The position numbers and the translations under genes are program-made. DNA of 41,142 nucleotides from positions 1 to 41,142 of the forward strand of contig JAGWZB010000005.1 in NCBI GenBank assembly GCA_018969045.1, read 5' to 3'. Shown here in pieces: positions 1-41,142 of this stretch. Numbering within the stretch: the stretch's first letter is position 1; each line of letters starts with the position of its first letter. The notes under the pieces are model-generated. The model did not search any database. It was not told the origin of the DNA and worked only from the letters and a program-made list of their open reading frames with translations. The DNA is from Planctomycetota bacterium. Lineage in GTDB: Bacteria; Planctomycetota; Planctomycetia; Pirellulales; Pirellulaceae.

Positions 1-1
1 A

Positions 2-640
2 GTGATGCATTCGCTGAGCATGCGAAACTATGCGGCGGTAGCCCTCCGAGGCAACCGTACTTCGACACGTTCGAAACAGCTCTATCGTTGGGGTAGCAGC
101 TTGACCGATTACGCCTTGAACGAAGAGTGTGTTTTCGAAGCGATCGAGCAGATCGCTTCTTCGATGTCCATCGATCTGACCAAAGTCTTTTTAGGTGGGT
201 TCGGCAAAGGTGCTACGGTAGCCCAGTGGATCGGACTTAGAAACCCTTCGGTCATCGCAGGCGTGGTCGCTTGCAACGGTCCGTTTCCTTCCAACAAGCG
301 TGCTTTGGCGCAGTGGAAGCATGCGCGAGGCTTACCTGTCTTGGCCATGCAATCGTCCGATTCGAATCGTTTTGGGGTCGATCAAGTCATCAGCACCATG
401 AAAACGGCTCATTGTGCGGGTCTGAATTATCGCTTAGTTAGATTTCAAACCAAACCGTCTGAATCTCTCGATTGCATTGGTGAAGATCGCTCCGATGCTC
501 ATGACCCAGAGTTCGAAGGCTCATTGGATGTTGAGATGTTGAAAGCGGCCAATCGATTCATGATGGGAATTGTCACCGATAGCGACATTCCACTTGTGGC
601 GCAGCCCAGCGTCCAAGAAACAACGCATTGGCCGCAATGA
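2..640 (+). CDS. Alpha/beta-hydrolase-like protein, 5' truncated, probable pseudoenzyme
   Basis: The reading frame is open from the window edge, so the true start is probably upstream. About 212 residues are visible. The segment around residues 55-95 has the strand-elbow-helix pattern of the phospholipase/carboxylesterase branch of alpha/beta hydrolases (a hydrophobic strand, then a glycine-rich elbow, then GVVACNGPFP, which resembles the family's GVVSLSG strand). The nucleophile elbow, normally G-x-S-x-G, reads GFGKG (residues 66-70), so the catalytic serine is a glycine. No convincing Asp-Pro-Val or terminal Gly-His triad motif follows. I infer a catalytically dead or repurposed member. The stop overlaps the next start as ATGA, so it is translationally coupled to the unknown gene and ABC exporter downstream. 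The fold assignment is moderately sure; the function is unknown. Confidence 0.72.
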   Translation: MMHSLSMRNYAAVALRGNRTSTRSKQLYRWGSSLTDYALNEECVFEAIEQIASSMSIDLTKVFLGGFGKGATVAQWIGLRNPSVIAGVVACNGPFPSNKRALAQWKHARGLPVLAMQSSDSNRFGVDQVISTMKTAHCAGLNYRLVRFQTKPSESLDCIGEDRSDAHDPEFEGSLDVEMLKAANRFMMGIVTDSDIPLVAQPSVQETTHWPQ

Positions 641-1269
641 CCCGCGGTTCTTCCTCTGGGATTGATCTGACCAGCCAGGATGCGTCGGTACGTTTCTCCA
701 AGCCCAACGATCGTTTTGAGCATTCATTCTGCATCGGTATCGGTACGGCTTGGGTTCCGATCCTGAATTCCTACGTGAACGATCCTTTGGCCTCCTGGCC
801 GACGGACCCTGCGATCCAGCAACTGGTAGTCGAATCGATCGGTCAGGATCCCTTTCCCGACGTGGCTTTGGGGGTCGGAATGTCTGGCAAAGGCCATTGG
901 TCGCTTGCGGCTCAGTGGATGGGTCGATCCGAGAGTCATCGAGCTTTTCAATTCGATTACGCCTGCAAAATACAACCTCCAGTTGGGTTCTTGGGAAGCA
1001 CCTATGCGATCCCACAGGGGCTCACAGCCCAAGGGATTCAACTGGAACGATACCAGGCATCACCGCAGCATTGGACCGGATGGTATGTGATTTCTAAATT
1101 ACATTCTCGATACCGACTTGCTATCGAAGTGACCCAGGGAAAGCTGACTTGGCATGCCGATACCCAGCAAATCGCGATCGAGCCTGAGAGCGAGTCGATG
1201 AGATCTTTGGAAAAACCAAGCACGCTGCGTTGGTGCTATCGAGTCGCTTGGCTATCATGCCAAGAATGA
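637..1269 (+). CDS. Protein of unknown function in ABC-exporter operon
   Basis: The protein is about 210 residues from the ATG at 637, chosen because it overlaps the preceding stop as ATGA; a TTG three codons upstream is also possible. I do not recognise a family. There is no signal peptide or clear transmembrane segment, and the composition is that of a soluble globular protein with many Trp, Gln and Ser residues. A glycine-rich stretch ([13 protein letters not shown]) near residues 70-85 resembles nucleotide-binding loops, but it is not a proper Walker A motif. The stop again overlaps the next start by ATGA. The tight coupling to the hydrolase-like protein and the ABC ATPase suggests one functional unit, perhaps modifying or recognising the exported substrate. 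That is inference only. Confidence 0.7.
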
Positions 1270-1982
1270 GCCAAATCCGACAACCGGTTTTTCAAGCACA
1301 TCAGTTGACCAAGACGTATCCGATGGGAGATGTGCTGGTTCATGCACTGCGCGGTATCGATCTGGATCTCTTTGCCGGTGAGTTTGTAGTGATTCTCGGA
1401 GCTTCGGGTAGTGGCAAGTCGACGTTGCTCAATATCCTCGGTGGTTTGGATATTCCGAGTTCAGGTTCGGTGCGATTTCGAGACCACGAGTTGACGGGTG
1501 CGACCGAGTCGCAGTTGACTCAATACCGACGCGAGCATGTCGGTTTTGTGTTTCAATTCTATAATCTTGTTGCCGGTTTAACGGCCCTTGAAAACGTACG
1601 TTTGGTCACCGATATTTCCGAAGACCCGATGCCAGCCGAACAAGCCCTTTTGCTTGTAGGGCTGGATCAACGTCAATCGTTTTATCCGGCCCAGCTCTCT
1701 GGAGGTGAGCAGCAGCGGGTGGCAATTGCGCGAGCTATTAGCAAACGACCTGATGTTTTGTTGTGCGATGAGCCCACGGGTGCACTAGACGTCAAAACCG
1801 GTGCGATCGTCTTGGATGCGATCGCTCGAATCAACCGTGAAATCGGAACGCTCGTGGTGGTCATCACCCATAATGCAGCGATCGCAGGGATGGCCAATCG
1901 CGTCATCTATCTTTCAGATGGACAGATCGCGCAGATCAAGGAAAACCAGAACATCGTTTCGGCAAGCCAAGTGGTTTGGTAA
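1266..1982 (+). CDS. ABC exporter ATP-binding protein (LolD/MacB-type)
   Basis: This is a cytoplasmic ATPase of about 238 residues that powers the neighbouring FtsX-type permease. All hallmarks are present: Walker [10 protein letters not shown] (about residues 45-53), Q-loop in [11 protein letters not shown] signature [10 protein letters not shown], Walker [13 protein letters not shown] and H-loop VITHN. The DEPTGALD string and the ...FQ.YNL Q-loop are typical of the LolD/MacB/YknY branch that works with FtsX-fold permeases rather than of importers. The ATG at 1266 is preferred because it overlaps the upstream stop as ATGA; upstream in-frame starts at 1230 and 1257 would only add unconserved residues. 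The permease starts 16 nt after the stop behind an AGGGGAAA ribosome site. The substrate is unknown. Confidence 0.93.
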
Positions 1983-1998
1983 AGGGGAAATCAAGCCG

Positions 1999-4365
1999 AT
2001 GCGAGCGATGACCAAGCTTTTGATCGCCCAGCTTAGGGATCACTGGAAGCAAGGGCTTGCCATCGTACTGCTTTTGACTTGTGGTATTGCGACGTTGATC
2101 ATGTCGATGACCACGATGCGATCGCTTGAGGCCAGCCGGGATCGTTACTATTCGAAATACAATTTTGCACATCTTTGGGCACCACTGGTGCGCGCTCCAG
2201 AGGAGCTACTCGGACGGATCGCTCAGATTTCAGGAGTTCAGCGTGTTTCAGCCAAGGTCGAGAAGCACGTGCTGCTGGATTTCCCGGAAATGCTCGAACC
2301 AGCTTCGGCTCGTTTGGTATCTCTGGATACAGACCCCCATTTAGACATCAACGGTTTGTATTTGCGCAAAGGTCGTTTGCCGGTCGTAGCACAGCAGACC
2401 GAAGTGGTCGTCAGCGAGTTGTTTGCCGAAGAACACCGACTAAAGCTCGGAGATCTAATCCCGGCAAATCTACAAGGCAAGCGGCAGGATTTATTGGTCG
2501 TGGGTATTGGGCTCTCGCCCGATTCGATCTATGTGGTTCAGCCCGGAATGCTGCTTCCTAACAATCGTCTCTACGGGATGTTGTGGGCACCCAGAGAGAA
2601 ACTAGCTGCCGCATTCAATATGGAGGGAGCATTCAATCAGCTTACGGTACGGCTTAGTTCAGACGCAAATCCTGAATATGTCAAGAAACAGATCGATTCG
2701 ATTCTGGAGCCTTATGGAAGCATCGGTGCTTATGATCGCCAGGAGCAGGAATCGCATGCCCGGGTCCGAGACGAGTTACGTGAGCTGCGTACGATGGCCT
2801 TTTTAAGTCCTGCGATATTTTTGAGTGTTTCGGCATTCCTGGTTCACATGGTTTTTTCGCGAATGGTATCACAGCAGTCCGAGCAGATCGCAACGCTTAG
2901 AGCTTTTGGTTACAGTCCCTATGAAATTGGTCTGCATTACGTGCGCGTGGTCTTGGTTTGGGTAGCCATGGGAGTGACACTAGGGATCGGGGGCGGCTTG
3001 TGGTTGGCAGCTTGGTTGTCGGAAATCTATCGTATGTTTTTTCGGTTTCCAGAGATGGTGGTCATTCGGTTTGGTTGGGAATGGATGCTTGCTGTATCGC
3101 TTGGTGTTTTGGTAGCTTTGCTCGGTGCCCTCAGCGGCCTGCTTAGAGCGATTCGATTGCCACCAGCAGTAGCCATGCGATCTGGAGGTATGCAAAGCGC
3201 ACCGCAGAAGGGCTTTACTCAGTTGCCGCTATTTGGATTTCTAAGGCCTCTTGGACGCATGGTGATGATGCGAATGGTCGGCAATCCATGGCAGACCTTT
3301 TTCTCGATTCTAGGAATGGGGCTTGGTGTGTCGCTTCTGATCCTCAGTTCCTTTATGGAAAAGACGGTCGAGTACGTTTTGGATCATCAGTTCGCAAGAT
3401 CACAAAGGCAGGATTTGCAGTTGTCCTTTTACGATCCTCGTTCCCAAGAGTGCCTTGATGAGGTCAAGCAATGGCCAGGTGTCCGGCGTGTTGAGGCTTA
3501 TCGTGTTGTAGCGATACGAATGCGAAATGGCTTCAAGAGCGATCGCCTAGCCATTTTAGGTCTCGAACCTGATTCCGAGTTGTTTCGGGTCTTGGATGAT
3601 AGGGATCTTCCGATTCCTTTTCCGGAATATAGTGGTCTAACGATCACGGGCAAACTCGCTGAGAAACTCGGTTTGAGGGTCGGTCAAAAGGTCATGATCG
3701 ATTTGCTTGAGGGACAAAACCGATCGATTCAGATCGAAGTATCCCGTATTTATCCCAATTACACCGGACCAGCGGCTTTCATTCCCAAAACTATGTTGCA
3801 TGAACTGATGCAAGAAGGCCCTCAAATCAGTGGTCTATTCTTATCGATAGATGCTAGTCAGCGACAAGCCGTGTATCGCCTTATCAAGCAAACACCTGCG
3901 ATTGCTGGCGTGACCGACAAAGACGCTGCTTTAGCGAATTTCCGTGAACTGATTTCCAAGAGCACCGGATGGATGCGGCTGATCAATGCGATCTTTGCCA
4001 CGCTGATCACCGTTGGGGTGGCTTACAATTCGGCGCTGATCACCTTTCACCAGAGGGCTAGAGATCTCGCCACCATGCGGGTGCTCGGTTACCGTCAATC
4101 GGAGATCAATCAGGTGTTGCTTTTGGAATTATTTTGGACGATGCTTTTGGCCATCCCGGTCGGAGTACCTCTGGGTTATCTACTAGCTTATGGATTGGTC
4201 AGCGCGATGGACAGCGAAAGCCATCGATTCCCGTTCTTCGTGCATCATCAAACCGTTGTGTATGCTATTGTAGTGATGATGGCCGCTACATCGGCGTGTG
4301 CTTGGATGGTTCTACGAATGACCAAGCGTCTGGATTTGATTTCGGTGCTCAAGGTGCGAGAGTGA
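1999..4365 (+). CDS. ABC exporter permease with two FtsX domains
   Basis: This is a membrane permease of about 788 residues. A transmembrane helix near residues 19-38 is followed by a large extracytoplasmic domain and a three-helix FtsX core (roughly 270-390). A second copy of the arrangement follows: a helix near 430, a second extracytoplasmic domain and a second core (roughly 660-785). Both cores carry the family's conserved phrase, LRAFGYSPYEIG in the first and MRVLGYRQSEIN in the second, which forms the coupling contact with the ATPase. This duplicated layout resembles the large LolCE/YtrF-like FtsX permeases rather than the single-core MacB. The ATG at 1999 is supported by AGGGGAAA ending about 9 nt upstream; the open frame upstream of it overlaps the ATPase gene and is spurious. 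The stop overlaps the adaptor start as GTGA. Confidence 0.9.
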   Translation: MRAMTKLLIAQLRDHWKQGLAIVLLLTCGIATLIMSMTTMRSLEASRDRYYSKYNFAHLWAPLVRAPEELLGRIAQISGVQRVSAKVEKHVLLDFPEMLEPASARLVSLDTDPHLDINGLYLRKGRLPVVAQQTEVVVSELFAEEHRLKLGDLIPANLQGKRQDLLVVGIGLSPDSIYVVQPGMLLPNNRLYGMLWAPREKLAAAFNMEGAFNQLTVRLSSDANPEYVKKQIDSILEPYGSIGAYDRQEQESHARVRDELRELRTMAFLSPAIFLSVSAFLVHMVFSRMVSQQSEQIATLRAFGYSPYEIGLHYVRVVLVWVAMGVTLGIGGGLWLAAWLSEIYRMFFRFPEMVVIRFGWEWMLAVSLGVLVALLGALSGLLRAIRLPPAVAMRSGGMQSAPQKGFTQLPLFGFLRPLGRMVMMRMVGNPWQTFFSILGMGLGVSLLILSSFMEKTVEYVLDHQFARSQRQDLQLSFYDPRSQECLDEVKQWPGVRRVEAYRVVAIRMRNGFKSDRLAILGLEPDSELFRVLDDRDLPIPFPEYSGLTITGKLAEKLGLRVGQKVMIDLLEGQNRSIQIEVSRIYPNYTGPAAFIPKTMLHELMQEGPQISGLFLSIDASQRQAVYRLIKQTPAIAGVTDKDAALANFRELISKSTGWMRLINAIFATLITVGVAYNSALITFHQRARDLATMRVLGYRQSEINQVLLLELFWTMLLAIPVGVPLGYLLAYGLVSAMDSESHRFPFFVHHQTVVYAIVVMMAATSACAWMVLRMTKRLDLISVLKVRE

Positions 4366-5576
4366 GTAAAATCGTTAATCGCCGTCGAAATTGGTGGTTG
4401 ATTCTCTTGGGGACTCTGGGACTTGTGGGGTTGGTCACCCTTGCGCTGCGCCCCGATCGTATTGCCGTCGAGATAGCCAAGGTCCAGACAGGCCGGCTGG
4501 AAGTCTTCGTTAATGATGATGGAATCACGCGTGTGAAGGAACGCTATACGCTGATCGCTCCGGTCAGTGGTAAAATGGTTCGTTTGCAGGTTCATCCAGG
4601 GGACCGAGTCGAAGCTGGCTCGAAGCCCATTGTGATCCTTGATCCAACCGACTCGGAATTGCTCGATCCGCGCACGAAACTTCAGAGCCAAGAGCGCGTC
4701 AAGTCGGCACAGGCATCGATTCTTCGAGCCGATGAACTAAAAAGTGTCGCCCTGGAAACCCTCAAGCTCGCAGAGCATGATTTTCAACGCGCCAGTGAGC
4801 TCATCGAATCCAACTCCGTTTCTCAGTCGGAATTCGACAACATCGAGCATCGGTATCGGATTGCCAAAGCCGAACTCAGAGCCGCCGATTTTATGCGATC
4901 GGTCGCCCAGCATGAGCTAGGGGTGGCCCAAGCGGTCCTTCAAGCCAGCGATGCCGACAGGGGAGAACCCATGCGACTGGGCTCGCCAGTCCAAGGCGTC
5001 ATCTTGAAGGTAATGCGTGAGGATGCCGGTTTTGTCGCCGCAGGAACACCGATTTTAGAAATCGGGGATCCCCGCGATATGGAGGTCCAAATCGATGTGC
5101 TATCCACGGCGGCTGTTTCGATTAAACCTGGTGCGAAAGCCGAGATTCGAGGCTGGGGAGGATCCAAACCACTGTCTGGCCGAGTCCGAATCGTCGAACC
5201 TTCGGCATTCTTGAAGATCTCGGCCTTGGGGGTCGAAGAGCGCCGAGTCAACGTCTTGATCGACCTAGATGAGCCTTGGCAAGAGCGACAGGATTTAGGA
5301 GATGGTTTTCGTGTCGACGCTAATATTCTTGTTGACAAGACGAAGCCGGATGTTCTGATCGTCCCAACAAGCGCGCTAGAGTCCTCCAACGGCAAATGGT
5401 ACGTGTATCGTGTCGAAAAGACTTTTTGGCAAGGACACTGCGTTCGACGCATCGAAGTGGAAACTGGACTTTCCAACCGCATCAATACCGAAATCATTTC
5501 CGGTTTGGATTTGCACGATCAAATAGTTCTCTATCCACCCGAAACAATCCAAGATGGCCGTTGGGTAACATGGTGA
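4362..5576 (+). CDS. HlyD/MacA-type periplasmic adaptor of ABC exporter
   Basis: This is a membrane-fusion protein of about 404 residues. An N-terminal anchor (residues about 11-28, after a basic RRR) precedes the first half-lipoyl segment (TLIAPVSGKMVRLQVHPGDRVEAG). A long alpha-helical hairpin, rich in Ala, Glu and Arg, spans about 105-190. The second half-lipoyl segment (GSPVQGVILKV...AAGTPILEIGD) and beta-barrel/membrane-proximal domains follow. The GTG start at 4362 overlaps the permease stop as GTGA. Together with the two preceding genes it forms a complete tripartite inner-membrane exporter module. No TolC-type outer-membrane partner is in the window. The hairpin length is compatible with reaching such a channel, but the partner is unknown. 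Confidence 0.9.
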   Translation: MSKIVNRRRNWWLILLGTLGLVGLVTLALRPDRIAVEIAKVQTGRLEVFVNDDGITRVKERYTLIAPVSGKMVRLQVHPGDRVEAGSKPIVILDPTDSELLDPRTKLQSQERVKSAQASILRADELKSVALETLKLAEHDFQRASELIESNSVSQSEFDNIEHRYRIAKAELRAADFMRSVAQHELGVAQAVLQASDADRGEPMRLGSPVQGVILKVMREDAGFVAAGTPILEIGDPRDMEVQIDVLSTAAVSIKPGAKAEIRGWGGSKPLSGRVRIVEPSAFLKISALGVEERRVNVLIDLDEPWQERQDLGDGFRVDANILVDKTKPDVLIVPTSALESSNGKWYVYRVEKTFWQGHCVRRIEVETGLSNRINTEIISGLDLHDQIVLYPPETIQDGRWVTW

Positions 5577-5637
5577 TCTCCAAACAAACATGCTACCGGC
5601 GATGGAATCCTAAGATCAATCCAAGGAGTCGACAACC

Positions 5638-6129
5638 ATGACCTACGATGTAAATCTACCCAGGGATCATCAAGCCGTTTACCCAAATCGATGCGTACGT
5701 TGTCATGGCGATCCACAAGGCAACCGCATTCGGCTCTGGACCCACATGGTCGGCTGGTGGACCGCTGTGCTACTGATCTTTGGCTGGCCAGTCTCGACAA
5801 CCGTCCCAGCCTGTAGGCCATGCAAACTTCAGATTCGCCTGCAAAGGCTAGGGGTCTGGATTTTCATGCTCCTACTGTCGTTTGTTTTTATGTGGTTTGT
5901 TTGGCCTATGGTCGATGATTTTGTGCCCAAAGTCGTGCGCAAATGGGTGGCAGTCGGCATGATCATGATCTGCGCCCTACCATTCTTCATCTGGCAGCTC
6001 ATTGTTCCTCCATGCTTCGATTTCACGGCCTACCAACAAAGCATCGATTACGGGTTCAAAGACCACGATTACGCCGTTGAATTCGCAAATCTCAATCGTC
6101 ATGCAGACTGGGTCAAAGTCGATGGATAA
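5638..6129 (+). CDS. Small membrane protein with two CxxC pairs, unknown function
   Basis: The protein has 163 residues. Two Cys pairs, C19-x2-C22 (RCVRCHG) and C59-x2-C62 (ACRPC), flank the first hydrophobic helix (about 40-57). Further helices lie near 72-90 and 102-123, and a soluble tail contains a Tyr/Asp/Phe-rich segment ending FANLN. The Cys pairs suggest a zinc ribbon brought together across a membrane hairpin, or a redox pair; this cannot be decided from sequence. The ATG at 5638 is preceded by AAGGAG at good spacing. It follows the exporter adaptor by 61 nt and may be read in the same transcript. I recognise the general pattern as one seen in planctomycete hypothetical proteins, but I can assign no function. 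Confidence 0.8.
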   Translation: MTYDVNLPRDHQAVYPNRCVRCHGDPQGNRIRLWTHMVGWWTAVLLIFGWPVSTTVPACRPCKLQIRLQRLGVWIFMLLLSFVFMWFVWPMVDDFVPKVVRKWVAVGMIMICALPFFIWQLIVPPCFDFTAYQQSIDYGFKDHDYAVEFANLNRHADWVKVDG

Positions 6130-6138
6130 CATCGTCCC

Positions 6139-6250
6139 CATTGCACCCTTCTTTTACCTATTTCTCTGCTCTCCCATCTTTCTGCCCTCCCATTTTTCTG
6201 CCCTCCGGTTTTTCTGCCCTATTTCCTCCACCCTGTCGTTATGCCCTACT
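6139..6250. repeat. Degenerate tandem repeat, about 15-17 bp unit (TTTCTGCCCTCCCAT)
   Basis: At least three clear adjacent copies of TTTCTGCCCTCC plus a short variable tail lie at about 6179-6193, 6194-6208 and 6209-6223. A more diverged copy (TTTCTCTGCTCTCCCATC) lies at about 6161, and decayed traces (ATGCCCT) run to 6247. The strand is strongly pyrimidine-biased. The array fills the first half of the 234-nt gap between the Cys-pair membrane protein and kbl. Confidence 0.7.
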
Positions 6251-6290
6251 GTTAGACTCGAATCTCAGCCCTATCTCTTTTGGGCTCGAA

Positions 6291-6321
6291 TTGACGATAT
6301 GGGCTGGACTGTTAGGATAAT
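6291..6321 (+). promoter_or_regulatory. Candidate sigma70-type promoter for kbl
   Basis: TTGACG at 6291-6296 is followed after 16 nt by TAGGAT (6313-6318); an overlapping GATAAT sits at 6316-6321 with a 19-nt spacer. Transcription would start about 35 nt before the kbl ATG. A perfect TTGACA at 6332 has no matching -10 and was not used. The call rests on motif matching alone. Confidence 0.4.
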
Positions 6322-6363
6322 CGTCTCTTTTTTGACAGGTTATTTCGCATCCGAGCACCATCC

Positions 6364-7545
6364 ATGAACGCACAATTTCTTGAACATTTAGCCAGTGCCA
6401 ACCAGTCGATGCGCGATGCGGGCACCTTCAAACGCGAACGGATCATTGATTCGGCTCAAGGCACGATGGTTAAATTGGCTGACGGGAAAGAGTATCTGAA
6501 CCTGTGCGCCAACAATTACTTGGGGCTGGCTCAGCATCCGTCGGTACGCCAAGCTGCCGACGAAGCGCTTGGTCGCTGGGGATATGGCATGGCAAGCGTT
6601 CGATTCATCTGTGGCACTCAGACGATCCACAAGCAGCTCGAAGACCAGCTGAGTCAGTTTTTGGGTTTCCAGGACACCATCTTGTACAACTCCTGTTGGG
6701 ATGCCAACGGCGGGCTTTTTGAAACGATCCTAGGTCCCCAAGACGCTATCATTTCCGACGAACTCAATCATGCAAGCATCATCGATGGCATACGGTTATG
6801 CAAGGCGCAGCGGTTTCGTTACAAGAACAACTCGATGGACGATTTGCGGTCTAAGCTTGAGGAAGCCAAGTCTGCTCGATTCCGGTTGATCGCCACCGAT
6901 GGTGTTTTTTCTATGGATGGTACGATCGCCAACTTGGCTTCGGTTTGCCAGCTTGCAGACCAGTACGACGCATTGGTGATGGTCGATGACTCGCATGCGG
7001 TAGGGTTTGTGGGTGCCAAGGGTCGCGGTTCTCATGAACACTGCGGTGTGATGGATCGGATCGATATCATGACTGGCACGCTTGGCAAGGCCCTTGGGGG
7101 AGCTTCAGGTGGCTATACCTCTGGCAATGCCCAGATGGTTGAGTTGCTACGTCAACGCTCGCGAACTTATCTTTTTTCCAACACCATCGCTCCGCCGGTG
7201 GTTGCTGGAGCGATTCGCGCATTGGAGTTATTGCAGGAGTCCACACAATTGCGAGATCGATTGGAATCCAACACGCAGTTTTTCCGCGAGCAGATGAAGC
7301 AGCGGGGAATGAACATCCTCGAAGGAGTTCATCCGATTGTTCCGGTGATGATCGGCGATGCCGCTTTGGCCGGCAAAGTTGCCCAGATGATGCTTGCCGA
7401 AGGAATCTACGTGATCGGTTTTTCTTATCCGGTAGTTCCGCAGGGCAAAGCGAGGATTCGCACTCAAGTCTCGGCCGCTCACAGCACCGATCAGCTTGCA
7501 CATGCGGCGAGTGCTTTTGAGCGTTCTATCCAAAATGCTAGGTAG
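6364..7545 (+). CDS. kbl: Glycine C-acetyltransferase (2-amino-3-ketobutyrate CoA ligase)
   Basis: This PLP enzyme of the alpha-oxoamine synthase family cleaves 2-amino-3-ketobutyrate with CoA to glycine and acetyl-CoA, the second step of threonine breakdown via threonine dehydrogenase. At 393 residues it matches E. coli Kbl (398) nearly end to end. Recognisable blocks are [46 protein letters not shown] and the PLP lysine K242 in [14 protein letters not shown]. The near-identity of these blocks to Kbl, including [11 protein letters not shown], separates it from BioF, HemA and serine palmitoyltransferase. No threonine dehydrogenase gene lies beside it. The uracil-DNA glycosylase gene starts 7 nt after the stop, so the two are probably co-transcribed. 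Confidence 0.95.
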
Positions 7546-7552
7546 GTGAACC

Positions 7553-8380
7553 GTGGATTCCGACCAGTGGAAACTTGCTAGCCTGCAATACCTTGAGCAC
7601 CTCGGTAAGCTTGGCATTAGGCATTTACCCAAACCCAGTGCCAAGTTGCAAGACATGCTGGTCGAATGGAAATCGGTCGATCCGGTGATAAAACCTGCTG
7701 TTGCGAGTAAAGCCAAGCCCCCTAGCACTCCGGTGACCAGTGCCCCGCCGGCTAAGATCCCCATGGGTCCACCCGTAGAGTCACCTTGGTTAACTCCTGC
7801 GAAAAATCCTCAAGAGCGAACTGCCGCATTGAGCGAGTTGAAAGTGAAGGTTGAAGCTTGCAGGCTGTGTCATGAGTTAGCCTGTCAACGCAAGCAAACC
7901 GTTTTTGGGGTCGGACCGGTAACGACACGATTTGTGATGGTGGGCGAAGCCCCTGGAGCCGAAGAGGATCGGATCGGCGATCCTTTTGTTGGACCTGCTG
8001 GCCAATTGCTCGACAAGATCCTTATCGCAACAGGGATCCCGAGGGACCAAGTTTACATCCTCAACACGATCAAGTGTCGACCGCCAGGCAATCGGGTTCC
8101 CAGTGACAGCGAATCGGAGAATTGCCGGCCATTTCTCGAAGCTCAATTAGAGATCTTACAGCCTGATTATATTGTTTGCTGGGGAGCCGTTGCCGTCCGT
8201 GCCATTCTAGGAACTACCGAACCGATCGGTCGGCTTCGAGGTCGATTCCATTGGTACAAAAAAACTAAGGTTCTGGTGACCTATCATCCCTCGTACTTGC
8301 TCAGAGCCCCCGAAGCAAAGAAACTGACTTGGGAAGACATGAAAACGCTTATGCGCGAACTCGGGACGCTAAAACCTTAA
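7553..8380 (+). CDS. Family 4 uracil-DNA glycosylase, [4Fe-4S] type
   Basis: This enzyme removes uracil from DNA to start base-excision repair. The 275-residue protein has a Pro/Ala-rich N-terminal extension (about 1-90) and a C-terminal UDG domain. Visible motifs are the active-site loop GEAPGAEED (131-139) followed by DPFVGPAGQLL, NTIKCRPPGNR (171-181), and the DNA-intercalation loop HPSYLLR (245-251). Four cysteines, C103-x2-C106 plus C175 and C191, match the iron-sulfur ligand pattern of family 4/5 enzymes. The GTG start at 7553 is 7 nt after the kbl stop. The extension resembles those of UDGs once annotated as phage SPO1-type polymerase-related proteins. Its last 32 nt overlap the convergent gene on the other strand. 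Confidence 0.93.
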   Translation: MDSDQWKLASLQYLEHLGKLGIRHLPKPSAKLQDMLVEWKSVDPVIKPAVASKAKPPSTPVTSAPPAKIPMGPPVESPWLTPAKNPQERTAALSELKVKVEACRLCHELACQRKQTVFGVGPVTTRFVMVGEAPGAEEDRIGDPFVGPAGQLLDKILIATGIPRDQVYILNTIKCRPPGNRVPSDSESENCRPFLEAQLEILQPDYIVCWGAVAVRAILGTTEPIGRLRGRFHWYKKTKVLVTYHPSYLLRAPEAKKLTWEDMKTLMRELGTLKP

Positions 8381-9983
8381 GTCGCTCGATGCAGTTGGAC
8401 TTGGGAAACAGCAGCATCGAGTACTCACGCGAGCTAAGCATCTGAGATTCGTGAGCTCGCTGCTGGGCTGCTTGGAGTTCAAGTTGATGCATTTGAACAA
8501 ACTCGTCGATCGCTCGGCGGATCATTCCCTTCAGTTTGACGATCTTTCTATGCCACTGTTTCTTCTGGCCTCGAGGGGGCATCTCAGCAAGAAGCTCTGC
8601 ATGCTCTTTGGCAAGTAATCTGTGTTGTGGATCTTGGTCCAACAGATGCGTTTGTGGTGCGGACCTGATCGTTCGCGAAACACCTTGGAGTTGGATAAGT
8701 TCCTGATGGGCGTCGAACGATGAACGTTTGAGTCGATCTGGAACCGGTAGATGCAAAGTAGCTGTCGCGATTGCATATCCTGGAGGATCGATCCCCAGGA
8801 AACCTCGAATGATCTGGTCGGTCAGTCGGTCGTAGATACCGCCACCGATCCCATGCACGAATCCGTCGGCGAGAAAGCATCTGAGAAAAAGCGTGGTCAT
8901 CAGAGCGCGAGGCCGCAAACAGACACCGTCCTGGGCATGGTCCTCGATAGCGGTTTTCAGCGCACCGGGCCGAGGCTCTAATTGCATGGTCCAAGCGAAC
9001 TGATCGGGGCGAGAACCTGAGGCCAGTTCCCAGCTGGATGTATGGATTCTGGCCCACATTCGATTTCGCGTTGGATCGCTTGAGCGGTAGAGCCAAAAGG
9101 GGAGCTCTAGCCAACGAGCCTGCTGAGCAAGAGCTGCCACGGGTTGTCCTGGGTTGGTGATTTTTTCCTGTGCTCGGTAGGCTTCCAAGGAGTTGTTGTA
9201 GGTGTCGAACAAGGATCCTGCGTGGTGGATGCAAAACTCGACGAAAGCAAACCAAGCATCGGTTTGACAGATCTGGCTCATCGGCAGATCGAAATTTCCG
9301 AGTCCCTGTTGGATTTCCAACAGATGTCGCGCTTGGGAAAAGGCAATGGCAGCATCGTGGAAGCAGTTGGCTTTGGTGACAATCTCAAAGAATTCGCGAG
9401 CCAGTGGTTGAGCCAGATTCAATGCGTTTGCCGACGACTCAATTTCGCTTACAAAGGAGTCGATGCGGGCCTGTTCGATACGATATCGGTGCCATGGAAC
9501 GATCGGGGTTCCCTGTGCGCTAGCGGATCGGATCGGTAGTTGGCAAGAGTTGACCGACAGGTGGTTCACCCCACGGCTTGTGTGAGGGACTTTGATCGAA
9601 ACCGATTTCGGCAAGTCATGATCGATGATTACGTGCAGGCCCAAGGCGGGTGTTTTGTCCTCATTGAGCGATTTGGTCGTCGCATCGATCAGAAAGTTCT
9701 TGTACCACACGCCTGGATGAAAGGCTTCGGGCTGATGTCCGCCTAGGACCCAGAGCATCGAGGGGTCGATGGGCCCGGCATCGAAGTAGCTTTGAGCGTA
9801 AGTCTTGATCGATGCGGTAACTTCGTCGCGAGCCTGGGCGCGTAGATCGATGATCCACTTGGGAATGGACTGCGATTTCCATCGATGAGCGTTCTTGATC
9901 ACCAGATCGCATAACTGGTCATGGTCCGGGATACAGAGATCTTGGTTATCGCTGCGCGGTGCGCGAACGACCGGACTTCTCAC
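8349..9983 (-). CDS. Conserved protein with distant BshC-like features
   Basis: The protein has about 544 residues. The GTG at 9983 is preferred because it overlaps the upstream glycosyltransferase stop as GTGA; another GTG at 9992 adds three residues. An early GGHQPEAFHPGVWYKNF block near residue 85 resembles the GGQQ...GPLYTIHK nucleotide-binding segment of BshC, the cysteine-adding enzyme of bacillithiol synthesis. A central LRPRALMTTLFLR...VHGIGGGIYDRLTD block is very distinctive, and the C-terminal third is helical and charged, as in the BshC coiled coil. A Cys-ligase-like role is therefore possible, but the resemblance is remote and no bshA or bshB is nearby. The partner gene is a GT2 enzyme, not the GT4 BshA, so a bacillithiol role is not supported by context. 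Confidence 0.8.
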   Translation of the reverse strand: MRSPVVRAPRSDNQDLCIPDHDQLCDLVIKNAHRWKSQSIPKWIIDLRAQARDEVTASIKTYAQSYFDAGPIDPSMLWVLGGHQPEAFHPGVWYKNFLIDATTKSLNEDKTPALGLHVIIDHDLPKSVSIKVPHTSRGVNHLSVNSCQLPIRSASAQGTPIVPWHRYRIEQARIDSFVSEIESSANALNLAQPLAREFFEIVTKANCFHDAAIAFSQARHLLEIQQGLGNFDLPMSQICQTDAWFAFVEFCIHHAGSLFDTYNNSLEAYRAQEKITNPGQPVAALAQQARWLELPFWLYRSSDPTRNRMWARIHTSSWELASGSRPDQFAWTMQLEPRPGALKTAIEDHAQDGVCLRPRALMTTLFLRCFLADGFVHGIGGGIYDRLTDQIIRGFLGIDPPGYAIATATLHLPVPDRLKRSSFDAHQELIQLQGVSRTIRSAPQTHLLDQDPQHRLLAKEHAELLAEMPPRGQKKQWHRKIVKLKGMIRRAIDEFVQMHQLELQAAQQRAHESQMLSSREYSMLLFPKSNCIERLKVLASRVRA

Positions 9984-10738
9984 GAGCAGCACTCGATACC
10001 GCAGCCAGCGGGGTAGAGATCCGGGAGCGAGAAACCTCGGTGATGCATCGTAGCGACACTTTCGTCGATGATTTTGTTGTAGTGAGCCAATCGCACACCG
10101 CCGTCATCGAGTGCTCCTCCGAACGATCGGGCCAGATCCAGATAGATCAAAGGGACGGGAACTTCTTTGATGTTCAGCCCGAGCATCGCGGCTTGGGCCC
10201 ACAGTTCCAATGGCATCGCATAGCCATCGACAGTGATCCGAAGTTGTTCCAGGGCACTGACGCGGTAGGCTTTAAACCCGCAGAATGCATCGGTAAGGTT
10301 CCAACCAAAAAGATCATTGATCCGCTTGGTGATCGTACGATTGATCGCGAGGCGTTCGGGTGGAGGTGGCAGGGTGTCACCTTCGAAGGCCTTGAGGTAC
10401 CTAGAGCCCGAGACGATGTCGGCTTTTTGGCAGGCATCGATGAACATTGGAATTCGTTGAGGTTGATGCTGACCATCGCAGTCCAACGTCACCAAGAATT
10501 CATATCCTTCATCGATCGCGTACTGGAAGGCTGTTTTGAGAGCAGCACCGTATCCACGATTTTGTTCATGGTGGATCACGGTGATATCGTTTCGGCTAGC
10601 AAGCAGTTGGCTTGTGCCGTCTTTGGACCCATCATCAACGGCAAGAACATGGGGCGCATAGCGAATTACCTCGTCGAGCACATCATGGACGTGCTTGACT
10701 TCGTTGTAAACCGGAATTGCGGCAAGCCAGCGAGACAT
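9980..10738 (-). CDS. Glycosyltransferase family 2 (dolichol-phosphate-mannose synthase-like)
   Basis: This is a 252-residue soluble GT-A enzyme that would transfer a sugar from a nucleotide donor, possibly to a lipid phosphate. The N-terminus has AAIPVYNE, then VDDGSKDGT (34-42), NRGYGAALKTAF, and the metal-binding LDCDGQHQP (85-93, the DxD-type motif). VSGSRYL and the acceptor-side DAFCGFKAYR follow. This motif set is the DPM1-like branch. No C-terminal membrane helices are present, so it is the short form. It is the first gene of a two-gene unit with the BshC-like protein (GTGA overlap) and has a good sigma70-type promoter about 40 nt upstream. The donor and acceptor cannot be deduced. Confidence 0.92.
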   Translation of the reverse strand: MSRWLAAIPVYNEVKHVHDVLDEVIRYAPHVLAVDDGSKDGTSQLLASRNDITVIHHEQNRGYGAALKTAFQYAIDEGYEFLVTLDCDGQHQPQRIPMFIDACQKADIVSGSRYLKAFEGDTLPPPPERLAINRTITKRINDLFGWNLTDAFCGFKAYRVSALEQLRITVDGYAMPLELWAQAAMLGLNIKEVPVPLIYLDLARSFGGALDDGGVRLAHYNKIIDESVATMHHRGFSLPDLYPAGCGIECCS

Positions 10739-10778
10739 AGTTTTTTACCGATCGGCAGAGGGAATGAAACTCGCGTGC

Positions 10779-10806
10779 ATTGTAGACAGGAGAAAACCCG
10801 GGTCAA
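10779..10806 (-). promoter_or_regulatory. sigma70-type promoter of the glycosyltransferase unit
   Basis: Read on the minus strand, TTGACC (10806-10801) is followed after exactly 16 nt by TACAAT (10784-10779). Both hexamers are 5/6 matches to the consensus. The start of transcription would fall near 10772, about 33 nt before the ATG at 10738. Confidence 0.65.
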
Positions 10807-10825
10807 CAATTAGATGGACCGACCT

Positions 10826-10842
10826 GATCGGCCAAGCCGATC
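10826..10842 (-). terminator. Perfect hairpin just downstream of the anti-sigma gene
   Basis: GATCGGC and GCCGATC (7 bp, 3-nt loop) lie 8 nt past the stop of the gene ending at 10850. No T-run follows, so it may be a weak terminator, an RNA-end stabiliser, or a chance product of the frequent CGATCG words in this genome. Confidence 0.35.
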
Positions 10843-10849
10843 GTGCCGA

Positions 10850-11923
10850 TCATTCCGATCTTAGGGTTGGCAGCAGGTGGCTGGGACCTAAACAGGCATC
10901 GGCTTCACCGATCCCCGGGGCTTGTTTGAGCTCGGCGTTCAGATAAGGGTGGTCGATGGTCGCTAATTGGCCGAGTTTGGGCAGTTTCAGCCACACGACG
11001 CTACCATCGTTGTAAAGCACATTGAGGCCTCTGGTGCCGTGCTGTTGAAACTCTTGATCGGAATCCTGAGCGATCCTCATTTCTCGGAGCTCTAACGGCA
11101 AGCGATCCCCGATCCATGCAACCCGAGCTGGCGATTCGATCGAGGGAGCTTGATAGTTCCCCTCGACGATGGATCCCAAGTTGTAAGAATAGTCGCCACC
11201 TGCGAGCATTCGCCAAACAAAACGCTTGGACTCGGGGGCTTCTAGGAATTGTTGCGAGGTTGGAACATTGACCAAAAGCGAACTCGACGAATCGTTGGGG
11301 CATTGCAACCATCGCATGGATTCAAGCAACTGGTTGTCTTGGAGTCGGATTGAATAGATGCCGGCAAAGGCAAGGGGCCCGGCGGGATCGATTTTCGGTA
11401 GGCGGTGCGAGGGTTGGAACAGAGCGAAGGATCCGAGTGCTGAACCGAGATTTCGAAGATTCTCTGCGCATTCTTGTTGGCGAGCCGACTCACGCCAACG
11501 AAGGATTCCAGGCAGCACCAACGAGAGCACTACGATTCCTGCGGCGATGGTGATCAAGCTATCGAACCAGGCCAAGCGGTTGCTGGGCGACTGGGCCCAT
11601 TGCGGTTCGGTCGCGAAGTGGGAAAAGGAGGCGCGATCTTGCTGACTAAGCGGATCTTGCTGCTGGATCGCAGCCATGGTGGCGTCGACAAGCCCCGAGG
11701 GGACTTGGACGTCTGGATCGCCATGATTTGGATCACCCAAGGGGTCGGCCATGCATTCATCGGCCAGGGGTTCGAGCATCGAACGAAGATCGCGGAGTCT
11801 GAGTCGAAGCGATTCGCTGCACGCCAATGCTTCTTCGACCTGGGCGTTTTCTTGGTCAGAAAGACCGCCAAGGATGAACCCCAGGAGGGTTTCGTCGGAT
11901 GGTACTTGCTGGTCACCACTCAT
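10850..11923 (-). CDS. Probable membrane anti-sigma factor fused to a DUF1559-like domain
   Basis: The protein has 357 residues. The N-terminal 55 residues (DETLLGFILGGLSDQENAQVEEAL...) have the acidic helical pattern of planctomycete anti-sigma domains that clamp ECF factors; no His/Cys zinc motif is present. A Gln/Ser/Asp-rich linker leads to a single transmembrane helix (121-142). The helix exit LPGILRWRESARQQECAENLRNLGSALGSF parallels the helix exit of DUF1559 pilin-like proteins (LPAVQAAREAARR..C..NLKQIGLALHNY). The end H295...LNVLYNDGSVVWL matches the DUF1559 His-x(9-10)-Asp-Gly motif. It lies 59 nt downstream of the ECF sigma gene on the same strand, so it is most likely the cognate anti-sigma factor with an extracytoplasmic sensor domain. 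This role is inferred from context and architecture. Confidence 0.8.
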   Translation of the reverse strand: MSGDQQVPSDETLLGFILGGLSDQENAQVEEALACSESLRLRLRDLRSMLEPLADECMADPLGDPNHGDPDVQVPSGLVDATMAAIQQQDPLSQQDRASFSHFATEPQWAQSPSNRLAWFDSLITIAAGIVVLSLVLPGILRWRESARQQECAENLRNLGSALGSFALFQPSHRLPKIDPAGPLAFAGIYSIRLQDNQLLESMRWLQCPNDSSSSLLVNVPTSQQFLEAPESKRFVWRMLAGGDYSYNLGSIVEGNYQAPSIESPARVAWIGDRLPLELREMRIAQDSDQEFQQHGTRGLNVLYNDGSVVWLKLPKLGQLATIDHPYLNAELKQAPGIGEADACLGPSHLLPTLRSE

Positions 11924-11982
11924 GGCGTTCTAGCAGTGCGCTGGGTTTGAATTGGTAAACAGAAAAGGCTGGTTGCTACAAC

Positions 11983-12666
11983 TCAGCTCTCCTGTTGCAT
12001 ACGCATCCAGATCTCGTTGAGTTTGCGCATCGCGGTAAAAACACGACTTTTCACCGTACCGACTGGAATATCGAGTATTTCAGCGATATCCGCATATTTG
12101 AGGCCTTGATAAAAGGCCAGTTGAATGAGCTGTTGGGTTGATTCGTTGAGTTGACTGACGGCCTCGCGAACTTTGGCGCTGGTTTCGCTTCGGATCGCCA
12201 TTTCGTCTGGGGAAGGACCATGGCTTGCAAGTCGGCTGACCATGGACTCGTCGGACTCGGTGTGCTGGAGCGTGCTGTCGAGGCTCGCCATCTGGTGGCG
12301 TTTGTTCCTCCGCATGAAATCGATCGCTTTGTTGCTTGCGATTGCATAGAGCCATGGCCGAAAGCGTTTTCCGGGTTCGAACTGCTCGATGCGCAGGTGA
12401 ACGCTTAAGAACGTACCTTGAAATACATCTTCAGCGTGCTGGGCGTTTCCTAAGAATCGCCGCAGGAAAGTGTAAAGCTCACGTTCGTAGCGACGCATCA
12501 GGGTTTCGAAATACTCGGGGCGTCTGTCTTTGAGATAAGCATCCACGAGATGTTCATCGGAGCGGTCTGCGAAAACCTCTTGCTCGGCGGTTTGAGGCTC
12601 TTCGGAGCGTCCCAATGCACTTTCGGAAACGGCCTGCATGACGATCGATTTGCGGGTCGTTGGCAT
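11983..12666 (-). CDS. ECF-family RNA polymerase sigma factor
   Basis: This is an alternative sigma factor of 227 residues. Region 2 (about 54-120) includes EDVFQGTFLSVH and FRPWLYAIASNKAIDFMRR, the promoter-melting and -10 contacts. Region 4 (about 168-216) ends in the helix-turn-helix YADIAEILDIPVGTVKSRVFTAMRKL, which reads the -35. A short acidic N-terminal extension of about 40 residues precedes region 2, and the linker between regions is Ser/Asp-rich. There is no region 1 or 3, as expected for ECF factors. It heads a two-gene unit with a probable membrane anti-sigma factor. Its own upstream region carries a GGAACT-N16-CGTC element that fits an ECF promoter, suggesting autoregulation. Confidence 0.95.
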   Translation of the reverse strand: MPTTRKSIVMQAVSESALGRSEEPQTAEQEVFADRSDEHLVDAYLKDRRPEYFETLMRRYERELYTFLRRFLGNAQHAEDVFQGTFLSVHLRIEQFEPGKRFRPWLYAIASNKAIDFMRRNKRHQMASLDSTLQHTESDESMVSRLASHGPSPDEMAIRSETSAKVREAVSQLNESTQQLIQLAFYQGLKYADIAEILDIPVGTVKSRVFTAMRKLNEIWMRMQQES

Positions 12667-12740
12667 CGTTTTGACGTTCTGCTTGAAAAAGGCAAAAAGA
12701 AGGTGGTCGAATAATGGAACCGGGAATTTTTGGGAAATCG

Positions 12741-12755
12741 AACGTCTTGGACGTT
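12741..12755. promoter_or_regulatory. Palindrome AACGTC-TTG-GACGTT over the -10 of the sigma promoter
   Basis: A perfect 6-bp inverted repeat with a 3-nt centre covers the CGTC -10 element and the presumed start site. This is the position expected for an operator, or it could act as a small hairpin at the RNA 5' end. No regulator for it is identified in the window. Confidence 0.4.
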
Positions 12756-12775
12756 TCGTTGATCCTTTTAGTTCC
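12750..12775 (-). promoter_or_regulatory. Candidate ECF-type autoregulated promoter
   Basis: On the minus strand GGAACT (12775-12770) is separated by 16 nt from CGTC (12753-12750), the usual spacing and element type of ECF-sigma promoters. It points at the sigma gene with a predicted leader of about 75 nt. A perfect palindrome overlaps the CGTC element. Confidence 0.5.
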
Positions 12776-12878
12776 GATTCAGTTTATCGCAGCAGGTGCT
12801 AGTTCGTCAAAGATCGGGCTTTGAAAAGGGGCCTGTTTGCAGGGCGGGCCGCGCGGATTTTTCTACAAATCCCAGGAG

Positions 12879-14111
12879 TTAGGGTCTTAGTGCGGCGATC
12901 ATCCTAACAAATTCTTTATCGATTTTATCTAGATCTGCGCCAAAACTCTCTTGGAAATCATCGAGCCTTTGCCGAGCATCCGAAGGGTTCCCGGGCTCTC
13001 GGGATCGAAGTTTCATCAGGTAGCTAACAAATTCCTTGGGTTTTTTCTTGATCAAGTAAAAGGTCAGTCCCCAGGACTCCCCGTAGGCTGCTGCCGAAGT
13101 GTCCCCTTTGCGGAAACGCTCGTCCTGAGTCAGCAGGCTGACTAGGGAATCGGGGGGGCGAGCCCGGTAATATTGGCGAAATTGATCGAGGTTGTAAGCG
13201 TTCACCTTTCCGGCACCGGCCCAACCACTGGAACTGCGGGTATCTGCCGACTCGAAGAAGGTCGCTAGGCCTTCGCTGAGCCACAGCGGGTAGTCACCCA
13301 ACCGCGTTTGCAGGCCGGTGTTGAAGGCGATTTGGTGGCAAGCTTCATGGAGTATCGTCGCGATCTGGCGCTCTGCCTGAGGCCTGGAGAAGATTTCCCC
13401 TAGAAGTTCCTCGCGTTGGACTTTCGCGCCAGGAGGTAGGACTCCTTCGATTCCCGTTAGGTCAAAGGTGGCCAAACGGTTGGTGGTTTGGGTGTAGTAT
13501 CCAAACGTATTTTCGCCCCCTTGGAAATCCCGTTTGGAGTACTCGATGTAATCCTCTTTGTTTCGGAAGATCAGGGCCACCAGACGAAAGCGGGGAGGCT
13601 CTAGTTCGAAACCTTTTTCCTTCCAGAACCTCGCCAAGCCTTTGAACATCTTTTCGTACAGATTGGCATTCCAGCGAGCATAGGTATCGGAGGTGTCGTA
13701 ACAGATGACGAAATGCTCGGTGGTGATCGATTTGGATCCAGGGGGCATGAGCGTCAAGGTTTTGGCAGCGATTTCGCTGGCCTGCATGGGTTTCATCGGC
13801 TCTTGAAGTTCGCTGATTTTTGCGATGCCGGTGCTTGGTGGGATCGCAATCAATTGACCATCGGGGGTCTGGACCAGCATGCCATACTTGGGGTTCTGAG
13901 TGATCAATTCACCCTGAAGCGGCTGTCGATTGGGGTCATCGAATTCGACTTCGATGTGTTTAGCAGTCTTGCTGTTGGCAGCCTTGCTGTGGGTGACCTT
14001 GGCCTGGTCTGCGGTGGGGCGTGGATCTTGGGCCAAGACGTTCCAAACGCCGCAGCAGCAGACGATCCAAAAAAGTGCGCAGGAAAACCGTACGGGGACC
14101 GAGTGCATCAT
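12879..14111 (-). CDS. Secreted DUF1570 gluzincin metallopeptidase-like protein
   Basis: The protein has 410 residues. An N-terminal signal peptide (hydrophobic about 9-27, likely cleavage after VLA) exports it. A small beta domain near 52-95 (VEFDDPNRQPLQGELI...) precedes the peptidase-like domain. The zinc motif is H255-E256-A-C-H259 in TILHEACHQIAFNTGL, and the third ligand is probably E280 in PLWLSEGLATFFE, the gluzincin arrangement typical of DUF1570. C-terminal helices include AYGESWGLTFYLI. The substrate is unknown. The gene begins 18 nt after the stop of the GroES-like gene on the same strand, so they are likely co-transcribed. The ATG at 14111 or the adjacent one at 14108 could be used. 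Confidence 0.88.
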   Translation of the reverse strand: MMHSVPVRFSCALFWIVCCCGVWNVLAQDPRPTADQAKVTHSKAANSKTAKHIEVEFDDPNRQPLQGELITQNPKYGMLVQTPDGQLIAIPPSTGIAKISELQEPMKPMQASEIAAKTLTLMPPGSKSITTEHFVICYDTSDTYARWNANLYEKMFKGLARFWKEKGFELEPPRFRLVALIFRNKEDYIEYSKRDFQGGENTFGYYTQTTNRLATFDLTGIEGVLPPGAKVQREELLGEIFSRPQAERQIATILHEACHQIAFNTGLQTRLGDYPLWLSEGLATFFESADTRSSSGWAGAGKVNAYNLDQFRQYYRARPPDSLVSLLTQDERFRKGDTSAAAYGESWGLTFYLIKKKPKEFVSYLMKLRSREPGNPSDARQRLDDFQESFGADLDKIDKEFVRMIAALRP

Positions 14112-14129
14112 GGCGGGAGTGGCGGGTTG

Positions 14130-14474
14130 CTATTCCGGTTCGGATTCGGAGGACTTCTTAGGTGGGGTCGTTTGTTTACGAAAAACAGCCACGATGTCTT
14201 CGACGGGTACGACATAAAGCTGATTGTCAGGCTCAAAATCGACCGGAATGGCGTTCTTGGGGTGGAAGATGATTTTGTCGTATTGCCGCAGCGGCATGTC
14301 CTGGTCGTGTTCGACTTGGCGACTGATTGTAACGATTCTACCGGTGATCGTTGGGATTTCTGCAGCATCTGGCAGCGCGATTCCCCCTTTGGTTTGCCGC
14401 TTTGGCTCATCCTTCAACACCAGAACTCTAGCTCCGACGGGCTCGATCGTTTCGAAAGTGTTTTTCTTGGTCAT
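14130..14474 (-). CDS. groES: GroES-like co-chaperonin
   Basis: This protein has 114 residues against about 97 for classical GroES. The ATG at 14474 begins MTKKNTFETIEPVGARVLV; the frame is open further upstream, but that part lacks GroES similarity and runs into the divergent rplY promoter region. The GroES core is clear: ARVLVLKDEPKRQT, the mobile loop GGIALPDAAE that docks on GroEL, then GRIVTISRQ and a terminal VVPVEDIVAVF strand. A short Lys/Ser/Glu tail is extra. No groEL gene adjoins it, so this is an orphan copy. The chaperonin partner, if any, is encoded elsewhere. It probably shares a transcript with the secreted DUF1570 protein. Confidence 0.82.
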   Translation of the reverse strand: MTKKNTFETIEPVGARVLVLKDEPKRQTKGGIALPDAAEIPTITGRIVTISRQVEHDQDMPLRQYDKIIFHPKNAIPVDFEPDNQLYVVPVEDIVAVFRKQTTPPKKSSESEPE

Positions 14475-14726
14475 GTCGATAGATGGCTTGGCTAGTGCAA
14501 GGGAGGAACTCAGGGGACGGGTTCCCCTATTATGGTGCGAATCCAAGTCCGTACAGAAGCCTTCGAGAGAAACTTCAGTTTTTTTGGACTTGCAACTCAC
14601 GGTAAAATTGTCATACTCCGAGGCCCAAAACGGGACATAATCCATAGGTTTTTCGCCGACATTCGCTGGTTTAGGGCTATTGTGAGCTTCTAAAAACAGT
14701 GCGTCGGCAGCGGGTTCATTAAGGCC

Positions 14727-15350
14727 ATGATTGAGACCATTGAAGTCAAAAAGCGAGACACAAAAGGATCGCGAGCGATGATCAAGATCCGCGAGAGCGG
14801 TGCGATCCCTGCGATTCTTTACGGGCACGGCGAAGACAATGTCTGCCTGACGGTTTCCCTCGATACCGTCAATAAACTGATCAAACACGGAACCAAACTG
14901 GTGAACCTTCGAGGTGATATCACCGACACGGCGCTGCTGCGAGCAGTCCAATGGAGCTCGATGGGTGATTACATTATCCATGTCGACTTTGCTCGTGTCT
15001 CCCAAACCGAGACCGTGGTCGTGACGGTTCCTGTCCACCTGCACGGCGAAGCCCCCGGTGCTATGTCAGCCGCTGGGCAATTGAGGTTCGTATCCCACGA
15101 ACTATCGATCCGATGCCCTGCAGTGAAAATCCCCGAATTTATCACCTGCGACATCAGCCACCTGCAGATCGGACAAGCCGTCCATGTCAACGAGCTGAAA
15201 CTGCCAGAAGGGGTCACTCCGGTTACCCCAGGCTCGATCGTTGTGGCCCAAGTCATTGCAGCCGCTGGCGCAGACGTTGAAGCAACCGCTCCAACGGCAG
15301 CCGAGCCAGAATTGATCCGAAAAGAGAAAGCAACTGAAGCGGGGGCGTAA
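14727..15350 (+). CDS. rplY: Ribosomal protein bL25, CTC-type
   Basis: This is the 5S-rRNA-binding protein of the large subunit in its long (CTC/TL5) form: 207 residues. An N-terminal L25 domain (KRDTKGSRAMIKIRESGAIPAILYG) is followed by the C-terminal TL5 beta domain (VPVHLHGEAPGAMSAAGQL...CPAVKIPEFITCDISHLQIGQAVHV). The tail is Ala/Glu-rich. AAGG lies just before the ATG at 14727. The stop overlaps the pth start by one base (TAATG), so the two are coupled, as often seen in bacteria. It opens a translation and replication cluster. The promoter lies somewhere in the 252-nt divergent gap to the GroES-like gene, but I could not pick a convincing one. Confidence 0.93.
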   Translation: MIETIEVKKRDTKGSRAMIKIRESGAIPAILYGHGEDNVCLTVSLDTVNKLIKHGTKLVNLRGDITDTALLRAVQWSSMGDYIIHVDFARVSQTETVVVTVPVHLHGEAPGAMSAAGQLRFVSHELSIRCPAVKIPEFITCDISHLQIGQAVHVNELKLPEGVTPVTPGSIVVAQVIAAAGADVEATAPTAAEPELIRKEKATEAGA

Positions 15351-15961
15351 TGTCAAGCTCGACCACCGGGCTAGAGGCGACCAAGTCGGTGGCCCCGAAA
15401 CTAGTGGTTGGACTGGGCAATCCCGGCTCAAAGTACGAGCATACGCGACACAATATTGGATTCGATTGCCTAAACCGACTCCATCAGGCCGTGGGCTTAG
15501 CCCCAGTCCAATCCAAATTTGAATCGCAAATAGCAAAAGGTCGACTAGGACATCATGATGTCGTTCTAGCTTGGCCGATGACCTACATGAATTGCAGTGG
15601 ACGAGCCGTCTCACAGATCGCTCGCTTCTACAAGATTCCTCCAGAATGTATCCTTGTGGTATGCGATGACCTCAGCCTGCCACTTGGGAAATTGCGGTTG
15701 CGAAAAAGTGGTTCCAGCGGTGGACAAAAAGGACTCGATGATGTCCTCAAATCCATGGGAACCCAGGATATTCCGCGACTGCGGATCGGAATCGATGCAA
15801 CCCCCGAGAACCGCGAAACCGTCGACTACGTGCTGAGCAAGTTCTCGAAAAAGGAACGCGAGGTCGTCGATGAATCACTTCAACGAGCCCTGGAAGCCAT
15901 CCAGTGCTGGTTGGGCGAAGGAATCCTTCAGGCAATGAACCGATTCAACGCCACGAAGTAA
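15350..15961 (+). CDS. pth: Peptidyl-tRNA hydrolase
   Basis: This enzyme recycles peptidyl-tRNA dropped from ribosomes by cleaving the peptide-tRNA ester. It has 203 residues, of which the first 15 are an unconserved extension. The family residues are present: N24 in VVGLGNPGSKYEHTRHN, catalytic H34 in TRHNIGF, N81 in PMTYMNCSG, and D106 in VCDDLSLPLGKLRL. SGSSGGQKGL and IPRLRIGI follow, as in the E. coli enzyme. The start overlaps the rplY stop by one base. The rpsF start lies 90 nt downstream. Confidence 0.95.
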   Translation: MSSSTTGLEATKSVAPKLVVGLGNPGSKYEHTRHNIGFDCLNRLHQAVGLAPVQSKFESQIAKGRLGHHDVVLAWPMTYMNCSGRAVSQIARFYKIPPECILVVCDDLSLPLGKLRLRKSGSSGGQKGLDDVLKSMGTQDIPRLRIGIDATPENRETVDYVLSKFSKKEREVVDESLQRALEAIQCWLGEGILQAMNRFNATK

Positions 15962-16038
15962 AAATCAAACCAAATTTTGTCAAACAGTCCAAAACGACAC
16001 ACAACTTCATTAACAAAACACCACTGTTGTCCTAAGCC

Positions 16039-16043
16039 AGGAG
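16039..16043 (+). promoter_or_regulatory. Ribosome binding site that decides the TTG start of rpsF
   Basis: AGGAG sits 8 nt before TTG at 16052. The preceding in-frame codons look like untranslated A/C-rich leader rather than S6 sequence. Confidence 0.7.
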
Positions 16044-16051
16044 TAGTCACG

Positions 16052-16480
16052 TTGACCACCGCATCCTACGAATGTTTGTTTTTGTTCGATAGCAATCACT
16101 ACGCCAGAGATCCCGGTGGAGTTTCCAGCCGAGTTCAAAACATGATCACCGATCTTGGCGGCGAAATCCTCGTGAGCCGTCTATGGGCAGAGCAACGCCT
16201 CGCCTATCCCATCAAAGGCCACAACAAAGGGACCTACTGGCTGGCAATTTTCAATCTCGACACCCTGAAACTGAAAGAACTCAACCGAGCCTGCCAACTC
16301 AACGACAGCCTCCTGAGACATCTGTTCACCCGACTCGACGCTCGTTTGGTCGACGCACTTGTCGCACACGCTCAAGAAAAAGTCGTCGTTCCAATCGACC
16401 AAATCGAGCGCTCCGCTGCTGCTGCAACCGTAGGTGCCGACGACGAGGAAGAAGTCGAAGTCGAAGGGGACGACGAGTAA
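16052..16480 (+). CDS. rpsF: Ribosomal protein bS6
   Basis: This small-subunit protein binds the central domain of 16S rRNA with bS18. With the TTG start at 16052 it has 142 residues and begins with the typical beta strand (TTASYECLFLFDS). Later family blocks are VSRLWAEQRLAYPIKGHNKGTYWLAIF and LKELNRACQLNDSLLRHLFTRLD. The C-terminus is an acidic tail of repeated Asp/Glu (DDEEEVEVEGDDE), as in many S6 proteins that carry glutamate tails. The TTG start is supported by AGGAG 8 nt upstream; the longer frame from 15977 has no ribosome site. It is followed by ssb after a 125-nt gap holding three stem-loops. rpsR, usual in this cluster, is absent. Confidence 0.92.
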   Translation: MTTASYECLFLFDSNHYARDPGGVSSRVQNMITDLGGEILVSRLWAEQRLAYPIKGHNKGTYWLAIFNLDTLKLKELNRACQLNDSLLRHLFTRLDARLVDALVAHAQEKVVVPIDQIERSAAAATVGADDEEEVEVEGDDE

Positions 16481-16494
16481 TCCCACAGGCCGAA

Positions 16495-16522
16495 CCGGTC
16501 TTGCTTCAGACGGAATTTTTTT
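16495..16522 (+). terminator. Weak terminator-like hairpin after rpsF
   Basis: CC(g)GTCT pairs with AGACGG (one bulged G, 6-nt loop), followed two bases later by seven T residues. It lies 14 nt after the rpsF stop and could thin out transcription into ssb. Confidence 0.4.
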
Positions 16523-16536
16523 GACCAAATCCGAGC

Positions 16537-16564
16537 GAAGATTTTGTTTACCAGTAAAATCTTC
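16537..16564 (+). other. Perfect 9-bp stem-loop between rpsF and ssb
   Basis: GAAGATTTT pairs perfectly with AAAATCTTC around a 10-nt loop. It lacks a T-tract and lies 42 nt before the ssb start. Confidence 0.55.
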
Positions 16565-16587
16565 AGCATGCATCAAATCAGCATGCT
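16565..16587 (+). other. Perfect 7-bp stem-loop next to the ssb ribosome site
   Basis: AGCATGC and GCATGCT flank a 9-nt A-rich loop and end 6 nt before the AGGAG of ssb. It directly abuts the previous stem-loop, so the two could stack. Confidence 0.55.
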
Positions 16588-16605
16588 CAAAACAGGAGTT
16601 GGATC

Positions 16606-17085
16606 ATGGCCAGTTTTAATCGAGTTATCCTCATCGGAAATCTAGTCCGGGACATCGAAGTCCGGCATACGACCAATACGAAATTGGCGGTTTGCCAAAA
16701 CGCCATCGCCGTCAACGATCGACGGAAAAACGCTGCGGGTGATTGGGTCGACGAAACATCGTTTATCGATCTTACCTTCTTTGGCCGAACCGCAGAGCTG
16801 GTCGGCCAGTTCTTGACCAAAGGATCCCCGATATTTGTTGAGGGACGCCTCAAACAAGATACCTGGGAAAAAGACGGTCAAAAACGCTCTAAAATCCATG
16901 TGATCGTCGAACGGATCCAGTTCCTTGGCGCAAAATCCGATGGATCCCGCGGCGATGGCAACTCAAAACCTGCCAGCACGAACCGTTTTTCCGATCCCAA
17001 CGGATACGGCGGATCCCCCGACTCGGTCCAACACCCCGAAATTCACGAAGAACCCGTCTACAACGACGGAGAAATGCCCTTCTAA
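16606..17085 (+). CDS. ssb: Single-stranded DNA-binding protein
   Basis: This protein coats single-stranded DNA in replication, repair and recombination and recruits partners through its C-terminal tip. It has 159 residues. The OB-fold (1-110) opens with [22 protein letters not shown] and contains [30 protein letters not shown] and [14 protein letters not shown] Gly/Ser/Asn-rich linker leads to a tip ending GEMPF, a variant of the usual DDIPF. AGGAG lies 7 nt before the ATG. It sits between rpsF and rplI, a common bacterial order, but with rpsR missing. Hairpins upstream and downstream may set its level relative to the ribosomal proteins. Confidence 0.95.
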
Positions 17086-17110
17086 AAACAACATTTTGTC
17101 GCTATAACAC

Positions 17111-17158
17111 TGGGCCCTTTTCACGCAAGGGGCCTTCGCACTCGGCTTGCGAAGTTTT
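17111..17158 (+). terminator. Attenuator-like hairpin set between ssb and rplI
   Basis: A terminator-like stem CTTCGCA/TGCGAAG (17134-17140 with 17148-17154, 7 bp, perfect) is followed at once by TTTT. An alternative stem CGCAAG/CTTGCG (17124-17129 with 17146-17151) would destroy it. A third stem, GGGCCCTT with AAGGGGCC (about 17112-17133), competes with the alternative one. The layout is that of a terminator/antiterminator switch. Confidence 0.45.
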
Positions 17159-17187
17159 CGTCAGCAGCCTGATCCCCTGGTTTCATC

Positions 17188-17718
17188 ATGACAACTCCAT
17201 CCAAAACCACTCGCAAAAAACGAGCCCCGCAATTCCCACGCTTGCCCAAAGGTCCTAATGGAGGCATCCAATTGATGCTCATCCAAAACGTGGAGCATGT
17301 CGGAAAGGCCGGTGAGATTGTCGAAGTCAAGGCAGGCCACGCCAACAACTATCTTCTTCCCGAAGGTCTTGCGATCATCTCCAACGACCACCACAAACGA
17401 ATGGTGGAAAAACATAAAGAGAAGCTTGTCGCTATCGAAAAACAAAGGCTCGTCGCACTCCGAGCATTGGCAGATCAAGTCAGCAAGCAATCGATCAATG
17501 TCGAGGCCAATGCCAACGAAGAAGGTCACCTCTACGGTAGCGTCGGCACCCCAGAAATCGTTGCTGCTCTCAAAGCCAACGGCATTACGATCACTCCCGA
17601 TCAAGTCAAACTCGACGGCGTCCTGAAAGAACTTGGCCTCTACACCGTCAAAGTGCAGTTCCACCCAGAGATTTCGACCGATGTCAAAGTTTGGGTCGTC
17701 CCCGCTGCTTCCAATTAA
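17188..17718 (+). CDS. rplI: Ribosomal protein bL9 with N-terminal extension
   Basis: This large-subunit protein binds 23S rRNA near the L1 stalk. From the ATG at 17188 it has 176 residues, against about 149 in E. coli. The N-terminal L9 domain begins at MLIQNVEHVGKAGEIVEVKAGHANNYLLPEGLA. A long connecting helix and the C-terminal domain (LYGSVGTPEIVAALKANGI...) follow. The first 29 residues are Lys/Arg/Pro-rich (KKRAPQFPRLPKGPNGG). An internal ATG at 17275, with GGAGG 10 nt upstream, would give the canonical length, so either start is possible. The upstream start has no clear ribosome site, but the extension looks conserved in style for planctomycete L9. A strong terminator follows the gene. 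Confidence 0.92.
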   Translation: MTTPSKTTRKKRAPQFPRLPKGPNGGIQLMLIQNVEHVGKAGEIVEVKAGHANNYLLPEGLAIISNDHHKRMVEKHKEKLVAIEKQRLVALRALADQVSKQSINVEANANEEGHLYGSVGTPEIVAALKANGITITPDQVKLDGVLKELGLYTVKVQFHPEISTDVKVWVVPAASN

Positions 17719-17788
17719 TAAGCCGCAATGCTTTGGAAAAACATTCGCTCTAGCGAATAATCCAAGTGCATAGCAGACAGCCAACGCA

Positions 17789-17821
17789 AAAAGGCAAGGA
17801 GCTCCAAGCTTCTTGCCTTTT
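17789..17821 (+). terminator. Intrinsic terminator after rplI
   Basis: AAAAGGCAAG (17789-17798) pairs perfectly with CTTGCCTTTT (17812-17821). The stem extends inwards by a G-U pair and AGC/GCT to a 5-nt loop, and more T residues follow in GTGCTTTT. This should end the rplY-to-rplI transcript. The next gene starts 46 nt later. Confidence 0.75.
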
Positions 17822-17867
17822 GTGCTTTTACCCTTCAACAAGCCAACCATTCCACTGACGTGTTCCC

Positions 17868-18752
17868 ATGGCCGATGTACTGGCTCGCGAAGAATATGTC
17901 GAACAAGCTTATTTGTTCCGAATCCTATGGGAGCGACTCGGGCAAGATATGACTTTGCAAGACCTGCTAGAGCAGTGTCGCTACGAAGTCCTGGCTACCA
18001 CCAAGCTGCCACTTGCAATCGACTTTCTGTTCAGCGAACTAAAACACTCAGGAGCCATCGCCACAGGGATGCGACGCTTGAGCCATTACTTCACCCCCTA
18101 CCAAGCATTCCTGGTCTCACAGGCCGAAGAAGACAGCGGACGATTCGACTTTCGAACCTCATTGCTTGTTTTGCAGGCCGAAGCCCTCTACAAGAGTTCC
18201 ACCCAGTTCGATCGCCAGGGGCTGTTCTTTTACCAATTCGAATCCCTGTGTCGCCACCGACTCTCCTACGACGCTGGACTCAAATCCATGAGCCTGGACC
18301 CCTCCTACAATGAGGATTGGAAAGAGTGGTTGCTGATCGTGCAAAAGCAGCTTGGGCTCGTGGACCTGGCGGATCTGATCTACGGTCGAAGCGAAGATTT
18401 TGTCGCTTACCGAAAACGCCACTTAGGCGCCGATGCCCAAGCCGAGTATCCAATTCTATTCGGTGTTCGAGAAGGAAAAATCGCTTATGCCAACCGTCGC
18501 AAAGAGCCTCTTTTTCTCTTCGCAGCCATGCAACGACACCTTGGATATCCCCATGTTCCCAAAAGGGAGACCATCGACCAAACCCTCGAGTTGATTCCAC
18601 AGATGCAACGCAGGATCGAGCGCCTCGAAGCCCGCATGAAACTCATGGAAGAAGAGCATCGCCAAGGGATCGATATCACCAAATTCTACGGCAAAAACAT
18701 GCCACCTATGGCCGATCTGACCGACGGCAGCGATTTGCAGGAAAACAACTGA
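17868..18752 (+). CDS. Conserved protein of unknown function with C-terminal coiled coil
   Basis: The protein has 294 residues, with no signal peptide or membrane helix, so it is probably cytoplasmic. The body is mostly helical, with many aromatic residues (YVEQAYLFRILWERLGQDM, RLSHYFTPYQAFLVSQAE). Near residues 170-225 there is a mixed segment (DLIYGRSEDFVAYRKRH...ILFGVREGKIAYANRRKEPLFLFAAMQRHLGYP). A charged coiled coil spans about 240-272 (IPQMQRRIERLEARMKLMEEEH). The tail is acidic and polar. I cannot name a family. It lies between the ribosomal cluster, from which a terminator separates it, and the MoxR operon, which has its own promoter, so it is probably a single transcription unit. 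Confidence 0.85.
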   Translation: MADVLAREEYVEQAYLFRILWERLGQDMTLQDLLEQCRYEVLATTKLPLAIDFLFSELKHSGAIATGMRRLSHYFTPYQAFLVSQAEEDSGRFDFRTSLLVLQAEALYKSSTQFDRQGLFFYQFESLCRHRLSYDAGLKSMSLDPSYNEDWKEWLLIVQKQLGLVDLADLIYGRSEDFVAYRKRHLGADAQAEYPILFGVREGKIAYANRRKEPLFLFAAMQRHLGYPHVPKRETIDQTLELIPQMQRRIERLEARMKLMEEEHRQGIDITKFYGKNMPPMADLTDGSDLQENN

Positions 18753-18757
18753 TCGAG

Positions 18758-18787
18758 TTTCAGGAATCATTGGGTTCGTGATACAAT
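18758..18787 (+). promoter_or_regulatory. Extended -10 promoter of the MoxR operon
   Basis: TGATACAAT (18779-18787) is an extended -10 element. A weak -35 (TTTCAG, 18758-18763) lies 18 nt upstream of the hexamer. Transcription would start about 45 nt before the moxR-family start at 18839. Confidence 0.5.
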
Positions 18788-18838
18788 CTAACGCGATGTA
18801 TCTAAACCCTTTGTTGGACAACCCGAGTCGATTTCATA

Positions 18839-19885
18839 ATGAATTCAGCTGATCAGGCCCAAGCCGACCTGCAGCGCCTACAACGCGCTAGAGAGCAGAT
18901 CGTCACCCAACTCTCCAAAACCATCGTCGGCCAGCAGGATGTGATCGAGCAACTGCTCATCAGTATTTTTGCCCGCGGACACTGCTTGCTCGAAGGTGTA
19001 CCGGGTTTGGCCAAGACCCTGATGATCAGCACGTTGGCCAAGACCATGAGCCTGTCGTTTAGCCGGATTCAGTTCACCCCTGACCTGATGCCCGCCGACA
19101 TCACCGGGACCGAAATCATCGAAGAGAACAAGTCCACCGGGGCAAGAGAACGCCGATTTATGGAAGGACCTCTGTTTGCAAACGTTGTCCTTGCAGACGA
19201 GATCAATCGGACTCCGCCAAAGACCCAAGCCGCATTGCTTGAAGCCATGCAGGAACGCCAAATCACGGTCGGACGCATTCGGCACTCCCTCCAAGACCCT
19301 TTCTTCGTTCTGGCCACTCAAAACCCTATCGAACAAGAAGGTACTTATCCACTTCCGGAAGCCCAACAAGACCGGTTCATGTTCAAAGTATGGGTTTCTT
19401 ACCCAACCTTTGACGACGAATTCGAAGTCGCCAAGAGAACCACAGGCAGAGGATCTAGCGACATAGAGTCCGTTCTGAGCGGCCAGGAAATTCTATCGTT
19501 GCAAGAGTTCATTCGAGGGATCGAAGTCTCTGAAAATGTGATCCGCTATGCGTTGGCTCTGGTGCGTCAAACCCGGATCGGGCAACCCGGTGTGCCTGAG
19601 TTTGTCCAAGACCAACTGGCATGGGGAGCAGGCCCTCGCGCTGTACAGTTCCTTATCCTTGGTGCAAAAGCCAAAGCGGCTTTATCGGGGCGATCCCATG
19701 TCGACACCTCGGATGTTCAGTTCTGCGCCAAACCGGTTCTTCGTCACCGAATCGTTGTGAACTTTGCTGCTGAGAGCGATGGAGTTACCAGCGATAAAGT
19801 CATCGATCAACTCATCCAAAATACGCCGACAGCTCAAGACCAATTGCTGCAAGATGCCCGATTCCAAAAACTATTTGCATCCTGA
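18839..19885 (+). CDS. MoxR-family AAA+ ATPase
   Basis: This is a 348-residue AAA+ chaperone-like ATPase. Walker A is GVPGLAKT (53-60), Walker B is VVLADEINR (116-124), and the MoxR signatures are [28 protein letters not shown] and [23 protein letters not shown] (sensor 1 and the MoxR box). The lid domain follows with [18 protein letters not shown]. MoxR proteins remodel partners, usually the vWA and DUF58 proteins encoded next to them, as here. It is the first gene of a four-gene operon with its own promoter; the DUF58 gene begins inside its last 32 nt. Confidence 0.95.
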
Positions 19886-20756
19886 AGCAATCCGGCGCAT
19901 CGCTTCGATGGAGCTTCGGGCTAGAAATGTGGTCGAGGGTTTCCTCTCGGGCATGCACCGTAGCCCCTACTTCGGCCAAAGTGTCGAATTCGTACAGCAT
20001 CGTCAATACGTTCCGGGTGACGATCTGCGTCATATCGATTGGAAGGTATGGGGCCGTCAAGACCGTCTGTATGTCAAGCAATACGAAGAAGACACCAACC
20101 TCAGATGCACTCTGCTTGTCGATGCGTCTGCAAGCATGGCCTATGGCCGTGGTCCACTTAGTAAATTCGACTACGCAGCAACGATCGCCGCGTGCATGGC
20201 TTACATGAGCCTTCGTCAACAAGACTCCGTCGGGTTGACAGTTTTTGATCAAAAGATTCGGACCAAACTGCCGTGGCGCACCAGCCGTAGCCATCTGCAA
20301 ACGATCTATAAGTCGCTCGAACAATCCCCCGTCACCGACAAGACCGACCTGACCAAAGTCTTTCGCGAAATAAACGATACGTATCCGAAACGCAGTTTGA
20401 TGGTGATCGCATCCGATTTTCTAGGAAGTGAAAGAGAAACACTCAAAGGACTCACCGCTCTTCGCAGCAGCGGGCATGATATCTTGGTCTTCCATATCAT
20501 GGATGATGACGAACTGGACTTTCCATTCAATGATCCCACACGGTTTGAAGGTATGGAGACGATCGACACATTGACATGCAATCCAAGGGCCCTGCGCGAT
20601 GGGTACCTTGAGTCCCTCCAGAAATTCCTCGATCGGGTCCGTCATGCGTGCGCTTCTGCTCGGATCGATTATCAGCTTGTTCGTACAAGTCGACCGGTCG
20701 ATGCTGCCTTGTCCGCTTACCTGAGCGCCCGAATGGCTCACATGAGAAAGAGGTAA
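19854..20756 (+). CDS. DUF58 protein with vWA-like MIDAS
   Basis: The protein has 300 residues from the ATG at 19854, chosen because [38 protein letters not shown] matches typical DUF58 N-termini. The start lies 32 nt inside the MoxR gene. The DUF58 signature is [17 protein letters not shown] (52-68), followed by the metal-ion-dependent adhesion site D90-A-S-A-S94 and later MVIASDFLG. There is no membrane helix; most DUF58 proteins have two, so this is the short soluble form found in MoxR-DUF58-Bat operons. It is thought to act with MoxR and the membrane vWA proteins in envelope or stress functions; the exact substrate is unknown. Confidence 0.92.
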
Positions 20757-20762
20757 TCGGAA

Positions 20763-23147
20763 ATGCAATTCGCTTACTCGCCCCTGGCTTGGGGATTCCT
20801 GTTGGTCCTAGTGCCACTGCTGATCCATTTAATCAACCTCGTTAGGCACAAAAAAACTCCTTGGGCTGCCATGGAGTTTCTTCTGGAAAGTTACCGCAAG
20901 AATCGACGCTGGGTTTGGCTCAAACAAGCCCTGCTGATCGCTTCAAGGATGCTTGCCATGGCCCTTCTTGTGGGAATGCTAGCCCAGTGGCTAACCGACT
21001 CGAAGATGTTCGCTTGGATGGGACGCAGCAGTGTGCACCACTATGTGATCCTCGATGATAGCGCTTCGATGCAAGATTCCGCCAACAACAAGTCCGCCTA
21101 CCAAAATGGACTTGGAGCGATCGCCTCGATCGCTTCGATCGCCAAACAGGACTCTCAAAGCCACCTGTTGAGTATCTTTCGAGCGTCTCGCGTTCAGATC
21201 GCCGCTCGCGATTCTAACCCAGATGCTCAGCTGATAGATCCGTCCAAACCCAACGACGTCCGCGCCGACTCGGTCGCTGATCTTTTGGCTCAAACCATAC
21301 CAAGCGATCCATCGAGCATATTGACCAAAATCAATAGCACCCAACCGACAGGACTCGAAGCTAGCGTGCTGGACTGTTTAGATGTGGTATCAAGATTAAT
21401 CCAATCTAGCGAAGATGAGAAATCGATTGTGTATATCATGAGCGATTATCGGAATAAGGACTGGGGCAATCCGATCACTATTCGACAACGATTGCAAGCG
21501 ATCCAGAGCGAATCGGTTGAAATTCAGTTGATCGACTGCGTCGAGTCTCGACACGAAAATCTCACCATCACCAGCATCGAACCCCGCCAAGAAGTCCTCG
21601 CTGCAGGCGTTCCGACGATGGTCAATGTCACTGTCCAGAACCATGGAACGACCGCTGCTAGCAACGTTAGCGTCCGTGTTGCTGCAGTCGATTACAGCGC
21701 TTCGACTGGAGAACCAAAACCTTCGGACCGCTTCTCCGGAATCGTCACAGAACTCCCTCCTGTCCTGATCGAGAGAATCGAACCAGGTGAGTCAGCGACC
21801 CGAAACGTCCAAGTCGTCTTTCCCAAAAGTGGTTCCCATGTGGTTCAAGCCGAATTGCCACCAGACTCGATCGCTGCTGACAATCAGGCTAGTTGCGTGC
21901 TCGATATCGCTGAAGGCATTCGAGTGCTATTGGTCGACGGTGATGCTGGTGGAAAGCACTCTTACTTTTTTGAGTCGGCTTTGGACCCAGGTGGCAATGC
22001 AAAAACAGGATTGTTGATCCAACGAGAACGGCCAGAGTATCTGCGAGATGCCGATGCCGTCGCCTTAGAGAACTATGCGTGCATCATCTTGCAATCGATC
22101 CCAAGTCTCGATCCCCGCGCACTGGCAAACCTGCACAGCTATGTCTCGGGCGGTGGTGGATTGGCCCTATGGTTTGGCGATGATATCTCAATGAACGATT
22201 ACCTCAGGGGCTATAGCGCTTGGGCTAAACCAATCCCTGGGGCAACCAACTCACTGCCGCTTATCCCCTTCGCTTTGTCAGGTCCGGTCGAATTGACCAA
22301 AGAGCCAGGGGATGCGACCCCCGATGTGCTGGCTCAGACACACCCGATCTTTGCACCGCTGTTAGGACTGAGCAACTCTCCCTTTCAATTCGTTCGGATC
22401 GAGCGTTATGTAGCCATCGACACGAAATCCGAGACAGGAGCCGAAAAGCTGTGGAAGCCTGTTGCCAGCCTCAGGAATCGCGATCCTTTGATGGTCGATT
22501 ATCCACTAGGCGCAGGACGTGTTCTAATCGCACTGACCTCACTGGACCGACGATGGAGCAATTGGCCCCAAGACCCGACCTTTGTTGTCGCCGCGCTGAA
22601 AATGGTCGGTTACCTATCGAGCTTTAAACTCCCCGAAACGTCTCGACCAACCGGAACGGCCCTACGATGGGATTTCTCATCCCAAGAAATGCTTCCAGAA
22701 ACGCGCCTGGTCTTGCCTGCCTCGAGCGCTCGAGGTGTCCGTGCTCAAGTCCAAATCAATGCAACCGATGTCGGTGAAAATTCACTCAGAGCAGACTATG
22801 GCTCTTCCTCGGATACCCTTACCAGCGATGCAGCACGAGCGCTAAACTCCTCCGGGGTGTTCGAATGGTGGGGTACATCCATCCAAGGGGACCCCAAGGT
22901 CAAGAATTCTGCAAGGAACACTCCAGGGGTCGAAGGCGATACCCAAAGAGTCACACCCACGGACTTGGCCAGAACCCTTTCGGGAGTGAAGTTCAATTAC
23001 CGCAGCGCCATGTCAGGAATCTCAGACATGACGCTAGCAGGACTCTCGAACCGAAACATGCTCCTATTGGGCCTTTTGGTCGCTTTGCTCATGGCCGAGC
23101 AGTGGCTTGCTTGGAGCGCTTCGTATCATTTGCCAAAACGATCCTAA
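20763..23147 (+). CDS. BatA-like membrane protein with vWA domain
   Basis: The protein has 794 residues. The N-terminus is a BatA-type membrane unit (helices about 8-26 and 55-76, with RHKKTPWAAMEFLLESYRKNRRW between them). A vWA domain follows with an intact MIDAS D98-D-S-A-S102. Then come a CARDB-like beta domain (about 280-375, NVTVQNHGTTAASNVSVRV), a Rossmann-like segment (IRVLLVDGD...VSGGGGLALWFGDD) and a long extracytoplasmic part. A helix near 770-788 (MLLLGLLVALLMAEQWLAW) anchors the C-terminus. An AAGAGG site precedes the ATG at 20763, 6 nt after the DUF58 stop. It is most likely a membrane client or partner of the MoxR ATPase. Confidence 0.92.
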   Translation: MQFAYSPLAWGFLLVLVPLLIHLINLVRHKKTPWAAMEFLLESYRKNRRWVWLKQALLIASRMLAMALLVGMLAQWLTDSKMFAWMGRSSVHHYVILDDSASMQDSANNKSAYQNGLGAIASIASIAKQDSQSHLLSIFRASRVQIAARDSNPDAQLIDPSKPNDVRADSVADLLAQTIPSDPSSILTKINSTQPTGLEASVLDCLDVVSRLIQSSEDEKSIVYIMSDYRNKDWGNPITIRQRLQAIQSESVEIQLIDCVESRHENLTITSIEPRQEVLAAGVPTMVNVTVQNHGTTAASNVSVRVAAVDYSASTGEPKPSDRFSGIVTELPPVLIERIEPGESATRNVQVVFPKSGSHVVQAELPPDSIAADNQASCVLDIAEGIRVLLVDGDAGGKHSYFFESALDPGGNAKTGLLIQRERPEYLRDADAVALENYACIILQSIPSLDPRALANLHSYVSGGGGLALWFGDDISMNDYLRGYSAWAKPIPGATNSLPLIPFALSGPVELTKEPGDATPDVLAQTHPIFAPLLGLSNSPFQFVRIERYVAIDTKSETGAEKLWKPVASLRNRDPLMVDYPLGAGRVLIALTSLDRRWSNWPQDPTFVVAALKMVGYLSSFKLPETSRPTGTALRWDFSSQEMLPETRLVLPASSARGVRAQVQINATDVGENSLRADYGSSSDTLTSDAARALNSSGVFEWWGTSIQGDPKVKNSARNTPGVEGDTQRVTPTDLARTLSGVKFNYRSAMSGISDMTLAGLSNRNMLLLGLLVALLMAEQWLAWSASYHLPKRS

Positions 23148-23149
23148 AC

Positions 23150-25924
23150 ATGGATTTATTAACGAGTTGGATCTATCGACAAAATGCTTGGGCGATCGCC
23201 CAGCAGGACACGCGCGTCTACTACCAATGGATGCGTTTAGAACAACTCGATCAGTGGCATCATTGGTTTCTATTGGCCTTGTGTCTCTTGGCCATCATCG
23301 CTTGGGTCGTCTACTGGTATCGCAAAGATTGGGAGGAACTCCCGAAATCTCTCGGATACGCGCTGCTGATCCTGCGCCTGACTGCACTCCTAGGTATCCT
23401 AATCTTCTTCATGGATTTGCAGAAACGCAGCGAACGTCGAGATGTCAGATCCTCCAAAGTCGCAGTCTTGGTCGACACGAGCCTGAGCATGACCATGCCA
23501 CTGGAAGAAACCCCCGGTCGGGAATCGACAGGACCAAGCCGCATTGCAGCCATACAGAAATACCTAGGTCAATCCGGACTCATCGAGCAACTTCAAACTC
23601 AACACGATACCACCGTGTATCGCTTCGACCAAGGAACCCGACCAAGCGTCGTTGCTTCGTTTCAAAAACCGGTTGAAACCACACTCAACAGCGGCTCGCT
23701 CGATGCAAGAGAGAGATTGCTAGGTTACCTCAGAGCCACCGCATGGCTCGGTAGCTTTCTAACACTCCTTGGAATTTCCGTCATGGTTGCCAGCTTGCTG
23801 GCCCGCGCCCTGGGAAACTCGAAAAATTATCTCTCCTACGGAATCCTCTTTGGTGTCGTTTCGGCCATCAGCGGATTCGTCTTCATCGCGACGGGAATCC
23901 TCCGCGCCGATACCATTCCATGGCAATCCCTTTGGTCTACCCAACCTCTTGCCCGAATCAAATCCGAGACGATCGAGCCTGAAAATACCAAAGAAAAACC
24001 CTTGGTCCCATCAGCCATCGCTTGGGATTCTGTCCTCAGCGCCACAGGCACAGAGTCACGCATCGGAGATGCACTCCAAGCGATCCTCGAACAAGAACAA
24101 AGCTCGACACTCGCCGGTGTGATCCTGGTAACCGATGGACGCAGCAATGCCGGAGTCGATCCCCAAAACGCGGTTTCCTTGGCTAGCAGACAAGAGGTTC
24201 GTATTTATCCCGTGGGGCTAGGTACCGACAAAAACCCAATGAATGCCAAAGTCCTCGATATGGAAGCCCCTAAACGCGTTTTCCCCGGGGATCGTTTCAG
24301 GATCACTGCACTTGTCCAAGCCTCCGGGATGCAAGGTGTGCAAGTCCCCGTCCAACTGCGCCGTCGACCCGGAGGAGGCTCTGGCGTCGGACCTACGATC
24401 GAAGAAGAACGCACCATCACTCTCCAAGCCGATGATGCGATTACCAACCTTGCTTTCGATGTCACCCCACGCGAAATCGGACCCTGGATTTACGAACTGA
24501 AGATTCTAGCCCCTACCACCGACTCGAACGCCTCGGACAACCAGTTCGAAAGCGAAGTCCGAGTTGTGGAAGCCAACTCTACCATTCTGATCCTAGCCGG
24601 AGGACCCACTCGCGAATATCAGTTTGTGCGAAACTTACTTTTCCGCGAACCCACGGTGCAATCGCACGTTTATCTGCAGTCAAGCGGACCTGGGGTTTCG
24701 CAGGAAGCCAAGCAGTTGCTAAGCGAATTTCCAAAAAACCTCGCTGAGATGACTCAGTACGATGCGGTCATCGCCTTTGATGCCGATTGGACCAAGCTGA
24801 CCGCAGAACAAATCGACGCGTTAGAGACCTGGGTGTCGCAGCAAGCAGGTGGATTGATCGTGGTGGCTGGGCCAGTGGCGACCCCTAAATGGGCCGGAAA
24901 CAGTGGAACCGGAAACCGAAACGCGGAAATCCTAAGGGGTATGGTCCCGGTCATTATGAACACTCGCGGTGCGCGATTGGTCTCGATCGGACGATTCGAA
25001 TCCGAAACCGCTTGGCCACTCTCACTTACCTCCAACGCCCTGGCTACCGACGTTTTACAAGTCGGTGCGACAGTCGAAGAAAGCAAAAGTGCGTGGGACC
25101 GCTTTCGCGGTGTCTTTAGCTTCTTCGGTTGCTATGAACCCAAACCCGCAGCAAGCGTGCTGCTGAACTTCTCCGACCCAACCACTTTGGTCAACAATTC
25201 GGCCCCCATCTACTTGGCTACCCAGTTCTACGGTAGCGGTCGCGTGGTTTTCCAAGGTGGAGGTGAGTTCTGGCGCATGCGAGAAGTTGGTGAAAAGTAC
25301 TTCGATACCTACTACACCAAACTCGTCAGGTGGGCGGGCCAAGGTCGATTGCTCCGAGACTCCGATCGCGGCATGCTACTGGTCGATAAAGAACAAGCCA
25401 TCGTCGGCGAACAAGTCATGGTTCGAGCCGTCCTAAAAGACGCTCAGTTTCAGCCCCTGATCCAAAATGAAACCATCGCCAAGCTGATCGAACCCGGCGG
25501 ACGCTCAGCCAACCTCAAACTCATGCCCCTAGCCGATCCAACCCAAGCCGGTGTTTATATCGGACAGTACATGACTAAGAAAATAGGCACCTATGAAGTC
25601 CAACTACCGATCGGTTCTCTGACCGATCAAGTCCTCCTAGCCCAACAGACGATCGTTCGAGTCCCAGCACTAGAGATTCAACGACCCCAAAGAAATGATC
25701 CTCTCCTGAGCGAATTGGCCACGAAAACCGGCGGGAAGTACTCGGTGGGGCTCGGCGAACTTGCGTCCATCGCAAGTACCATCAAACCACGTGAGCAAGT
25801 CAATTATTTACCCAATGCCCCCGACAGCGAATTTCGACAACGGCTCAACGGACTCCTGATGGCACTCATCGCAGGTGCACTGAGTCTCGAATGGCTCACC
25901 AGACGACTGAGCCGACTGGCCTAA
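23150..25924 (+). CDS. Large membrane vWA protein with an interrupted vWA domain
   Basis: The protein has 924 residues from the ATG at 23150, two bases after the previous stop. Helices lie at about 37-55 and 70-88. A vWA first strand with MIDAS D109-T-S-L-S113 follows, then two more helices (197-220 and 228-251). After the helices come the rest of a vWA domain (RIGDALQAIL, then GVILVTDGRSNAGVD at 322-336 and RIYPVGLGTDKNP). The remaining 550 residues hold beta-rich and Rossmann/amidotransferase-like segments (ILILAGGPTREYQFVRNLL; GGLIVVAGPV) and a C-terminal helix (about 902-916). It is the fourth gene of the MoxR operon. The family is seen as large vWA or glutamine-amidotransferase-like proteins in planctomycetes; the molecular role is unknown. 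Confidence 0.9.
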   Translation: MDLLTSWIYRQNAWAIAQQDTRVYYQWMRLEQLDQWHHWFLLALCLLAIIAWVVYWYRKDWEELPKSLGYALLILRLTALLGILIFFMDLQKRSERRDVRSSKVAVLVDTSLSMTMPLEETPGRESTGPSRIAAIQKYLGQSGLIEQLQTQHDTTVYRFDQGTRPSVVASFQKPVETTLNSGSLDARERLLGYLRATAWLGSFLTLLGISVMVASLLARALGNSKNYLSYGILFGVVSAISGFVFIATGILRADTIPWQSLWSTQPLARIKSETIEPENTKEKPLVPSAIAWDSVLSATGTESRIGDALQAILEQEQSSTLAGVILVTDGRSNAGVDPQNAVSLASRQEVRIYPVGLGTDKNPMNAKVLDMEAPKRVFPGDRFRITALVQASGMQGVQVPVQLRRRPGGGSGVGPTIEEERTITLQADDAITNLAFDVTPREIGPWIYELKILAPTTDSNASDNQFESEVRVVEANSTILILAGGPTREYQFVRNLLFREPTVQSHVYLQSSGPGVSQEAKQLLSEFPKNLAEMTQYDAVIAFDADWTKLTAEQIDALETWVSQQAGGLIVVAGPVATPKWAGNSGTGNRNAEILRGMVPVIMNTRGARLVSIGRFESETAWPLSLTSNALATDVLQVGATVEESKSAWDRFRGVFSFFGCYEPKPAASVLLNFSDPTTLVNNSAPIYLATQFYGSGRVVFQGGGEFWRMREVGEKYFDTYYTKLVRWAGQGRLLRDSDRGMLLVDKEQAIVGEQVMVRAVLKDAQFQPLIQNETIAKLIEPGGRSANLKLMPLADPTQAGVYIGQYMTKKIGTYEVQLPIGSLTDQVLLAQQTIVRVPALEIQRPQRNDPLLSELATKTGGKYSVGLGELASIASTIKPREQVNYLPNAPDSEFRQRLNGLLMALIAGALSLEWLTRRLSRLA

Positions 25925-25933
25925 AGTAGTCCT

Positions 25934-25953
25934 GCGGGTCCTATTGGACCTGC
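25934..25953. terminator. Hairpin between convergent genes
   Basis: GCGGGTCC and GGACCTGC form an 8-bp stem (one G-U pair) around TATT, placed at the meeting point of the vWA gene and the kinase gene and overlapping the kinase stop. It could act for both strands, but there is no T-run. Confidence 0.4.
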
Positions 25954-28280
25954 TCTACATACCACTTCTGAATCGCTTCTGTAGGCAATCCGTATTCTTC
26001 AATTTCGCTGATCAGTCGTTGAAAATCGAACTGGTCATTCTGACCACAAGCCCGCCGTGCAGCGCGTGCCTCACGCTCTGCAAGCTTTTCCTCAGCACTC
26101 CCAGGTTGGTCCGCAAGGATCGCTTGCCAACGGAAATATTTCGATTTCAAAAGCCCCACTTCCTTCCCTAATTGAAAATCATGCAGAGCTTCGTAATACG
26201 CTTGCCGCTGGGGAGCCATGATCGTTTGCTCCCAACGAAGAGCTAACTCGATCGCCTCCTGATAACGCTTGCACGAAAACAAAACCCGGAACCTGCTCGG
26301 ATACGTCGCGATCAACCGATCAAAAACTCGCCAATCCTCATGATCGCTGACTTTAGGGTCGGAAATCAACGCGTCCAGTGATGCAAACGCTCGATCTGAT
26401 TCATCCTCCTTGCCCGTTTCTAAAAGCAACACACCTAATTCCGATAAAGCACGGATCTGAAGGATCAAGAACTCCAACCGATGTGGGAATTTCCGATAAG
26501 CCTCATCCGTAGATTTACAAACCGATTCGAAAAGCCGAATTCTCTCGTCGAGATCTTCTGGTCTGCCTGCTAGAAAGTACGAACGCAGATACTTCGCATG
26601 CAACATCGTATCCTGAGCAAATTCATCGTCTGGATGCTCCGCAAGATAATCCTCTGCTGCCGAAATTGACTTTGCGGTCCAAATCCGTCCAGGAGATTCG
26701 GCCGTCAAATCGCCCTCAAAAAGTACAGCCATCAAGTACAGGCCATTGATCATGGGTATGTCCAACTTCTGATCTTTAGCCACCCTACTGTTATACAACC
26801 CGATATACTCGAGCGACTTGACCCTAAACTCCTTTGCCTTCTGAAGCTTCTGCTCTTTCGATTCTTTCAGGCTTACGGTCGACTCATGAAAATAGCACAA
26901 GGATATGTAGTGACTCATCACTTCCAAGTGTCGGATAAGTCGTAAATCATTAGGGGCTAGTTGAAAAGCTTCCTCCAAGACAGGGAATTTTTGTTGAAGA
27001 TTCTCAAGTAACTCCGAGGGTGAAACGCGTTTGCCAGCTAAAACCGAATCGTTGATCGAACTGTTGGTTCCAAGCATCGACTGAAGGAATAACTCGCTGA
27101 TCTTGCCTTTCTCCTGAGCAAGGTTCCGTTGCACCCTCCACTCGCGGTCCAGGACCAGGACGAAGGTCAGAAGCGAAGCAATCAGTGTTCCTAAAAAGAT
27201 CGCAAGCCTCGGGTGGTTGCAGACCAACGCTTTTAGGGATTCCCAGGGCGTCGGTGTTGCGATACTGATAATCTCACCGTTTAGAAAACGCCGAAGGTCT
27301 TCGGCCAAATCACCCGCACTGCGATACCGCGACCTGGAGTCTTTTTGCAAACACTTGGCGATAATCGCTTCAAGACTCGATGGCACCTGAAGCCCCGTCC
27401 GACGAGGTTTAAGGCTCGTGTTTTGCACGATATTCGTCAACGTCTGAAAATGCCCTCGGTCATCAAATGGATGGACTCGATAAACCAACTCATGAAGAAT
27501 GACTCCTAAGGAGAACAGATCCGATGGAGTCCGCATCGCCTTGCCTTGTACCTGCTCGGGCGACATGTAGGCAAGCGTTCCTAAAATCTCCCCGTAATTG
27601 GTCAAAGGTTCCTCGGGTGAATGATCTAACTTCTTCGAAAGGCCAAAATCTGTCAGCAATGGCCAAAGCCCCAATCCTTCGCTATCGAGAGGATCGCAAG
27701 CTTTTAACAAGATATTGCCCGGCTTGATATCTCGGTGTAGCACCGGTATCGAGTGCGCCTCCTGCAATGCATCGGCCACCTTGCTGATAAGCCATGCTGC
27801 CTGCCTTGGCGAATAATCGATCGACAGATCTGATAATGCATTGGCAAGCGATCCACAATCGGCTAACTCAACGACATGGTAGACGACGCCGTCGATTTGC
27901 CCTGTCTCGAAATGCTCGATCACATTTGGATGTTTCAGAGACGATAAGACCTTTCCTTCAAATTCAAACCGTTCGCGCGGAATACGCTGATTGGCCTTCG
28001 ATGGCCTTAGCACCTTCACGGCTACACGTCGGCCAAAACACTGCCGAGCGTTGGCGGCAAATACCAATCCGTAAGCCCCCAAGCCTAAACACTCGATTTC
28101 CGAGAATCTTGGTGCTGAGTCCCTAGACGTCACACTCTCTAACCACGATCTGCACTCGCTTCGGTCCTGGGAATCAACAGTGTCGATTCGATGCTCGTCT
28201 CGAGCCAAATCGCACTGGTTTTGTATTCGCAGTATCTCCGCACTACTTGGCTCAGAAGATTCAGGCAAAAGTTTAGGCAT
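25941..28280 (-). CDS. Transmembrane Ser/Thr protein kinase with TPR-like C-terminus
   Basis: This is a Hanks-type kinase of about 779 residues. The ATG at 28280 is favoured by GGAG 9 nt upstream, although an in-frame ATG at 28301 overlaps pyrC. The kinase domain (about 58-335) has GLGAYGLVF, the lysine in VAVKVL (about 89), HRDIKPGNIL (182-191), DFG (211-213) and GTLAYMSPEQ, so it looks active. One helix near 360-377 anchors it. The C-terminal 400 residues are helical and repeat-like, probably a TPR-type sensor or scaffold. This is the common layout of planctomycete kinases. It follows pyrC by 4 nt and probably shares its transcript. Confidence 0.93.
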   Translation of the reverse strand: MPKLLPESSEPSSAEILRIQNQCDLARDEHRIDTVDSQDRSECRSWLESVTSRDSAPRFSEIECLGLGAYGLVFAANARQCFGRRVAVKVLRPSKANQRIPRERFEFEGKVLSSLKHPNVIEHFETGQIDGVVYHVVELADCGSLANALSDLSIDYSPRQAAWLISKVADALQEAHSIPVLHRDIKPGNILLKACDPLDSEGLGLWPLLTDFGLSKKLDHSPEEPLTNYGEILGTLAYMSPEQVQGKAMRTPSDLFSLGVILHELVYRVHPFDDRGHFQTLTNIVQNTSLKPRRTGLQVPSSLEAIIAKCLQKDSRSRYRSAGDLAEDLRRFLNGEIISIATPTPWESLKALVCNHPRLAIFLGTLIASLLTFVLVLDREWRVQRNLAQEKGKISELFLQSMLGTNSSINDSVLAGKRVSPSELLENLQQKFPVLEEAFQLAPNDLRLIRHLEVMSHYISLCYFHESTVSLKESKEQKLQKAKEFRVKSLEYIGLYNSRVAKDQKLDIPMINGLYLMAVLFEGDLTAESPGRIWTAKSISAAEDYLAEHPDDEFAQDTMLHAKYLRSYFLAGRPEDLDERIRLFESVCKSTDEAYRKFPHRLEFLILQIRALSELGVLLLETGKEDESDRAFASLDALISDPKVSDHEDWRVFDRLIATYPSRFRVLFSCKRYQEAIELALRWEQTIMAPQRQAYYEALHDFQLGKEVGLLKSKYFRWQAILADQPGSAEEKLAEREARAARRACGQNDQFDFQRLISEIEEYGLPTEAIQKWYVEQVQ

Positions 28281-28284
28281 AGAT

Positions 28285-29676
28285 CTACACTCCAATCCCA
28301 TCGGGCGTGCTCCAGTAACCGCCGCGTTGGTGATCGAATACCAACCGCTTGGCAGGCCCTGTGTCGCCCACGGACCGCTGGTGCATCAACCCCTGATCCG
28401 TTTCCGTTAGCTCATAGACTAATTGGCCATTGCACCAAGTCTTGATCGGCCATCCATGCAAGGTCGTTCCATGCCAAGGGGACCATTTGGATTTGGTCCA
28501 CTGTTTGCTGTTGTCTATCGTGCGACTGAGCTTCGGATCCACCAACACCACGTCGGCATCGTAACCCACCTCGATTCGCCCCTTACCGACAATCCCCCAT
28601 ACCCGCGCCGGCGCATCAGCGGTCCAAGAAGCGATCTGATTCCAAGTGCACTCGCCTCGCCAAGCACGATCCAATAGCAAAGCAAAATAATTTTCCACCG
28701 CTGGCAGTCCGCTAGGTGACAATGGATACGGCTGCGACTTTTCTTCCAATGTATGCGGGGCGTGGTCCGTCGCCACCACCTGTATCTTGCCTTCAACGAG
28801 CGCTTGCCACAAAAGCTGATTGTCCCTGGCCGACTTGATCGACGGATTCATCTGGATCAAACTCCCAAGCCGATCATAATCATCGACATTGAAATACCAG
28901 TGGTGTGGGCATAACTCCGAAGTGATCAATCCGCCATGCGACTCTAAAAGAGGTATTTCGTCCGCCGTACTCACATGCAATACATGAAAACGATGGTTGT
29001 GTCGCACGGCCAAATCGATCGCCCTACGCGTCGCGATGATCGCAGCTTGATAATCTCTAATTTTGGAATGATCGTGAATCGTCAAGCTAGTCCCAAGGCG
29101 TGCTTGATTGGCACGCACCGTCGACTCGTCTTCGCAATGAGCACAGATCGGTACTTTCGTCTCTGCGAAGATTCGCTCGAGTGCTTCTTGCTCGTCGACA
29201 AGCAAATCCCCAGTGCTCGAACCGATAAAAATCTTGATCCCGGGTATCCCGCTTGCCACTTTGAGTGACTCGATGTTGGTTGCCGTAGCGCCCATGTAGA
29301 AACCAAAATTAACCAGGGACTTGCTCGCAGCAATCGCGTATTTTTGCTCGATGAGCTCCTGATTGATCGCCGCCGGCTTGGTGTTGGGCATCTCCAAATA
29401 ACTCGTCACACCACCAGCCGCACATGCACAACTGGCTGTCCCCAAGTCCTCTTTGTGAGTCAGCCCAGGCTCCCGAAAATGCACTTGATCGTCAATCAAG
29501 CCAGGAAATAAAACCAATTCACTTGCATCGATCACTGCATCAGCACGGGTGTTCGGAGCCGCGTCGACCGAAGCGATCTTGCCATCTCGCAACAAAATAT
29601 TGCTCGTGGCCACTTGGTCAGGAAAAACAACCTGTGCGTTTCGAATCAGCGTCGTACCATGCATAGTTCGGGTCAT
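28285..29676 (-). CDS. pyrC: Dihydroorotase, class I, with variant first metal motif
   Basis: This amidohydrolase closes carbamoyl-aspartate to dihydroorotate in pyrimidine synthesis. It has 463 residues. Recognisable are the bridging lysine K148 in [10 protein letters not shown]180 in ICAHCEDE, H231/H234 in HVLHVST and D304 in [12 protein letters not shown]. The usual HxH near the N-terminus reads Q64-V-H66 ([11 protein letters not shown]), so one zinc ligand is replaced. The same [14 protein letters not shown] block is familiar to me from Bacteroidetes-type dihydroorotases, so this is likely a natural subtype and not damage. GAGG lies 8 nt before the ATG. The kinase gene follows 4 nt after the stop. 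Confidence 0.9.
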
Positions 29677-29838
29677 GAATCGAGCCTCGCTGAAAATCTA
29701 ATCCATTAAAAGTAAAAACACGCTCAGTACAATTATCCAAAAATCACCTAGAATAGCGAGTCTCCGACAAGCTTTTGTCCCGCCAACGCATCCTCCCTGG
29801 AATAATTCCCCCACCTTTCTTGTGAGCCACCAGATCCC

Positions 29839-31329
29839 ATGATCGCAAACTTTAAATTGTTCGCTACGGCCCTCCTTTCCCTGGCATTGACCCTTGGCTG
29901 GCTGGGGGCCCAAGAACCCGAACCATGGGATTCACGCAGCTGGAGCAACCGGATCGAAATCGCTCTGCGTCAAGGCAATGCCGAACAAGCCCTCGAAGAG
30001 ATCAACCGAGCAATCACCAAAGCACCAGACCAATCTCAGCTATATCTGATTCGCGGATCGCTGCTATTTCGAAGCGGAAAAATCAATGAATCGTTGCCAG
30101 ATTTTGATAAAGTCATCGAATTGGATCCCCCGCTCAAACCCTATCTTTGGCAACGTGGAATCGCTCTGTACTACGCAGAAAAATATCAAGAAGGCCTCGA
30201 TCAATTTGCAGTCCATCGAGACGTCAATCCCAACGACGTCGAAAACGCCTTCTGGCACTTCCTTTGCAACACCAAAATCAACGGAGTCAAAGCAGCCCAA
30301 AAGGATGTACTCCTCTCAGGCAACGACGAACGTGTTCCGATGATGCAAGTCCAACAGATGATCCAAGGAAAAGCTACGGTCGAGCAAGTCATCGCCGCAG
30401 CCGAGAAAAATCGCAAACTGATCAACGGCTCCGATTACGATCGCTTCTACGGCTACCTCTACGTAGGCTTATACTACGATGCGACCGGCAACCGAGTCAA
30501 AGCTCTTGAATGGATGGAGAAATGCGTCGCTCTTGGAGTCGCTGGCTACATGGGTGATGTCGCAAAAGTCCACCTGGATACTCTCAAAAAAGAAGTGCTA
30601 GGTGCCGATTCTCCCAACAAACAACGAGGCAAATGGGTATCGCTTTTCAACGGAAAAGACCTTACGGGTTGGACTCCCAAAATTCGAGGATTCAAACTCG
30701 GTGAAAATTATGCCAATACGTTTCGCGTCCAAGACGGATTGCTGCAAGTACGTTACGACGGGTACGAGAAATTCGACGAGCGATTCGGTCACCTCTTCTA
30801 CGACGGCATTTACTCCAAATATCGCCTTCGCATCGAATACCGATTCGTAGGCCAGCAAGCTACCGGAGGTCCTGGTTGGGCGATCCGTAACAGCGGTGTA
30901 ATGCTCCACGGACAACGACCGGAAACCATGACCATCGATCAGGATTTTCCTTGTTCCATCGAAGCCCAATTCCTGGGCGGCAATGGCAAAGACCCCCGCA
31001 CCACCTTGAACCTATGCACCCCAGGAACCAACGTCGAAATCGATGGCAAGCTCTTCACTCCTCACTGCACAAACTCAAAATCGAAAACCTACCACGGCGA
31101 TCAATGGATCACTGCGGAATTCGAAGTCCTAGGCAACGAAGTCATTCGCCATATCATCGATGATCAAGTCGTTTTGGAATACCAGAAACCCCAGCTTGAT
31201 CCCAAAGACGCGAATGCAAAACCGCTGATACGCGATGGCATGCTCCAAATCGATCGAGGCTCAATCTCTCTGCAATCAGAAAGCCATCCAATCGATTTCA
31301 GGAAAGTCGAAATCATGGTTCTCGAATAA
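29839..31329 (+). CDS. Secreted TPR-DUF1080 protein
   Basis: The protein has 496 residues. A signal peptide (about 1-24, ending LGAQ) exports it. Tetratricopeptide repeats cover about 34-145, and a further one lies near 203-235 (NAEQALEEINRAITKAPDQSQLYLIRGSLLF; KINESLPDFDKVIELDP). The C-terminal half (266-495) is a DUF1080/3-keto-disaccharide hydrolase domain beginning KWVSLFNGKDLTGW and ending SISLQSESHPIDFRKVEIMVLE, a jelly-roll fold usually acting on or binding sugars. DUF1080 proteins are abundant in planctomycetes, but a TPR front end is less usual. It starts the plus-strand pair with selO (15-nt gap) and is divergent from pyrC. Its target is unknown. Confidence 0.9.
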   Translation: MIANFKLFATALLSLALTLGWLGAQEPEPWDSRSWSNRIEIALRQGNAEQALEEINRAITKAPDQSQLYLIRGSLLFRSGKINESLPDFDKVIELDPPLKPYLWQRGIALYYAEKYQEGLDQFAVHRDVNPNDVENAFWHFLCNTKINGVKAAQKDVLLSGNDERVPMMQVQQMIQGKATVEQVIAAAEKNRKLINGSDYDRFYGYLYVGLYYDATGNRVKALEWMEKCVALGVAGYMGDVAKVHLDTLKKEVLGADSPNKQRGKWVSLFNGKDLTGWTPKIRGFKLGENYANTFRVQDGLLQVRYDGYEKFDERFGHLFYDGIYSKYRLRIEYRFVGQQATGGPGWAIRNSGVMLHGQRPETMTIDQDFPCSIEAQFLGGNGKDPRTTLNLCTPGTNVEIDGKLFTPHCTNSKSKTYHGDQWITAEFEVLGNEVIRHIIDDQVVLEYQKPQLDPKDANAKPLIRDGMLQIDRGSISLQSESHPIDFRKVEIMVLE

Positions 31330-31344
31330 TCGATCCATCCTCCT

Positions 31345-32967
31345 ATGCCTCTAAAATTCGACAACCGATTTGTAAGCCTGCTTCCCGGAGAAAACATAGC
31401 CCAGATCGACGGTAGTACCCAACTATCTCGTAAAGTCCTAGGTGCATGTTACTCAAATACACTACCCGTGAAGCCTAGCGATCCTAGATTGCTTGCCCAT
31501 GCATCCGAAGTTGCAGAATTGATTGGGCTAAGCCCTTCGGAAGTGCATAGCCAGTGGTTCCTCGATGCATTCTCTGGCCGCAAGCTGCTTGCCGACATGG
31601 AACCTTTTGCTATGTGCTATGGTGGTCATCAATTTGGACACTGGGCAGGTCAACTCGGAGATGGTCGAGCAATCAATCTGGGTGAAGTAGTCAACCCCGT
31701 CGGCCAGCGATGGATGCTGCAACTCAAAGGAGCAGGCCCAACCCCCTATTCTAGAAACGCCGATGGTTTTGCTGTGCTTCGCTCGAGCGTCAGGGAGTTT
31801 CTTTGCTCTGAAGCTATGCATCATCTGGGGGTACCGACGACCCGGGCTCTATCGCTAATAGGTACCGGTGATCTTGTTGTCAGAGACATGTTCTACGACG
31901 GGCGACCCCGAAGAGAACCAGGGGCCATCGTTTGCCGAGTCGCTCCTACCTTCGTCCGCTTTGGCAACTTCGAAATTTTTAGTTCACGTCAGGATCTGAA
32001 AATCCTCAAGCAACTGATCGACCATGTAATCCGAACAGACTTTCCTGAATTGGCCGATGGAAAGCAAGAAATCGATTCAGGAATCATCGTCACTTGGTTT
32101 CGGGAAATATGTCGTCGAACCGCCGTGATGATTGTTCATTGGATGCGAGTCGGATTCGTACACGGTGTCATGAATACCGACAACATGTCGATACTCGGCC
32201 TTACAATCGATTATGGTCCCTACGGATGGCTCGAAGATTACGATCCAACCTGGACACCCAACACTACGGACGCCCAGGGCCGTAGGTACTGCTATGGCCA
32301 ACAACCCCAAATCGCCTACTGGAACCTGGCTCAACTTGCCAACTCCATCGGCCCCTGCGTTGACGACAAAGAATCCCTCGAAGAAGCCATGTCTGTGTAT
32401 GTCGATACCATTCAAGAACATTGGCAAAATACGATGCTCGCTAAGCTGGGACTGCAGCGGTGGACACCGACGGAAGACTCGCTGCTAGAATCCCTTTTTG
32501 AACTCCTGCGCAGCATCGAAACCGATATGACTTGGTTCTATCGATTGCTGGCAACATGGCCTATCGGGCACCAGCCAACTGAGGATCAACCAGACAGAAA
32601 AGCCGCTGCACTGGTTCACTTTCATGAAGCTTTCTATCGACCCGAGCAATGCGACAATGATTACGCAGCGCGATTAAACGCATGGCTAAATCGCTATGAT
32701 CAGCGAGTCTTGCAAGATCACAACGATGCGCGTCACAGGCAAGCGATCATGGATCGGACGAACCCTCTGTATGTGCTTCGCAATTACCTCGCACAAGAAG
32801 CGATCGACCTAGCTCAAGAGCAGGGCGACCCCGGGCTGATTATGGAGCTACTTGATGTCCTAAGGAATCCTTACCGAGAGCAGCCGGGGAAGGAACGCTT
32901 TGCAAAGAAACGTCCCGAATGGGCTCGCAACCGTCCAGGTTGTTCGATGCTATCGTGCAGCTCTTAG
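31345..32967 (+). CDS. selO: SelO/YdiU protein adenylyltransferase (AMPylase)
   Basis: This pseudokinase-fold enzyme transfers AMP to Ser, Thr or Tyr residues of proteins, with a role in redox stress. It has 540 residues. The signatures are GGHQFGHWAGQLGDGRA (93-109), the nucleotide-binding K128 in QLKGAGPTPYSR, HGVMNTDNMSILGLTIDYGPYGW (273-295, with the catalytic and metal-binding Asn/Asp) and RNPYREQPG near the end. The C-terminus GCSMLSCSS carries the conserved C-terminal Cys pair, in which the eukaryotic form has selenocysteine. It lies 15 nt after the DUF1080 gene. Its stop overlaps by 4 nt the stop of aroC on the opposite strand. Confidence 0.95.
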   Translation: MPLKFDNRFVSLLPGENIAQIDGSTQLSRKVLGACYSNTLPVKPSDPRLLAHASEVAELIGLSPSEVHSQWFLDAFSGRKLLADMEPFAMCYGGHQFGHWAGQLGDGRAINLGEVVNPVGQRWMLQLKGAGPTPYSRNADGFAVLRSSVREFLCSEAMHHLGVPTTRALSLIGTGDLVVRDMFYDGRPRREPGAIVCRVAPTFVRFGNFEIFSSRQDLKILKQLIDHVIRTDFPELADGKQEIDSGIIVTWFREICRRTAVMIVHWMRVGFVHGVMNTDNMSILGLTIDYGPYGWLEDYDPTWTPNTTDAQGRRYCYGQQPQIAYWNLAQLANSIGPCVDDKESLEEAMSVYVDTIQEHWQNTMLAKLGLQRWTPTEDSLLESLFELLRSIETDMTWFYRLLATWPIGHQPTEDQPDRKAAALVHFHEAFYRPEQCDNDYAARLNAWLNRYDQRVLQDHNDARHRQAIMDRTNPLYVLRNYLAQEAIDLAQEQGDPGLIMELLDVLRNPYREQPGKERFAKKRPEWARNRPGCSMLSCSS

Positions 32968-34112
32968 TGCTCTCTAGCCATCTTCATGAACAACTCGTAA
33001 CGAGCTTTCATCTCAACGAGGCTATCTCCTCCAAACTTATCCACCAAAGCGGTCGCAATTTCGAAAGCGACGACGTGTTCGACAATGATTGCTGCTGCGG
33101 AAATCGCGCAAACATCGCTCCTTTCGTAGTTGGCTCGATGGGGCTGCTTGTCCTCCATCCGTATCGAATCCAAAGGCTTCCGCAGCGTGCTAATCGGTTT
33201 TTTAGCAGCTCGCAGTATCAAGGACTGACCGTTGGTCATTCCACCTTCAAGCCCGCCTGCGTTGTTCGAGGGCCTGATGTAGCCCAAGTGAGGTAAGTGC
33301 GACAGACTTGCGTCATGATGTATCGGATCGTGGACCTGTGAACCCTGCTTGCGAGCCGCTTCGAAACCCATCCCAATCTCCACGCCCTTGATCGCCTGAA
33401 CAGCCATGACGGCCTGAGCCAGCCTTCCGTCAAGCTTGCGATTCCACTGGGCGTGCGTCCCTAGTCCAAACGGTAAACCATCAACCCGAACCTCAACGAT
33501 CCCACCCAAGGTATCCCCCTGGTCCGCCATACGATCGATGTAAGCCTGGGCATCTGGATCGGTGTGCGGTTGAACTGAGTACAGCGAGCTCTGATCTCGG
33601 CGAGCTCGAACTTCGGCGATCGACAACGCTTCAGTCCCTTGCGCACCGAATTGCATTTGACCAAGCTCGACGACATAACTGACTGTTTCGATACCGAATT
33701 CACGCAAGAGCAATCTTGCCAAAGCACCGGCTGCGACTCTAGCTGCTGTTTCACGGGCGCTGGATCGCTCGAGAACCCCTCGGATGGACCCCAAATACTT
33801 GATCGCACCAGTCAGATCCGCATGGCCAGGCCGAGGCCGCTCGAGCTCTTTAAGTCGTTCAAGCTTGTAATCGTTATTGACGATCTGCATGGCGATCGGA
33901 GAACCCAAAGTAACTCCTTGCCAAACTCCCGAGAGAATATTCACTTGATCCTGTTCGAGCTTCTGCCTTCCCCCCCGGCCATAACCACCTTGACGCAATC
34001 GGAGCTCGTTGTTGATAAACGCTTCGTCGATCTGAAGGCCCGCTGGAAAACCATCGACCATAGCAAGAAGTGATTTTCCGTGGGATTCGCCAGCGGTGGA
34101 ATAGGTAAGCAT
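32964..34112 (-). CDS. aroC: Chorismate synthase
   Basis: This FMN-dependent enzyme makes chorismate from EPSP, the last shikimate step. It has 382 residues. The family signatures are present: GESHGKSLLAMVDGFPAGL near the N-terminus, RQGGYGRGGRQKLEQD, RPRPGHADLTGAIKY, RSSARETAARVAAGA, and the late NAGGLEGGMTNGQ and LRKPLDS blocks. It lies 13 nt behind the RND pump gene on the same strand, so it is probably read from the efflux promoter or from a promoter within the pump gene. It converges with selO, the stops overlapping by 4 nt. No other aromatic pathway genes are nearby. Confidence 0.96.
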   Translation of the reverse strand: MLTYSTAGESHGKSLLAMVDGFPAGLQIDEAFINNELRLRQGGYGRGGRQKLEQDQVNILSGVWQGVTLGSPIAMQIVNNDYKLERLKELERPRPGHADLTGAIKYLGSIRGVLERSSARETAARVAAGALARLLLREFGIETVSYVVELGQMQFGAQGTEALSIAEVRARRDQSSLYSVQPHTDPDAQAYIDRMADQGDTLGGIVEVRVDGLPFGLGTHAQWNRKLDGRLAQAVMAVQAIKGVEIGMGFEAARKQGSQVHDPIHHDASLSHLPHLGYIRPSNNAGGLEGGMTNGQSLILRAAKKPISTLRKPLDSIRMEDKQPHRANYERSDVCAISAAAIIVEHVVAFEIATALVDKFGGDSLVEMKARYELFMKMAREH

Positions 34113-34125
34113 CGAAGTGATTTGG

Positions 34126-37100
34126 TTAAGTGGCTGCGCTGGATCGCTTTGAACCCGCGATCAACACATACAAACAAGGAACTACAAATAGGGTAAACAA
34201 CGTACCGATTGCCATACCGGCGACCAAGACGATGCCGATACTATTTCGAGCTTCAGCACCCGGACCGGTGACAAAAACCAGAGGCAAGTGTCCAAAAACG
34301 GTCGCCGCGCTGGTCATTAAAACCGGTCGCAATCGAGTCTTGGAAGCTTCGATCGCCGCATTCCATTTGCTCAAGCCCTCTTCTTGCAAATGATTGGCAA
34401 ACTCGACGATCAAAATCCCATTCTTAGCCACCAATCCCACCAGCGTGATGAGTCCGACTTGAGAATAGATATTCACGGTTGTGAGCCCAAGAAAAGTCAG
34501 CAGCAACGCACCGGAAATTGCCAAGGGGACGGAACCCACAAGCACGATCAATGGATCGCGAAAGGACTGAAACTGGGCCGCAAGCACCAAATAAATCAAA
34601 GCCAAAGCGATACCAAGAGTAACCGTCAAGGATGATCCTTCCTTGCGTATCTGCCTGGATTCTCCCGCGTAGTCCAACGCGGCCGTGGGTCCTACCACCT
34701 GTTGCACGATCTCCTCGATTTTGCGCAGACCGGATTCTTTGGTAAGCCCTGGGATGCCGGGGATGACCGCCGCTTGGATTTGAATCGAACTTTGCTGCTG
34801 AAAACGGCTCAGGACCCGTGGTGCCGTTTTAGGTACAACACTTGCAAAGGTCGAAACAGGGATCAATTGGCCACTGGGCGTTCGAATTTTCAAATCCATC
34901 AATGAGGAGGCCGACTGGCGATCTTCTTCGGCCAATTGCGGGATAACCTGATAAGAACGATTGAAGTAATTGAAGCGATTGACATAGCCACCGCCGAGCA
35001 AGACACCAAGCTCACCGGCGATCGATGCAAGATCGAGTTTCAAGTCGGCGACTTTCTCTCGATCAACCACCACTTGCGCTTGTGGCAAATCGACTTTCAA
35101 ATCTGTATCGACAAACATAAACAACCCAGTTTTGGAAGCCTCAGCCAGAATCTGTTCGGACAAAACCGTAAGTTGCTCGACGGGTAAATCGCTTTTGAGG
35201 ATCAGTTCCACATCAAAACTTCCAGCGCCTGGAAGTGGTGGAACGAGTACGGGAAATGGCTGCAGTCCGGGGATCTGCGAAGCGATACCGAAGGCCTGCG
35301 GGACCATGGCCTCCGTGCTGCGCATGTGTTCCTTCTCGCGGTCATGCCAACTCTTGGTGATGATACCTCCAAAGCCTGAGTTCGATCCAACCAGCGCCCA
35401 CATATAGTCCGTTTCGGGCATCACTGAAAACTTATCTGCAAGGACTTTAGCCCAACCTACGGAACTCTTCAGCGACGAATCCGGAGAGGCTTTGAGCATG
35501 ACCGCGATCGCTCCTTGATCCTCGACGGGCGCAAGTTCTTTGGAGCTCATGATGTAAAAAGGAGCCGCCGCAAAGGCGACTAACAAAGTTGCGAACGCTA
35601 TGGCCCAGCGAACCTCCAAAGCCCACACCAACATCGCGCCATAAGCTTGTTGGACTGCATCGAAAACTCGGTTGACAAGACGAGTCAATAAGCCTTCTTT
35701 GCCGCTGGCCGAGAGCATCTGTGCACTCATGATAGGCGATAGGGTTACTGCAACAACGCCGGATAGCAAAACTGCAGCGGCCAAGGTAAATGCGAACTCC
35801 TTGAAGAGCATTCCAGTCAGCCCACCTTGGAATCCAATCGGTGCATAGACCACTGCTAGTGTGATAGTCATAGCCACGATGGGACCGAAGAGTTCGCGAG
35901 CCCCCAGCAGTGCTGCGTCGATCTTGGTCATCCCTTCACGAATGTGACGCTGGACATTCTCGACCACAACGATCGCATCGTCGACCACAAGACCTACCGA
36001 CAGGACGATAGCAAGCAAGGTCAGCAGGTTCAGCGAAAAACCGAGCAAATACATCAGAATCGTCGCACCGATCAGAGATACCGGCATGGCGATCAGTGGA
36101 ACGATAGCGGTGCGGATCGAACCCATGAACAGAAAGACCACCAATCCGACGATGGCGATCGTCTCCATGAGTGTTTTTGAGATTTCCGAAAGGGCATCGC
36201 GCATGAAGCGAGTGGCGTCATAAGCCAGATTCATTTCCATGTGGCCTGGTAGATTTGGCTTAAGTTTCGCCATCGCGTCGTTGAGTCGATTAGCGACCTC
36301 GATTTCATTGGTACCTGGCAAAGGCCAAACGGAAACATACACGGCTTCTTTCCCTCGGTACATCGCTACCATGCCAGCTTCTTCCGAACCGAATTCGACG
36401 GTAGCGATATCCCCCAGGCGTATGACGGCTCCATCTTTTTGGGAGACGATCAAGTCTCGAAATTCATCTGCGGTTTTCAAGTCGGTGTCGGTAAGTAAGT
36501 CGACTTGAACCGAATCGTTTTTGACTCGCCCAATTGCGGCCAAATAATTGTTCCGTCTCAAGGCCCCGTAAACATCACCTGGGGTCAAGTTTAGTTCAGA
36601 CAATTTATTTGGGGAAATCCAGATCCGCATCGCGGGTGTGCGTCCCCCTTCGACCCCTACGCGTTGGACTCCGGAAATGGTGGTTAATTGCGGCTGAATG
36701 GTTCGTGTTAGGTAATCGGTAAGCTGTGGAATATCCCACTGGTTCGAAGTGAAACTCAGATAGAAGGAGGCGTAAGGACGATCGGCGCGTTGGATCTCAA
36801 CGACGCTTGGTTCGGCCTCTGCAGGCAATTCACGGCGCACTTGTTGCAAACGAGTGTTTACCTCCGCGAGAGCTTGAGTCGCGTTGTGATTGAGCTTTAG
36901 TCGAATCGTGATTTGGCTCGATCCGGCAACGCTTTTGGACTCGATGTAATCAACACCTCCGATCGACGAAACGGCTTTCTCGATGGGAGTTGTTAGAAAA
37001 CCACGGATTGTTTCTGCGCTGGCTCCTATGTAGATGGTCGTGATAACGATCGAAGTGCTCTCGAGCTTTGGGAATTGCTGGACCGGCAATGACTGCGCGG

Positions 37101-37185
37101 ACCGCACACCCAAGAGAACAATCATCAGGTTCACAACGATCGCAAGGACTGGATACCTGATAAAAATGTCGGTGATCGATTTCAT
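34126..37185 (-). CDS. RND multidrug efflux pump, HAE1 (AcrB/MexB) family
   Basis: This is a proton-driven inner-membrane pump of 1019 residues, the normal length. It shows the duplicated RND layout: helix 1 (about 8-28), a large porter loop, helices 2-6 with the proton-relay aspartates D402 and D403 in GLVVDDAIVVVEN (equivalent to D407/D408 of AcrB), then helix 7 and a second porter loop, and a final helix set (ALALIYLVLAAQFQSFRDPL; LITLVGLVAKNGILIVEFAN). FMGSIRTAIVPLIAMPVSLIG is typical HAE1. It follows the adaptor gene by 25 nt. No TolC-like outer-membrane channel or local regulator is in the window, so the drug spectrum and partner are unknown. Confidence 0.95.
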   Translation of the reverse strand: MKSITDIFIRYPVLAIVVNLMIVLLGVRSAQSLPVQQFPKLESTSIVITTIYIGASAETIRGFLTTPIEKAVSSIGGVDYIESKSVAGSSQITIRLKLNHNATQALAEVNTRLQQVRRELPAEAEPSVVEIQRADRPYASFYLSFTSNQWDIPQLTDYLTRTIQPQLTTISGVQRVGVEGGRTPAMRIWISPNKLSELNLTPGDVYGALRRNNYLAAIGRVKNDSVQVDLLTDTDLKTADEFRDLIVSQKDGAVIRLGDIATVEFGSEEAGMVAMYRGKEAVYVSVWPLPGTNEIEVANRLNDAMAKLKPNLPGHMEMNLAYDATRFMRDALSEISKTLMETIAIVGLVVFLFMGSIRTAIVPLIAMPVSLIGATILMYLLGFSLNLLTLLAIVLSVGLVVDDAIVVVENVQRHIREGMTKIDAALLGARELFGPIVAMTITLAVVYAPIGFQGGLTGMLFKEFAFTLAAAVLLSGVVAVTLSPIMSAQMLSASGKEGLLTRLVNRVFDAVQQAYGAMLVWALEVRWAIAFATLLVAFAAAPFYIMSSKELAPVEDQGAIAVMLKASPDSSLKSSVGWAKVLADKFSVMPETDYMWALVGSNSGFGGIITKSWHDREKEHMRSTEAMVPQAFGIASQIPGLQPFPVLVPPLPGAGSFDVELILKSDLPVEQLTVLSEQILAEASKTGLFMFVDTDLKVDLPQAQVVVDREKVADLKLDLASIAGELGVLLGGGYVNRFNYFNRSYQVIPQLAEEDRQSASSLMDLKIRTPSGQLIPVSTFASVVPKTAPRVLSRFQQQSSIQIQAAVIPGIPGLTKESGLRKIEEIVQQVVGPTAALDYAGESRQIRKEGSSLTVTLGIALALIYLVLAAQFQSFRDPLIVLVGSVPLAISGALLLTFLGLTTVNIYSQVGLITLVGLVAKNGILIVEFANHLQEEGLSKWNAAIEASKTRLRPVLMTSAATVFGHLPLVFVTGPGAEARNSIGIVLVAGMAIGTLFTLFVVPCLYVLIAGSKRSSAAT

Positions 37186-37210
37186 CGCAAAGAGGGAAGC
37201 CTGGTAGATG

Positions 37211-38296
37211 TTAAGGGGTTGCTTTGGTCAGATCCGATGGAACCACCCAGGTGCCGTCGTAGATTTTGAATGAGCCGTCAGCGATGATTTGTTCCTTGGG
37301 ATCGAGTCCCTGGCGTATCGATACATCATTTCCTAGGGTCGCACCGACGATTACTTCGCGGCGTTTAGCGATCCACTTTGATGTATCACTAGGATCGATT
37401 TGAGCGACGAAGCAAAAAGCACCTGTGGGATTGGTGCGTAGGGCTGAAGAAGGAATCAGCAGGGTAGGCTGCGAGTCTCCGTACTCGGCGACCACTTTGA
37501 CAGAGTCATTGATTTGAAGGGTTGCCGGAGGAGAGAGCACCTTGGCTCTAGCTGCAAGAGATCGAGTAACACGATCGGCTTGAGAGTCCACCGCGACGAC
37601 TTGGGCCTGGAGTTTCTTTCCGAGGTGCTCCAATGCCACCTGATCCCCCACTTGCAAATAGTCAGCCACATGTTGAGGCATCATGAAGTCGACGAAAACG
37701 AACTGATCGACTCCTTGAAGCATCGTTATTTGGGAACCTTCTGATAGATACTGTCCGGGTTGAATGTCAAAGACACCGGCTCGGGCTTGAAATGGAGCCA
37801 CAAGAATCTTTCGGCGAATGACGGCTTGGATTCTGGCGACTTCGGCTTGAGCCTGTGCCAGTTGAGCTTGGGTCTGGTCCAGATCCAATTCGCTCAATGC
37901 TTGGACCTCCATGGCTTTCTTGATTCGGACAAAAGTGGATTCGGCGATGCGTTGTGACGCTTTTGCGCTTGCGAGCATTGCTTCTTCGACACTGGTATCG
38001 AGTTCAACTAGAACTTGTCCTGGTTGGACCAAATCGCCGGACTGGAAATGGATCGCTTTGACAGTGCCGACGGTTTCGGTTCTCAGCTGGATCGACCGCG
38101 GGGCCACGACTGTGCCTATGACGGTCGTGCTAGATCGCAATTGAGTCGATTGAGGAGTTGAGAAAACCACGGGTGTCGGGTGGGCTTCTTGAACCGGTGC
38201 GGCCGATGAGAGCACACGGAATTTCAGCAGGTAGATGCCAAGGGCCAAGGCAGCAACGCCAAGAAGCACCGCGAGGGATCCTAGGAACTTTTTCAT
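37211..38296 (-). CDS. RND efflux periplasmic adaptor
   Basis: This is a membrane-fusion protein of 361 residues for the RND pump encoded next to it. An N-terminal anchor helix lies at about 4-24. The first half-lipoyl segment (TVGTVKAIHFQSGDLVQPGQVLVELD) leads to a short Ala/Gln-rich helical hairpin (about 108-160). The second half-lipoyl segment follows (VAPFQARAGVFDIQPGQYLSEGS), then beta-barrel and membrane-proximal domains containing LLIPSSALR. It is the first gene of the adaptor-pump-aroC run. The upstream 100 nt hold overlapping inverted repeats of TTTGGC/GCCAAA, possible operators. Confidence 0.92.
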   Translation of the reverse strand: MKKFLGSLAVLLGVAALALGIYLLKFRVLSSAAPVQEAHPTPVVFSTPQSTQLRSSTTVIGTVVAPRSIQLRTETVGTVKAIHFQSGDLVQPGQVLVELDTSVEEAMLASAKASQRIAESTFVRIKKAMEVQALSELDLDQTQAQLAQAQAEVARIQAVIRRKILVAPFQARAGVFDIQPGQYLSEGSQITMLQGVDQFVFVDFMMPQHVADYLQVGDQVALEHLGKKLQAQVVAVDSQADRVTRSLAARAKVLSPPATLQINDSVKVVAEYGDSQPTLLIPSSALRTNPTGAFCFVAQIDPSDTSKWIAKRREVIVGATLGNDVSIRQGLDPKEQIIADGSFKIYDGTWVVPSDLTKATP

Positions 38297-38360
38297 GCGG
38301 TTTGAGGCTTAAGGGGAAGCGGATAGAGCGATCGAGGGGATTGGAACAAGGGTACACGGT

Positions 38361-38388
38361 TTTGGCGTTTTGCCAAAGGTCGCTTTGG
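38361..38388. promoter_or_regulatory. Overlapping inverted repeats, candidate operator of the efflux operon
   Basis: TTTGGC (38361-38366) and GCCAAA (38372-38377) form a perfect inverted repeat; CCAAA (38373-38377) pairs again with TTTGG (38384-38388). A possible minus-strand promoter, TTGGCA-N16-TACCCT, shares these bases. The position about 65-90 nt before the adaptor start suits a repressor site. Confidence 0.4.
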
Positions 38389-38581
38389 AGAACCAAGCGA
38401 TTAGGCTGGTAGCTGCTGCTTTGGTAAACAGCATGGTTCAGGTCGATCTGTCTTACATCAGAGGTGTATTTTTGGTGGAAATAGATGATCGTTAAGGAGC
38501 GAGGTTCTTCCTTTGGGGCTGCCTTAGCGGAGGGTTAAAAACCTGAAATTCTGGCAAGCCAATGCTCAAAATCTGTTTCCA

Positions 38582-38611
38582 TTGTACTCACACAAGCTTG
38601 GCGTCTATAAT
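38582..38611 (+). promoter_or_regulatory. sigma70-type promoter of rho
   Basis: A perfect -10 TATAAT (38606-38611) lies 18 nt after TTGTAC (38582-38587). The start of transcription would be near 38618, giving an untranslated leader of about 180 nt before rho. Confidence 0.55.
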
Positions 38612-38625
38612 ACTTTGACGTGGAT

Positions 38626-38691
38626 CTGTCCACCCATTCTCCTCGAACATCCCACCAACAACCCGAACTCGATTTCGCTTGTCCAAACCCA
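38626..38691 (+). promoter_or_regulatory. C-rich, G-poor rut-like leader segment of rho
   Basis: By hand count, roughly 30 of 66 bases are C and about 6 are G, with runs such as CCCACC and AACCC. This C-over-G bubble of unstructured RNA is what Rho binds. A small CCCAC/GTGGG hairpin (38688-38702) follows. Confidence 0.5.
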
Positions 38692-38798
38692 CGTTTTGTG
38701 GGCTGACTGGAAGATTTAGCCGGCCTGTTTATTGTCAAATCCGCAGTCGTTGCTGGGTCGACACAGGCGGTTTTGAGTGATCGAGTTTGCCAAAACAA

Positions 38799-40178
38799 AT
38801 GACTGACCAAGACCGCGGTCGATCGCGACCCAATCGCAACATAAACGAGGTACTCTCGATTGCTGAGGAGATCCTTCGGGAGCGCAGTGGTATCGTCAAG
38901 CCACTGACGCTTCGGCCGGTGTTGGACTTTGCGACACTTCAGAGTATGTCTCAGGAAGAACTCGAGGGGCTCGCCAAGCTTGAAGGAATTCTTGGATGGG
39001 AATCCTTGACGCGACCGGAGTTGATTTACCAAGTCCTTAGGGCTCGGATGCAGTCATCTGGAATCATGATGGGAGAGGGAACGCTAGAGATACTTGCAGA
39101 CGGCTTTGGGTTTCTAAGGTCGGCTGCTCATCATTATGTTGCATGTCCCGACGATATTTATGTTTCGCCATCCCAAATACGTCGTTTTGGACTGACCAAT
39201 GGCATGACGATTTCGGGGAAGATTCGCCCTCCCAAGGAGAACGAACGGTATTTCGCGCTTTTGCGGGTCGAAGCGATCAATCATCGGAATCCCAACGAGG
39301 TGCGATCTCGCAAGTCGTTTGATTTGCTTACACCTCTGCATCCGAAACAGCGAATCATCTTGGAGACCCAAGCTTCGGAGATAGCGACCAGAGTTGTTGA
39401 TTTGGTCACCCCTCTGGGGTTTGGTCAACGCGGATTGATCGTGTCGCCACCTCGTGCCGGAAAAACGATTTTGATGCAGAAGATGGCAAGATCGGTACTA
39501 GCAAATTACCCCAATGCTTACGTCATGATGCTTCTCATCGACGAACGACCTGAGGAGGTAACAGACATGCAGCGCGAGGTACGAGGACCCAAGTGCGAAG
39601 TCATCAGTAGCACTTTTGACGAATCGGCCTCTAGGCACATTCAAGTTAGTCAGATGGTGCTTGAGAAAGCCAAGCGATTGGTCGAAGACGGGGTAGATGT
39701 GGTAGTTTTTTTAGACTCGATAACCCGATTAGCAAGAGCATGGAATGGTGAGTGCATACAATCGGGCAAGACCCTTACGGGGGGGTTAGATGCAAATGCC
39801 ATGCAAAAGCCCAAGGCCTTTTTTGGGGCGGCTCGGAAAGTTGAGGAAGGGGGCTCGTTGACGATAATCGCGACGGCTCTGGTGGGAACTGGGAGTAGAA
39901 TGGACGAAGTGATCTTTGAGGAATTCAAAGGAACAGGGAATATGGAGATTGTGCTCGATAGAGCACTTGTGGATCGAAGGATTTGGCCAGCGATTGATAT
40001 CTACCAAAGTGGTACACGTCGAGAAGAATCATTGCTCGATCCAGTGGAGCATCAAAAGATTGTTATCATGCGAAAAGCGCTAGCTGGATTAAGTTCGTCT
40101 GACGCCATGGAGCAGCTTGTCAATCGGCTGCAAAAGACTCGCAACAATGCGGAGTTTCTATTAGGGATCAAGGCCTAA
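38799..40178 (+). CDS. rho: Transcription termination factor Rho
   Basis: This hexameric RNA helicase ends transcription at rut sites. From the ATG at 38799 it has 459 residues; an upstream TTG at 38787 would add four. A short polar N-terminal extension precedes the Rho-N helices ([18 protein letters not shown]). The cold-shock RNA-binding domain ([13 protein letters not shown]...[16 protein letters not shown]) follows. The ATPase domain has Walker A PPRAGKT (217-223), [13 protein letters not shown], Walker [15 protein letters not shown] and the Q/R-loop region [35 protein letters not shown]. All key residues are present. The long C-rich leader suggests that it controls its own synthesis. A SpoU methyltransferase gene follows after 35 nt. 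Confidence 0.96.
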
Positions 40179-40213
40179 GACTTATGAGTCGATGGAGTAG
40201 GACTTGAAATCTC

Positions 40214-41020
40214 ATGAAAGCGGTTCAACGTATCCAGAGCCTAAACAATCCCGAGTTAAAGAGACTCAAGCGACTTCAAAGAGTTGAATCTGGCCGGAAA
40301 GAGTTTTTGATCGAAGGGACGCATTTATTAGAAGAGGCCGTAGCGACGGCTTGGCCCCTATGTAGTATTTATTACACAGACAGGTGGGCTCAAGAGAACC
40401 TCTCGTTGATTCACAGAACCTCACGAGACACCGACAAGTACGTGGTAGATCCTAGTTGGATTCGTCAAGCAGTAACAACGGATAATCCTGATGGTGTGGT
40501 AGGGATAGGAAGTTGGATGGGAGTAAACCAAACTGGACAATCCGATGAATTGTCTAGTGACATAAGCGATTGGAGTTTAGTTTTGGCTGGTGATGGAATC
40601 CAGGATCCAGGCAATGCGGGCGCCCTGCTACGAACCTTGGTTGGCTTAGGGGGGAATCGGTTGTATTTAAGTCCTGATTCGGTAAGTCCGGTACATCCGA
40701 AGTTCCTTCGTAGCACGGCAGGACAATGGTTTAGGAGACCACCTAGGGTGACCTCTATTAAAGATTTAGCCAAACATGCAATCCGAATTGGAGTGCAGGT
40801 GATCGTAGCGGACATGGGTGGAGAATCGATTGCTGATATGGACTTGAGAAAACCAACGGTGTTTGTATTGGGTTCGGAGGGGCGAGGGGTTAGTCCTGAG
40901 ATCAAGAAGGTGGCAGGAAGGGTTTGCGGCATACCCATGGCTGTTGGAGTCGAATCTTTCAACGTCGCGACAACAGGGGCGATTCTTTTATACGAAGCCC
41001 AACGTCAGCGATTTTCCTAG
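40214..41020 (+). CDS. SpoU/TrmH-family RNA 2'-O-methyltransferase
   Basis: This SPOUT enzyme transfers methyl from S-adenosylmethionine to a ribose 2'-OH of rRNA or tRNA. It has 268 residues. The N-terminal substrate-binding domain (about 1-105, including RKEFLIEGTHLLEEA) resembles RlmB/TsnR-type enzymes. The SPOUT knot carries the three SpoU motifs: IQDPGNAGALLRT (129-141), FVLGSEGRGVSPEI (217-230) and GVESFNVATTGAILLYE (245-261). The exact target base cannot be told from sequence. It lies 35 nt after rho and is probably co-transcribed. A palindromic repeat element starts 30 nt after its stop. Confidence 0.93.
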   Translation: MKAVQRIQSLNNPELKRLKRLQRVESGRKEFLIEGTHLLEEAVATAWPLCSIYYTDRWAQENLSLIHRTSRDTDKYVVDPSWIRQAVTTDNPDGVVGIGSWMGVNQTGQSDELSSDISDWSLVLAGDGIQDPGNAGALLRTLVGLGGNRLYLSPDSVSPVHPKFLRSTAGQWFRRPPRVTSIKDLAKHAIRIGVQVIVADMGGESIADMDLRKPTVFVLGSEGRGVSPEIKKVAGRVCGIPMAVGVESFNVATTGAILLYEAQRQRFS

Positions 41021-41042
41021 AAAAGCTAACTACCAACTCCCC

Positions 41043-41135
41043 AAAAAAGCGGGGACAGACCCCGCGCTCCTGGCTTTAAAAATCGGGTTGGGAATCGGGG
41101 TCTGTCCCCGTTTCCGTACCTTTTTTTCCGACTGC
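41043..41135. repeat. Palindromic REP/MITE-like element
   Basis: Two identical 15-bp arms, CGGGGACAGACCCCG at 41050-41064 and its reverse complement at 41096-41110, are separated by 31 nt. Each arm is itself an imperfect palindrome. A-rich and T-rich tracts flank the pair (AAAAAA on the left, TTTTTTT on the right). This GGGGACAGACCCC type is familiar from REP elements linked to IS200-like REP-associated tyrosine transposases. No transposase gene is in the window. It may also terminate the rho-spoU transcript. Confidence 0.7.
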
Positions 41136-41142
41136 TTTTGCC

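Follow-up and report, generated by a model that had tools for sequence, protein, structure and literature searches.

A conserved 5' hairpin and unpaired YC-rich tract precede rho in a genus of Pirellulaceae and may serve Rho autoregulation

The window, by which we mean the whole 41,142-nucleotide stretch analysed (contig JAGWZB010000005.1, assembly GCA_018969045.1, from a planctomycete of the family Pirellulaceae), belongs to a 5.0-Mb draft genome that is 93% complete. It carries on its forward strand a rho gene whose product, termed Rho1 here, has planctomycete entries as its nearest database records. ATG 38799 was assigned as the start of rho, a choice backed by a conserved N-terminus in close relatives, among which a TTG upstream of it (38787) lacked conservation. 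An RND efflux adaptor gene starts at 38296 on the opposite strand, so that the divergent genes are separated by about 500 nt. A gene for a TrmH/RlmB-like RNA 2'-O-methyltransferase (40214-41020, plus strand) follows rho after a 35-nt gap and may be co-transcribed with it; past this gene a hairpin sequence of the ggggacagacccc type occurs twice (41049-41111), in opposite orientation, possibly as a dispersed repeat. The features of the rho region are as follows:

38582-38587, plus strand: -35-like hexamer TTGTAC (3 of 6 positions matching) within the conserved CATTGTACTC, with an 18-nt spacer to the -10 hexamer
38606-38611, plus strand: -10 hexamer TATAAT, exact; TATAAT or TATACT precedes the element in the rho leaders of the genus
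38617-38667, plus strand: whole element as predicted by covariance model R1, 63 bits
38618-38798, plus strand: putative untranslated rho leader, 181 nt, with its start taken 7 nt past the -10 hexamer and a conserved ATG after its end
38620-38633, plus strand: predicted 5'-terminal hairpin GUGGA-UCUG-UCCAC, with 5 pairs in the window and up to 7 in relatives
38634-38664, plus strand: YC-rich, G-poor tract, predicted to be unpaired; proposed Rho loading (rut) site on the grounds of composition, unpairedness and hexamers
38688-38702, plus strand: second predicted hairpin, CCCAC-GUUUU-GUGGG, after the tract, from sequence and folds
38799-40178, plus strand: rho (Rho1), 459 aa, scoring 603 bits against TIGR00767 (cut-off 509)

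For comparison, 27 genomes of the same genus were searched and yielded 24 Rho1 loci, the three genomes without a locus (G119, G128 and G136) being probably incomplete assemblies. A leader was taken as at most 250 nt ahead of a predicted gene, provided that the gene was preceded by 120 nt or more of non-coding DNA; 136 such leaders, drawn from the window and 20 stretches of genus genomes with rho itself dropped, served as the genus background, and 126 leaders from 20 stretches of other genomes of the family as the family background, the genes in both being plain output of an ORF caller. The perfect TATAAT of the original prediction was present exactly, and its leader of about 180 nt would measure 181 nt, given the conserved ATG and a transcript start that we inferred at about 7 nt after the -10 hexamer. 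The -10 words TATAAT and TATACT each occurred in 12 of the 24 genus rho leaders (4/136 and 7/136 in the background), CATTGTACTC or a close variant lay upstream of the -10 hexamer in close relatives of the window, and TGTACT was found in 10/24 genus rho leaders against a single background leader among 136. A simple promoter scan did not report the rho TATAAT because the match to the -35 is weak.

The original prediction also held that the first 70 nt of the leader are strongly C-rich and G-poor. Those 70 nt contain 18 A, 27 C, 9 G and 16 T, and the resulting (C-G)/70 of 0.257 is not extreme on its own; the bias stood out instead in the best windows within the 250 nt before the ATG, where the best 70-nt value, 0.329, was reached by 1.5% of the 136 background leaders, and the best 40-nt value, 0.450, exceeded them all (maximum 0.425). 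Across the genus, the 95th percentile of the background was surpassed by 21/24 rho leaders with 40-nt windows (Mann-Whitney p 4e-14, for genomes that are related and hence not independent samples) and by 13/24 with 70-nt windows; the mirror statistic, G-C over 70 nt, was unremarkable (0/24). Outside the genus, 115 genomes of the family were considered; nine were left out (eight in which Rho1 was matched partially or not at all, plus G098), and 106 loci were taken, of which 105 were used, L097 having no upstream DNA. With start codons chosen by rule, and with the same relatedness among genomes, 46/105 of these leaders exceeded the 95th percentile of their own background, compared with 3/105 for the mirror G>C control.

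How far the bias reaches was gauged by measuring each rho leader against the percentiles of its own locus. The own-locus 95th percentile was reached by 22/24 genus leaders and 7/25 family loci (L090-L115), by one locus among 29 in other planctomycete families (the best-scoring 29 of 119 genomes searched), and by 2/19 planctomycete loci of a second collection and 7/51 loci of other phyla. In the nearest other family, which belongs to the same class, the five loci (L283-L287) stood at 0.88, 1.00, 0.76, 0.66 and 0.92. Taken with the own-locus counts, these values indicate that the C>G bias is mainly a trait of the family, strongest in the genus and blurred at its edge. The bias in related leaders, proposed as a check on the original prediction, was therefore confirmed for the genus (21/24), present in weaker form in the family and rare beyond it. 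A C-rich rho leader common to the whole phylum was ruled out by the 1/29 loci of other families, and the notion of a planctomycete counterpart to the E. coli leader proved too wide, even though the nearest other family had three of its five loci at or above 0.88. Two further observations concern these outer leaders: in 2/5 of the nearest-family loci the best 40-nt C-G was at least 0.45, and a number of rho leaders from other genera of the family (L142-L221) contained a C/U-rich tract with, by eye, a short hairpin between it and the start codon; the order of parts there may be unlike that in the genus.

Composition was not peculiar to rho. The mean best 40-nt C-G of genus leaders was 0.199 for gyrB-like genes (best matches to TIGR01059, below its cut-off), 0.236 for the second rho paralog, 0.326 for nusA and 0.416 for rho, and values above 0.35 were found in 0/21, 1/7, 9/21 and 21/24 leaders, respectively. 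That nusA leaders are C-rich as well counts against a strict rho specificity of composition. As a separate observation, Rho perhaps controls nusA (loci L314-L338) too, a further gene of the termination machinery. The same C-G statistic applied to the 250 nt before E. coli rho gave an unremarkable 0.225, from which it follows that C>G composition is neither necessary nor sufficient, and provides no specific test of autoregulation. Sequence descriptors are also reported not to separate Rut from non-Rut sequences reliably (PMC12350095).

More specific information came from aligned leaders, which revealed a layout absent from the original prediction: the promoter is followed by a hairpin beginning at about +1, and the hairpin by an unpaired YC-rich tract. 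The motif pattern used to trace this layout was composed after the sequences had been seen, with the motif of the window placed by hand. In seven closely related loci, the window included, mean pairwise identity (21 pairs) was 0.73 for the promoter, 0.66 for the element and 0.35 for the rest of the leader, compared with 0.42 for upstream DNA and 0.29 for random sequences; L121, the farthest of the seven, shared an element identity of only 0.33 with the window. The near relatives L117 and L118 have leaders about 50 nt longer than that of L120 (94 nt), yet L120 keeps promoter, hairpin and tract intact, suggesting that the lower leader is dispensable in length. Only one of the 24 genus leaders (L134) lacked the layout at the expected spacing.

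A covariance model of the element, R1, was built from eight leaders with the window among the training rows, and was used to search the 27 genus genomes, scoring at most 150 first-look candidates in each. Among the matches listed, nine had E < 4e-12 and all lay before rho; they comprised the eight training rows and one relative with the same element, and the next match listed had E = 0.005. R1 recovered none of 43 more distant rho leaders, because hairpin sequence and spacing differ there, and for the distant leaders of the genus the case for the element rests on where it lies, how it folds and its CTCTTC core. A strict pattern, CTCTTCNNNNYHYCCYYCC, gave 21 matches in the 27 genomes, of which 5 preceded rho and 16 lay elsewhere; its reversed form, run as a control, gave 17. 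The strict pattern fits just 5/24 genus rho leaders. The element as a common genomic motif was thus ruled out, the 16 matches outside rho being set against 17 in the control. A known RNA family was likewise excluded by Rfam scans, none of which gave a match at threshold: there were no matches in the window at gathering thresholds, two weak matches far below thresholds in the rho leader at E up to 10, and, in 12 genus loci, matches to miRNA models only, all within L131 834-947 and outside the L131 leader. Together these data make a conserved cis-acting element in the rho leaders of the genus a well-supported prediction from comparative sequence.

The segment at the 5' end was predicted to fold more stably than its shuffles in 23 leaders (mean z -2.33; 17/23 below -1.5), whereas control segments of the same length gave mean z values of -0.09 downstream in the leader (69 segments) and 0.15 upstream (23 segments). 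The window hairpin by itself was not significant (z -1.82, p 0.07), and a stable fold of the leader as a whole was ruled out (z = -0.29). Eight leaders could be aligned with an ungapped stem; in these, 4/7 pairs had changed on both sides, and the covariation score was reached by 0/500 shuffles. The 7-4-7 stem register was chosen by folding each row, which biases its own permutation count (4/40320) in its favour; the z tests of the 5' segment and the tests of tract unpairedness are independent of that choice. Conservation at the level of DNA, with the first transcribed bases binding a transcription factor or setting initial transcription, would explain why the element adjoins a conserved promoter, but the compensatory changes keep the hairpin despite differing sequences and thereby point to RNA, and we regard this reading as very improbable.

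A role in stability or ribosome loading was weighed against the same structures. According to this alternative, the 5' hairpin would block decay that depends on the 5' end and the pyrimidine tract would aid ribosome recruitment, with no termination involved, and the placement of the hairpin at about the first transcript bases in 23 leaders agrees with it. The C-richest 40 nt of genus rho leaders, however, begins 71-178 nt upstream of the start codon, which is far for ribosome recruitment, and the RNase J model found only a weak, partial match in the window genome (26 bits, below its cut-off), which speaks against the decay component; we judge this explanation improbable. Past the tract, where the window has its second predicted hairpin, putative hairpins are also seen in some relatives.

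Within the tract, the aligned leaders share a core, ACUCUUCY, followed a few bases on by CCYCC or CCCACC. Where relatives commonly have CUCUUCY...CCYCC, the window has UCUCCUCG...CCCACC. In predicted folds, the unpaired fraction of the tract was 0.74 in the window, compared with 0.42 in shuffles, and averaged 0.78 over 23 leaders, compared with 0.50. A de novo search returned the hexamers CTCTTC, found in 17/24 genus rho leaders against 6/136 in the background (and in 0/21 nusA leaders of the genus), and CCCACC, found in 13/24 against 4/136; the window contains CCCACC and lacks an exact CTCTTC. Elsewhere in the family the top words are pyrimidine words (such as CTTTTC, 51/105 against 13/126; CCCTCC, 25/105 against 2/126).

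The tract might alternatively be a short leader ORF through whose translation rho is controlled. A GTG at 38620 opens a frame of 28 codons, and GTG is present in five of the seven close loci, the window among them. A 1-nt indel within the tract nevertheless shifts the frame between relatives; L116 lacks a start at this place, L121 has another that opens 10 codons, and the frames end variously after 28, 47, 47 or 60 codons, or run into rho. A leader-peptide attenuator of the rhoL type was rejected on this evidence, the frame not being conserved in the seven close loci, and we attach only a minimal probability to control through leader-peptide translation.

A further alternative is that the element is read by another factor, such as a cold-shock-domain protein, an antisense small RNA or a pyrimidine-binding protein, which would tune the translation or decay of rho. 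The CUCUUC core is conserved beyond the generic needs of a rut site, which might indicate a more specific reader, and the window genome does encode a cold-shock-domain protein. Near specificity for rho would be required of this factor, however, since sites other than those before rho did not exceed chance with either R1 or the strict CTCTTC pattern. A search of the 93%-complete window genome found no Hfq, and Rho itself is the obvious reader of YC. We consider this alternative unlikely.

Whether Rho1 is equipped for that task was assessed from its residues. Rho1 retains the E. coli residues F62, F64, Y80, E108, R109 and Y110 in 24/24 genus members, positions that we take to form the YC-binding primary site of Rho. 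The window genome also encodes a second Rho:

L002 1217-2581 (G000:C53), minus strand: second Rho (Rho2), 454 aa, with a full motor domain

Rho2 scored 448 bits against TIGR00767, below the cut-off, and was above the cut-off of NF006886. In the window genome and six relatives (L136-L141), Rho2 carries F62Y, Y80F, E108P and Y110V/I in 7/7 cases and keeps F64 and R109 in 7/7, in an alignment that is gapped near positions 105-107. A Rho2-type match at 48-50% identity was present in 26/27 genus genomes and, among the matches listed, in many genomes of the family and phylum. As the residues are kept in Rho1 and changed in Rho2, the copy with an intact primary site is also the copy with a YC leader, a pattern that fits recognition by Rho1 of its own leader, short of proof.

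The original prediction had proposed likely autogenous control of rho. Its sequence-based part, a rut-like composition, was upheld and is now joined by an unpaired tract and intact Rho1 residues, with Rho binding and termination being the steps that we infer. The window leader has what is looked for in a rut leader, namely C-rich, G-poor, unstructured untranslated RNA. In the proposed mechanism, rho mRNA would open with a dedicated cis-acting RNA element consisting of the 5'-terminal hairpin and the single-stranded YC-rich, G-poor tract. Excess Rho1 would bind the tract through its primary RNA-binding site, travel along the untranslated leader and halt RNA polymerase towards the leader's end or at the beginning of the coding region, such that Rho1 would set its own level by feedback; the hairpin probably shields the 5' end and holds the tract open. 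As the tract spans about +17 to +47 and the leader 181 nt, there is room for termination 100-200 nt downstream, and in L120 the expected termination zone would lie within the gene. Because the composition is exceptional, conserved and unpaired, and Rho1 has the residues for YC, we consider loading of Rho1 on the tract, with attenuation of its own transcription, to be the best explanation and a probable one.

A bolder version of Rho1 autoregulation would make the element a single-copy sensor of Rho1 level, in which a rut site has evolved into a hairpin plus CUCUUCY...CCYCC, found only before rho as searched and unread by Rho2; we put this forward tentatively, and doubt it more than we favour it. 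If true, it would represent a specific Rho-recognition element in place of the usual degenerate loading site. Sites of Rho action are hard to predict from sequence, and a proposed tract and covarying hairpin found across a genus would amount to a set of natural variants bearing on what Rho needs. Should autoregulation by Rho1 hold, Rho feedback would be seen to operate through another leader design, in cells equipped with two Rho proteins.

Autoregulation of rho by attenuation is itself already known, being stated for E. coli and other bacteria (PMC6582626), and the rho leader of the window is unmatched by any Rfam family at threshold; a search of the open-licence literature found no study of Rho-dependent control of rho in planctomycetes. 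The proposed arrangement resembles the E. coli rhoL-rho region, described there as a region upstream of rho where Rho attenuates its own transcription, but in E. coli an annotated rhoL of 33 codons precedes rho whereas the genus of the window has no conserved leader peptide, and the 250 nt before E. coli rho are not strongly C>G. The Salmonella rho leader, which according to the same source undergoes premature termination, would be alike in that respect and differs in that a small RNA, SraL, takes part. The conserved structured Pseudomonas RNA named for rho (Pseudomon-Rho, RF01720; a table entry of PMC2864571) offers a further likeness; its model matched 0/27 genus genomes, in a search in which 0/14 control genomes matched either, and it gave no match in the Rfam scans of the window, of the leader (E up to 10) or of the 12 genus loci. 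A last likeness is with B. subtilis, where candidate Rut sites, marked with E. coli Rho rather than B. subtilis Rho, occur in the 5' UTR of rho and the early part of its coding sequence; the two sections consulted of that report (PMC12350095) describe no 5' hairpin with a CUCUUC element.
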